This document shows positions 1 through 64,000 of a stretch of 64,000 nt of DNA, in pieces (the stretch's first letter is position 1; each line of letters begins with the position of its first letter). Origin of the DNA: Porticoccaceae bacterium (lineage in GTDB: Bacteria; Pseudomonadota; Gammaproteobacteria; Pseudomonadales; Porticoccaceae); NCBI GenBank assembly GCA_012960115.1, contig DUBX01000037.1, positions 1 to 64,000 of the forward strand, in the 5' to 3' direction. The notes under the pieces are model-generated. The model had not been told where the DNA came from, searched no databases, and worked only from the letters and a program-made list of their open reading frames with translations. The position numbers and the translations under genes were made by a program.

Positions 1-1343
1 AGTCGTGAATCGGGACCGTTTATTCCCAGCTCTGTTGGATAGAGCCGCACTTCCTTAAGTGCACCATTCTCATAATGACTCGTAGCAACCAGGCTTTCCA
101 GAGACTGAGTGGAACCTCCAAAATTTCTCGAGAACCGCTGCATTCTTCTTCGTGGATCTGAGTCGTCAGCACCGACAACGATCGGCAATTCCCACTGCGC
201 TTCCCGAAAGAACTCGCCTAAACCATAGAAAATCGGTTTACCATCGTAGATTTCAATGCCACGCAATGTTTGCACTCCCGTACCAACAAATGCATCAGCG
301 CCTGCATCAATAGCCTGGTGAGCTAAATCTACATAAAACTCTGGCGGGCGTGTGCTCAAATGCTGAAATTCTACCACCGACTGACTCTGATGAATGTGAG
401 CGGCGGCAATAACAAAATCCCCCAGCTGGCGAGCATTTCGGATACTCCTGAGCATGCGATCCACGTCATTGTCATTTAACCTGTAAACAACAGTGCCTGG
501 AATTTCATCGCCCTGGGTTACTCGATAGCTCGGATCATTACGACCGGAACTCGAGGCAGGAATGGTTATGTCAGAATCTGGCGAAGTGCTGGCCACGGGT
601 CGTGGGTTGTCATAGTTGTCTGCGTACTGCAAAAAGCCCTGGCGAACTTGCTGCAGTGCATCGTACTGCTGTGCGGAGACCAAAATGGTTTCGCTGTAGT
701 TGAGCATGTTGAGGCCAGGTCTTCCGCCTAAATTCCCGTTACGAGCGGTTGCTGCGAGTCGACGGTGTTCTGGCCAGATGGGAGTATGGGCGCCGACTAA
801 GGCTGCTCGTCCCTTTGGCAGTTCGAGAAAAGCCGGTGCGGCCGCTTCTTGTAAATTGCTTCCGCTACCAGCATGTACGATGCCTGCTTCGTCTAACAAG
901 GTGTTCGTCGAAAACATGCCTTCGAACTCAGAATCGAGAAGATGATTTTGGGCGCGATTGACCATGTCGAATCCCATCAACTTGAGATCCTCCGCGACCT
1001 CATGACTGCCAACGAAACCATTGAGTGGGCCATCGAAATCTCTCAAATTGGCTAACTCGCCTTCCATGTTTGCGACTGCAAGATCGGCATTTCTGATCAA
1101 GTCCAAAACCGCTTGTACTTCAGGGTCAGCGAGCTGGGAAGCTGGTCGGCGAATCATCAAGTCTCCCACGCTGGCGAGAACAAATTCTCCTGGCATTGTC
1201 ATTGCTCGATCTCTGGCGGCTAAAGGTGTTAAATCAGTCTGTGCTGACGTGCTAGTTGTTAGAATGCTGATTAGAACGAGTAGCAGTAAATTAAACCGCG
1301 ACCAAACGGAGCCTAGCTGTTTCTGGATCTTAATTGCTTTCAT
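1..1343 (-). CDS. CapA-family (PGA_cap) protein, 3' end cut by window
   Basis: Reading frame on the minus strand from an ATG at 1343 to the window edge, about 447 residues visible. An N-terminal hydrophobic stretch ending in TSAQ looks like a signal peptide. The body fits the CapA/PgsA metallophosphatase-like family: SVGDLMIRRP near residue 70, an NMEGEL block, AAAHIHQ, and late in the protein GADAFVGTG and GKPIFYGLGEFF, the usual C-terminal signature. Related proteins take part in poly-gamma-glutamate capsule synthesis or are of unknown role; no capsule genes lie nearby, so the substrate is not predictable. The C-terminus lies outside the window. Confidence 0.8.
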   Translation of the reverse strand, partial: MKAIKIQKQLGSVWSRFNLLLLVLISILTTSTSAQTDLTPLAARDRAMTMPGEFVLASVGDLMIRRPASQLADPEVQAVLDLIRNADLAVANMEGELANLRDFDGPLNGFVGSHEVAEDLKLMGFDMVNRAQNHLLDSEFEGMFSTNTLLDEAGIVHAGSGSNLQEAAAPAFLELPKGRAALVGAHTPIWPEHRRLAATARNGNLGGRPGLNMLNYSETILVSAQQYDALQQVRQGFLQYADNYDNPRPVASTSPDSDITIPASSSGRNDPSYRVTQGDEIPGTVVYRLNDNDVDRMLRSIRNARQLGDFVIAAAHIHQSQSVVEFQHLSTRPPEFYVDLAHQAIDAGADAFVGTGVQTLRGIEIYDGKPIFYGLGEFFREAQWELPIVVGADDSDPRRRMQRFSRNFGGSTQSLESLVATSHYENGALKEVRLYPTELGINGPDSR

Positions 1344-1408
1344 CGCTGTTCCTGGGGTTACTGAATCGGGGTTTACAAACTCGGCTGTTGCAATTCGGAT
1401 AGCATTTC

Positions 1409-2473
1409 TTATCTTTGTCTAGTCGCAGTGGCGCAAGAAGAAAACAATTCAGTCCGAACTTCTATTCCTTTTTCGGCCAGTCGCTCCTGGTCTGTGCAAG
1501 ACACGTTCGTATGTCTTAGCTCTACAATATCTCCAGCCCCAATACCTGGGTTCTCAAATAGCGCTTGTATATTTCTTAGATCAGGATTGAAGCGCAGGTC
1601 GAGTGCCATCAGATTTGTAAGTCCACTAAGTGGTGTTATATCAGTAAGGTCGTTCCCAGTTAGTTCGAGATACTCTAGAGTAGTGAGACCACGCAAAGGG
1701 CTGAGGTCGGTAAACGAGTTTGCGGCTAGTCTCAATTCAATCAAAGATGTCAATCCACTTAGTGGTGTCAGGTCGCTTATATCCTGAGTATGGATATTTA
1801 GATCCACTAGCTTGGTAAGTTTTGCCAATGAGCTAATATCAGTAACGGCATTAGTAAAAAGTAAGCCTGTCGCTCCCATATGCGACCTAGGATTTTGCCC
1901 CCCGATGAAGTCGCCGTGACGGTGCATCCGAAGCACTCTCAATTCAGTAAGCTCACTCAGGGGACTGATATCAGTCAAGGGATTTTCAGCGATCCGCAAA
2001 TCGACCAGCTTGGTTAAATCACGAAAGGGGCTGATGTCAGAAATCCAATTGGTATGGAGGTTCAAATATGTCAATTCGGTAAGTCCAGCCAGTGGACTAA
2101 TGTCTGAGAGGCCTCGATTGCTGAGAGCGAGGTTAGTTAAACCTATGAGATTCTGTATTCCGGAAAGGTCATGAAATAGGTGTTCAGGATCAACCCATTC
2201 AGGGGATCCTGAAACCGACCTTCTCGCCCCTCCACCGGAAGCGCGAAGCGTCGTTAATTGCGCGGCTCGATCGCAGCTAAGAGTTTCTAGTGGCCCGAGT
2301 GACATGGCCTCGCGCACCTCCATTTCCAGAACTGCATCTGCAAAGGTTACGATGGCAGAAGCAGCATGATCTCGACAGTTGTCAGTTGGCTGCAGAGTTT
2401 GCTGGGCCCAGGACCCAGAGCAAAAAACAAGGCAGAGCGCAGTTAAAGACAATCTTATTGGAAGTTGTTTCAT
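1409..2473 (-). CDS. Exported leucine-rich-repeat protein (internalin-like repeats)
   Basis: 354 residues. The ATG at 2473 is chosen because AAGGAA lies 8 nt upstream and it starts a clean signal peptide (MKQLPIRL...SWAQ). After an N-terminal Cys-containing region come about eight 22-residue leucine-rich repeats of the internalin type, each with an LTxLxxLxLxxN core and DISPL ending. A short C-terminal region holds two more cysteines. Such repeats form a solenoid for protein binding; no catalytic domain is seen. It is a paralogue of the protein at 7483-8769: both share the QTTL/QTL-PTD-CRD start, the AIVTFAD segment and the last-repeat cap. Confidence 0.85.
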   Translation of the reverse strand: MKQLPIRLSLTALCLVFCSGSWAQQTLQPTDNCRDHAASAIVTFADAVLEMEVREAMSLGPLETLSCDRAAQLTTLRASGGGARRSVSGSPEWVDPEHLFHDLSGIQNLIGLTNLALSNRGLSDISPLAGLTELTYLNLHTNWISDISPFRDLTKLVDLRIAENPLTDISPLSELTELRVLRMHRHGDFIGGQNPRSHMGATGLLFTNAVTDISSLAKLTKLVDLNIHTQDISDLTPLSGLTSLIELRLAANSFTDLSPLRGLTTLEYLELTGNDLTDITPLSGLTNLMALDLRFNPDLRNIQALFENPGIGAGDIVELRHTNVSCTDQERLAEKGIEVRTELFSSCATATRQR

Positions 2474-2525
2474 ATCAAGGTTCCTTAAGCAATGGGGCAC
2501 TTAAACTTCTGCACACGGCGATATC

Positions 2526-3659
2526 CTAGTCTATGACACGATAGCCCGAAGGTGTGTACTCAATAGAGCTGGGGAAGTCTAATTCTTCAATCTTTGAATG
2601 TCCTACAAAGACAGCATCATCAGCTGCTCTACTACCGAGATAACTCTGCATAAAATCGCCTTCAGATTCTCGGTCGGGTATCTGACCTGTCAGAGCCATG
2701 CGAACAATTTTCGCGACTTCTTCTGGGTTCTCGCGCTGAGGATAATGGGCCGCTGCGGGTAGTACCCAAAAGCTACTCTGGGCTTCCCGGTCATTTAGAT
2801 AGCTACCCCACACATGATTCGAAATCCTAACGGGATTCACGTTGTCCCCTAATCCCCAAAGATAAGCCACGGGCACGGGGCTGCGTGGTAAATTCTCCAG
2901 CCAGCGCACTTCGTTCGCCTGGCGTTCCAATAAATAGCGACCAACATAGATTAAGGAAATATTGCCTTGGTTGAATGCGAAGATATCGGAGTACGCTAGT
3001 GATTCCGGTGTGCCTTCGGTGCGCCTGGGTTGTGCTGAACGGAATGCAATCATTTGCTCGGCAGTATCGACATCGAGCATCCTCATTTGACCGGCCGACA
3101 GATTAGCGAGTGGGAGAAACATGCCGCTGTTTGATAGAAAGTGATAATTAACCGTATAACCCGGGTCAGGGTTATCCAGGTAGTTGCCGAGGAAGGACAG
3201 ACCTATGCTCACACCGCGATCATGGGTATAAAGCGCGAAGTCTGCAAATTCGACCACTTCACGAACGAAATAGTCCACGATCTCTGCGTTTTCTGCCAAC
3301 ATATAATTGTAGTCATCGAGCGGTTTGTCAGAGAAACCGGAACCAGGAAAATCTAGCACCGCGATGTGATACTCGTCTTCGAGGAAGGGGATCATCTTGT
3401 AGTAGTCGAAACTGGAATTCGGGAAGCCATGAATTAACACAAGCTTCGGTTTGGTTTCGTCTCCCCAGGTTCTGTAGAAAATATTTACCTTAGCGTCGTT
3501 ATTGTCTTCGGTGGTTGAAGTCCACTCGAAATAATCACCGCCTTGATACCAGTCTCTCGCTAAATCAGAATAGAAAACAAAATCATCATCCTGTGCTAGC
3601 AAAGCCTGGGAGTTAAACAGCATAAGAAAGAACAAACAAATTTTCCTTGTTACAGCCAT
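2526..3659 (-). CDS. Exported alpha/beta hydrolase, haloalkane dehalogenase/epoxide hydrolase type
   Basis: 377 residues with a signal peptide (NSQALLAQ cleavage region). Alpha/beta hydrolase core: HGFPNSS oxyanion-loop motif near residue 97, DFPGSGFSDKP, and a nucleophile elbow THDRGVSIG in which the nucleophile is Asp, as in haloalkane dehalogenases and epoxide hydrolases, not Ser. LWGLGDNVNPV and AAAHYPQREN supply the likely acid and His. The Asp elbow argues against an esterase. Export is unusual for these families, which are mostly cytoplasmic. It lies in a same-strand run of secreted enzymes; the substrate is unknown. Confidence 0.8.
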   Translation of the reverse strand: MAVTRKICLFFLMLFNSQALLAQDDDFVFYSDLARDWYQGGDYFEWTSTTEDNNDAKVNIFYRTWGDETKPKLVLIHGFPNSSFDYYKMIPFLEDEYHIAVLDFPGSGFSDKPLDDYNYMLAENAEIVDYFVREVVEFADFALYTHDRGVSIGLSFLGNYLDNPDPGYTVNYHFLSNSGMFLPLANLSAGQMRMLDVDTAEQMIAFRSAQPRRTEGTPESLAYSDIFAFNQGNISLIYVGRYLLERQANEVRWLENLPRSPVPVAYLWGLGDNVNPVRISNHVWGSYLNDREAQSSFWVLPAAAHYPQRENPEEVAKIVRMALTGQIPDRESEGDFMQSYLGSRAADDAVFVGHSKIEELDFPSSIEYTPSGYRVID

Positions 3660-3703
3660 GATATAAACCTAATGTTTTAAAATTGATTGTTTGCAGAGTT
3701 GGA

Positions 3704-4666
3704 TTAGCGGTCGGCCAATCGTCCAGAGCCGCCGAGTTCATAATAGACAACAGGGACAAAATCTTCCGGACCCCAGCCAGGGTCATCGGTCCATTCCGCA
3801 TCATAGGCACCAGTCGGTTGTGCAGCCATCACTTCGTCCAATTTTTTTCCCTCTCGGATCATGCTGAGAACTTGGCCTTGAATGTCGAGAATCATGTCAC
3901 GAAATTCTATTAGTTCGTCTCGACCAACGACTTCGAGGCCATGACCCGGTATAACTTTTGTGTCTGGGCCTGCTAAATCGATAGCCTTATCCATAGCCGC
4001 AATTGTGCCTCTAAGACTGCCGCCGTTGTAGATATCGATAATGGGGTAGCTGGTGGTGCGATACACATCGCCAAGGTGGAGCACATCGGATTCGCGAAAG
4101 TAGACGAAGCTATCTCCATCTGTATGGGCCGGAGGTGCCAGAAAAGCTCGAACCTCTTCTCCATTAAGATGGAAGCTCATGGTGTCGTTGAAAGTTATGA
4201 GCGGTCTAGCTGCGGCAGGTTGTTGTGGGGCGAAACTGCCCCCAGCTCTAGGGAATCGACTTTTTTCCTCGAAAAAGCGCAGGCGCGTGTTGTCATGAGC
4301 AAAGATCAGCACGCCCATCTCCATCAGATTTTCATTGCCACCGACATGATCAATATGAATATGGGTGTTGACCAGAAATCGAATTTCTTCGTCGGTCACC
4401 TGCTTGACGGCTGCTACTAATCTTTCTGTAAGTGGCGCAAACAGGGAGTCCACCAGCAGCACACCGTCGGGACCGATTTGAACGCCGATGTTACCGCCGC
4501 CACCTGGGCGCTGGATCATGTAAACATTGCCGGCGACGGGTGTTATGGAAAGCTCCACCCCGGCAAAATTTCCCTGGCCATAGGACAGACTGCCTGCAGC
4601 TGAAAACGTGAGAGTTGTTATAGCAAATAGTACAAATTGGCGGAGCTTATTCACTTTAGTTTTCAT
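3704..4666 (-). CDS. Exported metallo-beta-lactamase-fold hydrolase
   Basis: 320 residues. An upstream in-frame ATG at 4672 overlaps the AAGGA ribosome site, so the ATG at 4666, 6 nt after AAGG, is preferred. Signal peptide followed by an MBL fold: zinc motif THIHIDHVGGNE (HxHxDH) near residue 115, LAPPAHTDGD with the third zinc His, LHLGDVYRT and VIPGHG. This set of metal ligands is complete, so the enzyme should be active. Similar periplasmic MBL proteins include beta-lactamases of subclass B3 and uncharacterised hydrolases; sequence alone does not decide. It is co-oriented with the adjacent alpha/beta hydrolase and M28 peptidase. Confidence 0.85.
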   Translation of the reverse strand: MKTKVNKLRQFVLFAITTLTFSAAGSLSYGQGNFAGVELSITPVAGNVYMIQRPGGGGNIGVQIGPDGVLLVDSLFAPLTERLVAAVKQVTDEEIRFLVNTHIHIDHVGGNENLMEMGVLIFAHDNTRLRFFEEKSRFPRAGGSFAPQQPAAARPLITFNDTMSFHLNGEEVRAFLAPPAHTDGDSFVYFRESDVLHLGDVYRTTSYPIIDIYNGGSLRGTIAAMDKAIDLAGPDTKVIPGHGLEVVGRDELIEFRDMILDIQGQVLSMIREGKKLDEVMAAQPTGAYDAEWTDDPGWGPEDFVPVVYYELGGSGRLADR

Positions 4667-4722
4667 ATTCATCCTTATTTACTTTTCATATTTTGATCTG
4701 GACGATTGATTCGCTTCTCGCG

Positions 4723-6240
4723 TTATTGAGTTAGTTCAGCTTGACTCATACTGTTCACCTGCTCGATTATCTTGGCATAGGCTCTTGTTGTAGCAGCAAG
4801 GCTAGCCGCAGGAATCGCTTCAGTTGTTTCAATATTGGTATGCAGCAAAACGCCAGCATGCATCAATACTATTGAGGGAACAAGATCGGCTATAGTTCTA
4901 ATCTCCCCCACAGGCCCACCAGTCTCTGCCCAACGCGGAATACCAAATTCATCAAAGGTTTGCAGTGTTATTTCTGCTAATTTATTTGAACCGTTTATTT
5001 GCCAGGAAAAAGGCCCTATTGCGTTGGTGGTGCAGAGTTCATCACCGAAGCGATCAACCAGCGCATGAGCAGTATGTTCTGCATTGATTAACAGTACAGC
5101 TTTATCGAGTATCGATTCTCGATTCTCAAACAACCAGGTAAAGCCTGTTCTCGCGATATTATGGTGTCCTGGTGTGCCAATAATTTCTACTGTTCGCTTT
5201 CTATCTGCTTTCGGAATCTGGGAAAAGTAGCGCATTAATTCCAGAGCGGTGGCTACGCCGGAAGCATTATCGGCGGCACCTTCAAAATACGCATCGCGAT
5301 GGGCTACGATAACAATTTTCTCGGCATCGGGTGATGCGGCAAGTACTTCGCCGCGCACACTGGAGGTGCTTAATCCGTCCACATAATCAACTTCGAACTG
5401 CAAATCAATTTCAACTGGTTCAGTCATGGTAGCTTCGGTGAGTAAGCGTTGTAGGATTACGCCATCCTCCGATCCAATGGAAAAAGTTGGCACCGATGTT
5501 CCTACATCGTAGAACGCGGTTTGCAAATTGCCTGGCAATTCGAGCACTAAAAATATTGCTGCCGCTCCCAGTTGCTCCGCTCTTTGTAAAGCCCCAGTTC
5601 TGCGCACCGAATTGAATACGGTGCTGCTGGTTGCAATTGAGTGCAGAACAACCGCTTTTCCACGCACATCCCTGCCCTGGAAATCAGTAGCCATGCCCAG
5701 GCCAACATCTATCAATTCAAGTTTTGCTCCCGCTTGAGAAGTGCCAACCGAACCATAGGCTGGCCAGGCAGAGGTCAACTCTGTGGTTTTGTTATCACTC
5801 TCAACAGTTAGGTGCCAGCTTTGAGGAAGCCATTGAGTTGGAAGCGGTATAGAATCAAGTCGTACATTTTCTACGCCTGTCTGGCGAAGCTGGCCCATCA
5901 TCCAATTAGCGGTCTCTCGATCAGAACTAGTACCAATAATTCGTCCCCAAAACTGATTGCCCGCTTGTCTATATCGTTGTGCAATTTCAGCCTGTTGTTC
6001 GACGAGACGCTTCATGCGTTCGCCGTCGATTGAAGCGTAGGCTGCATTACCTGCGCTGCCTAATCGGAGATAGGACCTATCCGGAGAAAATTCCAGACCG
6101 TTGGTTTGCTCAGAAGGTGCAATACATGCAGAAGGCATTGCAGTTCTTGGGTCTATTGAACCAGGTTGTGCTGTTACGATCGGCACATACAAGCAATACC
6201 AGGTGACCAGCAAATAGAATGGATTCAATCGAGACTTCAA
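4723..6240 (-). CDS. Exported M28-family zinc aminopeptidase with PA domain
   Basis: 505 residues with a signal peptide (YVPIVTAQ). A PA-like insert (KAVVLHSIATSS ... GAAAIFLVLELPGN) precedes the M28 catalytic domain: AHRDAYFEGAADNASGVATALELM carries the first zinc His-Asp and bridging Asp pattern (the usual AHxDS is AHRDA here), and INAEHTA sits in the position of the Glu-rich segment. A C-terminal His (VLLHTNIETTE) could supply the last metal ligand. Members remove N-terminal residues from peptides or act as glutamate carboxypeptidases. First gene, in transcription order, of a minus-strand run 6240 to 2526, with gaps of about 50 bp; probably an operon. Confidence 0.85.
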   Translation of the reverse strand: MKSRLNPFYLLVTWYCLYVPIVTAQPGSIDPRTAMPSACIAPSEQTNGLEFSPDRSYLRLGSAGNAAYASIDGERMKRLVEQQAEIAQRYRQAGNQFWGRIIGTSSDRETANWMMGQLRQTGVENVRLDSIPLPTQWLPQSWHLTVESDNKTTELTSAWPAYGSVGTSQAGAKLELIDVGLGMATDFQGRDVRGKAVVLHSIATSSTVFNSVRRTGALQRAEQLGAAAIFLVLELPGNLQTAFYDVGTSVPTFSIGSEDGVILQRLLTEATMTEPVEIDLQFEVDYVDGLSTSSVRGEVLAASPDAEKIVIVAHRDAYFEGAADNASGVATALELMRYFSQIPKADRKRTVEIIGTPGHHNIARTGFTWLFENRESILDKAVLLINAEHTAHALVDRFGDELCTTNAIGPFSWQINGSNKLAEITLQTFDEFGIPRWAETGGPVGEIRTIADLVPSIVLMHAGVLLHTNIETTEAIPAASLAATTRAYAKIIEQVNSMSQAELTQ

Positions 6241-6426
6241 AGTTACTTCCCTTTTCGTATTCGAAATGCGCTTTGAGACGCTTTGCTCAATGATATCTAG
6301 TATAGGTCAGTTCTGGCTAGTAGCTGACAGACAAGTCCGCGACATGTCGGCACGATTTTGTCCATAATACTGGATAATTTTTGGCTTCTGAGATAGTTTT
6401 CGATTTGATTGTCACAGTGGCCTCTC

Positions 6427-7425
6427 ATGCAAACAACAAAAATCTTAGCTCTACTCTTGTACTCTTTGTTTGTCTTGTCGTCTGCTGCGCACGCTGCAGA
6501 GCCAGCCAACATCACTGCCACCCGTCTCGGCGATGCTCCTATCATTACGCCTGAAATGGATACTAGAATGGGCGGCAATATCCAGGGACCTTCGTTGATC
6601 AAGGTGCCTGATTGGGTAGAGAACCCGCTTGGCAACTACTATCTGTATTTTGCCGATCATCGTGGCAGATACATGCGCATGGCCTATGCAGATGAAGTTA
6701 CTGGCCCGTGGACTGTGTATTTACCAGGCTCCTTAAAACTCGAAGACTCCTTCTTTCCCACCACTTGTCCTCCCTGTTCACTTGCGCCGGGGCGGACTGC
6801 TCCGCTGTATGCACATATCGCCTCACCCGACGTGCATGTGCGCGAAGATCTTCAGCAAATAGTGATGTATTACCATGGGCGGGGTGAAGGAAGACAATTC
6901 ACACGTGCAGCTGTGTCTCAAGACGGTATTCATTTCGAAGGCAGAGAAGACGAATTAGGGCCACACTATTTTCGCGTGATTGAACACGATGATTACTTCT
7001 ACGCCATGAGCATGCCTGGTTTTCTGCATCGCTCGTCCGATGGTTTATCGCGTTTCGAAGCAGGTCCTCAGTTTTTCAATGTCGACATGCGGCACTCGGC
7101 GCTATTGATCCGTGACGATCGCCTCTATGTGTTTTTCTCCCAGGCTGGAGAACAACCGGAACGAATTCTACTTTCCACCATTGAGTTGACGGAAGATTGG
7201 CAGGAATGGACTGCGACTGAACCGGTAGAGGTATTGCGCCCCGAATTTGCCTACGAAGGTGCGAACCTGCCAAACGAACCATCCAGAAGAGGCTATATCG
7301 ATGTGCGGGTCAACCAGCTTCGTGATCCGGCCATTTATCAGGAAGGTGATAACACGTATTTACTCTATTCAGTTGCGGGTGAAAGTGGCATCGCTGTCGC
7401 TGAAATTGAGTTCAGTGACCGCTAA
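6427..7425 (+). CDS. Exported GH43-like five-bladed beta-propeller protein
   Basis: 332 residues. The ATG at 6427 starts a signal peptide (LLLYSLFVLSSAAHAA); an earlier in-frame TTG at 6409 adds six polar residues and has no better ribosome site. Glycosidase-like propeller features: IQGPSLIKVPDW, GNYYLYFADHRG, ADEVTGPW, SPDVHV and repeated short beta units typical of GH43/GH32-like folds. The HADHRGRYMRMAYA-type strand and GPWTVY are characteristic, yet the general acid Glu could not be assigned, so catalytic activity is uncertain. Divergent from the hydrolase run to its left, followed after 57 bp by an LRR gene on the same strand. Confidence 0.7.
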   Translation: MQTTKILALLLYSLFVLSSAAHAAEPANITATRLGDAPIITPEMDTRMGGNIQGPSLIKVPDWVENPLGNYYLYFADHRGRYMRMAYADEVTGPWTVYLPGSLKLEDSFFPTTCPPCSLAPGRTAPLYAHIASPDVHVREDLQQIVMYYHGRGEGRQFTRAAVSQDGIHFEGREDELGPHYFRVIEHDDYFYAMSMPGFLHRSSDGLSRFEAGPQFFNVDMRHSALLIRDDRLYVFFSQAGEQPERILLSTIELTEDWQEWTATEPVEVLRPEFAYEGANLPNEPSRRGYIDVRVNQLRDPAIYQEGDNTYLLYSVAGESGIAVAEIEFSDR

Positions 7426-7482
7426 TTAATTTAGTTCATCACACCTATATAAAGAACAAAGACTATGAAGAAGGGAGTCCCC

Positions 7483-8769
7483 ATGAATCTTCGCTCACGT
7501 TTATCAAACCTGATCACACTGATATTGCTGTGCTATCCCTTCATTAGTACTCAAGCACAAACGACCTTATCACCCACGGATCATTGCCGGGATTTTTCGG
7601 CGGATGCAATTGTCACCTTCGCAGATTCAGATCTGGCCGAGGTTGTTAATGGCGCGCTTGGATTGGATGTGCAGGCGCCGCTTAATTGCGAGCAAGCAGC
7701 TGAGTTAATGCGGCTTGCTGTTACCGCCACTAGTGAGCGCGTCGTTTACGGCGGTACCTTAAGACCAGCAAGAGTACCATCCGACCCAGCCTTCGAGAGC
7801 CTGGATGGCATTCAGAATCTCACTGGTCTAACTGTACTCACAATGTTTGATCGACTCATCACCGACATCAACCCGCTTCGCCACCTGACGAATCTCACCG
7901 ATCTTGTCCTGCACACTAACTGGATTAGTGACATCGAACCTTTAAGTGGGCTGGTCAATCTCGAACGGCTCATTATCAGTGAAAACCCAATCTCTGATAT
8001 TAGTCCATTGAGAGAACTAACAAAACTTCGCCAATTGCACGTGCACGGCCTGTATCCGAATCAACTTCAATATTGGCTCGATATGGATGACGGGCGCGAT
8101 CCCGACGTAGTGTTTAATGGCATCACCGATATCAGCCCGCTTGCTGGGCTCACGGAATTGCGCTTGCTACGGATTCATCTCAATGCCATTTCCGATATTA
8201 CGCCCCTTGCCAATCTCACCAACCTCATCCATTTACGCATGTACGATAATCAGATTGAAGACATCAGCGCGCTTGCTCACCTGAATAAACTGGTTTTGTT
8301 GTGGGCCCACGGCAATCAGATTGAAGACATCAGTCCCTTGAGTGGCATGAGCGAAATGGAGCAACTCAGTCTGAATGACAATGGGATTTCCGACATCAGC
8401 GCCCTTGGGGATATGATCGAAATGAAGCATTTATTTCTCAGCGGCAACACTATTGAAGACATCACTCCACTTAGGCGATTACAGACATTAGAAGTTCTGC
8501 GCCTTGAGAACAATGACATTACCGACGTGAACGCTCTCGCTGGGTTCAATCAACTTAAAGAGCTAAGTCTGGCGCGGAACTTCTCGCTCTATGACGTGCA
8601 ACCTTTGCTGCTTAACCAAAGCATCGGAGAGGGCGACGAGCTAGACCTGCGCTTCACCGCTGTACGCTGTTCCGACATCGATGCATTCGCTAATCGAGGA
8701 ATTACTCTTCTCAGAGTGACTACGGTAAATGGGTCTGGGTGTCCGGGCAGAAGGCTGGAAGATCCGTGA
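7483..8769 (+). CDS. Exported leucine-rich-repeat protein, paralogue of 1409-2473
   Basis: 428 residues. The ATG at 7483 follows GAAGGGAG by 6 nt and starts the signal peptide; an ATG 18 bp earlier lies before that ribosome site. About eleven 22-residue internalin-type repeats run from residue 100 to 390, with the DISPL/EDISALAHL pattern and almost invariant spacing. The N-terminal region with CRDFSADAIVTFAD and the C-terminal cap with Cys (VRCSDIDAFANRG) match the paralogue 5 kb upstream. A role in protein or glycan binding is inferred from the fold only. Confidence 0.85.
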   Translation: MNLRSRLSNLITLILLCYPFISTQAQTTLSPTDHCRDFSADAIVTFADSDLAEVVNGALGLDVQAPLNCEQAAELMRLAVTATSERVVYGGTLRPARVPSDPAFESLDGIQNLTGLTVLTMFDRLITDINPLRHLTNLTDLVLHTNWISDIEPLSGLVNLERLIISENPISDISPLRELTKLRQLHVHGLYPNQLQYWLDMDDGRDPDVVFNGITDISPLAGLTELRLLRIHLNAISDITPLANLTNLIHLRMYDNQIEDISALAHLNKLVLLWAHGNQIEDISPLSGMSEMEQLSLNDNGISDISALGDMIEMKHLFLSGNTIEDITPLRRLQTLEVLRLENNDITDVNALAGFNQLKELSLARNFSLYDVQPLLLNQSIGEGDELDLRFTAVRCSDIDAFANRGITLLRVTTVNGSGCPGRRLEDP

Positions 8770-8945
8770 ATTCTCAAAACATCAGCAAATAGAAGTTGAG
8801 AGATAATCACTTTATTGACGCATTTCGAGTTTGGTGACAACAGAGATCCTGCATGGCACCTTAGCGTGAACGGCCAATTATAGTCGAGATAGATCAAATT
8901 CATCGCCCATCGCTTACAGGCTAAACATTGCTCAGAGACTACTCT

Positions 8946-10214
8946 ATGAATCGTATTTCCAGAAAATTAAGCCGGCGTCGCTTTCTTACTCAGTCAGGAA
9001 AGTTTGCTGCTATGGCTGCGGCGGTTGGTAGCCCTTGCTTGATGCCAAGTCAGCTATTGGCTCAAGCTCCTGTACCTCGCATCCGCGAAGTTAGGGCCTA
9101 CCCCATCTATATGGATGGGCGCTCAGAGGGCTTGCTGGATCCTCCCTCTTTTTCCGGTGATGATGATCTGCGTCGTTGGCGTTACGGCGGTCCTTTCGAG
9201 CAATTACCCTCAGCTATTATTGCTGTGATAAAGACTGACCAAGGGATTACCGGGTTTGGCATGGGCGCTGGAGGCAACGCCGCGGTAGAAATTATTGACG
9301 GCCACCTCAGCCATCTATTGCTTAATGCCAGCGCCTTGAACATAGGACAGCTCTGGGATCAGATGTATACCTCAGGTATTTTTTATGGACGGCGTGGGCT
9401 ATTTGTCATGGCATTGAGTGCCTTGGATAACGCTTTGTGGGACATCGCTGGCAAACACGCTGGGCTGCCAGTGCATGAGCTTCTTGGTGGGGCTAGCCGA
9501 GATAGAATTGAGATTTATCAGACCAATGGCGACTTCGCAGCAGGCAAAGCTGCTGGCGTGCGCAATTTTAAACGCACGACCCGCGGAGGTCCGCGTATGC
9601 CAGAAGGTGCGCGTAGCCGCTACGTCAATTCTGTGCTCGAGGCCAGAGACACTCTGGGCCCAGATGTGCGCCTGATGACTGACTGCGTGTCCCGTGATGG
9701 CACAGTGGAGTGGGCTATTGAGCTGGCCGAAGAACTGCGTCCGGCGAATCTGTATTTCATGGAAGAACTGCTCTCACCGGATAATGTGTTCGGCTATGCC
9801 GAGCTGGTCAATAGAATCGGTGGCAAGGGTGAAGCCTGGACCCGTATTGCCTGCGGAGAGCACGAGTACACGCAACATGGATTTAATGTGCTAATACAGC
9901 TGGGTGCAGCGGAAGTTTTACAGCCGGATATCACTTGGTGCGGTGGCACCACCGCCGGAAGACGTATTTCGAGTTTGGTGGAGGCCGCTGGCCTAGAGAT
10001 CATTCCACACCGTGGAGGCAGCTCCTGGGGGTTCCCTATCGCAATAACCTCTCCGAGTTGCACTATGGCAGAGAGCTTTCCTGAAGGTTCAGAAATACTC
10101 GATGCTATGTCCTGCTCGGTGGAAAATGGATTCGTACAAGCTCCTACTAAGCCTGGATTTGGAACTTCGTTGACGGAAGAGATGGTGTTAGATTATCGGC
10201 TATCGATTAGGTAA
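8946..10214 (+). CDS. Tat-exported enolase-superfamily (mandelate racemase/muconate lactonizing) enzyme
   Basis: 422 residues. The ATG at 8946 is preferred over an in-frame TTG at 8928. The N-terminus has a twin-arginine signal (SRRRFLTQSGKF followed by AAMAAAV). The MR/MLE N-terminal capping domain (RIREVRAYPIY) and barrel follow: ALSALDNALWDIAGK, then metal-ligand positions LMTDC (Asp), FMEEL (Glu) and ACGEH (Glu), and IPHRGG with a candidate catalytic His, resembling rhamnonate or galactarate dehydratases. Sugar-acid dehydratases are normally cytoplasmic, so a Tat signal is notable. No sugar-acid pathway genes adjoin; substrate unknown. Confidence 0.85.
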   Translation: MNRISRKLSRRRFLTQSGKFAAMAAAVGSPCLMPSQLLAQAPVPRIREVRAYPIYMDGRSEGLLDPPSFSGDDDLRRWRYGGPFEQLPSAIIAVIKTDQGITGFGMGAGGNAAVEIIDGHLSHLLLNASALNIGQLWDQMYTSGIFYGRRGLFVMALSALDNALWDIAGKHAGLPVHELLGGASRDRIEIYQTNGDFAAGKAAGVRNFKRTTRGGPRMPEGARSRYVNSVLEARDTLGPDVRLMTDCVSRDGTVEWAIELAEELRPANLYFMEELLSPDNVFGYAELVNRIGGKGEAWTRIACGEHEYTQHGFNVLIQLGAAEVLQPDITWCGGTTAGRRISSLVEAAGLEIIPHRGGSSWGFPIAITSPSCTMAESFPEGSEILDAMSCSVENGFVQAPTKPGFGTSLTEEMVLDYRLSIR

Positions 10215-10253
10215 TGAATAATTTTCGGGCAGCGTAGTAGTCAAATTCGTTGC

Positions 10254-11522
10254 TTAAGGTGCTGACAGCCACTTTGCGGGAGTCGCGAGGGGAGCACTTA
10301 GGGTTTCAATGAATGCCTCTAGTTGCTTAAGTTCAACGGCGCGCAGCTCCAAAGATTTTGCCTCGTTATGATTGAGCATGGAAGCCGGGGCATCGTTGTA
10401 GTGGGTCATTACTTCCGCGAGGGATTTGATTTGTCCGCCGTGCATGTATGGGGCGGTAAGACTGACATTCCTAAGAGTCGGTGTTTTTTGGGCGCCAACT
10501 AAATCATTTTCATCTCGCGCGAAGCGCAATTCGATACATTCAGCTTCTCCGGCATCACTGAATTTTCCTAAGCAATTGAATGGATCTTGTCTGGCAGTTC
10601 TGATGCCATCGTACCTGCCCATAGGTGGCAATTGGCCGGCAACTGCCAGCACTCCAGTGTTATGAAATTCATGGTTGGTGAACAGCGGGCCATTGTGGCA
10701 GTTAATGCATTGGCCCTGCCCGATAAATAGTTTTAGGCCGGCCATTTCAATAGCATCAAGAATTTCACTTTTTCCCATTTCTTTACCATCTGCTAACTCA
10801 TCAGCATAACGATCAAACCTTGTTCTCCCTGGAAGAATTAAACGCTGATAAGCTGCCAGTGCCTTGCCGACATTAGCGAAGGCTGCTGAAATAGTAGCTT
10901 GCTGGCTGCTTTCTATGCTTTGCCAAGCTTGCTGCTGAGCGGCTGTACCCAAGGGTGAAGCTGAATTGGGGAGGGATTCTAGATCGGGAAGGTTACCAAA
11001 AGCGGATTCATAACTAGCTTTTAGCAGTGTGTCTTCTGCTAGTAGGCGGATAATGCTAATACGATCAGATTTATGTTCGTGACTTGCTTCCAACGGTGCT
11101 AAGGCTTGGGCCCAATGGCTGTCTTTGCGGCCATCCCAATAGAACCAAGGGCTATAGGCGATCCCCACGAGACTTGGTGTGTGCCGTGTGCCAATATCAG
11201 TTCCCAATGCTAGGGGCAGTCCATCAGTGAACATCAATTCCGGGCGATGACAGCTGGAACAGGACACTTGGGAGTTGCTGCTTAACCTAGTATCAAAAAA
11301 GAGTCTATAACCTAAATCCAGGGCACGACTGTCATTAGCGAGTCGGTTGCTGGGATCAGCTGATAAAGAAGGCAATTCTGCCAGGGAAAGGGATTGAATA
11401 AGTCTTAGCTCTTCCGCGGACCATTCATTGGTGGTGTTTAATGAGAAGTTGTCCCAGATAAAATAGCCGAGCGAGGAAAGGCTAATGGTTGCTACGACGA
11501 TACTGGCGAGAATTTTTTTCAT
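10254..11522 (-). CDS. Di-haem cytochrome c peroxidase, MauG/CcpA family
   Basis: 422 residues with an N-terminal membrane anchor or signal. Two CxxCH haem sites: CSSCHRPELMFTDG near residue 92 and CINCHNGPLFTNHEFHNTG near residue 275, plus RFARDENDLVGAQKTPTLRNV and YMHGGQIKSLAEVM typical of the family. Periplasmic enzyme reducing hydrogen peroxide or performing MauG-type oxidations. The ATG at 11522 overlaps the TGA of the upstream YtkA-like gene by one base (TGATG), so the two are translationally coupled. An earlier GTG is possible but unnecessary. Confidence 0.9.
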   Translation of the reverse strand: MKKILASIVVATISLSSLGYFIWDNFSLNTTNEWSAEELRLIQSLSLAELPSLSADPSNRLANDSRALDLGYRLFFDTRLSSNSQVSCSSCHRPELMFTDGLPLALGTDIGTRHTPSLVGIAYSPWFYWDGRKDSHWAQALAPLEASHEHKSDRISIIRLLAEDTLLKASYESAFGNLPDLESLPNSASPLGTAAQQQAWQSIESSQQATISAAFANVGKALAAYQRLILPGRTRFDRYADELADGKEMGKSEILDAIEMAGLKLFIGQGQCINCHNGPLFTNHEFHNTGVLAVAGQLPPMGRYDGIRTARQDPFNCLGKFSDAGEAECIELRFARDENDLVGAQKTPTLRNVSLTAPYMHGGQIKSLAEVMTHYNDAPASMLNHNEAKSLELRAVELKQLEAFIETLSAPLATPAKWLSAP

Positions 11523-11938
11523 CACAATTGGAGGTTAAGGATAGCCTGATCCTGATTGCCGCTCTCCGTGATAGTGAAGATGATCTGCCATTTCCCTTGC
11601 ATATGGAAACGTACTCCTTGTAGAAGATATTTGCCTGGCCCCACCTCTTCAGTAACTTGGGGCTCTGTTGGTAGACCGTGATCGTGATCAGGCATTCCCC
11701 CAATCATTTCAATACTGGCGTTGTTAAGCGGGCGATTGTTGCTATCAGTAACTTTGATTATCCAATTATGAATTTTATTGATTTTAATGGGAGACAGCTG
11801 GCTATGTATTTCGACTGCGTAGCCATCGTCTGATCTCACTCTGAAATCCGCACTGCTTAGATCTGCGGAGTTTACCGAAGAAGCAATGAAAGAAATGCCA
11901 ACGCAACAGGCTGTCGCAAGGTTTAGTTTTGGAAACAT
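11522..11938 (-). CDS. YtkA-like/FixH-like periplasmic domain protein
   Basis: 138 residues with a signal peptide (ISFIASSVNSA). A single beta-sandwich YtkA-like domain: HNWIIKVTDSNNRPLNNASIEMIGGMPDHDHG and RFHMQGKWQIIFTI are its diagnostic strands. The MPDHDHG segment with two His is the usual candidate metal site. YtkA-like domains occur with haem-copper oxidase and copper-handling genes. Here the partner is a di-haem peroxidase joined by a one-base stop/start overlap, which suggests a common periplasmic redox role; that role is inferred. Confidence 0.75.
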   Translation of the reverse strand: MFPKLNLATACCVGISFIASSVNSADLSSADFRVRSDDGYAVEIHSQLSPIKINKIHNWIIKVTDSNNRPLNNASIEMIGGMPDHDHGLPTEPQVTEEVGPGKYLLQGVRFHMQGKWQIIFTITESGNQDQAILNLQL

Positions 11939-12275
11939 GGTCTGCTCGATTTAGGAGTAACTAAAGCTTAAAAAACGGCATTTAGCTATAGTGAGATTGT
12001 ACCAAAAAATTGTCAGCAGTGGAGAAATTTCAAGAAGTGAAAAGCGGTTTTTGTAGGTGCTTCAATTGCGTTATTTGCTCTATCTAAACGAAATCCTTCT
12101 TACTTAATATCGTCGAGATCAACTTAGTCGCAGGGGCTTTCCATATGGTCTTGATAACAGTAGAGAGATATCAAAATAAAGCTAAGACTTACTGCTAGAC
12201 AATAAAATTCAAGGGTGGATCTTTGGCCAGATCATGAACTAGGGTAGGGTTAAAAACAAAGGAGAATATGTACAT

Positions 12276-12306
12276 AAAAACCAAGCAGTAAGCGCTTAGG
12301 TTTTTT
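12276..12306. terminator. Terminator-like hairpin with no obvious upstream gene
   Basis: AAAAACC-AAGC pairs with GCTT-A-GGTTTTT, with a one-base bulge, followed by TTTTTT. It can work on the plus strand, yet no plus-strand gene precedes it; see findings for a possible small RNA. Confidence 0.45.
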
Positions 12307-12336
12307 ACAATTCGCTTAAAGCTAATTTTTCCACAT

Positions 12337-12368
12337 AAAAAAGGCAGATCAATAGATCTGCCTTTTTT
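12337..12368 (-). terminator. Intrinsic terminator of the cold-shock gene
   Basis: Perfect 8-bp stem GGCAGATC / GATCTGCC with a 4-nt loop, flanked by an A run on the left and a T run on the right, so it is bidirectional. It lies about 90 bp past the csp stop codon. Confidence 0.8.
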
Positions 12369-12458
12369 TGTCAAAGTTTCTACCTAGAGGTTTTCTATTC
12401 AGAACTCCCTAAATTGAAATCTTCTGTTTAGAAAAGTTGGCCGGGGGCCAACTGATCC

Positions 12459-12668
12459 TTATAGAGCGACGATATCTTCCGCTTGAGGACCTTTCTGGCC
12501 ATCAGTTACTACGAATTCAACACGCTGGCCTTCGGCGAGAGTCTTGAACCCAGAACCTGAAATTGCACTAAAATGTGCGAATACATCAGGTCCGCCTTCT
12601 CTTTCGATAAAGCCAAAACCTTTGCTTTCATTGAACCACTTAACGGTTCCAGTAATTTTGTCAGACAT
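12459..12668 (-). CDS. CspA-family cold-shock protein
   Basis: 69 residues, the usual length. Single OB-fold cold-shock domain with [15 protein letters not shown] (RNP1 motif KGFGFIE) and DVFAHFSAI (RNP2), and the C-terminal GPQAEDIV. Binds single-stranded RNA/DNA and melts RNA structure in the cytoplasm. An AGGA site lies 8 nt before the ATG. About 216 bp separate it from the next gene upstream, room for the long structured leader that often controls csp translation at low temperature. It has its own terminator, so it is likely monocistronic. Confidence 0.95.
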
Positions 12669-12884
12669 ACTAATATCCTGTTTTGAAATAAATTTTCCCT
12701 GATCATTTGGTAAACCAAAGTCGACCGAGGAGTAAGTGCATGAAATTGGGCTGGTACTTATAGACGACAGGACGAGGAATTACTTAGAAGACTTCGAAAT
12801 AGGTATAAATAGTTGGCTTTCATTCAAGCTGGCCGCATTGTAACCCCTACATTGGTGATGTCAATGGTTATCTCTTTGTTTTAA

Positions 12885-13556
12885 TTAGTGTCTTTTGTTT
12901 TTCGCCCGGCGGAAACGATGAATTTTTCCTTTAAACTTCTCCGGGTGGCCAGCCCACTCTTCCTGGAAGATTACATCTGGGCTGAAACCTAGAGTTGACA
13001 TGCATTTGCCGAATTTTGCAGCATAGCCGCGTCCTGCTTCCACAATTAGCACTTCGCAGTCTGTTTTTGTGTAGTGCTGAATGAATTCGCAGAGTTTTTC
13101 CGATTGATTTGGCTCATAAAGAACATCGCTGCCAATAATTAGATCAAATTCACCTTTTTCTTTATTTTGGAGATCTTCCCAAGAAGTGCGCCAGAATGGA
13201 ATGATCGGTCCGCTGTTAAGAGAAGTGTTGTGGTTGAGAAAGCTCTCGGCGCAGGGATGGATATCGGTAGCAGTAATATCAGCATCTCGGGCATTGAGAA
13301 CCAGACTCGCCAGGCCGACACCGCAACCAAGCTCCAGTATTCGGCGATTCTTGATATCGTAGTTAGACATCAATTGGGCGAGCACTTCTCCGGATGGCCA
13401 AATCATGCCAAACAGTGGCCATGACGCTGAAGAGATACCAAGTTCCTCAGCAATGCCACCAATATCTTCAAATTGATTGCGGTCTCTAAGGCACCTGAAA
13501 TGAATATCGTGTTTACCAAACACACTGGTCTGGTAGCGAAACCGAAGAGAGCTCAT
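12885..13556 (-). CDS. Class I SAM-dependent methyltransferase, METTL21/Methyltransf_16 type
   Basis: 223 residues. SAM-binding motif I LELGCGVGLASLVL near residue 77, motif II ITATDIHP, and the DVLYEPNQSEKLCEFI motif characteristic of the Methyltransf_16 family, whose eukaryotic members methylate lysines of translation and chaperone proteins. A WP(S/L)G(E/M) stretch before motif I (FGMIWPSGEVLAQ) also fits. No signal peptide, so cytoplasmic. Bacterial targets are unknown. Flanked by the csp gene on the same strand 216 bp downstream; no operon is implied. Confidence 0.8.
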   Translation of the reverse strand: MSSLRFRYQTSVFGKHDIHFRCLRDRNQFEDIGGIAEELGISSASWPLFGMIWPSGEVLAQLMSNYDIKNRRILELGCGVGLASLVLNARDADITATDIHPCAESFLNHNTSLNSGPIIPFWRTSWEDLQNKEKGEFDLIIGSDVLYEPNQSEKLCEFIQHYTKTDCEVLIVEAGRGYAAKFGKCMSTLGFSPDVIFQEEWAGHPEKFKGKIHRFRRAKNKRH

Positions 13557-13708
13557 TACGCATCCTGAAAAAGAGGAATGGAGTAGTAGTAAGAATTACA
13601 CGGCGTCACGAGTGCACTGTGAGGGTTCTACTAACTAAGATATCGGCTATGTCGGTGAAATGATTTGTTCTGGTTTTATTTGCTGCTAGTTGCACATTAA
13701 AAACCAGG

Positions 13709-13741
13709 AAAAAGGAGTCCAGATTGCTGGTCTCCTTTTTT
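13709..13741 (-). terminator. Intrinsic terminator, epoxide-hydrolase-like gene
   Basis: Stem GGAG-t-CCAG / CTGG-t-CTCC with flanking A5 and T6 runs, 13 bp past the stop at 13754. The hairpin can act in both directions. Confidence 0.75.
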
Positions 13742-13753
13742 GATGAGTTCTTT

Positions 13754-14707
13754 CTAAGGTCGAGCTAGCAGCCACCATTTTAGAGTTGACGTAACTAGCT
13801 CGGCGGCGTCTTGTTGTACGAAGTGATCAGCAGTTGGTGCTGATACTACTGTGGTGTCTGAATCATTCCAATCCCAGGTGTTATTAAGGCCATCTGAATG
13901 CAGCGCTGTATCTCGCAAGCCATGGAAAATTAAAAGTGGTACATCAAGTTGTGGCGGTGCTGTGGGTGGGCTCGAACCTGAAGCGTCACTAGGGTAATTT
14001 TGCTTGTAGTATGCCAGCATGCCATCAAAGCTCGATTGTTCGAATGCGGCTTGATAGCGCGGACGCGCCGTTGGGTCTGTTACCCAGGCAGAAAGTGACT
14101 GACTATTCATTGGCCCACCGAAAAAGATATCAGGATCAGAAGGAGAGCCATCGATGAACGTACGTGCATAGCTGCTGTTCTCTTGTTGTGCTGTATTGGT
14201 TGCCAACTCTCTTCCCATTCCGTTTGGATGGGGCAGATTTAAAATGACTAGCTTGTCCACCATTTGCGGAAGGGCAAAAGCGAATTGCCAGGAAACTGCA
14301 CCACCCCAATCGTGACCAACAATGGTAGCTTTCTCTTCACCTAGGTGGCTAATTACCGCGGCGACATCGGATACCAAATAGCGCATGGCATAATTTTCAT
14401 TGCCTTCTGGTTTGTCACTAAGATTGTAACCACGTTGATCGATGGCCACGACCTTGAAATTATCCTTCAAGCCTTCCATTTGATGACGCCAGGAATACCA
14501 AAAATCTGGAAAACCATGGATCATTACAACAAGGGGACCTTCGCCAGTTGTTGCATAGTGAATTTTGACGCCGCCGTTGTCAGCGTAACCGTGCTCGACT
14601 TCATCCCAGATATCGGCAAACAATTGAGTGCTGAAAAACAACAAAGAAAATGCAGATGCGAGCCAAATCAAAGCTCTAAATTTTTGTAGTGAGAAATTTA
14701 CTACCAT
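13754..14707 (-). CDS. Exported alpha/beta hydrolase, epoxide hydrolase-like
   Basis: 317 residues with a signal peptide (FFSTQLFA). Epoxide-hydrolase signature: HGFPDFWYSWRHQ near residue 65 (HGxP oxyanion motif), VGHDWGGAVSW with an Asp nucleophile, FHGLRDTAL with the charge-relay Asp, and ADHFVQQD with the catalytic His. Lid tyrosines are plausible in YARTF and MLAYYKQNY. Opens epoxides to diols or, less likely, dehalogenates. A second Asp-nucleophile hydrolase of this window (see 2526-3659), only distantly similar. Monocistronic by spacing and terminator. Confidence 0.85.
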   Translation of the reverse strand: MVVNFSLQKFRALIWLASAFSLLFFSTQLFADIWDEVEHGYADNGGVKIHYATTGEGPLVVMIHGFPDFWYSWRHQMEGLKDNFKVVAIDQRGYNLSDKPEGNENYAMRYLVSDVAAVISHLGEEKATIVGHDWGGAVSWQFAFALPQMVDKLVILNLPHPNGMGRELATNTAQQENSSYARTFIDGSPSDPDIFFGGPMNSQSLSAWVTDPTARPRYQAAFEQSSFDGMLAYYKQNYPSDASGSSPPTAPPQLDVPLLIFHGLRDTALHSDGLNNTWDWNDSDTTVVSAPTADHFVQQDAAELVTSTLKWWLLARP

Positions 14708-15067
14708 AACGTTGGTTCCAATAGTTCTAGGGAGATATCAAAATGTTTGTTCGGGTTTGAGGTTATTTCTAGACATGTCTATTCGCATCTGTGCATCCCG
14801 GTTGAGCGCTAACAAGCTGAGTCTTAATAAGAGATTGTCCGATGTATCGATTAAAGCAGATTTTTGGCTAAATGTTTATGTCCAGAAGAGTAATTGAGTA
14901 AATTTTGTTGTATCTAGTTGTTCTCGTTGCTAGTAGACATAGCAGATTCCTTGAGTTTATGTGAGCTGTTACACTGGTATTATTGAAATTTGATTTGATG
15001 CAGATCAGCTTAAAGGCTTTAATTTTTGACAAAATAAGCGTGTAACTACACGCTCAGGAAAATTTAT
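14708..15067. other. 360-bp divergent intergenic region with FNR-type box
   Basis: Separates the minus-strand hydrolase from the plus-strand cytochrome gene. Apart from the FNR-like box at 14995-15008 and a short hairpin (AGCGTGT / ACACGCT, about 15037-15055) just before the cytochrome start, no feature was recognised. No coding frame with a convincing start. Confidence 0.5.
14995..15008. promoter_or_regulatory. Putative FNR/Anr/Dnr box
   Basis: TTGAT-GCAG-ATCAG matches the FNR-family consensus TTGAT-N4-ATCAA at nine of ten positions and lies 60 bp before the start of the cytochrome gene, a usual activating distance. Confidence 0.55.
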
Positions 15068-15505
15068 ATGTCGTTTAAGAATTGCTTTCGTCTGTTTGGC
15101 TTGGTTATAGCTTTTTTTTTAATTATCCAATCACTCTCGGCACAAGATACCAAGCAACCTCTCCTAACAGTCAAAGAAATAATGAACGTAATAATCACTC
15201 CATCTACTGCCGCAATTTGGGGTGCTTATGAATTGAAAACTGACGAAGGGTGGTTAGAAATTCAGAATGCCGCGCTAACAGTACTTGCCGCCGGTAATCT
15301 GCTTGCCCAGGGTGGTGCCGGAGAATCTGAAGAGGAAAAGGCTCAGGAAATTGATTGGCAAACTTTTAATAATCAAATGATTTCTGCCGCGAAAGAAGTA
15401 TTGGCGGCAGTGACAGAGCAAGACGAAGACTCCCTATTCAATGCAGGCAATGATTCTCTCTATCCGCCCTGTGAATCCTGTCACCAGAAATATCAGCAAC
15501 AGTAA
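15068..15505 (+). CDS. Cytochrome c'-like c-type cytochrome
   Basis: 145 residues: a signal peptide (FFLIIQSLSAQ), a mostly helical middle with TVKEIMNVIITPST, and a single haem site PPCESCHQKYQQQ (CxxCH) at the extreme C-terminus. This arrangement is that of cytochrome c' and related four-helix cytochromes, in which the last helix carries the haem; MNVIITP suggests a degenerate axial region. Periplasmic. Family roles include NO binding and electron transfer. An FNR-like box upstream suggests low-oxygen or NO-linked control. Its stop directly abuts the converging monooxygenase gene. Confidence 0.75.
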   Translation: MSFKNCFRLFGLVIAFFLIIQSLSAQDTKQPLLTVKEIMNVIITPSTAAIWGAYELKTDEGWLEIQNAALTVLAAGNLLAQGGAGESEEEKAQEIDWQTFNNQMISAAKEVLAAVTEQDEDSLFNAGNDSLYPPCESCHQKYQQQ

Positions 15506-17137
15506 TTAGGTTTTAGCATAAGGTTTCGGGTCTGAGGCTTGCGGACTGAGAAGGAAACCTTCGTAAGTTTCTTCTGCCACTCGCTTGCATTCCGTTACAT
15601 AGTTAGGGTAACCAAGAAAAGGCATAAATATCCTAGGCTTTCCGGGTATGTTCGCGCCTAAGTACCAGGAATTACACCCTGTGGTGTAGAGAGTCTTCCC
15701 GGAAATTTTGTTTACGCGATTAACCCATGTTTGTTCTGCTTCTTCGCTCGCTTCGATACATATTAGGGAGTTTTCTCGCAAATAGCTCAGGCAGCCACCT
15801 ACCCATTCCACATGCTGCTCGATGGCCACTATCATGTTCGCTAATACGGAAGGGCTACCTGGACCGGTAATAGTAAATAGGTTAGGGAATCCGTTGATAG
15901 TCAGCCCTAAGTAATTCTTAGGCCCGTCCTGCCATTTATCTTTGAGGGTTTGGCCGTCTAATCCACGAATGTCGATAGAGAGAAGAGCACCGGTCATAGC
16001 GTCGAAACCAGTAGCGAAGATTAAGGTATCAAAATTATATTTTGTAATGCTGGTTCGAAGCCCGTCATTGATTATTTCTTCAATTGGAGTAGCGCTGACA
16101 TCTACTAACTTTACGTTTTCTCGATTGTAGGTCTCATAGTAGTTAGTGTCGACGCACAGACGCTTGCAACCGACTACGGTATCTGGGCAAAGCGAGTTAG
16201 CAACTTCTGGGTTCTTAACGGTTTCCTTTATTTTTCTGTGTATAAAGTCAACAGCAGTATTATTTGATTCTTTATTGAGATTTAAATCATTAAATGCGGC
16301 GAGAAACGGTAGGCCGCCACTTTGCCACCTCTGCTCGTAAGTTTTTAAGCGCTCTTCAGCGTCAACTTCCATCGCGGATTGGTTGTTGGGGTTATTGCTG
16401 ATCGCAGCATTTAATTTGGCATTTTCTTGTCGAAATTTGCTGTAGCTTGCCTTCACTTTTTCTTCGTACTCTTTATCCATCAATCTATTGCGGGCAGGGA
16501 TGGAGTAACAAGGTGTGCGCTGGAATACAGTCAATGATTTTGCTTCTTCAGCAATTATTGGAATTGATTGCACTCCGGAGGACCCAGTTCCAATAATGCC
16601 GACATTTTTGCCGACGAAACTAACCGGGCGGTGGGGCCAACTGCTGGTATGTAGAATCGTACCAGTAAAGGATTCAATGCCAGGGAATATGGGCGTATGG
16701 GGTTTTGACAAACAGCCGGTAGCCATAACAACGAATTTTGCATTAAAGTTCTCTCCTAGATTGCTTTCAAGAACCCAGCTATCGCTATTTTCATTCCAAT
16801 GCATCGCAATAATTCGTGTATTAAATTGAATATTTTCTCGCAAATCGAATCGATCTGCTACGTGATTGGCATATTCTAATATTTCAGATTGGGGTGCGTA
16901 TTTTTCAGACCAATTCCATTCCTGCTGCAGTTCATCGGAAAATTGGTAAGAGTACTCAAGACTATCAACGTCGCATCTCGCACCAGGATAGCGATTCCAG
17001 TACCAAGTACCGCCAACGCCGTCAGCGGTTTCGAATACCTGGCAAGAAAATCCTAAGCTGTGAAAGTGGTGGAGGGCGTACATGCCAGCGAAACCTGCGC
17101 CTACAATTGCTACATCGAACTTCTTGCTTTGTGTCAT
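15506..17137 (-). CDS. Flavoprotein Baeyer-Villiger-type monooxygenase
   Basis: 543 residues from the ATG at 17137; an in-frame TTG 12 bp earlier is inside the HupE gene. FAD motif GAGFAGMYALHHF, then GVGGTWYWNRYPGARCDVDS, the Baeyer-Villiger fingerprint FTGTILHTSSWP (FxGxxxHxxxWP), the NADPH site GIIGTGSSGVQSIP and ATGFDAMTG. Inserts oxygen next to a ketone to make esters or lactones, with NADPH and O2, in the cytoplasm. The start lies 5 bp after the HupE stop, so the two are probably co-transcribed, although no functional link is known. Confidence 0.9.
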   Translation of the reverse strand: MTQSKKFDVAIVGAGFAGMYALHHFHSLGFSCQVFETADGVGGTWYWNRYPGARCDVDSLEYSYQFSDELQQEWNWSEKYAPQSEILEYANHVADRFDLRENIQFNTRIIAMHWNENSDSWVLESNLGENFNAKFVVMATGCLSKPHTPIFPGIESFTGTILHTSSWPHRPVSFVGKNVGIIGTGSSGVQSIPIIAEEAKSLTVFQRTPCYSIPARNRLMDKEYEEKVKASYSKFRQENAKLNAAISNNPNNQSAMEVDAEERLKTYEQRWQSGGLPFLAAFNDLNLNKESNNTAVDFIHRKIKETVKNPEVANSLCPDTVVGCKRLCVDTNYYETYNRENVKLVDVSATPIEEIINDGLRTSITKYNFDTLIFATGFDAMTGALLSIDIRGLDGQTLKDKWQDGPKNYLGLTINGFPNLFTITGPGSPSVLANMIVAIEQHVEWVGGCLSYLRENSLICIEASEEAEQTWVNRVNKISGKTLYTTGCNSWYLGANIPGKPRIFMPFLGYPNYVTECKRVAEETYEGFLLSPQASDPKPYAKT

Positions 17138-17141
17138 ATAG

Positions 17142-18134
17142 CTAGGCAACCAATATTAAGGGTAGTCGCTCGAGAAACCAGAATGCGGCAATTCCTCCTA
17201 GCCCATAAGCCAGTCCTTTGTGAATGCTGAGCAACGAGCTGCTGAGAAATTTCGCGAGGGCCAAGTTTACAGCAATTAAAACGCAAATAAAGCCGACCTG
17301 CCCGGCTTCCACTCCCAAGTTAAAAAATAATAATGCCAGTGGAATATCTGCATTGCTGAGGCCTAATTCTCCGAGCGCTCCGGCAAATCCAAAGCCATGT
17401 ATTAAGCCAAAGGCGAAAGCAATCAACCAAGGTTTAGAATGCACTAGAGTTTGTTGCCCACGATGTCCCATAATAATTTCACGAGCTAAGAAAATAATTG
17501 AGAGCGCGATTAATACTTCAATAGGGGGTCCAGGAACAGGGAATATTCCTAGAACTGCACAGGCAAGAGTTATGCTGTGGGCAATGGTGAATGCTGTGAT
17601 AGTTTTAATAAGTATCCAAAATCCTTTGAGTAGTAACAAAAGGCCGAGTACGAATAACAAGTGATCTATACCATAGAGGATGTGTTCGGCGCCCAGTTCT
17701 AAATATCGAATAGCCAGGTTTCTAATCGACCCGGCGCCTGCCTTCAATTCTGCCAGTGGAACATCAATGTAATTACCGTCACCGGGGAAATATCCGGACA
17801 CATTGTCGCCGCTATTCCAGCGAGCCACGACCACAACTCCCTGTAATCCCCAAGGGAAGGATATACTGTCGTTAATGTTCAGACTGGGATAACAGCTGAA
17901 GCGATAACTATAGCCGCCAGGTTCCAAGCCAACACAGCGTTCAGGCAATATTCGTTCTACATTGAATAGCGGCGGGACTTGCTGGTCCACTATCGATAGG
18001 CGGTATTCGTTGTTTTCCATTTCATCCATGAACACCCGGGCAACTCCAGTAACATCGATGTCATGAGCGAATACTGAAGAACTAGCAGGAATTGCGAATA
18101 AGAAGCAGAGAGCTAAAGTGAATTTTTTTGTCAT
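17142..18134 (-). CDS. HupE/UreJ-family membrane protein
   Basis: 330 residues: signal peptide, a periplasmic beta-rich domain of about 140 residues, then a HupE/UreJ_2 membrane domain with HILYGIDHLLFVLGLLLL, FTIAHSITL and GLIHGFGFAGALGELGL. The His residues in GIDHLLF, IAHSIT and IHGFGFA are the conserved metal-path candidates. HupE proteins are associated with nickel or cobalt uptake; this long subfamily with a periplasmic domain often sits next to a parvulin, as here, and its substrate is unproven. 24 bp separate it from the upstream parvulin gene. Confidence 0.85.
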   Translation of the reverse strand: MTKKFTLALCFLFAIPASSSVFAHDIDVTGVARVFMDEMENNEYRLSIVDQQVPPLFNVERILPERCVGLEPGGYSYRFSCYPSLNINDSISFPWGLQGVVVVARWNSGDNVSGYFPGDGNYIDVPLAELKAGAGSIRNLAIRYLELGAEHILYGIDHLLFVLGLLLLLKGFWILIKTITAFTIAHSITLACAVLGIFPVPGPPIEVLIALSIIFLAREIIMGHRGQQTLVHSKPWLIAFAFGLIHGFGFAGALGELGLSNADIPLALLFFNLGVEAGQVGFICVLIAVNLALAKFLSSSLLSIHKGLAYGLGGIAAFWFLERLPLILVA

Positions 18135-18158
18135 AGAGAAATATTTAGCCTAGCAGAG

Positions 18159-18965
18159 CTACTCAGACTGGGTATCATTAATAATACGAATGGAATATTT
18201 ATTCCAGAGTTCATCTACTTGTTGCTGCAGGCGCAGGTCCTCTTCCTGAGCTATCCAGTCCAGACGAACTCTATCCTCAATTTCGTTTAATGGTGCAAGG
18301 CGAGCCTCATTTCTCTCAGTTATGCGGAGCCAGTGCTGCCCTCTATTGCTAATGAATGGTCCAGACCAATCCCCAAAATTTGCTGAAAATACATTTGTAG
18401 CAAAACTTTCTTCAAAAATATTTGATAGATCAAGAAAATTTACATTGGGTAAGGGCGAGGTAGACCCTCCCGACAATTCCAATAACTCTTCAGCGTCAGC
18501 GCCACTCGAAAGTAGAGTCTGCACGATAGCAGGCAGCGCATCACGGCTCTCAAAAACCAACTCGTCTACCGAAACTGTAGATAATGTTTCGTAACGAGAG
18601 GCATTGTCCTGATAAAAACTGAATAATTCTTCCGAGCTAGGCTGGATAACATCGCCACTTAATACATGGCGCATCTTTTGAGCCAGCATGTCATAAATGC
18701 GGGCATCGTTATCCAGATCCATGGCAAAGGCTTCCTGGACCAAGATTTGCTCTTCTATAAACAAAGCTGTAATCATCTCTCGCTGTTGATCACTAACTGT
18801 TTCGCCACTATTTAATTCTTGAAGAAAAACCCTGGCGTCGATTTCGCGCTGGCTTACTTCAAGAACGTTCTCATCGTTAGCCTGTGTGAATCCATATAAA
18901 GCAAAGATTATTCCCGCTATTAAGAAGAAGTGTAGGGTAGGTTCTTGTGACCAGGATTTCAGCAT
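18159..18965 (-). CDS. Membrane-anchored parvulin-type peptidyl-prolyl isomerase (PpiC/SurA-like)
   Basis: 268 residues with one N-terminal transmembrane helix. An N-terminal helical chaperone-like segment (EREIDARVFLQEL ... IEEQILVQEAFAMDLDNDARIYDMLAQKMRH region) is typical of SurA/PpiD proteins; the parvulin domain follows with ETLSTVSVDELVFE and WSGPFISNRGQHWLRI. Acts in the periplasm on folding of exported proteins. First gene of the parvulin-HupE-BVMO run; pairing with HupE suggests it may help fold that membrane partner, which is inference. Confidence 0.8.
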   Translation of the reverse strand: MLKSWSQEPTLHFFLIAGIIFALYGFTQANDENVLEVSQREIDARVFLQELNSGETVSDQQREMITALFIEEQILVQEAFAMDLDNDARIYDMLAQKMRHVLSGDVIQPSSEELFSFYQDNASRYETLSTVSVDELVFESRDALPAIVQTLLSSGADAEELLELSGGSTSPLPNVNFLDLSNIFEESFATNVFSANFGDWSGPFISNRGQHWLRITERNEARLAPLNEIEDRVRLDWIAQEEDLRLQQQVDELWNKYSIRIINDTQSE

Positions 18966-19045
18966 AATGAGATTGTGATTCTTCCTATTTAGTTATTCTG
19001 ACATCAATGATTACTTATTGAGATAGCTAGTTATGGTTTATTGTG

Positions 19046-19098
19046 CAAATAGAGCAGATTGCTGAAATAGAGCAGATTGCTGAAATAGAGCAGAATCC
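19046..19098. repeat. 18-bp tandem repeat, about 2.9 copies
   Basis: Unit GAAATAGAGCAGATTGCT: copy 1 (19046-19063) differs at the first base, copy 2 (19064-19081) is exact, copy 3 (19082-19098) diverges after GCAGA. Located in the gap between the parvulin gene and guaB, about 157 bp before the guaB start. Confidence 0.8.
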
Positions 19099-19239
19099 GC
19101 AGGTATATAGGCGCTAGTGTGAATTCTGAATGAATTTGATTCAAGTGCTAAATTCTAGTTTTCTGGGCTAATTATCCATTCGAGCATAAGCTACTTCTAT
19201 ACAAGCTGGAATGCTCTCTGTATAATCCCTTTTTTGTAG

Positions 19240-20724
<1,485 letters not shown>

Positions 20725-20737
20725 GACGAAAATCGTT

Positions 20738-20779
20738 GAGAACTGCGTCTTGAGCTCCAAGGCATAGTTCTCTTTTTTT
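20738..20779 (+). terminator. Intrinsic terminator/attenuator between guaB and guaA
   Basis: Outer stem GAGAACT / AGTTCTC, inner CTTG / CAAG, followed by T7. It sits 14 bp past the guaB stop and 30 bp before guaA, so it should reduce guaA transcription from the guaB promoter. Confidence 0.75.
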
Positions 20780-20809
20780 ATTTTAAAAGCCAAAGATTTT
20801 AGCCAGTAG

Positions 20810-22390
20810 ATGACAGCAGCGAATATTCATAGCCAGAAAATTCTAATTCTGGATTTCGGTTCTCAATACACACAACTCATCGCGCGGCGCGTTCGCGAAA
20901 TGGGAGTCTATTGTGAAATTTGGGATTACCAAGTCGACAAAAACTTGTTTCTGGAATTTTCTCCTCAAGGGATCATTTTTTCGGGGAGCCCTGAGTCAGC
21001 CAATACCAATGAGTCGCCTCGACCGCCGAATTTCTTGTATGAAGCGGGTTTGCCTATATTGGGGATTTGCTATGGCATGCAAACCATGGCGGAGGAATTC
21101 GGTGGGAAGGTTGAAGCATCGTCGAAGTCTGAATTCGGTTTCGCGCAAGTCGATGTTACTAGTAATAATCGTTTGCTGAACGGTATCAAGGACCGCACTA
21201 ATGAAGTAGGGCAAGAACAGTTGGACGTTTGGATGAGCCATGGCGATAAAGTCACTGCCGTGCCGCCAAACTTTGAATTAGTGGCTGCCACCGAAAGCGC
21301 TCCCATTGCAGCTATGTGTGATGAGTCACGAAAATTTTATGGGATACAGTTTCATCCTGAAGTGACTCACACGGTGCAAGGACAACTCATTCTCGAGCGT
21401 TTCGTTAAAGAAATTTGCAACTGCGAATCTCTGTGGACATCAGCAAGTATTATTGAAGATGCGATTGCGACCATACGTGCCCGCGTCGGTAGTGAAAAAG
21501 TTTTACTTGGTCTTTCCGGTGGAGTTGATTCATCTGTCGTTGCAGCGCTGCTGCAAAGAGCAATTGGAGATCAGCTTACTTGTGTGTTTGTAGATAACGG
21601 TCTGCTTCGTCTCAATGAAGGCGATCAGGTCATGGCCTCTTTTGCCAAGAACATGGGCGTTAAAGTAATTCGCGCTGACGCAGAGGAATTTTTCCTCTCA
21701 AGGCTTGCTGGCGTTAGTGATCCGGAAGCGAAAAGAAAGATTATCGGCAACACATTTATTGAAATATTCGATGAAGAAGCTTCGAAATTGCAGGATGTTA
21801 ACTGGTTAGCTCAAGGAACTATTTATCCAGATGTTATCGAATCCGCTGGTTCAAAAACTGGCAAAGCTCATGTCATAAAATCTCATCACAATGTGGGTGG
21901 CCTACCAGAAGACATGAAAATGGAGTTAGTGGAGCCACTGCGTGAACTGTTTAAAGACGAAGTGCGCAAAATCGGCTTGGAGTTGGGCTTACCTTATGAC
22001 ATGGTTTACCGGCATCCATTCCCTGGGCCTGGGCTCGGGGTTCGTGTCTTGGGAGAAGTTAAGAAAGAGTATTGTGACATTCTCAGACTGGCAGACGCGA
22101 TTTTCATGGAAGAACTACACAGATCTGATTGTTACAACAAAGTTAGTCAGGCTTTTGCTGTGTTTTTGCCAGTTAAAAGTGTTGGAGTGGTAGGGGATTC
22201 ACGTCGTTATTCGTACGTAATTACACTGCGGGCTGTAGAAACGATAGATTTCATGACTGCACGTTGGGCGCGGTTGGAGCCAGAACTGTTAGAAACTATT
22301 TCTAATCGAATTATGAATGAGATAGAGGATGTCTCGCGTGTGGCTTACGATATTTCAAGTAAACCCCCGGCAACTATTGAGTGGGAGTAA
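20810..22390 (+). CDS. guaA: GMP synthase (glutamine-hydrolysing)
   Basis: 526 residues. Aminates XMP to GMP using glutamine and ATP. N-terminal class I amidotransferase with Cys87 in GICYGMQTM and FHPEVTH; ATP-pyrophosphatase P-loop [13 protein letters not shown]-terminal dimerisation domain ending PATIEWE. The full-length ending is intact although the coding sequence for its last residues (22373-22389) is the first of four direct repeats that divide the following 3.4 kb. The 3' end of guaA is a known integration site of genomic islands, and the repeats rebuild TIEWE-stop after each insertion. Confidence 0.98.
22373..22389 (+). repeat. Core repeat copy 1 (guaA 3' end, candidate att site)
   Basis: ACTATTGAGTGGGAGTA, in frame with guaA, coding TIEWE and the stop. 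It differs from the other three copies by one base (GAG against GAA for the last Glu). Confidence 0.8.
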
Positions 22391-22424
22391 CCGTCACTCA
22401 TACACAAACACGTTGGCATTCATT

Positions 22425-23552
22425 ATGAAGAAACAAATGAAAAAATATTTAACTGCATTAGTCGGACTTTTGCTTTCAAGTTGTTCTAACCTACAAACAA
22501 CAATTGCTGAAAATGGAATCGAAGTTTCTAATAATGGAATTAACAAAAAACAATCTGAACTTATATTTGATAACACGAAATCATTTCCAAACAATACTCA
22601 ATTATCGCTTGCCTTAATTAGAAATGGGGAAATTGACTTTATTGGAATTGAAAGAACAAATGACACAATAAAGTTGATTGAAAATTATAAGAATGTTTTT
22701 GAAATCGGTTCTATAACTAAAGTATTTACCGCAACCTTATTATCAAATTTTGTTAATGACCAAAAGCTAAAATTAGATGACAACATCCAAGATTACCTTG
22801 ATTTCAAAATCAATTCCGAAAACGATATAACTTTTAAGGAGCTTGCAAATCACACTTCAGGATTTCCGAGATTACCTTCAAATCTGAACCTATTGTACCT
22901 ATTGTTTAACCAAGACAATCCTTATAAAGATTACAACAAAGAAAAGCTTGTGGATTATTTAACAAAAAAAGTCAAACTAAATCAAGAACCTGGAATTAAG
23001 TACGAATACTCTAACCTTGGTGCTGGAATTTTGGGATTTGAATTAGCATCTATTTCCAAGTCATCATATGAATCACTACTTCAAGAGAAAATATTTACAA
23101 AATATAAAATGGAAAACTCTACAAGCAAAAGAGAAAATATACAATCTGAACTCGTTAATGGATTAAAACCGAATGGAAAAACAACCTCGAATTGGGACTT
23201 TGATGTTTTAGCAGGTGGTGGAGCAATTTTGTCTACAGTAGAAGATCTATCAAAATTTGCTTTAGCTCAATTTGACAATGAGAATAATGAATTAACTCTG
23301 ACTCAAAAGCCAACATTTAAAGTAAATGACAATATGCAGATAGGACTTGGATGGCATATTTTAAAAACAGAAAACGGTGGAGAACTAATTTGGCATAATG
23401 GGGCAACTGGAGGTTATAGGTCCTCAATGGGTTTAGATATAGAAAATAAAAACGGAATAATTATACTGTCAAATGTTTCTGCATTTAACGAGAAAAGCGA
23501 AAATATTGACCAATTACTTTTCGAACTGATAGAAACATTGGATGAGAAATAA
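22425..23552 (+). CDS. Beta-lactamase-family serine hydrolase, lipoprotein
   Basis: 375 residues from the ATG at 22425 (a second ATG at 22437 is possible). The signal peptide ends in a lipobox (LLSSC), so it is likely lipid-anchored. Class C/penicillin-binding-like catalytic motifs: SITK (FEIGSITKVF) near residue 97, YSN (YEYSNLGAG), and HNGATGGYRS as the third HxG motif. Such proteins include esterases, D-aminopeptidases and class C beta-lactamases; antibiotic hydrolysis is not shown. Base composition is strikingly A+T-rich and Asn/Lys-rich compared with guaA, pointing to acquisition from a low-GC donor, for instance Bacteroidota. Sole gene of the first segment. Confidence 0.85.
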   Translation: MKKQMKKYLTALVGLLLSSCSNLQTTIAENGIEVSNNGINKKQSELIFDNTKSFPNNTQLSLALIRNGEIDFIGIERTNDTIKLIENYKNVFEIGSITKVFTATLLSNFVNDQKLKLDDNIQDYLDFKINSENDITFKELANHTSGFPRLPSNLNLLYLLFNQDNPYKDYNKEKLVDYLTKKVKLNQEPGIKYEYSNLGAGILGFELASISKSSYESLLQEKIFTKYKMENSTSKRENIQSELVNGLKPNGKTTSNWDFDVLAGGGAILSTVEDLSKFALAQFDNENNELTLTQKPTFKVNDNMQIGLGWHILKTENGGELIWHNGATGGYRSSMGLDIENKNGIIILSNVSAFNEKSENIDQLLFELIETLDEK

Positions 23553-23847
23553 AGGAAGAGCCAACTGTATAAAACCGGCGTCTACCGAAAATTCAGATTA
23601 ACGGGTGGGAATAAAAAGGATTGTGTTGCGGTCCGTGCTTCCAATGCTCGACTTCATAGACTTTGTTACAAATATGCCAACTAGTGACACAGGGAGTCGC
23701 AAATCATCGAGTATTTCTTCTAGTTGCCCTAAGAAACCTATTAGATCGAGGTTAAAATTCAGATCCAAAGTTTGTAACTAAAAATGATAACTTTGTTGAA
23801 AACAAAGAGGAAATGTAAGAGAGGAAATTGATTAATGGATAAAAATA

Positions 23848-23866
23848 GTTACAAAGAAGTTACAAA
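23848..23866 (+). repeat. GTTACAAA doublet, 11-bp pitch, before core copy 2
   Basis: Two GTTACAAA copies 11 bp apart, about one helical turn. The surrounding 23 bp match the segment-3 doublet (25717-25735) with one mismatch, and the distance to the core is 54 bp here and 52 bp there. Candidate recombinase arm site. Confidence 0.6.
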
Positions 23867-23881
23867 GTCTAATTATAGAGC

Positions 23882-23903
23882 CTGTAAAATATTGATTTTA
23901 CAG
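23882..23903. repeat. Palindrome TGTAAAAT-N4-ATTTTACA upstream of core copy 2
   Basis: Nine-base arms (C plus TGTAAAAT) around ATTG, ending 17 bp before the core repeat. The half-site recurs in the palindrome at 24111-24128. Confidence 0.7.
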
Positions 23904-23920
23904 TATATTTTAGTAACGTA

Positions 23921-23937
23921 ACTATTGAGTGGGAATA
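23921..23937 (+). repeat. Core repeat copy 2
   Basis: ACTATTGAGTGGGAATA followed by G, so that it still reads TIEWE-stop (TAG). Boundary of segments 1 and 2. Confidence 0.85.
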
Positions 23938-24110
23938 GTTGCAAATCTAACAAACCCTCTAGAATCAACCCGTTCAGACCATTAAAAGTGTGACAAACTC
24001 TGTCAAAGCAACGAAAGAATGCGGGTTTCAGAGCACTAAAAACAAAGATATAGCAAACTCTTGCTACTATTGAATCTCATAAGTTGAATTGATATTTCAT
24101 CTTGATATTA

Positions 24111-24128
24111 TGTAAAATATATTTTACA
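24111..24128. promoter_or_regulatory. Perfect palindrome TGTAAAAT-AT-ATTTTACA, putative operator
   Basis: 18-bp perfect palindrome 34 bp before the start of the membrane-protein/XRE gene pair; a further TGTAAAAA half-site follows at 24132-24139. Position and symmetry fit an operator for the XRE protein encoded in the same segment. Confidence 0.55.
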
Positions 24129-24161
24129 ATATGTAAAAATATTTATACATGGAGTTGGATG

Positions 24162-24608
24162 ATGAGTATGTCGTATAAGGAAAAAAGTTTAATTGCCTCT
24201 CTGAGTGCTACGTTATTAGTGTTTGGATGGTATTTTTATCAAGTTTTTTCAAATCAAATGTTTAATATTGGACATGAATTTACGTTCAATGACATTTTTA
24301 GACCAATTATTCTAATCGTGGTATTGGAGATTATTATTCAATCTTTTTTGGCAGGAAAGGATAAAAATAAAGAAGATGAAAGAGATGCACTGATTGAATT
24401 AACTTCTTACAGAAATGGTTACTGGGTTCTGAGTATAGGAGTATGGTTTCTATTGATACAACTTTTGTATGTTGGAAGTGGTGGTTGGTATGATATTTTG
24501 GAAAATTCGTCCCCCGCATTTATACCCCATTTGTTACTACTATTTTTTGTTCTAGCAGAAGTGACTAATTTCATTACCCAGCTCTACCATTACCGCAAAG
24601 GTATTTAA
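24162..24608 (+). CDS. Small membrane protein paired with an XRE regulator
   Basis: 148 residues; ATG at 24162 follows GGAG by 7 nt (24159 and 24168 are alternatives). Four predicted transmembrane segments: SLSATLLVFGWYFYQ, DIFRPIILIVVLEIIIQS, YWVLSIGVWFLLIQLL and HLLLLFFVLAEVTNF, with a charged loop AGKDKNKEDERDALIEL between the second and third. The KEDERD loop resembles small membrane proteins (DUF2178-like) often found just before a tiny HTH regulator, as here. Function unknown. A+T-rich. The stop is one base before the TTG start of the XRE gene. Confidence 0.75.
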   Translation: MSMSYKEKSLIASLSATLLVFGWYFYQVFSNQMFNIGHEFTFNDIFRPIILIVVLEIIIQSFLAGKDKNKEDERDALIELTSYRNGYWVLSIGVWFLLIQLLYVGSGGWYDILENSSPAFIPHLLLLFFVLAEVTNFITQLYHYRKGI

Positions 24609-24609
24609 G

Positions 24610-24816
24610 TTGTCTAAGAGTTTAAGTAACAACATTAGAAAATTAAGATTTGAGGCAGACGAAATGTCTCAGCAAACTTTAGCAGACAAAGTGGGTGTAA
24701 CTCGGCAAACAATATTTGCCATTGAAAAAGACAAATACTCCCCATCCTTAGAAGTTGCTTTTAAAATATCCAATGTATTCAAAGTCCCTTTAGAAGAAGT
24801 TTTTATTTATGATTAA
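24610..24816 (+). CDS. XRE-family helix-turn-helix regulator, single domain
   Basis: 68 residues, TTG start at 24610 placed one base after the upstream stop. Entire protein is a Cro/CI-type HTH: NNIRKLRFEADEMSQQTLADKVGVTRQTI with recognition helix VTRQTIFAIEKDKYSP and the typical PLEEVF ending. No sensor domain. Probably autorepresses the two-gene operon through the palindrome at 24111-24128; this is inferred from position. No ATG fits as well, because the HTH begins immediately after the TTG. Confidence 0.85.
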   Translation: MSKSLSNNIRKLRFEADEMSQQTLADKVGVTRQTIFAIEKDKYSPSLEVAFKISNVFKVPLEEVFIYD

Positions 24817-24880
24817 TAAGAATGAGAAAATATTTAGCTCAAAATGGGGGTTGTTTTTTTGAGATCGTAATAGTTACAAC

Positions 24881-24926
24881 ACACTTTATTAAAGTGTCTC
24901 TCAAACCCTTGTGCTATAAGGGTTTG
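24881..24926. repeat. Two inverted repeats at the end of segment 2
   Basis: ACACTTTA-T-TAAAGTGT (24881-24897) and CAAACCCTT-N7-AAGGGTTTG (24902-24926). They resemble terminators without a strong T run. The CTCTCAAACCC element repeats at 24947-24957 before core copy 3. Confidence 0.7.
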
Positions 24927-24951
24927 TAAAACACCAACTAACGCACCTCTC

Positions 24952-24975
24952 AAACCCTTATAAACACTGGGGTTT
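24952..24975. repeat. AAACCC/GGGTTT inverted repeat before core copy 3
   Basis: AAACCC (24952-24957) and GGGTTT (24970-24975), followed by TT, 11 bp before the core. Equivalent in place to the inverted repeats before copies 2 and 4; it may also end transcription of the XRE operon. Confidence 0.6.
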
Positions 24976-24986
24976 TTCTCATGTCT

Positions 24987-25003
24987 ACTATTGAGTGGGA
25001 ATA
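24987..25003 (+). repeat. Core repeat copy 3
   Basis: ACTATTGAGTGGGAATA plus A: TIEWE-stop (TAA). Boundary of segments 2 and 3. Confidence 0.85.
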
Positions 25004-25030
25004 AGCAGAATTAGAATTTATGGAGCAGAT

Positions 25031-25126
25031 ATGTTGGAAATGAAGCAAGAATGTTTAGAGTGCGGTTGTGTGTTAGCACTAGATTCAACGCGCGCCTATA
25101 ATAAAACACAATCTATTGCAGGATAA
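25031..25126 (+). pseudogene. DUF1272 N-terminal fragment
   Basis: 31-codon frame with ATG at 25031, 6 nt after GGAGC. It reads MLEMKQECLECGCVLALDST, recalling the start of DUF1272 proteins (MLEMK-x-CExC-x-LPxDS), but stops where the second Cys pair should come, so the zinc-binding domain is incomplete. It lies 7 bp before the phosphatase-like gene and could now act only as a leader. Recognition is from memory of the family and rests on a short match. Confidence 0.5.
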
Positions 25127-25133
25127 ATAATTT

Positions 25134-25700
25134 ATGAAATTTTCAATACGTTCTCTGTTGCTTACGATGTTAATGTACTTTTGTGTTAGTCATTCCCTAG
25201 CGCAAACTGGCTTAACCGATGACATCTATAGTCAATCCGAATCAATCGCGGATGTCATGAACTACTTTCCAATGGCTAATGGAATAGGCACAGCAGGACA
25301 ACCAACACCTGAGCAGTTTGCGCTAATAAAAGCAGCGAAATATTCAGCAGTCATTAACCTAGCAGTTGCTCAATCAGTCAACGCACTACCAAACGAAGCA
25401 AAAATAGTTACAGATTTAGATATGTCTTATCAGCATATACCTGTGCCCTGGGATGCGCCCACCGCCAGCCACGTAAAAGAATTTTTTGAGACAATGGATA
25501 TGCTTACGCAGCAAGCAGATCCAATTCTCGTTCACTGCGCAGCAAACTATCGAGCGTCTGTCTTCACCTATAAATATTTGACGCTCAGACAAGGTTTGTC
25601 GAAAGAGGATGCAGCCACCCCACTACTCAAAGAATGGCTTCCGCAAATGGATGATAATTGGAAAGCAATTATGGCGTTGAGCCTGAACGATATTGAGTAA
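25134..25700 (+). CDS. Exported DUF442/protein-tyrosine-phosphatase-like protein
   Basis: 188 residues with a signal peptide (VSHSLAQT). The body matches the DUF442-type phosphatase fold: GIGTAGQPTPEQFALIKAAKYSAVINL and the P-loop LVHCAANYRASVF (Cys, four residues, Arg, Ser spacing seen in DUF442 proteins). Some relatives are fused to sulphur dioxygenase-type hydrolases. Substrate unknown; the exported location suggests a periplasmic role. Only complete gene of segment 3, with composition closer to the host than that of segment 1. Confidence 0.8.
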   Translation: MKFSIRSLLLTMLMYFCVSHSLAQTGLTDDIYSQSESIADVMNYFPMANGIGTAGQPTPEQFALIKAAKYSAVINLAVAQSVNALPNEAKIVTDLDMSYQHIPVPWDAPTASHVKEFFETMDMLTQQADPILVHCAANYRASVFTYKYLTLRQGLSKEDAATPLLKEWLPQMDDNWKAIMALSLNDIE

Positions 25701-25716
25701 CGCCTACCATGAAAAA

Positions 25717-25735
25717 GTTACAAAGTAGTTACAAA
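25717..25735 (+). repeat. GTTACAAA doublet, 11-bp pitch, before core copy 4
   Basis: Two GTTACAAA motifs 11 bp apart, 52 bp before the core. Same arrangement as at 23848-23866. Confidence 0.6.
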
Positions 25736-25751
25736 GTCGAAAAAATGCCTC

Positions 25752-25778
25752 TGAAACCCACTATCTATAAGGGTTTCA
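25752..25778. repeat. TGAAACCC/GGGTTTCA inverted repeat before core copy 4
   Basis: Eight-base arms around 11 nt, ending 9 bp before the core; CTCTGAAACCC resembles the CTCTCAAACCC elements of segment 2. Confidence 0.7.
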
Positions 25779-25787
25779 AATTAGGCT

Positions 25788-25804
25788 ACTATTGAGTGGG
25801 AATA
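25788..25804 (+). repeat. Core repeat copy 4 (distal end of the array)
   Basis: ACTATTGAGTGGGAATA plus A: TIEWE-stop. It ends 4 bp before the next gene's ATG, so GTGGGA may act as that gene's ribosome site. Confidence 0.85.
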
Positions 25805-25808
25805 AAAA

Positions 25809-26723
25809 ATGAATTACTTTCGCCCCGTTTACCCTTTCTTACTGGGGTTGGGTTTTATTTTATGGTCTACAACATTTCTTAAATTAGCCCTTCTAAACAG
25901 TTTGGGGCAGCTTGCTCTGTTCACTGTAGTGGTATGTATACCAATTTGGCGTACTGGCCGTATGAGCTACGTGGATATTGGCTGGCCTTGGGGTCTAGTC
26001 TTACTTGGTATCATTAGCTTTTGTTTTAGCGATGGTTACTGGTTGCGGTCTCTTATTGTTAGCAGTGTGGTTATTTTGATTGGGCTTCGCATGGGGTTAG
26101 GTGCTCTAAAAATGTGGCGCTTGGGCTTTTTGGAAAAAGAGTTTCCTAGATATCAATATCAACGGATAGTCTGGAAAGAAGAAGGCAAAAATAACACAGC
26201 ATTAGCCTTGCAGATAGATGCTATTGCGCAAGGTTTAGCGAATGCCTCATTTTTAGCGTTTCCCATTTTCATTATTGCCTCAAATGGTGATCAAGAATTT
26301 TTGGTACTAGAAATAGTGGGGCTTGTTATTTGGATTCTGGCATTTTTGATGGAATCCATAGCTGATTTCCAGAAGGTTCGTTTTCTTAAAGAAATGAAAA
26401 GAGAAGGTAAGCATCGTCAAGTGTGCAATGTTGGCCTGTGGAAGTACTGCCGGCACCCTAACTATTTTGCTGAGTGGATGGTGTGGAATGGCCTGGTAAT
26501 CGCTGCTATTCCATCTTGGTTGTCGCTTAAAGGTTTCGAAAGCGAGCCAGTATGGTTGTTACTAGGGATAGGGCTTTTGTCGGCCTCCAAATTTATGTAC
26601 ACCACCTTAGTTTATACAACAGGAGCGGTGCCTTCTGAATATTACTCAGTACAGAAAAGACCCGACTACAAAGACTATCAAGAGCAGACAAATCGTTTTT
26701 TCCCAGGACCAAGAAAAAGTTGA
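25809..26723 (+). CDS. DUF1295 membrane protein (steroid 5-alpha-reductase-like)
   Basis: 304 residues with about seven transmembrane helices. The DUF1295 signature is clear near the C-terminus: NVGLWKYCRHPNYFAEWMVWNGL, with the HPNYFxE-type motif of the isoprenylcysteine methyltransferase/5-alpha-reductase superfamily, followed by a Tyr-rich end (RPDYKDYQEQTNRFFP). Probably uses a reduced nucleotide or SAM-like cofactor on a lipid substrate; the reaction is unknown. The gene starts four bases after the last guaA core repeat, so its original promoter has been replaced by whatever lies in the array. Confidence 0.85.
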   Translation: MNYFRPVYPFLLGLGFILWSTTFLKLALLNSLGQLALFTVVVCIPIWRTGRMSYVDIGWPWGLVLLGIISFCFSDGYWLRSLIVSSVVILIGLRMGLGALKMWRLGFLEKEFPRYQYQRIVWKEEGKNNTALALQIDAIAQGLANASFLAFPIFIIASNGDQEFLVLEIVGLVIWILAFLMESIADFQKVRFLKEMKREGKHRQVCNVGLWKYCRHPNYFAEWMVWNGLVIAAIPSWLSLKGFESEPVWLLLGIGLLSASKFMYTTLVYTTGAVPSEYYSVQKRPDYKDYQEQTNRFFPGPRKS

Positions 26724-26833
26724 TAGCAATCCAGGTGCTGAAGGCAGTAGGGCGGTAGATCAGGTCTATAATTATTTATAAGTACTTTTGTTTAGCCGCT
26801 GCTTATGGTGCTGTCCTCTCAGATCAATCTGTT

Positions 26834-27616
26834 CTAATTGACGACCGAAGTCCCGCCATCGACCGGAATAATCTGTCCAGTAATGAAGGCACCTGCCTTT
26901 GATGCGAGCATAATGGCAACGCCTGCGATATCAGTCGCTTCGCCCCAGCGACGCATGGGGATGGTTTTCAACTCTTCCTCAAAGGCTTCTTGGTCACTAC
27001 TCAAAAACTCAGTCATTTTTGAATAAAAGCGGCCAGGGGCAATGGCATTAACGCGAATGTGATCCTTGGCTAATTCAGTTGAGAGTATACGGGTGACCTG
27101 ATGGATAGCTGTCTTGGACACGGCATAACTAAAGTTATCGAGAGCGTTGCCTACTATTCCGGCAATGGAACCAATATTGATAATGCTGGCGGTGTTGTCC
27201 GCAGTGGCGTTCTTTTTTAGCAATGGGGACAGAGCTTGAATCAGGAAGAAGGGGCTTTTGACATTGACATTCATGGTCTTGTCCCAGCCTTTCTCTGGGA
27301 ACTCACCGAAAGGTGCGCCCCAACCTGCACCGGCATTGTTTACTAACACATCAATATGTTGCTCACGGGATATTAATTCGGAAACAAGATGCTGCAAGCC
27401 ATCAGAGGTCGCGATATCGCCCGGAATGGCAATACATTCACCGTACTGATTGAGTTCTGCTGCGGCACTGATACAGGCTTCGGCTTTGCGAGCAGTGATG
27501 TATACGCGTTTGGCCCCGGCTTCAAGAAAGCCTTGCGCCATGTATGAGCCCAGTCCGCGGCTACCACCAGTGACAACGCAGATTTTATCTTGCATAGAAA
27601 ATAACGATTCGATCAT
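26834..27616 (-). CDS. Short-chain dehydrogenase/reductase
   Basis: 260 residues, classical SDR: cofactor motif VTGGSRGLGSYMAQGF, NVLVNNAGAGWG-type NNAG motif, catalytic Ser in NIGSIAG and YAVSK (Tyr-Lys), and GQIIPVDGGTS at the C-terminus. AAGGAA lies 8 nt before the ATG at 27616. Basic residues after the first strand (ARKAEA) suggest NADP(H). Closest types reduce 3-oxoacyl or keto substrates; the specific one is open. Not obviously linked to its neighbours; 264 bp without genes separate it from the HxlR gene. Confidence 0.9.
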   Translation of the reverse strand: MIESLFSMQDKICVVTGGSRGLGSYMAQGFLEAGAKRVYITARKAEACISAAAELNQYGECIAIPGDIATSDGLQHLVSELISREQHIDVLVNNAGAGWGAPFGEFPEKGWDKTMNVNVKSPFFLIQALSPLLKKNATADNTASIINIGSIAGIVGNALDNFSYAVSKTAIHQVTRILSTELAKDHIRVNAIAPGRFYSKMTEFLSSDQEAFEEELKTIPMRRWGEATDIAGVAIMLASKAGAFITGQIIPVDGGTSVVN

Positions 27617-27880
27617 CTCTCATTCCTTGTTCGGTTTTTAGTTAACTGTTGATATTTCAGTTCTTCGCTTTGGTGTGGTTATTCGGTGAATGACATCAAC
27701 AAAAACTCCCCGACAAGTGTCAATAATGTAAGCATCAGCCATGTCGTTATCCTGTTAGTTTTTGCATATATACAGCATGCTTTTTGGTATGTCATTTAGC
27801 ATCATTGATAGGGCACTATCGTTTAAGCGCTTCTAGCCGCAGTGACAAGGAGCTGAGCTAGTGCTTAGAGTTTTTGTGGC

Positions 27881-28228
27881 TCACAATACTTGATTGTCAG
27901 ATAGAGTTTGCACTAGTTCCTCGTGCTCAGAACTCCACCTGCATAGAGAGTCTAAAACTGGCATAAAAGACTGACCAAATTCCGTTAACGAGTATTCAAC
28001 TTTAGGTGGGATTACCTCGAACACCCTGCGATCAATCAATAGATCTCTTTCAAGCTCTCGCAGCTGTTTGGTTAACATTTGCTGAGTAATGGGCGATAGA
28101 ATCCTTTTTAACTCTCCAAACCTGACAGAATCTTCACGTAGATTATAAATGATGGCAATTTTCCATTTGCCGCCAATCAGCTTTACCGCGTTTACCACAG
28201 GACTTTTACAGTTTGTCATAGTATGCAT
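27881..28228 (-). CDS. HxlR-family transcriptional regulator
   Basis: 115 residues, a single winged-helix domain: CKSPVVNAVKLIGGKWKIAIIYNL, with the conserved Cys near the N-terminus, RFGELKRILSPITQQMLTKQL recognition helix and PPKVEYSLTEFG wing. Family members such as HypR, YodB and QorR sense quinones or electrophiles through that Cys. It is divergent from a zinc-free quinone-oxidoreductase-like gene 113 bp away, with repeated operator-like sites between, the same layout as QorR-type control. Confidence 0.9.
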   Translation of the reverse strand: MHTMTNCKSPVVNAVKLIGGKWKIAIIYNLREDSVRFGELKRILSPITQQMLTKQLRELERDLLIDRRVFEVIPPKVEYSLTEFGQSFMPVLDSLCRWSSEHEELVQTLSDNQVL

Positions 28229-28232
28229 TTAT

Positions 28233-28299
28233 ATACTAGTATGATTAAGTTGTCTACTTGTAATAATCATCCTAGTCAATATATCATACTGTCTAGTAT
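28233..28299. promoter_or_regulatory. Repeated ATCATa/CTAGTAT operator-like sites between HxlR gene and oxidoreductase
   Basis: ATACTAGTATGAT (28233-28245), AATCATCCTAGT (28264-28275) and ATCATACTGTCTAGTAT (28283-28299) share ATCAT...CTAG(TAT) halves. They lie in the divergent promoter region, where HxlR proteins bind. Confidence 0.5.
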
Positions 28300-28341
28300 T
28301 AATGGATTCATCATGGTCAATCATCTAAAGGGAAAATAAGC

Positions 28342-29478
28342 ATGTCAGAACAGACTTCAACAGAAATAAGATCAACGGTAACTAGTGAAGGGAATATAGA
28401 GATCTCTATTGCTAGGGTAGAAAAGCCCACCCCTTCAGAAAATGAAGTGTTAATTAAAGTAGAGGCGTCTCCCATTAATCCTTCGGATCTCGGGCTTCTG
28501 ATAAGTTTTGCAGCCGATTTTGATAGTTTGAGTGTTTCAGGTTCTGGTGATAGCACCGTAGCAAAAATGAAAATACACCCGGGATTAATGGGGGCAATGA
28601 AACCAAGATTAGATCAGTCCATGCAAGTAGGTAACGAAGGTGGCGGCGTGGTTGTCGATGCAGGTGCAAATGCCAAGCATTTGATCGGTAAGACAGTGGG
28701 TGTTGCCGGGGGTGCAATGTATTCCCAGTATCGTTGTGTTTCAGCACAGAGCTGTCTGGTGATGGAAGACGGTACAACCCCTGCGGAAGCGTCATCTTCA
28801 TTCGTCAACCCATTGACCGCATTAGCATTTGTTGAAACCATGAAAATGGAAAATCATACAGCCATCGTCAACACTGCTGCAGCGTCTAACCTTGGTCAAA
28901 TGTTGGTTAAAATCTGTAAAGATGATGGTGTTCCACTGGTTAATATCGTCAGAAAACCTGAGCAAGTGAAAGTTCTTAAAGATCTGGGTGCCGAGTATGT
29001 TTGTGATACCAGTGACGCTGACTTTATGAAAGATTTAGTTGATGCTTTGGTAGCAACCGGTGCGACCCTAGGCTTTGATGCCACTGGTGGTGGTAACGAA
29101 GGTAAACTACCAGGACAAATACTCGCGGCAATGGAAATAGCCGCAAACAAAACCGCTAAAGAATACAGTCGCTATGGGTCTGATACCTACAAGCAGGTCT
29201 ACATCTACGGTGGGCTTGACCAAACACCAACAGTGTTGAACCGATCATTTGGCATGCAGTGGGGCTTAGGGGGCTGGTTGCTGACCCCAATGATTGGTAG
29301 AATAGGTATGGAACGCTTCGGACAGATGCGTGAGCGAGTGGCCAAAGAAATCACCACCACCTTTGCCAGCCATTACACTCAGGAAATATCTTTTGAAGAG
29401 ATGCTACAGCCGGAAATTATTAAGGCTTACGCGAAACAAGGCACTGGGGCAAAGTACTTAGTAAACCCCCACAAATAG
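28342..29478 (+). CDS. MDR-family NADPH:quinone oxidoreductase-like protein
   Basis: 378 residues. GroES-like N-terminal domain (ENEVLIKVEASPINPSDLGLL, then GNEGGGVVVDAG) and a Rossmann cofactor domain (AAASNLGQMLVKICKDDGVPLVNIVRKPEQ, GFDATGGGNEGKL). No structural zinc Cys cluster, so it belongs to the quinone-oxidoreductase branch. Reduces quinones or enones with NAD(P)H in the cytoplasm. Divergent to the HxlR gene, its likely repressor; followed after 45 bp by a membrane-protein gene in the same direction. Confidence 0.85.
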   Translation: MSEQTSTEIRSTVTSEGNIEISIARVEKPTPSENEVLIKVEASPINPSDLGLLISFAADFDSLSVSGSGDSTVAKMKIHPGLMGAMKPRLDQSMQVGNEGGGVVVDAGANAKHLIGKTVGVAGGAMYSQYRCVSAQSCLVMEDGTTPAEASSSFVNPLTALAFVETMKMENHTAIVNTAAASNLGQMLVKICKDDGVPLVNIVRKPEQVKVLKDLGAEYVCDTSDADFMKDLVDALVATGATLGFDATGGGNEGKLPGQILAAMEIAANKTAKEYSRYGSDTYKQVYIYGGLDQTPTVLNRSFGMQWGLGGWLLTPMIGRIGMERFGQMRERVAKEITTTFASHYTQEISFEEMLQPEIIKAYAKQGTGAKYLVNPHK

Positions 29479-29523
29479 TAAATTGATAATCCTATTTAAT
29501 TTAGCGAACTTAAGAGAATAACT

Positions 29524-30012
29524 ATGCCAGAGATGACGTTACTAGGTTGGTTTCACACGATATTCGGAGTGTTAGCATTAGGGGCTGCTTTTTACACTCT
29601 GCTAAAATACAAGGCAATTTCACTGGATTCGTTATCAGGAAAACTGTATGTGTATGTCACCATTTTTGTTGCTGGATCCGCCTTGGGAATATATAACCAA
29701 GGCAGTTTTGGCATTGCACATGTCCTTGCGGTGTTAACGCTAGTGGCAGTTGCTGGTGGCATCATTATGGAAAAGCTCAAGCTTTTTGGCTCTTATTCTA
29801 AGTACTTTCAAGCGCTAGGCTACTCAAGCACATTGCTTTTCCACATGATCCCAGCGATCACTGACTTCTTGAGGCGCCTGCCCCTTGGCGACCCCTTCGT
29901 TGACTCTTTCGATGATCCTTTAGTGCTTGGTTTTCATAAGGCATTTTTGCTGATTTATCTAGTAGGTTTAGCTATCCAGATGCGATGGTTAAAGAAAGCA
30001 GGCGCTCTCTAA
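29524..30012 (+). CDS. Four-helix membrane protein, DUF2306-like
   Basis: 162 residues with four to five transmembrane helices (LLGWFHTIFGVLALGAAF, VTIFVAGSALGIYN, IAHVLAVLTLVAVAGGIIM, AFLLIYLVGLAIQMRWL). Conserved His in WFHTIFG, IAHVL, LLFHMIP and FHKAF suggests haem or metal contacts, as in DUF2306-type proteins, but this is not established. Likely co-transcribed with the preceding quinone-oxidoreductase-like gene, ending in a terminator hairpin 24 bp downstream. Function unknown. Confidence 0.7.
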   Translation: MPEMTLLGWFHTIFGVLALGAAFYTLLKYKAISLDSLSGKLYVYVTIFVAGSALGIYNQGSFGIAHVLAVLTLVAVAGGIIMEKLKLFGSYSKYFQALGYSSTLLFHMIPAITDFLRRLPLGDPFVDSFDDPLVLGFHKAFLLIYLVGLAIQMRWLKKAGAL

Positions 30013-30036
30013 ACGACCTGTTCGCCAAATGAAAAA

Positions 30037-30070
30037 GGAGTTAATGGCACAGGTGTCGTTAACTCCCTTT
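30037..30070 (+). terminator. Terminator-like hairpin after the membrane-protein gene
   Basis: GGAGTTAA / TTAACTCC with inner GCAC / GTGT, followed by CTTT. The T run is short. Confidence 0.6.
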
Positions 30071-30135
30071 AGTGGACGGTTCAATTTAGAGCTATTCATA
30101 GGGTAAATTAATGCTGTAGGATCAACAGACGTGTT

Positions 30136-30759
30136 TTGGATAGACATAGAGTCCGCAATAAGGGGTTAAATATTAAAGATAATACTGACTACGCTTATGA
30201 AGTGTTTAATGAGCTAGAAATTAAGAAAGCTATAGTGCAACTCAGCAATTTCGAAGGATGTAAATTTGTTAGTTGTAACTTTTTAGAAGCTCAATTTAAT
30301 GAATGCAAATTTACCGCTTGTGAGTTCAAAGATTCTAATCTTAGTTTAATCAAATTTAATAAATCAAAGTTTATTGAAACAGACTTCAAGAATTGTAAGT
30401 TAACAGGCGTTAACTGGACGACCTTGAATTGGGGCAATTTGATTGTAACAGCGCCAATATTTTTTGAATCATGCGATATATCTTTTTCCATTTTTAGTTC
30501 ATTAGAGTTACAAGAAATATCATTTCAAGATTGTAAGGCCCACGATGTAGATTTTTCAGAATGTAATTTGAAGGGGGCTGATTTCTATAGAACAGACTTA
30601 AAGGATTCTAGATTCGTTTTGTCTAAGCTCGACAATTGTAATTTCCGTGAAGCTATAAATTACTGTATTAATCCTTTAGAAAATTCAATCGAAGGCGCTA
30701 GCTTTAGTTCGCCAGATGTTTTAGATTTACTGAGCGTTTTTAACATTGAAATTGATTAA
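30136..30759 (+). CDS. Qnr/McbG-like pentapeptide-repeat protein
   Basis: 207 residues from a TTG at 30136; no ATG occurs in frame before the repeats. Near-continuous pentapeptide repeats with Cys/Phe and Leu/Phe centres (GCKFVSCNF, NECKFTACEF, CNLKGADFYRTDL), a short break at GVNWTTLNW, and a C-terminal tail GASFSSPDVLDLLSVFNIEID that parallels the Qnr ending (ARFSLPEA-x-LL-x-LDIE). Qnr and McbG proteins mimic DNA and shield gyrase from quinolones or microcin B17. A+T-rich relative to flanks, suggesting transfer. Activity on gyrase is inferred. Confidence 0.75.
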   Translation: MDRHRVRNKGLNIKDNTDYAYEVFNELEIKKAIVQLSNFEGCKFVSCNFLEAQFNECKFTACEFKDSNLSLIKFNKSKFIETDFKNCKLTGVNWTTLNWGNLIVTAPIFFESCDISFSIFSSLELQEISFQDCKAHDVDFSECNLKGADFYRTDLKDSRFVLSKLDNCNFREAINYCINPLENSIEGASFSSPDVLDLLSVFNIEID

Positions 30760-30835
30760 CTTTATTAGGGTGTTTGTCAGTAATCGCACCTAATGGAGCA
30801 TTTTAATTACATCCAAACGCAAAGAGGAGAACCTT

Positions 30836-30889
30836 ATGTTAAACCAAAAAGTTGATCATCTGCCGGGGCTTTGGATTGGTTTGAGTTAA
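30836..30889 (+). CDS. 17-codon ORF, possible leader coupled to the GDCCVxC gene
   Basis: MLNQKVDHLPGLWIGLS-stop, with a strong AGAGGAGA site 5 nt before the ATG at 30836. Its TAA overlaps the ATG of the next gene by one base (TAATG). The next gene has no good ribosome site of its own, so this may be a leader peptide ensuring translation by coupling, or a remnant of a deleted gene. Confidence 0.35.
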   Translation: MLNQKVDHLPGLWIGLS

Positions 30890-31089
30890 TGGATATCCGG
30901 AGTGTAATTACCTGTCCCACATGTGGCGAAAAAAAAGAGGAAACCATGCCAACTGACTTCTGCCAGTGGTATTACGACTGTTCTTTTTGTGGCGAGCTAC
31001 TCAGACCTAAAAAAGGTCATTGTTGTGTGTTTTGCTCCTACGGAAGTAATCCGTGCCCACCCATCCAGAGTGGCGAAGGCTGTTGCTAG
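30889..31089 (+). CDS. GDCCVxC-domain small cysteine-rich protein
   Basis: 66 residues. CPTCGEKKEETMPTDFCQWYYDCSFCGELLRPKKGHCCVFCSYG carries two CxxC pairs and the signature G-(D/H)-CCVxC, here GHCCVFC, followed by SNPCPP. The domain occurs near mercury and other heavy-metal genes and probably binds a metal. The ATG at 30889 shares one base with the stop of a 17-codon upstream ORF. Nearby metal-related genes (a DUF305 protein) support a metal link. Confidence 0.8.
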   Translation: MDIRSVITCPTCGEKKEETMPTDFCQWYYDCSFCGELLRPKKGHCCVFCSYGSNPCPPIQSGEGCC

Positions 31090-31215
31090 GTCACAACCTG
31101 TCTTAGACGCCTAGTAGCTACTTTTGTTGATCTGTTTCTTTAGAATGATGATTCAAATGAGCGCGCTAAAGTGGTTAGGCGATCTCTAAAAATACTAACA
31201 GTCAACGAACGAGCC

Positions 31216-31261
31216 GGTTTAATTAAACGCGTTAAAGCCTGCGCGTTGAGAGGATTAAACC
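31216..31261. repeat. Two-stem imperfect hairpin
   Basis: GGTTTAAT / ATTAAACC outer arms and AACGCG / CGCGTT inner arms with small internal loops. It lies 44 bp past the stop of the DUF305-LVIVD gene on the other strand; no T run. Confidence 0.5.
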
Positions 31262-31304
31262 AAGCACTTTAATCATGAAAAACAAAATCACTTCACTATT
31301 CATC

Positions 31305-33767
31305 TCAGTTTTCAAGATCTTTGGCTATACCTTTGAGTGCGTCATGCAATTTGTTAAGTCGATTAGCTGTTTGAGTGTTAATTATTGCGTCTTTCGCTGA
31401 TATCTTGACTCGTTCCAGTTTCCTGGCGAGCGTATTGTCACCACCAGCATCCATAGCGTTACGAACTTGGCTGAGTAGCTGTTTTAGTCGAGATCCGGCG
31501 CTTTTATTGATCTTGTTGGCCCTGAGGAGTTGATCGATATAAGCATTCGCTACCTCAGGCGCTGCTGGCCATGTCATTGGTACTTGCTGCTGAGGATTGA
31601 ATGACTGCTTTGGGCCTATTATGGGGTAGGCCATAGCAGCAGCACTTATCTCATCTTCACTGAGGTACTCGCTGGGTAGTAGTTTTAACACATCTAGCCC
31701 GCGCACAATTTCGGTGCCATAAATAGCGCCTTGATAGTAATACGCGGACCAATATCCGCCGGTTAACAATTCCTCTGCATGTGCAGGTCCACGATCAAAG
31801 TAGGCAATCTCAATAGGATTAGAGGAATCAGTAAAGTCGACGACCGAAATTCCACCTTGATACCAAGCCTGCACAAAGATATCTCGGCCAGGCACGGGGA
31901 TAATAGCGCCGTTGTGAGCGACGCAGTTCTCTGTTTCTGATTGGGGCGCTGGCAGTTTATAGTGAGCTTGGAATTTAAGCTTTTGATCAATGATGTCATA
32001 GATGGCGTCGGCACCCCAGTTCATTGGATCCCAGGCACGACAGCGTGCTCGACCACCGCCACCCCACTCGTCGGTAAAAAGAATCTTAGTACCGTCATTA
32101 TTAAAGGTGGCTGAATGCCAGTAGGCAAAGCCGGCGTCAGTGACCGCATCAATTCTCACCGGCTTACGTGGATCACTAATATCAAAAAGTATGCCATTTC
32201 CAGAGCAAGCGCCGGCTGCTAAGTTTGCGGTTGGAAATACAGTAATGTCGTGACATTGGTCGGTGCGATAGGTTTCTTGGGTGTCATCGCCGTGGTCACC
32301 TCCACGCCAAAGTCCAGCTAAAACACCGGTTTCTGGGTCAGCAAACACAGTGGGACTATCAATAATCCGTGATTTTGAGGGGTCATTAATGGGTATTTCA
32401 ATCACATCGATACGAAAAAGAGCAGTGCGATCATCCCCCGGCGTGCCGTCGATACAGTTCTCTAACTCTTCTTCTTCGCGAACGCTAGAGGTGCCAGAGT
32501 TGTACACCAGTATTTTGCCATCGGGTGTTGGCCCAGCTACCACTGAATGAGTGTGAGAGCCTCGGCAGGTTTGTACAGCACCGACTTGTAGCGGGCGTGT
32601 TAAATCGGATATGTCAAAGATGCGTATGCCACGGAAGCGTTCCATACTGACATCTTCACTCACACCCTGTAGGCCGCAATCGAGGCGTCCTCGAGTCTGT
32701 TCCACCGACATGATCAGCAAATCACCTACGATTGACACATCTCCCTGACCACCGGGGCACACCACTGAGGTTGCTAGGATTGGCAGACCTGTTTCATCGA
32801 TTTGATAAATATTAAAGCCGTGATAGCTACCGGTAATGAGTAGGTCATCGCGAAACGCCATATCTGTATTATAAAAACTAAGCATCGGATAACGTTTTGC
32901 GTCTGCAGTCTCCTCAACAGACTTGGATTTTTTCTCTTCCTCTTCTTCTGTATCGTTTTCTTTATCTACGTCTTTATTACCGCGGGCTGAAGGATTAGCC
33001 GGATCAAAAAATCCCGGGGGCTTCCGCTGGGCTGCTACCAGCTGCATATACATGATGGCTTCTTCGGCATTAAAGAGTCCTGCAGACAGTCCAGCTCGCG
33101 GATCGCTGGAAAGCCCTATAAGGAGCTTATTCATGCGCTCAATTTCTACTGTTTGATCATTGGCGACATCAGATACAAATTCATTTAGCTGTGGGTCATA
33201 AGCAGACCCAGACTGTTCCCTGAGATCTTTAACCATTTTTATTGCGCCATCATGGTGGTTGATCATGAGAGTTAAAAAGAGTTGATCGAAGTCTGTGCTT
33301 TTTGATCTGGATAGTTGTGCCATCTGTTCTTCAGAGGCCATTCCAGCCATAGTGTGGCTCATATGTTTTGCATGAGTACCGCCGGTATCTGGCACTGATT
33401 CTGTACGCTCGTTTAGCCAGCCTTGCATGAAGCTTATTTCATCGTCTTGAGACACATCAATACGACCCGCTAAATCAAGAATAGCTTGATTATTGGTTCT
33501 TTCAGGAGCAAGACGAGACATCAATAGTGCTTGATCGTGGTGGACAATCATCCCCTGCATGAAAAGCACATCAGCCGCGCTATAGGAGGAATCTGCGATC
33601 GCTACAGCAGTTTCAGCGTCAAGATCGCGTGTCGGCTGCCCGGGTGCGCCGGGTTGAACAATGGGCGCATTGTTTGCCGACTCCAACGCCAAACCATAGC
33701 CACTTGAAAGCAGGATGAGCATACTTAGCGTAATATTTCTTAACAGCTTGCTGACCATTACCATCAT
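31305..33767 (-). CDS. Exported DUF305-LVIVD repeat fusion protein
   Basis: 820 residues; ATG at 33767 follows GAGG by 8 nt. Signal peptide, then a DUF305 ferritin-like half (FMQGMIVHHDQALLMSRLA, FMQGWL, LTLMINHHDGAIKMVKDL) with paired His-His-Asp motifs that may bind copper, then a linker rich in Glu/Lys, then a large beta-propeller of LVIVD type (GDVSIVGDLLIMSV, SHTHSVVAGPT, AYWHSATFNNDGTKILFTDEW) and a helical end. DUF305 alone is usually about 200 residues. Periplasmic or surface location; function unknown. Confidence 0.85.
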   Translation of the reverse strand: MMVMVSKLLRNITLSMLILLSSGYGLALESANNAPIVQPGAPGQPTRDLDAETAVAIADSSYSAADVLFMQGMIVHHDQALLMSRLAPERTNNQAILDLAGRIDVSQDDEISFMQGWLNERTESVPDTGGTHAKHMSHTMAGMASEEQMAQLSRSKSTDFDQLFLTLMINHHDGAIKMVKDLREQSGSAYDPQLNEFVSDVANDQTVEIERMNKLLIGLSSDPRAGLSAGLFNAEEAIMYMQLVAAQRKPPGFFDPANPSARGNKDVDKENDTEEEEEKKSKSVEETADAKRYPMLSFYNTDMAFRDDLLITGSYHGFNIYQIDETGLPILATSVVCPGGQGDVSIVGDLLIMSVEQTRGRLDCGLQGVSEDVSMERFRGIRIFDISDLTRPLQVGAVQTCRGSHTHSVVAGPTPDGKILVYNSGTSSVREEEELENCIDGTPGDDRTALFRIDVIEIPINDPSKSRIIDSPTVFADPETGVLAGLWRGGDHGDDTQETYRTDQCHDITVFPTANLAAGACSGNGILFDISDPRKPVRIDAVTDAGFAYWHSATFNNDGTKILFTDEWGGGGRARCRAWDPMNWGADAIYDIIDQKLKFQAHYKLPAPQSETENCVAHNGAIIPVPGRDIFVQAWYQGGISVVDFTDSSNPIEIAYFDRGPAHAEELLTGGYWSAYYYQGAIYGTEIVRGLDVLKLLPSEYLSEDEISAAAMAYPIIGPKQSFNPQQQVPMTWPAAPEVANAYIDQLLRANKINKSAGSRLKQLLSQVRNAMDAGGDNTLARKLERVKISAKDAIINTQTANRLNKLHDALKGIAKDLEN

Positions 33768-33862
33768 AAATTAGACCTCAATTGGTTCTCTGTGCTCAAT
33801 AAGCTAAGGGTTTTTTCAAGTATTTGATAGTAGCATTCCATCGACAGTTCAACAATTATCTA

Positions 33863-33935
33863 GGTTACCTTTAGTTGCGATCAAAAAGAGCCAGCATAAA
33901 ATTGACATAAGTACTGCCAATATGTAAAGGTTACC
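33863..33935. promoter_or_regulatory. Inverted pair of GGTTACCTTTA-like sites between divergent genes
   Basis: GGTTACCTTTA (33863-33873) and TAAAGGTTACC (33925-33935), ten of eleven bases matching in opposite orientation, 51 bp apart. TTGACA at 33902-33907 stands 17 bp before the second site, so a promoter toward the sulfatase gene could overlap it. Confidence 0.4.
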
Positions 33936-34030
33936 CTAAAGTAGTATTACTCAATCCAAGATTAAGTGGATAATTTTGACGAGGTAATATCCATAATTTA
34001 TTTGATGTCGATGTTGTTCGGAGTAGCGAA

Positions 34031-35695
34031 ATGAAAAAAACCTTACTCGCATTATTAGTAATAGCGATAGTTGTAGGCTCCGTGGCTTGGGTTAAGCGTA
34101 CAGATATTTTACTTGCGGTCGTTAAGTACCGATTCGCAAGTATTAATACTGGGCCAGCAAGAGAAGTTCCCTGGCAACAGGGCCCTATAGTTGCCGACAG
34201 CGCGAAAGACGACCGTGTGCCCAATATTATTCTTATTGTTGCTGATGACTTAGGTTACAACGACATATCGACGTTCGGCGGTGGGCTCATTGAAACGCCA
34301 AACATTGATCAGTTGGCTGCAGAGGGGGCTGTATTTACCCAGTCATATTCTGGTGCTAGCACCTGTGCGCCTTCCCGAGCAATGATGATGACCGGCCGAT
34401 ATCCCACCCGCACCGGGTTTGAATTTACCCCCACACCGGCAGGTATGGGGAAAATGGTTAGCAGCATATCTCAACAAATGGATAACAATCTTCCACCTAG
34501 TTTTTATGATGAAGCATTGGAAGCCACGCACCCAGCCTATGAGTTTAAAGGCCTGCCGACGGAAGAGGTGACGGTCGCTGAAGTGCTCAAGACGAGCGGT
34601 TATTACACGGCACATGTGGGTAAATGGCACTTGGGTCGTACCAATGGCATGGCACCACACCAACAGGGCTTTGACGACAGTTTATTAATGGCCAGTGGTT
34701 TGTATCTTCCGGAGGACGACCCTAATGTTGTTAATGCAAAATTATCTTTTGACCCTATTGATCAGTTCCTTTGGGCAGCAATGACCTATGCTAATTCGTT
34801 CAATTCAGGTGATGCCGACAGATTCAAACCCAAGGGTTACTTAACGGACTATTGGACAGATGAATCAGTTAACGTCATCAAAGCCAATAAAAATAGACCT
34901 TTTTTCCTCTATTTGGCTCACTGGGGCCCGCACACGCCGCTGCAGGCTACCCGCGAAGATTATGAGGCTGTGGGCGATATAAAGCCGCATCGGAAGCGTG
35001 TATATGCCGGGATGGTTAGAGCGATTGATCGAAGTGTGGGGCGTATTTTGGAGACGCTAGAAGAGGAGGGCCTGTCGGACAATACGGTAGTTATCTTTAC
35101 CAGTGACAACGGTGGTGCCGGCTACATTGGTATTCCTGAGGTCAATCAACCTTATCGGGGTTGGAAGATCACCATGTTTGAGGGCGGACTGCGCGTCCCT
35201 ATGATGATCAAATGGCCGAGTAAAATTCCTGCCGGTACGGTGGTTGAAACCCCTATAGCCCATATTGATGTTATGCCGACGATCGCCGCCGCTGCGGGTG
35301 GTAGTCAACCCACAGATAAAGTGATAGATGGACTTGATGTACTACCTTTGGCGATTAAGCAAGATACTGCCAACTGGACTCGTGAAAATTTGTTTTGGCA
35401 AAGCGGACACTATCAGGTGGTGCGTCATGTTGACTGGAAATTACAGGTTAATGACCGACCGACGGACGGACCGCAACAGTGGCTCTATGATCTTGCGGAA
35501 GATCCGACTGAGCAACACAATTTAGCGGCTAGTCGGCCTGACATTGTCAAACAGCTTAAGGATTTACTGGCCGAGCATCAGTCAGAATCTGACGGGCCAC
35601 TTTATTTATCCACCACGCAAACGCCTGTCATGATCGACAAGACCTTAGCAGAAGACTTTGTTGAAGGGGATGAATACATTTACACGCCTAACTAA
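34031..35695 (+). CDS. Arylsulfatase (Cys-type)
   Basis: 554 residues, GGAG 8 nt before the ATG. N-terminal hydrophobic anchor or signal. Sulfatase fold: ILIVADDLGYNDISTFGG with two metal Asp, then CAPSRAMMMTGRY, in which Cys112 of CxPSR becomes formylglycine, VGKWHLG, and the later metal site FTSDNGGAG. Removes sulphate from aromatic or carbohydrate esters in the periplasm, useful for sulphated algal polymers; substrate unproven. It needs a formylglycine-generating or anaerobic maturase not seen in this window. Confidence 0.9.
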   Translation: MKKTLLALLVIAIVVGSVAWVKRTDILLAVVKYRFASINTGPAREVPWQQGPIVADSAKDDRVPNIILIVADDLGYNDISTFGGGLIETPNIDQLAAEGAVFTQSYSGASTCAPSRAMMMTGRYPTRTGFEFTPTPAGMGKMVSSISQQMDNNLPPSFYDEALEATHPAYEFKGLPTEEVTVAEVLKTSGYYTAHVGKWHLGRTNGMAPHQQGFDDSLLMASGLYLPEDDPNVVNAKLSFDPIDQFLWAAMTYANSFNSGDADRFKPKGYLTDYWTDESVNVIKANKNRPFFLYLAHWGPHTPLQATREDYEAVGDIKPHRKRVYAGMVRAIDRSVGRILETLEEEGLSDNTVVIFTSDNGGAGYIGIPEVNQPYRGWKITMFEGGLRVPMMIKWPSKIPAGTVVETPIAHIDVMPTIAAAAGGSQPTDKVIDGLDVLPLAIKQDTANWTRENLFWQSGHYQVVRHVDWKLQVNDRPTDGPQQWLYDLAEDPTEQHNLAASRPDIVKQLKDLLAEHQSESDGPLYLSTTQTPVMIDKTLAEDFVEGDEYIYTPN

Positions 35696-35753
35696 CAGCT
35701 TATTTTGGCGTTGAGGATCCACCAAACTGGAGCCTATTTTGCCTTTTGCTATG

Positions 35754-36096
35754 CTAGGCTAGCCGCGAACCATTGGCGGCCATTTTGTCGGGTACGGCTA
35801 ATATAATACTGCCGTCAGGTTGGGTGAATCCGGTGACTAAACATTCAGACATTAGTGGCCCAATTTGTTTTTTGGGAAAATTAACCACTTCTGAAATTTG
35901 TTTACCCACTAAATCTTCAGGGGTGTAGTGGTCGGTAATTTGCGCTGACGATTTTTTGATGCCTATTTTTCCACCAAAATCTATGGTCAATTTGATGGCG
36001 TGCGTGCGTGCGTGCTTCTTTAAAAACCTCTGCCGTAACAATGGTTCCGACTCTCAAATCAACCCGCTCAAATTCTGCCCAACCCAAGTCACCCAT
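35754..36096 (-). pseudogene. csaA: csaA (tRNA-binding-domain chaperone) frameshifted in a tetranucleotide tract
   Basis: Two overlapping frames together make one CsaA-like protein of about 112 residues: the first half reads EFERVDLRVGTIVTAEVFKEAR, the second KLTIDFGGKIGIKKSS, HYTPEDLVGKQI, VNFPKKQIGPLMSE and AVPDKMAANGSRL. The shift falls in the GCAC/GTGC tetranucleotide run at 35998-36015 (about 4.5 units); removal of one 4-bp unit joins THA directly to IKLTIDF. CsaA is a small cytoplasmic tRNA-binding-fold export chaperone. Either a real inactivating or phase-variable change or a sequencing slip. Start taken at 36096 by length. Confidence 0.7.
35998..36015. repeat. Tetranucleotide repeat (GCGT)4.5 within csaA
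   Basis: GCGT GCGT GCGT GCGT GC on the plus strand. Length change by one unit restores or breaks the csaA frame. Confidence 0.9.
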
Positions 36097-36281
36097 AATA
36101 ATGCCTCTCGCATTCAATAAAGAAATACTGTCTGATTGCATTGTAAGGAACAACCAACCTTGATGCTATTTAGTTGTACACTTCATGCCCCCAAGGATAT
36201 TGCTCTTTCTACGGGTATTTTTGAGCTCGGCAAGTATCACTCTTAGGAGTGATAGCAAGCCCGTCAGGCTAGGAGAATCAA

Positions 36282-36926
36282 ATGACACATTCTATTATTG
36301 CGGGTGCTACAGGGTTGGTGGGAAATAGTATTCTCAGCCAATTAGCGGCTCGTGGAGATAGGCCAATCGCATTAGCAAGACGGCAGATTGATGATCTGCC
36401 AGCGAATGCCGAAATGTTGGAGATAGATTTTAAGCAATTTTTGATCAACGGTGAGTTGCCATACTGTCATCATCTCTACCTCTGTTTGGGTACCACCATC
36501 AAGACAGCGGGCAGCCGTGAAGCCTTCAGAATCGTCGATTTTGAGTATTCTATTGCGGTGGCAAAAAAAGCTGTAGAAGTCGGTGCGACAGGGTTAAGCC
36601 TAGTCTCTTCGGTGGGCGCGAACGCGAACTCAAAGAACTTTTATTTACGGACGAAGGGGCAATTAGAAGAGGCAATAAAGTCACTGGGTTTCTCAAGCGT
36701 CAATATTTATCGTCCTGGATTGTTGATTGGCCATAGGCAAGAGAAAAGAAGCGCAGAGAAAGCGGGCCAGTTCTTTTCAAAATTTGTTGACCCTCTGCTA
36801 CTTGGGGGCTTAAGTCAGTATCGTAGTATTGACGCTAACTTACTGGCTGGCACTATGATTGATAACGCCAATAAGGGAGACGGCGTTAATCACTTCCACT
36901 TTAGAAATTTTAATACTAGTAGCTAA
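36282..36926 (+). CDS. NAD(P)-binding Rossmann protein (HTATIP2/TIP30-like atypical SDR)
   Basis: 214 residues; AGGAG 6 nt before the ATG. TxxIIAGATGLVGNSIL dinucleotide motif, LCLGTTIKTAGSREAFRIVDFEYSIAVAKKAVEVGA and SLVSSVGANANSKNFYLRTKGQLEEAI, then VNIYRPGLLIG. This set is typical of bacterial TIP30/HTATIP2-like proteins, atypical SDRs of unknown reaction. Cytoplasmic. Isolated on its strand between csaA and the zinc-receptor locus. Confidence 0.85.
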   Translation: MTHSIIAGATGLVGNSILSQLAARGDRPIALARRQIDDLPANAEMLEIDFKQFLINGELPYCHHLYLCLGTTIKTAGSREAFRIVDFEYSIAVAKKAVEVGATGLSLVSSVGANANSKNFYLRTKGQLEEAIKSLGFSSVNIYRPGLLIGHRQEKRSAEKAGQFFSKFVDPLLLGGLSQYRSIDANLLAGTMIDNANKGDGVNHFHFRNFNTSS

Positions 36927-37151
36927 CACTAATTCCCTCATTTAGCAGCAAAGGCGATTGGTGTAATACCGTTGATGGGCTTTACTGGCGGTATGTCAAC
37001 CGTGCGGAAGACTGTAGAACCAATTACTGCTCCTGATTCAAGGTAATTATTGTGAAGTCCGTCACTTTCGGCACCTTGTAATCTGGGACAAGTGTTCTAT
37101 AGTGGCCTCGTGTGCCGTTTAAGATTATCGGTAAATTGGAAGGTTACAGAA

Positions 37152-37436
37152 TTGTCAGTGATTAGGTTTAAAAAGTATTCTGCGCTACTGCTGCTCATGG
37201 CAGTGTTTTTCGTGGCTAATAATCTAGCCCACGACTCGACGCATACTTTTGGCCAAAACTTTGGTGCACAATTAGAGTGTGATAGTTGCCATGTATTCAA
37301 GGGCACCCTAGTTCCTTCTGCCAGTGATGTACTTACAGCCAGTTTTGTTATTGACCTATTTTCCCAAGAGCCTGTTTCAGGGCCCTTACGTTCAAAATTC
37401 TCTCTCTATCTCTCTCAAGCACCGCCTAAAGTTTAA
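37152..37436 (+). CDS. Small exported CxxCH protein upstream of the zinc receptor
   Basis: 94 residues from a TTG at 37152 placed 8 nt after GGAAGG; this start gives a clean signal peptide (KKYSALLLLMAVFFVANNLAH). The mature part has HDSTHTFGQNFGAQLECDSCHVF: three His and a CDSCH pair, a pattern of DUF2946-like proteins found beside metal-dependent TonB receptors. CDSCH formally matches a haem c site but its context (single short protein, no fold) favours metal binding. Followed after 50 bp by the receptor gene, likely co-transcribed. Confidence 0.65.
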   Translation: MSVIRFKKYSALLLLMAVFFVANNLAHDSTHTFGQNFGAQLECDSCHVFKGTLVPSASDVLTASFVIDLFSQEPVSGPLRSKFSLYLSQAPPKV

Positions 37437-37486
37437 GTTTAATTCTATCTATTACACATTAAATTTAAATTTTGTCAGGAGGTTCT

Positions 37487-39637
37487 ATGAACCAGCGTAT
37501 TTGTGCAGCACTTGTGTTGAGTGCCCTATGCAGTAGTAATACATTTTCAAGTGTATTAGAAGAAGTGATCGTTACATCATCTTTGGTAGATCAAACATTA
37601 AGCGATATTGAAAACCCACTCCATGTCGTCAGTGGTGAAGATATTTCAACCAATGCATCTCAAAGTTTAGGAGAATCTTTAGATAATCTTCTGGGTGTTT
37701 CTTCCGCCGATTATGGCGCAGGTGTCGGGCAACCTATTATTCGTGGAATGTCAGGCAACCGTGTCAAAATATTAAGTAATGGTATGGTCGTTAGAGATGT
37801 TTCTGGCCTTGGTACCGACCATATTAACGATGTCGATTTGAACAACATTCAGCAAATTGAAGTTGTTAGAGGACCGTCCTCATTACTTTATTCTAATGGC
37901 ACCATCGGCGGCATTATTAACGTTGTAGACAATACGATCGCCAGGAAAGACTTTTCGACATCAGAACTAAAGGTGGGGCTAGAGGCTCAGTCTGTAAATG
38001 ATGGGGACAGCCACAATGTCTCTTACCAAAATGCCATAGGCGGGTTGAATCTTAGCTTTGCTTATAAGGACTCTCAGTTTGGCGATTTTGATATACCCAA
38101 TGGAACGATGCTTCACTCTGAGGACGGGCATGACGATCATGAAGAAGACGAAGATCATGCTGACGAGGAACAACTGGGTTATTTAGCTAATTCAGATTAT
38201 GAATCTACAGCGACAAGACTGGGTATTTCCAAAACCGGAGACTGGGGATATTTTGGTGTTTCAATTAATCGCGTCGACAGTCTTTATGGCATCCCCTTTC
38301 ATGGGGAGGAACGCGAAGGAGAGGAACACGAAGGAGAGAGAGTTTTCTCTACGACTGATTCAGAGGTGCTGAACGTAGAAGGGTCCTATGCGGTAAACAG
38401 CTCTTGGCTGAAAAAGGTCAATTATTATCTCAGAGACACCGATTACTCATTAACCGAGCAACACGCCGAAGGTGAGGGGGAGCATAACGACGAGGTTGAA
38501 GAACATGGCGATGAGCGTCATGAGGAGGGCCCAACGCTGGTTACCAATGATGCCAGAGAGTACGGGGCGATCTTTGATCTGACCAATGGTTCACTTTTAC
38601 AAAAAGTGTCGGTTAATTTTGTAGAGGAAGATATCTCAATTATTGGTGAAGAAGCATTCATGAACCCCACAACCAGTGAAGAGATGACCTTGGGTTATTT
38701 CGTGAGTAAAGAATTGGGCTTAGTTCATCTGGACGTCGGTATTAGGCATGATCAAATACGCAGAAAAGGGTCTGTAAGGCACAGTGAAGACCATAAGGAA
38801 GGTCATGAAGACGAGCTCGAAGATGCAGAGTATTTTGATAGAAATATTGATAATACCAGTTTTGCGATGAGCCTGGGGTTGGATGTCGATGACCATGTTA
38901 GCCTTAATTTAAGTTCAGCAATTGTTGAAAGAGCGCCTTCTGCTGTGGAGCTTTTCATGAACGGCCCCCATCTTGCTTCCGGTCGCTTTGAAGTGGGTAA
39001 TAGCGGTCTAAAGTCTGAGCGATCTAAAAATGTGGATCTAACCTTAAACTATGATAACAAGGGGTTTTTTGGTGTATTCACCGTGTTCAAAAACGATGTT
39101 GATAATTACATTTATCTCCTTGATGAAACCGAAGAGGAGCATGCTGATCATGGTGAAGGGCATCACGACGAAGGCCTTATTCTCGCCAACTATTTACAGC
39201 AAGATGCTGAATTTGTTGGTTATGAATTTGAATTTGGCACCACCCTCGCGTTAAAAAGGGGTGATTTATCGCTATCGTTCGGACGAGACTCAGTCTTGGG
39301 GGAATTCAGTGATAACCGCAATATCCCACGAATAACGCCGTCGAGAAACATTTATTCGATCGCCTATTCTGAAGATAATCTTGAATTAAAATTGGATCTT
39401 AAAGATGTTCAACATCAAGATGATATTGGCATAAACGAAACCATTACCAGTGGCTTTAGCATGCTGGATTTCAATGCAGTAAAAACATTCAGTTTCGGTA
39501 AAAAGCAGACTGCAACCGTGTCGTTGTTCGCTAAAAACTTGCTCGATGAAGTGGCTAGAAACCATTCGTCATTTGTGAAGGACGATGTTCCATTACCGGG
39601 CAGGAATATAGGCATTAAACTGCAAGTAACTCTATAG
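37487..39637 (+). CDS. TonB-dependent receptor, ZnuD-like (zinc uptake)
   Basis: 716 residues; CAGGAGG lies 5 nt before the ATG at 37487. Signal peptide, plug domain (LEEVIVTSSLVDQTLSDIENPL, RGMSGNRVKIL, EVVRGPSSLLYSNGTIGGIINV) and a barrel ending in the aromatic-poor ...IGIKLQVTL. Three or more surface loops are extremely His/Asp/Glu-rich (DGHDDHEEDEDH, EGEHNDEVEEHGDERHEE, EEHADHGEGHHDE), as in ZnuD receptors that import zinc through the outer membrane. A Zur box was looked for upstream and not found. Confidence 0.9.
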   Translation: MNQRICAALVLSALCSSNTFSSVLEEVIVTSSLVDQTLSDIENPLHVVSGEDISTNASQSLGESLDNLLGVSSADYGAGVGQPIIRGMSGNRVKILSNGMVVRDVSGLGTDHINDVDLNNIQQIEVVRGPSSLLYSNGTIGGIINVVDNTIARKDFSTSELKVGLEAQSVNDGDSHNVSYQNAIGGLNLSFAYKDSQFGDFDIPNGTMLHSEDGHDDHEEDEDHADEEQLGYLANSDYESTATRLGISKTGDWGYFGVSINRVDSLYGIPFHGEEREGEEHEGERVFSTTDSEVLNVEGSYAVNSSWLKKVNYYLRDTDYSLTEQHAEGEGEHNDEVEEHGDERHEEGPTLVTNDAREYGAIFDLTNGSLLQKVSVNFVEEDISIIGEEAFMNPTTSEEMTLGYFVSKELGLVHLDVGIRHDQIRRKGSVRHSEDHKEGHEDELEDAEYFDRNIDNTSFAMSLGLDVDDHVSLNLSSAIVERAPSAVELFMNGPHLASGRFEVGNSGLKSERSKNVDLTLNYDNKGFFGVFTVFKNDVDNYIYLLDETEEEHADHGEGHHDEGLILANYLQQDAEFVGYEFEFGTTLALKRGDLSLSFGRDSVLGEFSDNRNIPRITPSRNIYSIAYSEDNLELKLDLKDVQHQDDIGINETITSGFSMLDFNAVKTFSFGKKQTATVSLFAKNLLDEVARNHSSFVKDDVPLPGRNIGIKLQVTL

Positions 39638-39653
39638 GCAACAGATACTTGCG

Positions 39654-41399
39654 CTAGTGGTCAAGGGTTTTTGAAATCACTTCAAAAACCCTTGATTCGC
39701 CGCGATCACGAGGGTCTGAAGCAGCAATCCAAGAGTCGCCATCCTTCATGATTATCTGGACATCACCGTACTCAAAAGCGTGAGGCTCTGACCGATAGCC
39801 CCTGTTGGCAAGGTCTTTCATCGTCTGCTCCGGCAACGGCCGGCCAATGGTATATCCACTGTAGGTAATTAGGTCGACAGGCACCAATTGGTGATGAAAG
39901 CGTGTCGCTCCAATCGCTTCTATAGGGGGCATGTCAAAGTCTAAAATATTGATAATGACTTGGAAAACTGTTGTAAAAATAGTGGATCCGCCGGGGGTGC
40001 CTAGTACCATCTCGACTTCACCATTCTTAAGTAAAATGGTCGGTGACATAGATGACAGCATACGCTTGCCTGGCTGAATCTCATTGGCTATGTTACCCAC
40101 GACACCATAGATATTCGGGACGCCTGGTTTGGCACTAAAATCGTCCATCTCGTTGTTAAGTAAAAAGCCTGCACCTCCTACGACCACGCCACTACCATAA
40201 TCCCAGTTGATGGTGTAAGTATTGGACACAGCATTACCCCATTGGTCCACGATGGAATAATGTGTCGTGTTAGGTGATTCTAGTCCGGGGTTAATGCTGG
40301 TTAGCGGTGATATTTTTGTTGGGTTAACCTCAGCAGCGCGTTTAGCAACATAGTTGTCATCGATCAAAGCATTAACGTCGACATCAAAAAAATCAGGATC
40401 TCCTAAATACTCAGCACGATCGGCGAAAACCCTTTTTTCCATTTCGGCTACTAGGTGAATGTACTGCGCAGAGTTGTGTTCCACGCCTTGGAAAAAAGTT
40501 GCTAGGTAATCTTTCATTTTTAGCAATTGCACAATGGCAAAGCCGCCTGAACTTGGTGGCGGCGCAGAGATGACTTCATATTCTCGCCATGTCGAGCGCA
40601 CAGGCTCACGCCAAACTGCCCTATAGTCTTCTAAGTCTTCTGCAGTGATCAGGCCATTAGTTGCCTGCATCTGTTCCACTATAAGTGCTGCTGTTTCCCC
40701 CCGATAAAAGTCATCTGCCCCCTGTTCTGCAATCCGGCCTAAGGTCTTAGCTAGCTCTGGCTGTTTAAATAAACTGTCGACTTTTATAGATGAAAAATAG
40801 GCATTGAAATTGGTTTTGCCCAAAAATTGGCCTTTTAAACGATGCACATTGTCGACCAGAGCGGGTGCGGGCATAAAGCCCTCTCTCGCCAGTTTAATGG
40901 CTGGCTCGACAAGATCTTTCCATGGTAATTTACCAAATTTTTGATGAGCTTCCCAAAATCCAGCGACGGTACCCGGCACACCAACGGCTTGAGCGCCAAT
41001 TAAGGTAATGTTATCGATCACATTGCCATCAGCATCCAAGTACATGTCCTTGTGGGCAGCTAAGGGTGCTTTTTCGCGATAATCAAGAAAAGCGATGTCA
41101 TCATTCATCTTGACAGTCATAAAACCGCCACCACCGATATTACCCGCATCAATAAAGGTGACCGCTAAAGTAAAACCAGCCGCCACAGCGGCATCGACAG
41201 CATTACCACCGGCATTAAGAATATCCTGGCTCACCTGTGCGCCGTAGCTGTCAGATATGGCAATCGCAGCCATTGCGGGCGGCGCTTTGGTATTCTGTTC
41301 GATGGTTGCTGAGTCGCCACGATTGGTGTTGTTTTCACAACCCTGAATCAAGCTAAGGATAATCAAGGTTAGGGTTAGATAAACTGTCTTTCTTTTCAT
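39654..41399 (-). CDS. ggt: Gamma-glutamyltransferase, lipoprotein type
   Basis: 581 residues. ATG at 41399 follows GAGG by 8 nt and starts a lipoprotein signal (LILSLIQGC); upstream codons of the open frame are not needed. GGT family: GGNAVDAAVAAGFTLAV, GGGGFM, APPPSSGG, and autoprocessing/catalytic Thr in TTHYSIVDQWGNAVS, then MLSSMSPTILL. Hydrolyses or transfers the gamma-glutamyl group of glutathione in the periplasm. The last codons form a perfect 15-bp inverted repeat (39661-39695). Converges with the zinc receptor gene 16 bp away. Confidence 0.92.
   Translation of the reverse strand: MKRKTVYLTLTLIILSLIQGCENNTNRGDSATIEQNTKAPPAMAAIAISDSYGAQVSQDILNAGGNAVDAAVAAGFTLAVTFIDAGNIGGGGFMTVKMNDDIAFLDYREKAPLAAHKDMYLDADGNVIDNITLIGAQAVGVPGTVAGFWEAHQKFGKLPWKDLVEPAIKLAREGFMPAPALVDNVHRLKGQFLGKTNFNAYFSSIKVDSLFKQPELAKTLGRIAEQGADDFYRGETAALIVEQMQATNGLITAEDLEDYRAVWREPVRSTWREYEVISAPPPSSGGFAIVQLLKMKDYLATFFQGVEHNSAQYIHLVAEMEKRVFADRAEYLGDPDFFDVDVNALIDDNYVAKRAAEVNPTKISPLTSINPGLESPNTTHYSIVDQWGNAVSNTYTINWDYGSGVVVGGAGFLLNNEMDDFSAKPGVPNIYGVVGNIANEIQPGKRMLSSMSPTILLKNGEVEMVLGTPGGSTIFTTVFQVIINILDFDMPPIEAIGATRFHHQLVPVDLITYSGYTIGRPLPEQTMKDLANRGYRSEPHAFEYGDVQIIMKDGDSWIAASDPRDRGESRVFEVISKTLDH
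39661..39695. repeat. Perfect 15-bp inverted repeat inside the ggt 3' end
   Basis: TCAAGGGTTTTTGAA, 5-nt loop, then its exact reverse complement. It codes ESRVFEVISKTLD of ggt and sits between two converging genes, so it probably ends transcription from both sides. Confidence 0.75.
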
Positions 41400-41783
41400 T
41401 ATGTGTCGCCTCAACAAATTGTTATTGGCCTTGATAACGCTTCTTATATTTTTTATTTTACGCGTAATTTCTTGTTCTTTTGATAAGTCAGGCATCATAG
41501 CCCAGCTAGTCAGTTGAGTCATCGCAACAAGAAAATCTATACTCTTTTAGATAAATATTGGGAGCGAAGTGTGCAGACCCTTTCATACTATTCGTACGTA
41601 TTATTTGAGAACCTAGGGTCTTGTAGATCTGTTTGTAGCCCAAGCAAAATAATGGGCACACTTATACTGGTTCTGCTTCGTTATCTATATTATGGTGAGG
41701 CTGTCCTAGTGTGCAGTTGTTAGTTGAACGTAATACGCACGCCGAATAGGAGCCTTAAGCTCCCTATAATCAAGAGAACCTAT

Positions 41784-42929
41784 ATGGGTTTAAAGCAGTG
41801 TCATAACTTTCATGATTTTCGATCACTAGCGCGCAAGCGTTTGCCAGGGCCTATTTTTGATTACATTGATGGCGCTGCTGATGATGAAATAACCCACGGT
41901 AGAAATAGTGCAAGTTTCGATGATTGTGACTTGGTGCCTAACGTATTGCGAGGTGTTGAAACTGTCGATATGTCAGTGACGGTGATGGGTCAAAAACTCG
42001 AGATGCCAATTTATTGCTCACCCACTGCTTTGCAGCGGCTGTTCCACCACCAAGGAGAACATGCAGTAGCCGCGGCAGCCAACAAGTTCGGCACTATGTT
42101 TGGTGTTTCGTCCTTGGGTACGGTGGGCTTAAGAGAGCTGCGCAAAAAGCATTCTACACCCCAGTTCTATCAGTTCTATTTCCATAAAGACCGAGGCTTG
42201 AATCAGGCTATGTTGGAGACTGCCAAAGCCTCAGGTGTTGATGTGATGATGCTGACCGTTGATACCATCACTGCGGGTAATCGAGAGAGAGACCTGAGGA
42301 CTGGTTTCTCAATGCCGCTGAACCTTACTTTAGCCGGCGCATACCAGTTTGCTATAAAACCGAGGTGGACGATCAACTACTTGACCCATGCTAAATTTTC
42401 ATTACCGCAAATAGAAGACTTCGTTGATATGACCGGTGGAACGGTGTCAGTGGGTCAATATCTCAATGAAATGCTCGACCCATCTATGAATTGGGACGAC
42501 GTTGCTGAAATGGTGAAACTCTGGGACGGTCAATTCTGTTTAAAAGGTATTATGAGTGTTGAGGATGCAAAGCGGGCAGTGGACATAGGGTGCACTGGCA
42601 TTGTGATATCAAATCATGGCGGCCGGCAGCTAGATGGCAGTCGATCGCCATTTGATCAACTTGCTGAAATTGTTGACGCGGTTGGCGACAAAATTGATGT
42701 GGTAATGGACAGTGGCATCCAGCGCGGTAGTCATGTCCTTAAGGCGTTGTCGTTAGGGGCTAAGGCAGTCGGAGGCGGGCGTTTCTATCTGTATGCCCTT
42801 GCTGCCGCCGGGCAGCCAGGAGTCGAGCGAGCACTGGATTTGATGCGAATTGAAATCGAGCGCGACATGCGACTGATGGGGGTTAAATCTATATCTGAAT
42901 TGTCGCCCAATAATCTGCGCTTTAGATGA
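41784..42929 (+). CDS. FMN-dependent alpha-hydroxy-acid dehydrogenase (lactate dehydrogenase LldD-like)
   Basis: 381 residues from the ATG at 41784; an upstream open frame adds 20 residues without a ribosome site. FMN TIM barrel: ARKRLPGPIFDYIDGAADDE, SPTALQRLFHHQGE, YQFYFHKDR, LTVDT, and the signature SNHGGRQLDGS with catalytic His, Arg and the GGRFYLYALAAAG phosphate site. Oxidises L-lactate or another L-2-hydroxy acid. The gene is divergent from ggt. Its 3' end is 42 bp from the converging iron-transporter operon. Confidence 0.9.
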   Translation: MGLKQCHNFHDFRSLARKRLPGPIFDYIDGAADDEITHGRNSASFDDCDLVPNVLRGVETVDMSVTVMGQKLEMPIYCSPTALQRLFHHQGEHAVAAAANKFGTMFGVSSLGTVGLRELRKKHSTPQFYQFYFHKDRGLNQAMLETAKASGVDVMMLTVDTITAGNRERDLRTGFSMPLNLTLAGAYQFAIKPRWTINYLTHAKFSLPQIEDFVDMTGGTVSVGQYLNEMLDPSMNWDDVAEMVKLWDGQFCLKGIMSVEDAKRAVDIGCTGIVISNHGGRQLDGSRSPFDQLAEIVDAVGDKIDVVMDSGIQRGSHVLKALSLGAKAVGGGRFYLYALAAAGQPGVERALDLMRIEIERDMRLMGVKSISELSPNNLRFR

Positions 42930-42971
42930 CATTGATGGCCGTTCGAGGACATAAAAGCCTTAGAGTGCTTG

Positions 42972-44030
42972 TTACTCTCCGTTAAAAATAACGACGTGGC
43001 GCAGGTCAAAACGCACGGGTAAAGTCTCGCCAATGGGGATGTCTATATGACTTTGGGTCAGGCAGGGGACACACTGACCATCGGTCAATGCTAATTCGTA
43101 GAGATAGTTGGCCCCCAGAAAGACTTTGGAGACAATCGGTAATCTGGTATCCGACGTTTTGTCGTAGGTCACATCATCTGGGCGAACCAGTAATTTAACC
43201 GTGTTGCCAAGATCTTTTGGCAATGTCTGGATTGAGAGGCTACCCAAATCATTTCCTAGCAGTCCTGCGGCATCAATCTCTACATTGATGACCGACCCCT
43301 TACCGATAAAGTCAGCAGCAAACAAACTCGAGGGCTTATGATAGAGCTGGTAGGGCGCATCGATCTGAACGATTGCCCCTTTATTTAACAACGCGATTTT
43401 ATCGGCCATAGCAAAGGCCTCATCCTGATCATGTGTAACCATAAGTGCGGTCACCTTATTTGCCTTAAGTAGGGTGCGCACTTCAGCAGCAAGTTGCGTT
43501 CTCAATTCGGCGTCTAGGTTTGAAAAGGGCTCATCGAGCAAAAGAATTTGCGGGTTGGGCGCTAGAGCTCGAGCCAGAGCGACACGCTGTTGTTGCCCGC
43601 CTGATAATTCATGAGGAAATTTCTCTGCAGAATTAGCCAAACTCACCAGCTCTAGCATGTCGTTAATACGTTCATCTCGTTGCTTTGCGGGTATCTTACT
43701 TAACCCAAAGCCAATATTTTTACTGACGCTAAGATGTGGGAAAAGAGCAAAATCCTGAAATACCATACCGACTTCGCGGTCTTCCGGAGGCTGAGTATAT
43801 TTAGCGTTACTAATCGATTCTCCATGCAGGCTTACATTACCCTCAGTGACAGGCTCAAAACCTGCAATGGCTCTTAGGAGTGTAGTTTTACCACACCCCG
43901 AAGGACCCAATAAGCAACCTATTTCACCCTCGGCAAGAGAGAAGGAGGCCTTTGATATCGCGGTTACATTGCTATAGGCAACGGTAACCTCATTTATAAC
44001 AAGTTGATCATTCATGACTTGCTCGTTCAT
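42972..44030 (-). CDS. fbpC: Ferric iron ABC transporter ATPase
   Basis: 352 residues. Walker A GPSGCGKTTLLR, signature LSGGQQQRVALARAL, Walker B ILLLDEPFSNLDA, switch His in VTHDQDEAFA and a TOBE-like C-terminal domain (RPDDVTYD). Supplies energy for FbpAB-type Fe(3+) uptake at the inner membrane. Start at 44030 overlaps the permease gene by 23 bp; a second ATG at 44015 is possible. Last gene of fbpA-fbpB-fbpC. Confidence 0.92.
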   Translation of the reverse strand: MNEQVMNDQLVINEVTVAYSNVTAISKASFSLAEGEIGCLLGPSGCGKTTLLRAIAGFEPVTEGNVSLHGESISNAKYTQPPEDREVGMVFQDFALFPHLSVSKNIGFGLSKIPAKQRDERINDMLELVSLANSAEKFPHELSGGQQQRVALARALAPNPQILLLDEPFSNLDAELRTQLAAEVRTLLKANKVTALMVTHDQDEAFAMADKIALLNKGAIVQIDAPYQLYHKPSSLFAADFIGKGSVINVEIDAAGLLGNDLGSLSIQTLPKDLGNTVKLLVRPDDVTYDKTSDTRLPIVSKVFLGANYLYELALTDGQCVPCLTQSHIDIPIGETLPVRFDLRHVVIFNGE

Positions 44031-45681
44031 TAAGAATACTTTTTGTAATTAATAGCACCGGTAAGAGACCAATGACAATAATCGCTAGTGCTGGCAGAGC
44101 TGCATCAACAAGCCGCTCATCAGATGCTAACTCATAGGTGCGAACTGCTAGAGTATTGAAGTTAAACGGCCTAAGAATAAGCGTAGTTGGCAGTTCCTTC
44201 AAGACGTCGACAAATACTAGTAGCGTGGCAGTTAATAGACTGCTTCGCAGAATAGGAAGATGCACCCGTTTTAGTACTTGTCCAGGGCCAGCCCCAAGAG
44301 AGCGTGCCGACTCATCTATGCTCGGCTTTATAGCGCTCAACCCTGATTCTACAGTATTTAAAGAGACAGAAAGAAAACGGACGACATAGGCGAACACGAG
44401 GATACCAATGGTTCCGCTTAATAGCAGTCCAGTTGGGATATCGAACCAAGCTCTGCTTAAAAAATCTATTTTATTGTCCAGCCATGCCACAGGGATTAGC
44501 ACGCCCACCGCGATGACGGTACCAGGTACAGCATAACCAAGGCTCGCTATACCCACTGCGCCAAGTTCTAAACGCGAATTAAAAACGCGTTTGGTGTAGG
44601 CCAAAAATGTCGCGACTATCACACAACAAATTGCAGCAATTGCGGCAAGGGAGAAACTATTGAGGAGTAAGCTTAAAAATGCACCATTAAGGTTTTCTTG
44701 CCAGCGACTAGACGCCCATATCACGAGTTGAGTAGCGGGTATTACAAAGCCTAGCCCTACGATAAAACATCCGGTTAATAACGCAGTGTAGGCGTGCCAA
44801 CCTTTAAGTTGCATACGCACCAATTTTTTACTTGCAGAATTATGGTGGAAGCGCAAACGCTGCCTAGACCATCGCTCTACCATGATAAGAGCAAATACAA
44901 ATAGTAACAAAAAGGCACATAGCTGGGCAGCGGTGGTTAATTCACCTAGCCCGTACCAAGTTCGGAAGATGCCCGTTGTAAAGGCGCTAACGCCGAAATA
45001 GGCAACAGTACCGTAGTCAGATAGCGTTTCCATTAAAGCGAGACTAACGCCCGCCACTATTGCTGGTCGAGACATGGGGATCGCTACTGAGAAAAACGTC
45101 TGCCAAGACTTTTTGCCGAGATTGCGACTGGCTTCTAGTACCGCGGTAGACTGTTCTAAAAAGGCGATTCGAACCAACATATAAACATAGGGATAAAGCA
45201 CCAACGAGAGCATGAAAATAGCACCGCCGAGGGAGCGAGTTTGAGGGAAGTAGTAGTCACCGTAGCCCCAACCAAATGTTGTTCTAAGGGTACTTTGAAT
45301 GGGTCCAGCAAAATCTAAAATGCCAGTGTAGGTATAAGCAATAATGTAGGCGGGCATCGCCATAGGCAATAGAAAGGCCCAAGATAATATTTTACGGCCT
45401 GGGAAGTCACACATTGCGGTCAACCAGGCGGCACTGACGCCTAAAATTAGTGTGCCAAAGCCGACGCCAACCATAAGGAGCAAGGAATTGCTGACGTAAT
45501 CACTTAGTACCGTATCAGCGAGGTGCTGCCATGTACTTGAGAACGGCTGGCTAAGGCTAGCAATAATAACCAAGACCGGTATTGCAACAATGACCGTGAC
45601 AATTAACAGGCCTAACCGCCAACTTCTCCCTGAATATCGGTTGGCGAATTTAAAGCCTGAAATTGCTGACTTTATTTCCAA
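44008..45681 (-). CDS. fbpB: Ferric iron ABC transporter permease (two fused permease halves)
   Basis: 557 residues, about twelve transmembrane segments in two homologous permease halves. EAA-type loops: EASRNLGKKSWQTFFSVAIPMSRPAI in the first half and ESARSLGAGPGQVLKRVHLPILRSS in the second, which contact the ATPase. The start is a TTG at 45681, overlapping the fbpA stop region by 10 bp; no later start would keep the first membrane helix. Inner-membrane channel for iron from the FbpA protein. Confidence 0.92.
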   Translation of the reverse strand: MEIKSAISGFKFANRYSGRSWRLGLLIVTVIVAIPVLVIIASLSQPFSSTWQHLADTVLSDYVSNSLLLMVGVGFGTLILGVSAAWLTAMCDFPGRKILSWAFLLPMAMPAYIIAYTYTGILDFAGPIQSTLRTTFGWGYGDYYFPQTRSLGGAIFMLSLVLYPYVYMLVRIAFLEQSTAVLEASRNLGKKSWQTFFSVAIPMSRPAIVAGVSLALMETLSDYGTVAYFGVSAFTTGIFRTWYGLGELTTAAQLCAFLLLFVFALIMVERWSRQRLRFHHNSASKKLVRMQLKGWHAYTALLTGCFIVGLGFVIPATQLVIWASSRWQENLNGAFLSLLLNSFSLAAIAAICCVIVATFLAYTKRVFNSRLELGAVGIASLGYAVPGTVIAVGVLIPVAWLDNKIDFLSRAWFDIPTGLLLSGTIGILVFAYVVRFLSVSLNTVESGLSAIKPSIDESARSLGAGPGQVLKRVHLPILRSSLLTATLLVFVDVLKELPTTLILRPFNFNTLAVRTYELASDERLVDAALPALAIIVIGLLPVLLITKSILNERASHE

Positions 45682-46712
45682 CCAGCACGATCCATTGCCA
45701 TGATAGCGTCAGCATTATATTGACCTAACTTACCCACATTTAGCTGATCAGCTGTAAAAGGGCCCCATGCACTTAATGTTTTACTGACATCTACTTCAGG
45801 CCGCACTGGAAACTCATTGTTTGCCTCACCATACCATCGCTGGCTTTCATCGTTAGCCAAAAAAGCCAGTAGTCGTTTAGCTGACTCTAGGTTTTTTGCC
45901 GATTGCGTGATACCTGCTCCGGATATATTAATATGAGTGCCGCGATCTCTTTGGTTTGGCCAAAATAAATTAACTTTTGAGGCAGCCTCTTGTTGTCCTT
46001 TATCATCAGAGTTGATCATTCCGCCGAGGTAGTAGCTATTAACAATTGCTACATCGCATTGTCCTGCAGCAACGGCTTTGATCTGATCTCGGTCACCACC
46101 TGCAGGGGCGCGAGCAAAATTAGCAACAAAACCATTTAGCCAGGCTTCTGTTTTCTCCATACCCTGGGAGGCGATCATGCCTGCTACTAAAGATTGGTTA
46201 TAAATATTGCTTGATGAGCGAATACATACTTTGCCTTGCCATGAGGGGTCTGAAAGCGCCTCATAGGTGCTTAATTCAGAGGGATCAACTCGCTCCGATG
46301 CATAAATAATGACGCGTGCGCGAATACTTAAGCCATACCATTGATTCTCGGTACTTCTAAGATGAGCAGGTATAGCCTGGTTAAGTTTCTCTGAAGAAAC
46401 CGCCCTTAAAACACCGGATTTTTGGGCCCGATAAAGACGACCTGCATCAACGGTTAGTAATACATCTGCAGGTGAGTTCAATCCTTCACTTCTTAGTCGT
46501 GTCAGCAGTGCATCACCCTTACCAGTCACCAAATTCACCTTAGTGCCAGTGAGAATGGTAAAACGATCAAGTAAAGGTTTGATTAACGACTCTTGCCGTG
46601 CAGAGTAAATATTCAACTCACCGCCGTACGAGGAAGTCGGAGCGAATATAGAAGTCAAAAGCGAAAAAACTACTCCAAGCGCAGCATTTAGACGGGCTGA
46701 TCGTCGGGGCAT
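45672..46712 (-). CDS. fbpA: Ferric iron-binding periplasmic protein
   Basis: 346 residues with signal peptide (FAPTSSYGGELNIYSARQE; the mature part begins near GELNIYSA). Class II solute-binding fold as in FbpA/FutA: LNIYSARQESLIKPLLDRF, VNLVTGKGDALLTRL, the NSYYLGGM region supplying paired Tyr ligands, and EANNEFPVRPEV. Captures Fe(3+) in the periplasm. A Fur-like box lies about 30 bp upstream; fbpB and fbpC follow without gaps. Confidence 0.93.
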   Translation of the reverse strand: MPRRSARLNAALGVVFSLLTSIFAPTSSYGGELNIYSARQESLIKPLLDRFTILTGTKVNLVTGKGDALLTRLRSEGLNSPADVLLTVDAGRLYRAQKSGVLRAVSSEKLNQAIPAHLRSTENQWYGLSIRARVIIYASERVDPSELSTYEALSDPSWQGKVCIRSSSNIYNQSLVAGMIASQGMEKTEAWLNGFVANFARAPAGGDRDQIKAVAAGQCDVAIVNSYYLGGMINSDDKGQQEAASKVNLFWPNQRDRGTHINISGAGITQSAKNLESAKRLLAFLANDESQRWYGEANNEFPVRPEVDVSKTLSAWGPFTADQLNVGKLGQYNADAIMAMDRAGWK

Positions 46713-46743
46713 TACAACATCCTGTCAAAAACTATATGAGAAC

Positions 46744-46760
46744 GGTTATTATTATCATTT
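46744..46760 (-). promoter_or_regulatory. Putative Fur box upstream of fbpA
   Basis: On the fbpA strand the site reads AAATGATAATAATAACC, matching the GATAAT repeats of the Fur consensus in part. It lies 32 bp before the fbpA ATG. Confidence 0.5.
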
Positions 46761-46841
46761 AAGTAAAAAAAGCAAGCAACCCTTGCTGATTAGTATGGAT
46801 TCCTCTGGTAGTCTTACGGAATTGATCAAGGAGTGGGTTGG

Positions 46842-47522
46842 ATGAGTCATTTTTGGACGGTTGGGGTTCTTCGTTTTGTGCCGAGCTTTTTTGTTATCGC
46901 AGTATGCGTGGGTATTTATAGCTATCCTGGAGGTAATATTCATGACGCTGACCAAGTTGGTTATTCTTTGACTAACAATTTTTTAAGCGATCTGGGAGGC
47001 TACCAATCTCACTCTGGAGACGTTAACTTTATTGCATCGTTCTTTTTTAATGTCGGTATGTTTCTTTTTGCAGCGGTTGGGATCGGGTTTTTGTATGTGC
47101 CTGCATTGTTTAAAGAAGATAGGGTCAATTATCGCTTGGCTCTAGTCGGCTCTGCACTATTTTTCTTGGGTACGGGGTTTTTTGCTGGAATAGGGCTAAC
47201 ACCCTATGATCTGTATCTTGATTTACATGTTTTTTTTGCAATAAATGCCTTTAGATTTCTTGTTCCTGCATCTCTGCTTTATTTCATTGTGTTATTGCGT
47301 AGTTCGGTAGCGAATCGTTTTGCTCTGGTTACTGGCGTCTATTTGGTTGGTGTTATGGCTTATGTGGTTTATCAAATAATCGGTGGAAATCCCTTCGATA
47401 GTGCCGAAGAAATGGTTAGGCAGGCATCGATCCAGAAGTTGATTGTTATAGCAAGTGTCGTCAGTGTCTTTTCGTTGAGTTTTGCCTTTGAACATCAGTC
47501 ACGGTTGCAGACTACTTATTAA
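46842..47522 (+). CDS. DUF998-type integral membrane protein
   Basis: 226 residues, six or seven transmembrane helices. AAGGAG lies 8 nt before the ATG at 46842; a GTG 9 bp upstream is less likely. NNFLSDLGGYQSHSGDVNFIASFFFNVGMF is the diagnostic DUF998 loop and helix, with the NxxSDLG motif. Function unknown for the family. Divergent from fbpA, so its promoter region overlaps that of the iron importer, and ends 42 bp from the converging CsoR-type regulator gene. Confidence 0.75.
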   Translation: MSHFWTVGVLRFVPSFFVIAVCVGIYSYPGGNIHDADQVGYSLTNNFLSDLGGYQSHSGDVNFIASFFFNVGMFLFAAVGIGFLYVPALFKEDRVNYRLALVGSALFFLGTGFFAGIGLTPYDLYLDLHVFFAINAFRFLVPASLLYFIVLLRSSVANRFALVTGVYLVGVMAYVVYQIIGGNPFDSAEEMVRQASIQKLIVIASVVSVFSLSFAFEHQSRLQTTY

Positions 47523-47564
47523 AGGGCATGAAGCCAAACGTAAGGTGAAGGGCAGTACGCTTTT

Positions 47565-47828
47565 CTATTTACGCTTGAGTATCCGCATTAATTCCTGAAT
47601 CTTAGTATCTACGTCTTTTTGAGACTGAAGTGAAGCGGTGACACATTCTTGAATGTGTTTTTCGAGAATCTTGTTTTCTACCGTCGTTATGGCCGACTTT
47701 GCCGCTCTTAGTTGGTCGAGTATATCGATGCAATATTGTCCCTCATCGACCATTCTGGCGACGCCTTTAATTTGACCGCTAATGCGGTTCAAATTAGGTA
47801 TAAGTGGCCTATGACAGGATGATTTCAT
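47565..47828 (-). CDS. CsoR/FrmR-family metal- or formaldehyde-responsive repressor
   Basis: 87 residues, AAGGAT 6 nt before the ATG. All-helical DUF156 protein: NRISGQIKGVARMVDEGQYCIDILDQLRAAKSAI with the first Cys, and LEKHIQECV with His and the second Cys. The Cys-His-Cys set is that of copper-sensing CsoR. Last gene of the minus-strand run barrel-HMA-MerT-like-CsoR, so it probably autoregulates its own operon through the palindrome at 49241-49257. Confidence 0.88.
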   Translation of the reverse strand: MKSSCHRPLIPNLNRISGQIKGVARMVDEGQYCIDILDQLRAAKSAITTVENKILEKHIQECVTASLQSQKDVDTKIQELMRILKRK

Positions 47829-47842
47829 AATAGATCCTTAGC

Positions 47843-48208
47843 TTAGATTATCAGTGGGACTACGTAGGTGAAAAAACTTGCAAAAATAAAAATACCTGTC
47901 GATACAAAGTAGAGTCCTTGAGATCGTCGACGGGTTTCCATACAAACTTTACCTAGCTCTGGATCTATGGGGCAGGGCAATCTAGCCGTTCGGTAGTTAA
48001 TGATGCCTGCGACGACGATCATAAGAAATGCAAACACACTGATTGGTATCTTGTACAGCGACAGTGTTACCAAGAAAGGGAAGGTACTTACTAGGCTGGC
48101 AAAGCTTGCACCTGTCCCCAAGCTTACGAATAATGCAGGCAAGGCACAACAAATCAAGGTCGAGGTCGAGGCAAATAAAGAGAAATAATTGGTGGTTTTG
48201 TCCTCCAT
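47843..48208 (-). CDS. MerT-like membrane transport protein
   Basis: 121 residues; the ATG at 48208 starts directly behind the stop of the HMA gene. Four helices: TSTLICCALPALFVSLG with a Cys-Cys pair in the first helix as in MerT, SLVSTFPFLVTLSLYKIPISVFAFLMIV, a short cytoplasmic loop CPIDPELGKVC with another Cys pair, and a last helix. MerT carries Hg(2+) inward with MerP; no MerA reductase is seen here, so another thiophilic metal such as copper is possible. Confidence 0.75.
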   Translation of the reverse strand: MEDKTTNYFSLFASTSTLICCALPALFVSLGTGASFASLVSTFPFLVTLSLYKIPISVFAFLMIVVAGIINYRTARLPCPIDPELGKVCMETRRRSQGLYFVSTGIFIFASFFTYVVPLII

Positions 48209-48209
48209 A

Positions 48210-48617
48210 TTAATTTCCCATGATCTGAATATCAGTGGTGTTAAGTCCATTATCGAGAATTTTCTTCTTAATATCATCAAGGTTAATCTTAAACGTCGCT
48301 CGATACGCCAAAAGCACTTTACCAGAGGCTAGGTCGACGTCGACTTTAATCACAGATTTATCTTTACCAAACGTTTTCTCTATTCCACGCGCACAGAAAT
48401 CACAGACCATTCCTTGGACGCTAACCAAAGCAATTTGGTTGTTTTTCAGATCTTCAACAAAGATATCAAAACGCTTGGGATCCACAACAATCTCTTTGCC
48501 GTCAATCATAGCTTCATGGAGATGCCCCTCATGGGAGTGCATATTTTCCATGTCGTGTTGCCCGGCGTGTACAGCGGCAGAGGACAGCAGCAAACTTAGT
48601 AATAATAATTTTTTCAT
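48210..48617 (-). CDS. Exported heavy-metal-associated (MerP/HMA) domain protein
   Basis: 135 residues with a signal peptide (LLLSSAAVHA). A His-rich stretch (HDMENMHSHEGHLHE) follows, then an HMA ferredoxin-like fold with metal motif GMVCDFCARGIEKTF (CxxC), KVDVDLASGKVLLAY. Periplasmic metal chaperone partner of the MerT-like protein, whose start overlaps the stop region (TAATATG). The His tail points to copper or silver besides mercury. Lies within the CsoR-type operon. Confidence 0.88.
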   Translation of the reverse strand: MKKLLLLSLLLSSAAVHAGQHDMENMHSHEGHLHEAMIDGKEIVVDPKRFDIFVEDLKNNQIALVSVQGMVCDFCARGIEKTFGKDKSVIKVDVDLASGKVLLAYRATFKINLDDIKKKILDNGLNTTDIQIMGN

Positions 48618-48642
48618 AATTGTCTCATCTATTGGTTAATGA

Positions 48643-49242
48643 TTAGAATCGGTACATTAAGTGCAGGTCCCAATCCGTTTTTTTGTGATAGCTTATTTCA
48701 ACCAGTGCCCCGCCTTTAAAGAATCTTAGTACTGGGTAGGTAATGCGTTCATCGTCTAAATCACTTTTCTTTGTTTCAACCATCAGCCATGTATGAAGGT
48801 CGCCATAGTCGCCGAGATAAGGTGCAACACCTACTTTGACTGACTGTTCGAACATGTCGTAACCGACGCCAGAAGATCGCCTAGCTGAGAAACTGGTAAA
48901 TAGTCGTCTTGTCTCCCAGTCACCCGCCAGCGAATAAAAATGGTTATCGCTATTATTTAGACCAATGCCGGTCTTTAGGTAGAGGTTGCGCTGGGATCGT
49001 GCGGTGTTTTTGCGGTTTATCAGGTAAGTGAATCTGGCTGAAGGAAAGTATTCGTTGCTGACTTTGTCTCTCTGGTAGTCCAGACCTACAGAGTAGTTAA
49101 TATTTGGCGTGTAGTGCCAGTAGATACTATTTGCCAGCGAACCGGAGTTAGCCATTAGCGTATGGCCACCGACATAGGAAATGGGCCTTGAAAAGGATGC
49201 CGAGGACGATAGGAGGAATAGAATAATAATTAGGCTTCTCAT
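48643..49242 (-). CDS. Outer-membrane beta-barrel-like protein of the metal operon
   Basis: 199 residues from an ATG at 49242 (the longer frame has no signal). Signal peptide LIIILFLLSSSASFS followed by alternating hydrophobic/polar strands (YVGGHTLMANSGSLANSIYWHY, YFPSARFTYL, RNLYLKTGIGL) and a C-terminal Phe (LHLMYRF), as in small outer-membrane barrels of lipid A deacylase (PagL)-like architecture; the family was not identified. First gene of the CsoR-regulated set; its start codon lies inside the operator-like palindrome. Confidence 0.65.
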   Translation of the reverse strand: MRSLIIILFLLSSSASFSRPISYVGGHTLMANSGSLANSIYWHYTPNINYSVGLDYQRDKVSNEYFPSARFTYLINRKNTARSQRNLYLKTGIGLNNSDNHFYSLAGDWETRRLFTSFSARRSSGVGYDMFEQSVKVGVAPYLGDYGDLHTWLMVETKKSDLDDERITYPVLRFFKGGALVEISYHKKTDWDLHLMYRF

Positions 49243-49257
49243 ACCCCCGCAGGGTAT
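49241..49257. promoter_or_regulatory. CsoR-type operator (ATACCC...GGGTAT)
   Basis: ATACCCCCGCAGGGTAT: ATACCC and GGGTAT arms around a short G/C-rich middle, as in CsoR/FrmR operators. It covers the start of the barrel gene of the operon that also encodes a CsoR-type protein. Confidence 0.65.
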
Positions 49258-49302
49258 ATGTTTAAATTTTTTTGTCAACTCTTTTTGGTGAGTATTGCGG
49301 AC

Positions 49303-49332
49303 AAAAAAAGGGGTGCCAATTGGCACCCCTTT
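49303..49332. terminator. Strong bidirectional hairpin
   Basis: Self-complementary GGGGTGCCAA/TTGGCACCCC (49310-49329) with A7 before and T4 after. Insulates the metal operon from the upstream TonB-receptor gene. Confidence 0.8.
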
Positions 49333-49343
49333 TAGTGGACTTT

Positions 49344-49367
49344 AAGCCAGACCCTAAGGTCTGGCTT
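49344..49367 (-). terminator. TonB-receptor terminator hairpin
   Basis: AAGCCAGACC / GGTCTGGCTT around CTAA, 29 bp past the receptor stop; a second hairpin follows at 49303. Confidence 0.7.
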
Positions 49368-49395
49368 AATCTTCTAAAAATTCATTATGAATCAA

Positions 49396-51903
49396 TTAGA
49401 AGTTGTATCCTGCCTTCATGTACCAGAAAGCACCTTCGATACCCATTGGCGAAGTCTCGTAGTAGATTGCGCCAAGTACGTTACCTGGTACGCCCGCAGC
49501 TACAGCGCCAGCTGAGCCATCAATGCGCTCTGCTTTTTGATCAAAGATATTCTGAGCACCAACAGAAACGTTGAAGTTGTCAGTGAGGTTGTAAGTCACT
49601 TCTACGTCAACTGTCATAGCTGCATCAGCGTCAGTACCAAACCAGTCAGCGTGTACTGCATAGTACTCACCGAAGTAGTTAGCACGAACAAATGCGCTCA
49701 GATCTTCCCAGTTTTGGTTCATAGTGAAAGTTGCACGATGATTCGGCAGACCTTCTTCTAAACGCTTCACTTTGCTATCGCTAGTGACAGAACCTTGATC
49801 AGAAACTTCAGTATCAGTGTAGTTATACGCTGCGCTGAAGTCAGTTGAACCGCCCATAAGGTTAGTGCTGTAAGTTGCTACAACGTCTAATCCTGAAGTT
49901 TCAGTGTTGAAGTCATTAGTGAAGTAGTTCACTTCACCGATCAACTCTGGGTTAGGAACACCAGCGGCGCCCATAGCAGCTCGTTGAGCAGCAGTAGGTG
50001 CAGCATTACTAGTCAGAGCAATACGATCGTCTACTTCAATGTTGAACCAGTCAGCTGTTAACTCAACTTCACCTAGAGTAGCAACAATGCCTAATGCAAA
50101 GCTTGTAGACTCTTCTGGTTGCAGATTACCTGCGCCCAGCTTGAAGCTTGGTAGCGTTTGCGCTTGAGTCAATTGACCGTCTACTAGAGTAGTCTGAGTG
50201 TTAACTACGTTAGCCTGGCCCTGAGTTGGAGCTCGGAAACCAGTACTGTGAGATCCACGCAGTGCAACGTTATCAGTCAACTGAAGGTTAAAGGCTAACT
50301 TATAGTTAGTGGTGTCACCGAAGGTTGTGTAGTCTTCGTAACGAACCGCACCCTGAACTAATAGATTGTCAGAGACTTGGTTTGAAACATCAACATACAT
50401 TGCATAGTTACGACGAGAGAACGCACCGGCTGAATCAGGTGAGAAACCTGCAAAACCGTGAGAACCTACGTTGAAACCTTGGGCCGCATATTTTCCTGCT
50501 TTCCAAGAAGCTTCTTCGCCTGAGATTACAGAGAAAGTAGTTTCGCGCCATTCAGCACCATAACCAACGCTCATAGAACCGTATTCCTTCGACAGATCTA
50601 AATTGAAGGTCTTGGCTAGCTGAATGTAGCTACCCGTAGAAAAGTCACGTGGAGAGTCAGGACCCATAGATGGGTTAAAGGTGTTGTTCAAACCAAATGA
50701 AGCTTCGTTACGACCAACCGAACCACTAACGTCATAGCCAGTACCGGCCATTGGTCCTGAGGAAATCTCACCGCTTCTTCCCATAGTGAAAGATGAGTCA
50801 GTGATGTTGCCGGTGAAGCGAGGTGTATAGCCACCAGGTGCTGCTTGGTTAAGAATATAGCAATTGGGATCTGCGATTACTGCATCACGACCCGCATAAT
50901 CAGAAGGAGCAAGCGCTGTTGGACAGTTGCCAGACATATCGCCTGTAACGTCAGCAATCAGACGAGTGCCATCACCTTTAGTGAATACGCCACCACGACC
51001 ATCAGGATTACGGAAGTAGAAGCCGCCATCGATGTCGCGCTCAGAATAGTTACCAAAGGCGTACGCTTTTGCGCCGTTGCCAAGGTCTAAACCAGAGTTA
51101 AAGAAGAAAGTCACATCGTCATCGATGATCGGTGCACCCCAGATTTGAGCAGGAAGAGTTACAGACGTATTACCTGCGTCGATAAGAGCCTGTGCGTCTG
51201 GACGCTGAACACTGCGCGAAGTTGCATCATTCTCTTTCATTTGAAAGCTAAGGTTAATAAAACCAGCGTCAGTCAATGGCATACCAATTTTGCCAGCTAC
51301 AACTGTGCTTGCGCCATCACCCTTGCTGTACTCGCCTTGCTTAATAGTCAAGCTTCCACCTTCAGATGAATCATCTAAGACAAAGTTGATTACGCCAGCA
51401 ACGGCATCAGAACCATACTGTGCCGCAGCACCGTCACGCAGAATTTCAACGCGCTTAAGAGCGATACTTGGAATTACAGAGATATCTGGACCCTGTGAAC
51501 CATCATTAACACCACCGCCCTGAAACGCAATAACTGATGCACGGTGACGACGCTTGCCGTTAACCATGACCAATGTGCTGTCTGAAGATAGGCCACGCAA
51601 GTTAGCAGGACGAATCATACTGGCTGCATCACTGATAGGCTGTAAGTGAACGTTTAATGAAGGAACAGCGCTTTGAAGTTGCATAAGAAGGTCATTGCTG
51701 CCTGCTTTACCAAGTTCTTCGGCGTTGATTACATCAACAGGTACTGGTGAATCGCCCACAGAGCGAGGTGCTCCGCGAGATCCTATTACAACGACCTCTT
51801 CTAGCGTCGCGTCGGCAGCAGTTGCCACTGTTGGTAGCGCAATGCCACCAGCAATGATTGCTGCTGCAATCGTGTTTATTTTCCAAATATTAACAGTTTT
51901 CAT
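49396..51903 (-). CDS. TonB-dependent receptor, 835 residues
   Basis: 835 residues; AAGGGGAG 6 nt before the ATG. Signal peptide (IALPTVATAA), TonB box-like ATLEEVVVIG, plug (PVPVDVINAEEL, NLRGLSSDSTLVMVNGKRRHR, VEILRDGAAAQYGSDAVAGVINF), then a large barrel with DNFNVSVGAQNIFDQ, and final aromatic WYMKAGYNF. The RGLSSDSTLVMVNGKRRHRASVI plug is that of the receptor group often annotated as uncharacterised or vitamin/carbohydrate receptors; substrate unknown. Preceded by a hexamer repeat in its leader (51934-51957). Confidence 0.92.
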   Translation of the reverse strand: MKTVNIWKINTIAAAIIAGGIALPTVATAADATLEEVVVIGSRGAPRSVGDSPVPVDVINAEELGKAGSNDLLMQLQSAVPSLNVHLQPISDAASMIRPANLRGLSSDSTLVMVNGKRRHRASVIAFQGGGVNDGSQGPDISVIPSIALKRVEILRDGAAAQYGSDAVAGVINFVLDDSSEGGSLTIKQGEYSKGDGASTVVAGKIGMPLTDAGFINLSFQMKENDATSRSVQRPDAQALIDAGNTSVTLPAQIWGAPIIDDDVTFFFNSGLDLGNGAKAYAFGNYSERDIDGGFYFRNPDGRGGVFTKGDGTRLIADVTGDMSGNCPTALAPSDYAGRDAVIADPNCYILNQAAPGGYTPRFTGNITDSSFTMGRSGEISSGPMAGTGYDVSGSVGRNEASFGLNNTFNPSMGPDSPRDFSTGSYIQLAKTFNLDLSKEYGSMSVGYGAEWRETTFSVISGEEASWKAGKYAAQGFNVGSHGFAGFSPDSAGAFSRRNYAMYVDVSNQVSDNLLVQGAVRYEDYTTFGDTTNYKLAFNLQLTDNVALRGSHSTGFRAPTQGQANVVNTQTTLVDGQLTQAQTLPSFKLGAGNLQPEESTSFALGIVATLGEVELTADWFNIEVDDRIALTSNAAPTAAQRAAMGAAGVPNPELIGEVNYFTNDFNTETSGLDVVATYSTNLMGGSTDFSAAYNYTDTEVSDQGSVTSDSKVKRLEEGLPNHRATFTMNQNWEDLSAFVRANYFGEYYAVHADWFGTDADAAMTVDVEVTYNLTDNFNVSVGAQNIFDQKAERIDGSAGAVAAGVPGNVLGAIYYETSPMGIEGAFWYMKAGYNF

Positions 51904-51933
51904 AATTCTCCCCTTAGAGAAATTGATAATAAC

Positions 51934-51957
51934 GTTATGTTTATGTTTATGTTTATG
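51934..51957. repeat. Hexamer repeat in the TonB-receptor leader
   Basis: GTTATG followed by three TTTATG units, then TTTGTTTTT. It lies 31 bp before the receptor start and may lie in its promoter or leader. Confidence 0.75.
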
Positions 51958-52101
51958 TTTGTTTTTAAGGTTAATAGTGCAGCATCCTATTTCACAAAAT
52001 GCACGTCGCGAAGATTAGCACAAAATTTTTCAAATATTAAAGTTTCTAGTCAAAAAACAACCAAAATAACTACTAATGGATAGATGAGGGGGTGATAAAC
52101 G

Positions 52102-53136
52102 TTAATTTATAAGTGTTTTAGACGGTTCGCCGGGGATTTCTTGCGCCAACTTAGGTAGTAAAAAGCCTGGCACTATAGCCTGGAGTTGGCGATAGATCTT
52201 TAAAGCCGTGTTTCGATCAACATCAAAATGGCTGGCGCCTTGGACAGGATCTAGTAAGTGCAGATAATAAGGCGTGATGTTGCACTCAAACAGACGTTCA
52301 CTCAGATTGGCCAGTGTATTGGCATCATCATTTATACCTTTGAGCAGTACGGTCTGATTAAGGACTTTAAGGCCGGCATCGACAAGCAATTGCGTGGCAT
52401 GCTTAAGTTCAGTGTTGATTTCATTGGCATGATTTATATGCAGGACTACGATGGGGCGTAAACGCGTAGACGTCGCCCACTGTAAAAATTGGCGATCAAT
52501 TCGAGATGGAATGACGACCGGCAGGCGAGTGTGGATTCGCAATCTCTTAATGTGCTGAATATTGGCAATTTGAGCCGTCAGCCAGCCAAGAAAATTATCA
52601 TTGACCGCTAAAGGGTCGCCGCCACTAAAAATAACTTCGTTAATATCCTTGTTATTTGATATGTAATCTAGCGTTTTTGACCATTGGCTTTTACTTTGGC
52701 GGTTTTCTAAGTAGGGGAAATGACGCCTAAAACAATAGCGACAGTTAATGGCACAGGCGGGGCTAACTATTAACAGTAGTCGATGGCGGTACTTATGGAT
52801 GATTCCGGGAGCTGGGTTGTGGTCGGTTTCATCAAGGGGATCTTGGCTGTATCCGATAGGGCTCGCAAGCTCCTCTGCCATTGGCAGGACTTGCTTTAGG
52901 AGAGGATCGTTAGGACTGCCCTTTTCCATGCGAGCAATAAAGGATTGGGGAACCTTTAGTGCGAACTGAGTAGCTGTCTGGTGGCTGATGTTAATCTGTG
53001 TTGGACAAAGATCCAGCTTCTTCAGTAGTTCATCAATCGAAGTGACGCAGTCGCTTAGTTCGTTTTTCCAATTGGGTTCCGCATTTAAGAGTCGCAGTGG
53101 ATTATGGTGAGGGATCTTTACTGTCGATGCTGGCAT
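52102..53136 (-). CDS. epmB: EF-P (R)-beta-lysine step: lysine 2,3-aminomutase EpmB
   Basis: 344 residues. Radical-SAM enzyme with SPACAINCRYCFRRHFPY (CxxxCxxC cluster binding 4Fe-4S), EVIFSGGDPLAV and an internal KIYRQL. Converts (S)-alpha-lysine to (R)-beta-lysine for modification of translation factor EF-P in the cytoplasm. The gene diverges from tadA with 49 bp between starts. Neither efp nor epmA lies in this window. Typical length for the short EpmB form. Confidence 0.92.
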   Translation of the reverse strand: MPASTVKIPHHNPLRLLNAEPNWKNELSDCVTSIDELLKKLDLCPTQINISHQTATQFALKVPQSFIARMEKGSPNDPLLKQVLPMAEELASPIGYSQDPLDETDHNPAPGIIHKYRHRLLLIVSPACAINCRYCFRRHFPYLENRQSKSQWSKTLDYISNNKDINEVIFSGGDPLAVNDNFLGWLTAQIANIQHIKRLRIHTRLPVVIPSRIDRQFLQWATSTRLRPIVVLHINHANEINTELKHATQLLVDAGLKVLNQTVLLKGINDDANTLANLSERLFECNITPYYLHLLDPVQGASHFDVDRNTALKIYRQLQAIVPGFLLPKLAQEIPGEPSKTLIN

Positions 53137-53185
53137 GATAGTGTTCAGTGATGATGATATATTGATTTTACGCTATACGCAGAAA

Positions 53186-53650
53186 ATGGATACTAGATTG
53201 AACACAAATGACGTTTATATGGCTAGAGCACTCGAATTAGCTCAGCGGGCCGCAGAGGCTGGGGAGGTCCCAGTGGGTGCCGTGATTGTAAAAAATGGAG
53301 AGGTCATTGGGGAGGGTTATAACCAGCCTATTTCTTCCACTGACCCCACAGCCCACGCTGAAATTATTGCAATGCGCAATGCGGCCGCTTTTGTTAACAA
53401 CTATAGACTTACGGGATCTGATCTCTATGTCACTATAGAACCGTGCACAATGTGTGTGGGCGCTATGGTCCATGCGCGTATCAGACGAATTATTTTTGGT
53501 GCCGTTGAAGCTCGGGCGGGGGCTTTGAAAAGCCAATTGCAGCTAATGGATGGTGATTATTACAATCATGTTATCGATTGGCATGGAGGTGTTCTAGCTG
53601 ATCAGTGCGGTGCGGTTATGCTGGATTTTTTCCGAGAGAAAAGAAAGTAA
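53186..53650 (+). CDS. tadA: tRNA adenosine-34 deaminase
   Basis: 154 residues from an ATG at 53186; the frame is open to 53135 without another good start. Zinc deaminase motifs HAEIIAMRNA (His plus catalytic Glu) and PCTMCVGAM (two Cys). Deaminates A34 of tRNA-Arg to inosine. Cytoplasmic, essential in most bacteria. Followed by the converging mltF gene 17 bp away; tadA-mltF-purL is the conserved order in gammaproteobacteria. Confidence 0.95.
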   Translation: MDTRLNTNDVYMARALELAQRAAEAGEVPVGAVIVKNGEVIGEGYNQPISSTDPTAHAEIIAMRNAAAFVNNYRLTGSDLYVTIEPCTMCVGAMVHARIRRIIFGAVEARAGALKSQLQLMDGDYYNHVIDWHGGVLADQCGAVMLDFFREKRK

Positions 53651-53666
53651 TTCAACGGACGTAATA

Positions 53667-55121
53667 TTAAATCGACGGAAGGCTGTTGGGTTCCCATTCA
53701 GGCTGGTTTAAGACGTCGTTTGTTTTCTCTGATGGAAGATTTTTCAAATGCAGAGAATGAAGGGCTAGGTAATTTCTATAGTATTGGATGTTGTCGACGT
53801 AGAGTACTGGCTCAGCTCCCCTGGCATAACCATGCTTTAGGGTTGAATAGAATTTCTTTTTGCTGAGCAACGGCAAAGATTGCCTGACATTACTCCACAA
53901 ATCTGGATTGTTACCTCCCCGCTGAGTCAAAATACGTGCATCTTTTAGATGCCCAAAACCCACATTATAAGCGGCTAAGGCAAGTAAGGTACGATCGGGT
54001 TCAGTGATTCTAGTGGGCAGTCGACCTCGTAATTTTGCGAGATAAGCAGCCCCACCTTTAATGCTCTGCTCACCGTCAAGTCGATTAGAAACGCCCATTT
54101 CCTTAGCGGTATCCAATGTAAGCATCATTAAGCCTCGAACACCGGTGGGTGATTTTGCTCTGGGGTCCCAGTGGGATTCCTGATAAGCTACTGCTGCGAG
54201 CAAGTGCCAGTCAAGATTGTTCTTTGCGGCAGTTTCTCTAAACAAAGGTTCATAGGTTGGCAGGCGCTTAGCGACTAATCTCCCAAGGCGTTTTGAGTCC
54301 GCGACAGAAAAATTATTACTTTGAGCTAAGAGCTGCTCCTTTAGCGTTTCCATTTTACCAGTCGATATGTAGTCAGCCAGAAATTTATTGGCTGCATTAA
54401 GCAACGACCCATCCTCATGTGAGGGAAATGCCCAAGCTACCATCTGTGGTTTTGAAATATCTAGAGCAAGGCCAGCGTTGGGATAAATATGGCGGTTAAC
54501 CAAATAGGCGATTGAATCCACGACGGTATAGTTGATCTCCCCAGTATGGACCATTCGGATCAGATCGCTCATTTCAATTTCATCCTGTTCTTGCCAGCTG
54601 AGTTGAGGGATATCTATGCTTAATTTTTTAAGTTGCTCGCTGTGGGATGAACTAGTGACAACCACTAGTTCACCGTCTATATCTGACAATGATTTTGGTT
54701 TTGGAGTTCCTCTCCGATACAGCAGTTGCTGAGTAACCTCTAAATAGGGGTCTGAGAATATAAGTGATCGGCTGCGTTTCACGGTGGGGACTAAATTTGC
54801 AGCCGCAAAGTCACCTTGAGGTCCGCCCACGGCGACAAGCAAATTGCGAAGGCTCTGCTTTGATTGAACCCGCAAGTTAACACCTAGGCTATCGGCAAAG
54901 GCTTTAGCGATTAAATAGTCAAAGCCATTTCGGCCCCTTCCGTCCTCAAAATAAGTGGTAGGTCCGGGAATGGTGAGCATAACCAGCTCACCTTTTTTTT
55001 GCACTCTCTTTAAATCTGTTATTTGTTGACTGCTGGAAAAATAAAAAATGATGGCTAACGCAAGCACAACCAAAACTGAGCGGTTGCGTATTCTCCTGAC
55101 TTTTTTTGATCGTTGACGCAT
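53667..55121 (-). CDS. mltF: Membrane-bound lytic murein transglycosylase F
   Basis: 484 residues from the ATG at 55121 (a TTG at 55175 would add 18 residues). N-terminal hydrophobic segment, an SBP_bac_3 regulatory domain (KKGELVMLTIPGPTTYF ... PYLEVTQQLLYRRG) and a C-terminal SLT domain with catalytic Glu in AAVAYQESHWDPRAKSPTGVRGLMML. Cleaves peptidoglycan at the outer membrane. Converges with tadA and diverges from purL, whose promoter lies in the 160-bp gap. Confidence 0.93.
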   Translation of the reverse strand: MRQRSKKVRRIRNRSVLVVLALAIIFYFSSSQQITDLKRVQKKGELVMLTIPGPTTYFEDGRGRNGFDYLIAKAFADSLGVNLRVQSKQSLRNLLVAVGGPQGDFAAANLVPTVKRSRSLIFSDPYLEVTQQLLYRRGTPKPKSLSDIDGELVVVTSSSHSEQLKKLSIDIPQLSWQEQDEIEMSDLIRMVHTGEINYTVVDSIAYLVNRHIYPNAGLALDISKPQMVAWAFPSHEDGSLLNAANKFLADYISTGKMETLKEQLLAQSNNFSVADSKRLGRLVAKRLPTYEPLFRETAAKNNLDWHLLAAVAYQESHWDPRAKSPTGVRGLMMLTLDTAKEMGVSNRLDGEQSIKGGAAYLAKLRGRLPTRITEPDRTLLALAAYNVGFGHLKDARILTQRGGNNPDLWSNVRQSLPLLSKKKFYSTLKHGYARGAEPVLYVDNIQYYRNYLALHSLHLKNLPSEKTNDVLNQPEWEPNSLPSI

Positions 55122-55283
55122 CACTTTTCTGTCTGTGTCCCCAAGAATTACCTGATGTCGGGATAGAAATAACAAAAGATAGGAAATAATTGTACATTAT
55201 TTCCTACATTCAATCTGCCAAAAGGTTCATTTTTCCGTTAGAATGCGAACTTCCCAACCGTGATGATTTCGAGATCCAAATTA

Positions 55284-58200
55284 ATGATGATTCTCTCTGG
55301 CGCATCTTCTCTCTCTGCGTTTCGGCGACAAAAATTACTATACAAACTGCAAGCTGCAGTACCCTTAGTGACTTCGGTAAGCGCTGAATACGTTCACATT
55401 GCTGACCTGAATGAGCCGTTGACCTCAGATGAGTCTAAAACCCTTGAAGCCTTACTTCAGTATGGGCCTAAAGAGCAAGACGTCGATAAAGGTGGGATGC
55501 TGTTATTGGTGGTTCCACGCCCAGGTACCATATCGCCATGGTCTAGTAAAGCGACCGATATTGTTCATAACTGTGGTTTAAAAAATGTCCTGAGGGTAGA
55601 GCGTGGAATTGCCTATTACCTCCAATCGAATACGTCTCTCTCGGATAACCAGTTAATGATATTGGGTGAATTGCTCAGCGATCGTATGGTCGAAGCTGTC
55701 TTGACTGATTTTACTCAAGCTGAATCTTTGTTTTCACATGAACAGCCTGCCCCGGTTAGCGTGGTTGACGTGTTAGATGGGGGTGCCGAAACGCTGCGTT
55801 TAGCTAATGTTAGCTTAGGCTTGGCGTTGGCTGATGATGAAGTAGATTACTTGGTGGCAAGTTTTCGCGACTTGGGGCGCAATCCTTCTGATGCCGAATT
55901 AATGATGTTTGCTCAGGCAAATTCTGAGCATTGTAGACACAAGATTTTCAATGCGAGTTGGACAATTGACGGCGTTGATCAGCAGCATTCGTTGTTCGGT
56001 ATGATTCGCAACACCAATGCTGTTAATGGCGATAACGTTTTATCGGCCTATTCAGACAATGCGGCTGTGGTTGCTAGTAGTCAGGGCGGGCGTTTCTATC
56101 CTGATCCAGTGACTAAACAGTATGGTTACAGCCAGGAGCCTGTCCACTTATTGATGAAAGTAGAAACGCACAATCATCCTACGGCAATATCCCCTTATTC
56201 TGGTGCAGGTACAGGCTCAGGCGGTGAAATCCGTGATGAAGGCGCAGTGGGTAGGGGGTCTAAGCCAAAGGTCGGGTTAGTTGGGTTTAGCGTATCCAAC
56301 CTTCAAATTCCAGACTACATTCAGCCGTGGGAGGCTGACTACGGGAAGCCGAATAGAATTGTGTCTGCCTTAGATATTATGACGGAAGGTCCTATTGGCG
56401 GAGCGGCGTTTAATAATGAATTCGGACGTCCGAATATATGCGGCTATTTTAGAACCTTTGAAATTGACTTTGCGGGTGAGCGTCGTGGATACCACAAGCC
56501 AATAATGATTGCAGGCGGTTATGGCAATATTCGAGAGGACCATGTTGATAAGCCAGAATTTAAGCCTGGAGCGCAATTAGTCGTATTGGGTGGTCCTGCT
56601 ATGTTGATCGGTCTGGGTGGTGGCGCGGCGTCTTCCATGACCACAGGTAGCAGTTCTGCCGATTTAGACTTTGCTTCGGTGCAGCGTCAAAACCCAGAAA
56701 TTGAGCGACGTTGCCAAGAAGTCATTGACTCCTGTTGGCAGTTGGGGAATATCAATCCCATAGCCTTTATTCACGATGTGGGCGCTGGTGGTTTATCCAA
56801 TGCGCTGCCCGAATTAGTGAAAGATGGTGGCACTGGCGGTCGCTTTAACCTAAGAGCCGTACCCAATGACGAGCCGGGCATGTCTCCGGTTGAAATATGG
56901 TGTAACGAAGCTCAGGAGCGTTATGTCCTAGCAGTAATGCCAGATGACTTGACTCGGTTTATCGCCATTTGTGAGCGTGAGAGGTGTCCGTTCGCGGTGG
57001 TCGGTGAGGCCACAGAAGATAAAAGCATCACCGTAGTTGATGAGCATTTTGGTGATAAGCCTGTCGATTTACCGATGTCTGTCTTATTTGGTAAGACCCC
57101 TAAAATGCATCGGAGTGCCGTAAAGCTGGATCAATTTGGTCCCGATTTTACCGCAGAGGGAATTGATATTGGTGAGGCGGTATTCCGTGTCTTGCGCCAC
57201 CCAACGGTTGCAAGTAAAAGCTTTTTAATCACCATTGGTGATAGAACGGTTAGTGGCATGGTTGCAAGAGATCAAATGGTGGGTCCTTGGCAAGTACCTG
57301 TTGCTGACTGTGCCGTAACCACTTTGACCTATGACAGTTATGCCGGAGAAGCTATGGCAATAGGCGAGCGAACGCCGCTAGCTTTAGTCAATGGCCCTGC
57401 ATCTGGACGGATGGCAATTGGTGAGGCCTTGACGAACATTTGCGCTGCCCGTATTGGCGATATAAAAGACATAAAACTGTCGGCAAATTGGATGTGTGCT
57501 GCAGGGTCTCCTGGAGAAGATGAGAAGTTATTCCGAACCGTTGAAGCGGTCGGGATGGATCTCTGTCCCAAATTAGGTATTACAATTCCAGTGGGTAAAG
57601 ACTCGATGTCTATGCGCACGGCATGGCAAGATGATGGTGAAGATAAATCAGTTACCTCACCAATGTCGTTAATCATCACTGGATTTTCTCCGGTATTAGA
57701 TGTGCGAAAAACACTAACGCCTCAATTGGCTACTGACGGTGGTGATACACAGTTGTTATTGATTGATCTGGGTCAGGGGGCTAACCGATTAGGTGGTTCG
57801 ATACTGGCGCAGGTGTATTCTGAATTTGGCAACTCGGTACCTGATGTGGATGATCCTGATGCGCTGTTAGGCTTCTTTAATGTCATGCAGGCTTCAATGG
57901 AGCAGGGCGACATACTCGCCTATCACGACCGATCTGATGGTGGTCTGGCGGCAACATTGGTTGAAATGAGCTTTGCGGGTCATGTAGGGATAACGGTCGA
58001 TATCAGTGATGACATGCTTGGTCTAAACGCTAACCTTAATGCGGCCTTGTTCAGTGAAGAGTTAGGTGCAGTCATTCAAGTTAAGTCTGATTTAAGTGAT
58101 GTGGTTGTTGAGCGGTTTTCTGCAGTCGGTGTGACTGTGCATAAAGTGGGTTGTTTGAATAGCACAGGCACTATCGAATTTAATCATAACGGCGAAACTC

Positions 58201-59168
58201 TGTTCAGTGACCAGCGCACTGTGTTGCAGGCTGCCTGGAGTGAGACGTCGCACAAGATTGCGGTTTTACGCGACAACGCGGAGTGCGCTGACCAAGAGTT
58301 CGCAAGAGTTTCTGCTCCTGATCCGGGTCTTTCGGCCGACCTAAGCTTTGATCCCAATGACGATATCGCAGCGCCTTATATCCTTAAGGGAATAAGGCCG
58401 TCCATCGCTATCGTGCGAGAGCAGGGGGTTAATAGCCAAATGGAAATGGCAGCGGCGTTTGATCGTGCTGGTTTTACGGCGGTAGATGTCCATATGAGTG
58501 ATTTATTGGCGGGGCGCAAGTCCCTTGATGAGTTCTCCGGTCTAGTTGCCTGTGGAGGATTCTCCTATGGTGATGTGCTCGGAGCGGGAGAAGGTTGGGC
58601 TAAAACGGTATTGTTTAATAGTCAACTTTGCGATCAATTTGAGGGTTTTTTCCATCGTCCTAATACTTTTAGTTTGGGTGTCTGCAATGGTTGTCAAATG
58701 CTAAGTAATTTGAAGTCTTTGGTTCCTGGGGCAGAACGCTGGCCTCGATTTGTGCGCAACCAATCAGAGCAATTTGAAGCCCGCCTATCTCTGGTGCGAG
58801 TTGAGAAATCGCCGTCGATATTGCTGCGTGGCATGGCCGGGTCAGTGTTGCCAATTGCTGTATCCCATGGTGAGGGGCGCGCTGAATTTGCGTCGAGTAA
58901 TGCCCGTATGGAATTGCAAGGTAGCGATCAAATTGCTATGCGGTTTCTGGAAAATAATTTAGAGGTGGCTGCTCGATATCCGGCAAACCCTAATGGATCA
59001 CCCGATGGCATTACAGGGGTTACTTCAGTGGATGGTCGCGTGACCCTCCTAATGCCTCACCCTGAAAGAGTATTCAGAACGGTCCTTAATTCATGGCATC
59101 CGCCAGAGTGGGGCGAAGATAGTGGCTGGATGCGTCTCTTTAGGAATGCACGCATATTTATCGATTAA
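55284..59168 (+). CDS. purL: Phosphoribosylformylglycinamidine synthase
   Basis: 1294 residues. The ATG at 55284 is chosen because [19 protein letters not shown] aligns with the standard start; upstream GTG/ATG codons at 55260/55263 add eight non-conserved residues. FGAR amidotransferase large form: N-terminal PurS-like part, two PurM-like halves ([40 protein letters not shown]), and a C-terminal glutaminase with Cys in GVCNGCQML and SHGEGR. Fourth step of purine synthesis; pairs functionally with guaBA elsewhere in the window. Confidence 0.97.
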
Positions 59169-59221
59169 AATTGTAGTGTAAGATAGTTGATAACCAGATG
59201 CTGCTATAGGGATATCAGGAT

Positions 59222-59482
59222 ATGAACAAACTTCAAAACGAGACTGAATTGGTTAAAAAGGCTCTTCAAATAGGGGCTGTTTATGCCAAAAAAAGAGCTT
59301 ACGGCGAGATTGAGAGTCAAGACTCGATGAAGCTAAAGGTAGAGTTTATTTACCGCGTCCTTGCTGAGGATAAGTTAATCCAGCCTCTTGCTAAAGATCA
59401 GATTAACGATCCTAATATGCGTCACAAACTAGCCTTGTGGACATCTCGCCAGCTACCTCCTGACCACCCCTTGCTGAAATAG
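59222..59482 (+). CDS. DUF5062 family protein
   Basis: 86 residues with no signal. NETELVKKALQIGAVYAKKRAYG, KVEFIYRVLAEDKLIQPL and HKLALWTSRQLPPDHPLLK match the small DUF5062 family of gammaproteobacteria, conserved but of unknown function. It starts 54 bp after purL, with no terminator seen, so read-through is possible, and ends 88 bp before rnpB. Confidence 0.8.
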   Translation: MNKLQNETELVKKALQIGAVYAKKRAYGEIESQDSMKLKVEFIYRVLAEDKLIQPLAKDQINDPNMRHKLALWTSRQLPPDHPLLK

Positions 59483-59570
59483 TCCGAAGCTAAAGAGGTT
59501 GCTTGAACTTAGTGCTTTCATTGTCATTTAAATCACTTGGAAAGGCTCAGATTGTGCTATTCTCCGTGCT

Positions 59571-59948
<378 letters not shown>

Positions 59949-59970
59949 ACTTATTTAATATGCTTAGACA

Positions 59971-60004
59971 CAGAAAGGCCGGCAATTTTTTGCCGGCCTT
60001 TCTG
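59971..60004 (+). terminator. rnpB terminator
   Basis: CAGAAAGGCCGGCAA pairs perfectly with TTGCCGGCCTTTCTG around a short T-rich loop; 22 bp past the rnpB end. Confidence 0.85.
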
Positions 60005-60249
60005 TTATTACTGTAAATATAAATTTTCCGGCCTTGCCCTTGTATTTTTATTCTTTTTTAATATAAAAAATTAAACCTATCAATCTAATTTGTTCTTAAA
60101 AATAGCATATCTAGAAGTTACTTTAAGTTGTAGCCTTACTATCCTGTTTTATAGCGCTAATTATTTCTACCTCAGCCTAGGCTATATTGAAATTATCTAA
60201 TATAGGTGGAACCTACTGATTTTACTGAGTTTTTACCCTGAAACACTCC

Positions 60250-60278
60250 TTGACATCACCGCCCGCTATGCATAATGT
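60250..60278 (+). promoter_or_regulatory. mraZ promoter (sigma-70 type)
   Basis: TTGACA (60250-60255), 17-bp spacer, TAATGT (60273-60278). The spacing is optimal and the MraZ boxes lie just downstream. Confidence 0.7.
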
Positions 60279-60285
60279 GCATATA

Positions 60286-60310
60286 TGGCTAAAAGTGGTA
60301 AAAAGTGGGT
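60286..60310 (+). promoter_or_regulatory. MraZ-binding repeats
   Basis: TGGCT, TGGTA and TGGGT at exact 10-bp intervals, each separated by AAAAG. This is the TGGN-N5-TGGN pattern bound by MraZ. They overlap the expected transcription start. Confidence 0.7.
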
Positions 60311-60345
60311 AATATAAGTCATTTAGTGGCGAGGGACGGGTAAAA

Positions 60346-60813
60346 GTGTTTAGAGGTAGTGATCCAATCAATATGGATACAAAGGGTCGGATGGCAATTC
60401 CGACTCGCTACCGTGGCGTGCTCGGAGATATGTGTTCTGGGGACCTCGTTATTACCATAGACATGAAGTCTACCTGTTTAACTCTGTCACCCTTGCCAGA
60501 GTGGAAAAAATTCGAAGAGAAAGTGGCGGCTTTGCCTGCGCTTGATGATCTTGGTGAGATGCTGAGTCGTTTTGTTGTTGGCCAGGCCAAAGATTTGCAG
60601 CTGGATGGAAGTGGGCGGATTTTGATTCCATCAGAGTTGCGTGAATATGCCGAACTTGAGAAAAGAATAATTCTAGTGGGTCGTACGCAGCGACTAGAAA
60701 TATGGTCTGAAGATAATTGGAATGCTGAGCGTGAGAAGTCTCAGGAAAACTATCGAGGCATGTTACTTGATCGAGACAATATGTCTGATGCCCTTAGAAA
60801 TCTATCTTGGTAA
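60346..60813 (+). CDS. mraZ: Transcriptional regulator MraZ
   Basis: 155 residues from a GTG at 60346. Two tandem SpoVT-AbrB-type halves: MFRGSDPINMDTKGRMAIPTRYRG and FVVGQAKDLQLDGSGRILIPSELREY, each with the DxKGR/DGSGR-IxIP motif. Binds repeated TGGN motifs upstream of its own operon and controls the dcw cluster. Such boxes are seen at 60286-60310. Followed by rsmH after 12 bp. Confidence 0.96.
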   Translation: MFRGSDPINMDTKGRMAIPTRYRGVLGDMCSGDLVITIDMKSTCLTLSPLPEWKKFEEKVAALPALDDLGEMLSRFVVGQAKDLQLDGSGRILIPSELREYAELEKRIILVGRTQRLEIWSEDNWNAEREKSQENYRGMLLDRDNMSDALRNLSW

Positions 60814-60825
60814 GGAATGACGTCC

Positions 60826-61755
60826 ATGGCGACTGAGCACAGGACTGTTTTATTAAAAGAAGCTGTTGAGGCATTGATGGTTGACGTTAATGGTTTCTAT
60901 ATTGACGGCACATTTGGGCGTGGTGGCCATACCGCAGAATTGCTTTCCTGTTTATCCGAAAAGGGGGTCGTCTGGGCGATTGACAAAGATCCTCAGGCAA
61001 TTGCTGAGGGGCAGGTGCGGTTTCAGAAAGATGAGCGGTTAAAGTTTGTTCACGGCAGTTTCGCCGATTTAACAACTGTCTTAAGTGCTGAAGGTAAGGT
61101 TGGCGAATTATCGGGCGTGCTTCTTGATCTTGGCGTCTCATCCCCTCAATTAGACGAGGCAGAGCGAGGGTTTAGTTTTATGCGAGACGGCCCCTTGGAT
61201 ATGCGAATGGATACCAGTCGGGGTTTGTCGGCGGCTGATTGGATTGCGACTGCGGACGAGAAAGACATTGCGCAGGTGATTAAAGAGTATGGCGAGGAGA
61301 GGTTCGCTCGCCGGATGGCAAGTGCAGTGGTTCGCGAGCGTGAGAAGACGCCAATCACCCGTACTGTCCAGTTGGCTGGAATATTAGCTGCAGCGCACCC
61401 GGCCTGGGAGAGAGGTAGGCATCCAGCGACCAAAGCCTTTCAGGCTATTAGAATTTTTATTAATAGAGAACTGGAAGATTTAGAGTCGTTGCTCAGCCAA
61501 ATCATTGATGCACTGAAGGTGGGTGGTCGATTGGTTGTTATTAGTTTCCACTCTTTAGAAGATCGACGCGTTAAGCGATTTATCCGCGATCAAGAACGTG
61601 GGATCAAATTACCGAAAAATCTCCCGGTAAGAGATGTTGAGCGTGGCGTGAGACTTAAAAAAGTGGGCAAGGCCATTAAGCCTCAGCACTCTGAGGTTGA
61701 TGAAAATGTTAGGTCGCGCAGCGCGGTAATGCGGATTGCTGAGCGAGTAGCTTGA
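60826..61755 (+). CDS. rsmH: 16S rRNA (cytosine-1402-N4)-methyltransferase
   Basis: 309 residues from the ATG at 60826, 9 nt after AAGGA; the ATG at 60817 overlaps that ribosome site. HRTVLLKEAVEAL start, SAM motif YIDGTFGRGGHTAELL, VLLDLGVSSPQLDEAERGFSF, and PATKAFQAIRIFINREL, VISFHSLEDRRVKRF. Cytoplasmic; methylates C1402 of 16S rRNA with RsmI. Followed by ftsL one base after its stop. Confidence 0.97.
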   Translation: MATEHRTVLLKEAVEALMVDVNGFYIDGTFGRGGHTAELLSCLSEKGVVWAIDKDPQAIAEGQVRFQKDERLKFVHGSFADLTTVLSAEGKVGELSGVLLDLGVSSPQLDEAERGFSFMRDGPLDMRMDTSRGLSAADWIATADEKDIAQVIKEYGEERFARRMASAVVREREKTPITRTVQLAGILAAAHPAWERGRHPATKAFQAIRIFINRELEDLESLLSQIIDALKVGGRLVVISFHSLEDRRVKRFIRDQERGIKLPKNLPVRDVERGVRLKKVGKAIKPQHSEVDENVRSRSAVMRIAERVA

Positions 61756-61756
61756 T

Positions 61757-62053
61757 ATGACTGCTGATGCGGCGATGTCGTCATTCCCGCACTCGCTAAA
61801 GATAGCAGTCCTTTGGGTGGTGGTTATTATAAGTGGATTATCTGTAGCCTATGTAAGCCACCTGTGCCGTGAAAAGTATGGGCAGCTTATGGTAATGGAG
61901 AGAGATGCGAATCAGATGCAAGTGGATTATGGCAAGTATTTACTCGAGCAAAGTGCTTGGGGATCGTTGCAGCGTATTGAAGTATCCGCTGTTGCTGAGC
62001 TTAACATGCGTAGTCCTAAGCCCGAAGAGATTGTGATTGTACGCACACCTTAA
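61757..62053 (+). CDS. ftsL: Cell division protein FtsL
   Basis: 98 residues: short cytoplasmic N-terminus, one transmembrane helix (IAVLWVVVIISGLSVAYV) and a periplasmic leucine-zipper-like coiled coil (REKYGQLMVMERDANQMQVDYGKYLLEQ) ending EELVIVR-type (PEEIVIVRTP). Forms the FtsQBL divisome subcomplex. Sequence is weakly conserved; identity rests on topology and on position between rsmH and ftsI. Confidence 0.9.
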   Translation: MTADAAMSSFPHSLKIAVLWVVVIISGLSVAYVSHLCREKYGQLMVMERDANQMQVDYGKYLLEQSAWGSLQRIEVSAVAELNMRSPKPEEIVIVRTP

Positions 62054-62109
62054 TAGGTGAGTTTAGATCAATATTAAGTAGTTTTTTAATAGAAAGGTAA
62101 AGTAAAAAA

Positions 62110-63852
62110 GTGGCCAAAAAATCGGTGAATGCAGTTATACCGCGATGGCGTTACTATTTAGTAATGCTTTCTCTGGTCTCTCTGCCTCTGATACTTTTGG
62201 TTAAAGTCGCGCAGTTACAGATTATTCCAAATGAAGCACGTGGCGTCGATTTCCTACAAACCCAAGGTGACAATCGTTCAATCCGCAAGGTGGTCGTCCC
62301 GGCATATCGTGGCCTTATCACTGATAGGAATGGCGAACCTCTTGCTATTAGTACTCCAGTCACGGCCATATCCGTAAATCCCCAACAGGTCCGTGAGCAG
62401 GACATTGATAGACTCTCGGTAGCTATGAACACACCAGCTGCTCAACTCCGCGCTCGCTTGAAGCGTTACCGCAATAAGTCATTTATGTATTTAGCGCGTC
62501 AATTACCCACCGAGCAGGCCGAGAGAATTTTGGACCTGGGTATTACAGGTATTTCAGGGCGTAGGGAATATAAACGTTTCTATCCTGCCGGAGAGGTTAC
62601 CGCTCAGTTAGTTGGCTTCACCGATATTAATGATAGCGGCCAAGAAGGTATGGAGCTTGCCTATGATACCTGGCTGAGGGGCGAGCCCGGAGCCAAAAAG
62701 GTGGTCAAAGATAGGGCCGGTCGAATTATCAATGATATCTCATTGATCAAGGCTGCTCGATCAGGAGAGAACTTACGTTTAAGTATTGATCTAAGAGTTC
62801 AGTATGCAGCTTACCGCGCACTCAAAGCGGCGGTAAAAAAGCATAATGCTAAGTCAGGCTCAGTTGTGGTTCTTGACGTTACTACCGGTGAGGTCTTAGC
62901 AATGGCCAATCAGCCGTCTTTCAATCCCAATGACCGATCTTATGTAACGATAGGTGCCACACGTAATCGCGCTATGACGGATATTATGGAGCCAGGATCC
63001 ACCGTAAAGCCTTTCACCATTTTGGCAGCGTTAGAAAGCGGTAAGTTTTCCTCTGACAGCGTTATTAACACCAGTCCTGGGTATTTGAAGGTCGATTACA
63101 AAACTTTTGTAGATCCGTCTAATTACGGCGAGTTGAAATTAGAAGATGTTTTGTCCAAGTCAAGCCAGGTAGGAACCACTAAAGTGGCATTGGCATTGGA
63201 CCCAGATTCAACGCGAGAGCTTTTTCAAAGAGTCGGTTTTGGAGAGGTAGTAGGCAGCGGGTTTCCTGGAGAGACACTTGGGAGTTTGCCAGCATACCGA
63301 AAATGGGATCCCGTTACTCAGGCTACCTTTGCTTTTGGCTATGGGTTGAGCGTGTCTTCGTTGCAGTTAGCAAGAGCTTACGCGGTGTTGGCAAATGATG
63401 GGGTTCGTCGAGAGATATCGTTGGTGGCTTTAGACTCTGAACCTGAAAGCATTCGCGTTATTGCTTCAGGCATATCTCAGCAAGTGCGTCATATGCTGAG
63501 AGCCGCAAGTGGCGTAAAGGGCACTGGTAAAAGGGCGATGATCGATGGCTACTCCGTCGGCGGGAAAACGGGGACCCTGCACAAGGTTAAGCCAGGGGGT
63601 GGTTACGATCAAAGTCGCTACATGTCAGCCTTTGCTGGCTTAGCACCTATTGAAAACCCACGATTAGTAACGGTTGTTGTCATTGATGAGCCTCGTGATG
63701 GGGACTATTTTGGCGGTCTTGTCGCTGCGCCTGTATTTTCTGAGGTGACGGGTAATGCTTTGCGATTATTACAGGTTACGCCTGATCAAATGGCTGTAAA
63801 TCATTCGCTAGCAGTAATTCCAGTGGTAACTGGTAAGCGGGGAGACTCATGA
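62110..63852 (+). CDS. ftsI: Peptidoglycan D,D-transpeptidase FtsI (PBP3)
   Basis: 580 residues from a GTG at 62110, N-terminal membrane anchor (YYLVMLSLVSLPLILLVKVAQLQ). N-terminal dimerisation domain with RGLITDRNGEPLA, then transpeptidase: S297-T-V-K in MEPGSTVKPF, S351-S352-Q353 where the SxN motif normally has Asn, and K486-T-G in GGKTGTL. Cross-links septal peptidoglycan. The Asn to Gln change is unusual (see findings). The stop overlaps the murE start (ATGA). Confidence 0.95.
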   Translation: MAKKSVNAVIPRWRYYLVMLSLVSLPLILLVKVAQLQIIPNEARGVDFLQTQGDNRSIRKVVVPAYRGLITDRNGEPLAISTPVTAISVNPQQVREQDIDRLSVAMNTPAAQLRARLKRYRNKSFMYLARQLPTEQAERILDLGITGISGRREYKRFYPAGEVTAQLVGFTDINDSGQEGMELAYDTWLRGEPGAKKVVKDRAGRIINDISLIKAARSGENLRLSIDLRVQYAAYRALKAAVKKHNAKSGSVVVLDVTTGEVLAMANQPSFNPNDRSYVTIGATRNRAMTDIMEPGSTVKPFTILAALESGKFSSDSVINTSPGYLKVDYKTFVDPSNYGELKLEDVLSKSSQVGTTKVALALDPDSTRELFQRVGFGEVVGSGFPGETLGSLPAYRKWDPVTQATFAFGYGLSVSSLQLARAYAVLANDGVRREISLVALDSEPESIRVIASGISQQVRHMLRAASGVKGTGKRAMIDGYSVGGKTGTLHKVKPGGGYDQSRYMSAFAGLAPIENPRLVTVVVIDEPRDGDYFGGLVAAPVFSEVTGNALRLLQVTPDQMAVNHSLAVIPVVTGKRGDS

Positions 63853-64000
63853 TAAACTTGTTTAGTCATTCGGGTCCAAAGTTATCTCAGTTAGTTGGGG
63901 GCTTAAGTCTCTCTAAAAAATGTACTTCCACAGCCATAAAGGGCATCACTCTGGACAGCCGAGAGCTAATAGCTGGCGACTTGTTTATTGCCCTAAAAGG
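63849..64000 (+). CDS. murE: UDP-MurNAc-tripeptide ligase MurE, 5' part
   Basis: First 50 residues only; the rest lies beyond the window. ATG at 63849 overlaps the ftsI TGA (ATGA). ITLDSRELIAGDLFIALKG matches the UDP-binding N-terminal domain of MurE (DSRxVxxGDLFxAxxG). Adds meso-diaminopimelate to UDP-MurNAc-Ala-Glu in the cytoplasm. Identity is also supported by the dcw gene order. Confidence 0.88.
   Translation, partial: MINLFSHSGPKLSQLVGGLSLSKKCTSTAIKGITLDSRELIAGDLFIALK

Follow-up and report, generated by a model that had tools for sequence, protein, structure and literature searches.

Probable one-armed, integrase-less gene cassettes stacked at the 3' end of guaA in SAR92-group marine bacteria

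Analysis of a 64,000-nucleotide stretch of DNA from a Porticoccaceae bacterium (hereafter the window), together with related genomes, pointed to arrays of small putative gene cassettes lying behind the essential gene guaA in some SAR92-group marine bacteria and in one SAR86. We observed repeated cores, common right ends behind different cargo, breaks of homology at the cores, and integrases of one family beside guaA cores. We consider it likely that such an array is a stack, at the guaA 3' end, of mostly single-gene cassettes that have one arm and no integrase and depend for their movement on an integrase provided in trans. By this mechanism, a guaA-specific tyrosine integrase, borne by other elements of the same bacteria, would recognise the core (centred on GAGTGGGA) together with the arm-type repeats in the right end of a cassette; circular cassettes would enter either at guaA or at one of the cores that the array already has, and every insertion would restore the guaA stop codon and leave one more direct core, the cargo being presumably transcribed from the guaBA operon. 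The circular intermediates, the supply in trans and the transcription from guaBA are steps that we infer. The features of the window are as follows.

20810-22390, + strand: guaA (GMP synthase), the assembly's second guaA (Pfam GATase, GMP_synt_C; two PF00958 loci in the assembly, G000)
22373-22389, + strand: core copy 1, one mismatch (repeat search)
22426-23552, + strand: unit 1 cargo, serine hydrolase from the PF00144 family (beta-lactamase fold) (Pfam; 91% identical DNA in G030)
23597-23613, + strand: degenerate core inside unit 1, 3' of the gene, which may be due to chance (core weight matrix, 15.2 bits)
23847-23866, + strand: arm-like direct repeat pair, unit 1 right end (9/9 at spacing 11)
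23851-23938, + strand: unit 1 right end (att), with core copy 2 at 23921-23937 (right-end model R1, 51.7 bits; training sequence)
24162-24608, + strand: unit 2 cargo, membrane-like protein without Pfam match (ORF list, Pfam)
24610-24816, + strand: unit 2 cargo, 68-aa HTH_3 regulator (Pfam)
24878-24940, + strand: partial second copy of the unit 2 right end (R1, 31.7 bits)
24944-25004, + strand: unit 2 right end, with core copy 3 at 24987-25003 (R1, 42.6 bits)
25134-25700, + strand: unit 3 cargo, phosphatase (DSP/PTPase-like) for which a signal is predicted (Pfam, just under gathering cut-offs)
25716-25735, + strand: arm-like direct repeat pair, unit 3 right end (9/9 at spacing 11)
25720-25805, + strand: unit 3 right end (att), with core copy 4 at 25788-25804 (R1, 68.2 bits; training sequence)
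25809-26723, + strand: DUF1295 gene starting 4 nt past core 4 (Pfam; from the core onwards, 95% identity to G003 and G007), either the SAR92 right flank or the last cassette minus its right end

The core ACTATTGAGTGGGAATA occurs in the window as four direct copies, all on the + strand (22373, 23921, 24987 and 25788), the first of which differs by one mismatch and forms the end of guaA. Since none of 100 dinucleotide shuffles held 4 core matches at up to 3 mismatches, the four guaA-end repeats described in the first-pass annotation were confirmed, and the next base does complete a stop codon after every copy, as had been stated. Across all loci a stop codon was scored at 37 of 39 hand-listed core sites; of the two others, the one at L086 reflects a coordinate off by one, while the one at L090 (5308) is a real failure. 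This restoration of the reading frame at a core in the guaA 3' end is also the mark of guaA-targeted integrative elements, and comparison with relatives supported the proposal that insertion at the guaA core regains the stop codon. No tRNA was found in the window. The three units differ in their genes (ORFs, Pfam) and are AT-rich relative to the rest of the window (GC of 35-37% in the two 2-kb bins at 22-26 kb vs 40-51% in the other bins), in line with the unrelated cargo of distinct composition first reported. The claim that they lack an integrase was borne out by ORF and Pfam analysis, and a promoter and terminator scan gave results near the shuffled expectation. The cargo examined has chiefly metabolic functions (amine oxidase, glyoxalase, hydrolases, FMN-binding protein), and ten cargo proteins yielded no specific match to a defence function, the HTH regulator alone giving a generic one; the arrays could thus bear on the spread of such genes among these bacteria.

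The units have a common right end: arm-like repeats at a spacing of 11 bp come first, an inverted repeat frequently follows, and then comes the core. The shared element is the core plus ~85 bp of right end. Upstream of 24 non-guaA cores chosen by core sequence alone, a 9-bp repeat at spacing 11 (at least 8/9) was present in 16, compared with 14 of 1000 random stretches, two of the 16 matches being of low complexity and at another offset. In a wider set of right ends, partly found by an arm-containing model, arms were seen in 28/34 vs 5/400. The unit 2 right end has no clean arm pair (4/9 in the arm test). In unit 3 the right end shares 92% identity over 72 bp with a G020 right end and 90% with a SAR86 one (shuffled null: mean 58%, maximum 65%), the cargo being unrelated; right ends that match so closely behind unrelated cargo, and in two orders, suggest recent movement.

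The right-end model scored at least 30 bits in 17 of 48 SAR92-genus genomes, 8 of these 17 being outside the training set, and in a class-wide sample it matched, besides G000, 4 of 368 genomes at E <=1e-4 (best, 26 bits). The homology of G030 to the unit 1 gene (91% identical) starts from the core, with different DNA on either side, and that of G003 and G007 to the window (95%) starts at 25789, within the core. Different cargo between the same cores, which the first-pass annotation had proposed to look for in relatives, was found. Of 16 arrays tabulated, 7 begin at a guaA end, that of SAR86 comes after a guaA integrase element, and the remaining 8 do not directly adjoin guaA; in G021, G019 and G011 right ends also occur a long way from guaA or on separate contigs. 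Units are co-oriented in 21/26 cases, the longest ORF being on the opposite strand in 5/26, and 13 of 21 co-oriented first genes start at most 67 nt from the core. The exact right-end pattern had 0 matches in viral_contigs.

A tyrosine recombinase beside an identical core, likewise proposed as a check, does exist in the clade: a guaA-associated integrase family was found at 70 loci (genome_contigs), 52 of them with guaA in the fetched DNA, and a core-like motif is present at 51 of these 52 (absent at L131). On the SAR86 contig the order is guaA, integrase, resolvase and then three cassettes, while integrase remnants directly follow guaA or array cores in G021, G026, G039 and G016 (contig C60). 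The L171 integrase remnant has a left arm of the same type as the neighbouring cassette and as window units 1 and 3. Related elements carry an integrase of their own and the window units do not; no family integrase was found in G000 (assembly 94% complete). A scan of viral_contigs with the integrase alignment picked out 33 stretches, of which none is a relative, a plasmid search with a SAR92 integrase gave one distant match only, and a phage search gave 3 weak matches (best E 1e-4). Against the cassette reading we counted this lack in G000, the chimeric look of the window contig, the 8 arrays off guaA, the far-off right ends, the 5 opposite-strand units and the two low-complexity arm matches; nor did we see excision, a circle, or one strain with the site both empty and filled.

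The assembly holds two guaBA operons, the window's being one of them. Bases 1-22,390, including the window guaA, look like another lineage, so that the array may mark a chimeric junction in the contig; this guaA is probably not the native copy of the SAR92 genome, and the four-copy array as drawn may accordingly be a chimera. For the window, we give somewhat better than an even chance to an assembly artefact, in which contigs of two bacteria were joined through common cassette sequence and this guaA never bore the units. Besides the two operons, this is favoured by the upstream genes and guaBA, which match UBA7449 in order, by the tetranucleotide correlation of 1-22,350 (0.80 with UBA7449 vs 0.61-0.73 with the right part and contig C44), by 15506-19200 being without match in five relatives, and by C44 stopping inside an array. 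However, the assembly is rated 0 contamination, the left part correlates at 0.76-0.77 with one SAR92 genome, the ends of C44 and C37 do not overlap, a genuine transfer of a chromosome piece is possible, and the arrays of G020, SAR86, G008 and others are left unexplained. The second guaA, on C44, ends in one further core (1 mismatch) and also has an array of cassettes behind it; a 2-mismatch core match within a gene on C29 looks like chance.

An unlikely explanation is decay, whereby complete guaA islands were inserted serially and deletions then removed the integrase and most of the cargo, so that immobile fragments persist between the cores. The integrase remnants just past guaA or array cores, the units in G042, G006 and G039 that are long, strand-mixed or bounded by degenerate cores, and the many guaA islands known all agree with it. 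Yet decay should usually leave the left arm, which was found at spacing 11 in 1/17 left ends of hand-picked cassettes vs 11/15 integrase or remnant left ends (p 0.0001), and at spacings 10-12 in 4/17 vs 11/15 (p 0.012). The 11/15 count omits a duplicate locus and five left ends for which there was no integrase evidence, four of the five having been spotted by their arms; with all of these included, an earlier and wider set gave 16/21 vs 4/17. The gene starts close to the core and the near-identical right ends of two orders also speak against decay. The first-pass annotation had suggested CIME-like accretion, but the hand-picked cassettes mostly do not keep both arms at the element's two ends as a CIME does; nearly all those examined lack the left arm and often have a gene beginning beside the core, so that they differ from plain CIMEs, and that label was corrected.

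A true integron, with attC cassettes moved by IntI as folded single strands, is highly improbable. The gene-plus-site layout of the arrays, the co-orientation of units and an inverted repeat in many right ends (z below -1.5 in 12/21; mean z -1.64) speak for it, but the adjoining integrases are of phage/island type (PF00589, PHROG 1), none of four family integrases tested gave an NCBIfam integron integrase match above cut-off, the core is the guaA 3' end, arms are present, and the RNAalifold consensus fold of the right ends contains 0 pairs. In the right-end fold 65% of cells are paired vs 58% in shuffles (1/500), covariation was reached by 34/500 shuffles and two-sided changes by 425/500; with such mixed pair counts and no RNAalifold pairs, the claim of a conserved hairpin was kept at moderate strength. 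Tandem duplication of the guaA end, suggested by the repeats being its direct copies, is just as improbable, because likeness to guaA stops at the core and later cores are preceded by the conserved right end, not by guaA.

Returning to the cassette reading, we advance only tentatively, and on balance doubt, its broader form: a natural integron analogue arisen from an ordinary guaA integrase, in which one-armed single-gene cassettes would circulate among SAR92, SAR86 and other marine bacteria, stack behind guaA and be expressed with guaBA, the integrase coming from passing elements and not being kept at the array. Capture of single-gene cassettes is usually exemplified by integrons; if another tyrosine integrase and an essential-gene platform made such arrays, ocean bacteria with small genomes would have a second way of capturing genes in modular form.

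In integrons, small promoter-poor genes, each followed by a recombination site, are stacked one way at a platform. The guaA arrays have this layout too but differ in the integrase type, the arms in place of attC and the housekeeping-gene platform; the suggested analogy with a cassette system built on a housekeeping gene gained support from the comparison. In CIMEs, tandem island accretion and composite SCC, direct att copies divide a composite island, some parts of which have no recombinase; the guaA arrays are likewise divided and their units lack a recombinase, but the cassettes are mostly without one arm, unlike CIMEs and tandem islands. SCC uses large serine recombinases (Ccr), and the only candidate we found, a small resolvase of 193 aa next to one integrase, scores far under the Ccr cut-offs. 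Searches of an open-access library, with subscription papers mostly outside its scope, turned up none that describes cassette arrays behind guaA in SAR92 or SAR86, and the accessible part of the report on strand-biased circularizing elements (SE; PMC10214605) does not mention guaA. Tyrosine integrases of the Epsilon15/CMGI-3 cluster target the guaA 3' flank (PMC8138268), a likeness to the SAR92 family by target, not by integrase homology; they are not described as cassette movers in the accessible part of that report. A close parallel is GIsul2, for which the available text (PMC9376610) gives GAGTGGGA as the guaA target and describes how the island's integrase both excises a unit lacking its own integrase and inserts it at this core. 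The likeness, drawn from core and unit layout and not from integrase homology, comprises the core at the guaA 3' end, its recreation, and integrase-less segments bounded by two att sites of the same core, which we found as in CR2-sul2. According to the same text, CR2-sul2 is one large unit with its own rcr gene, whereas the SAR92 cassettes are numerous and small, mostly with a single gene, and have a standard right end but lack the left arm.

The core ACTATTGAGTGGGAATA occurs four times in the window, and the DNA holding the units that it bounds has a GC content of 35-37%:

22373, forward strand: core copy 1 (one mismatch), in which guaA terminates
Between cores 22373 and 23921: unit 1, PF00144 serine hydrolase
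23921, forward strand: core copy 2
Between cores 23921 and 24987: unit 2, membrane-like protein and 68-aa HTH regulator
24987, forward strand: core copy 3
Between cores 24987 and 25788: unit 3, phosphatase-like protein
25788, forward strand: core copy 4

No integrase was found among the genes of units 1-3, and none of 100 shuffles yielded four core matches, confirming the claim of the first-pass annotation that four same-strand copies of the guaA end split three integrase-free cargo units.

In the window and its relatives, the later cores belong to a conserved right end, which carries, about 72 bp before the core, paired 9-bp direct repeats (for example, AGTTACAAAGTAGTTACAAA) with 11 bp spacing; an inverted repeat, moderately supported, often sits between these repeats and the core. 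A search that used only the core sequence and tolerated one mismatch in 14 covered the window, L009 and L043-L082 (42 sequences); it gave 44 distinct cores, 20 of them guaA ends and 24 others. The spaced repeat (at least 8/9) was present upstream of 16 of these 24, two of the matches being low-complexity and elsewhere in the stretch, versus 14 of 1000 random 70-mers. Judging from their layout, the spaced repeats are putative arm-type integrase sites.

Units with different cargo share similar right ends. The unit 3 right end has 92% identity over 72 bp with the right end of a G020 cassette encoding a 131-aa protein, and 90% with that of a SAR86 two-gene cassette (null from 300 shuffled comparisons: mean 58%, maximum 65%). 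A G030 locus is 91% identical to unit 1; the homology begins at the core and stops at the gene end, with different DNA in front and a different right end after. G003 and G007 match the window at 95% from 25789 onward; both hold about 780 bp extra, with a 165-aa ORF, between the DUF1295 and SDR genes (window 26737). One right end is common to G003, G007 and G016, with different DNA downstream of every copy: G007 has an integrase element there and G016 a fragment of an integrase. Three loci (L051 3141, L084 550 and L085 2153) have the same right end in different genomes, with no guaA visible nearby and different downstream DNA.

Units were tabulated by hand (27 in 16 arrays, some with degenerate boundary cores; one 184-bp unit left out). 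The first core is the guaA end in 7 of the 16 arrays, and guaA is not the direct neighbour in 8; in the SAR86 array, an integrase element at guaA comes first. The longest ORF runs in the core (guaA) direction in 21 of 26 units and in the opposite one in 5 (P = 0.0025), the units being partly non-independent (unit 1 recurs in G030, and one gene is common to G003 and G007). With alternative start codons allowed, 13 of 21 first co-oriented ORFs start at most 67 nt from the core. The G007 (L052 2035) and G003 (L053 10805) arrays each contain one core in reverse orientation.

A left arm (spacing 11) was found at 11 of 15 left ends that bear an integrase or its remnant versus 1 of 17 cassette left ends, and in 25 of 55 first cores of integrase loci, taken without looking, versus 10 of 1000 random stretches; elements are therefore often two-armed and cassettes one-armed. 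A family scan of genome_contigs gave 70 integrase loci; they come from SAR92 and SAR86, from other gamma- and alphaproteobacteria and from further groups, and the retrieved DNA of 52 includes guaA. In four genus loci a near full-length family integrase directly follows a core, which is the guaA end in all except G007 C51; the G023 copy stops short of the catalytic tyrosine. Partial extra guaA 3' copies occur in G023 (L055 16752-17147) and G026 (L061 9671-9909), as if guaA ends travelled with elements or were left behind by them. The contig of L171 (titled Akkermansiaceae; perhaps misbinned) bears a guaA-type cassette together with the remnant of an integrase; the remnant's left arm is of the type found in the adjoining cassette and in window units 1 and 3. 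Any family match was seen in 10 of 50 genus genomes; in that scan the window's own genome (G000) had none, and two other phage-integrase matches there are both partial.

Within the sampled genus (SAR92/Porticoccaceae), the right-end model R1 scored at least 30 bits in 17 of 48 genomes, nine of which had given it training sequences; the other eight (G021, G016, G019, G011, G006, G030, G028 and G037) had not, nor had SAR86 L111 and L171. Weak matches at E <= 1e-4 came from 4 of the 368 other genomes in a sample of the class. The right end lies 66 kb from guaA in G021, and on contigs other than guaA's in G019 and G011.

G000 has two guaBA operons, one in the window and one on contig C44. The latter adjoins a gene that we take, by eye, to be xseA, the usual gammaproteobacterial order, and its guaA is followed by cassettes (L009 1-1226) that run to the end of the contig; one of them holds a P-loop kinase-like gene. 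Gene order is shared with UBA7449 over the window guaBA and three genes upstream of it, at 50-82% protein identity. Tetranucleotide correlation of window 1-22,350 is 0.80 with UBA7449, 0.76-0.77 with one SAR92 genome and 0.61-0.73 with the window's right part and C44; window 15506-19200 had no match among five relatives. Window 1-22390, including the second guaBA, resembles UBA7449 rather than SAR92, and the contig may be chimeric. Two lineages are probably joined at the window array, through assembly or real transfer. Arrays in other genomes are unaffected, and the window array is not to be used alone. With this caveat, the earlier reading of repeated insertion at guaA, with possible mobilisation in trans, was right in kind.

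Cassette genes would be expressed by read-through from guaBA, which fits the orientation bias of their ORFs. The arrays would be explained by the same chemistry as that of the GIsul2 integrase, whose target is GAGTGGGA of guaA (PMC9376610). As reported there, this integrase excises and inserts an integrase-less unit flanked by att sites. The likeness to GIsul2 lies in the guaA-end core, the integrase-less unit between att sites and the recreated core (PMC9376610); the guaA cassette arrays are a new variant on a known kind of element.
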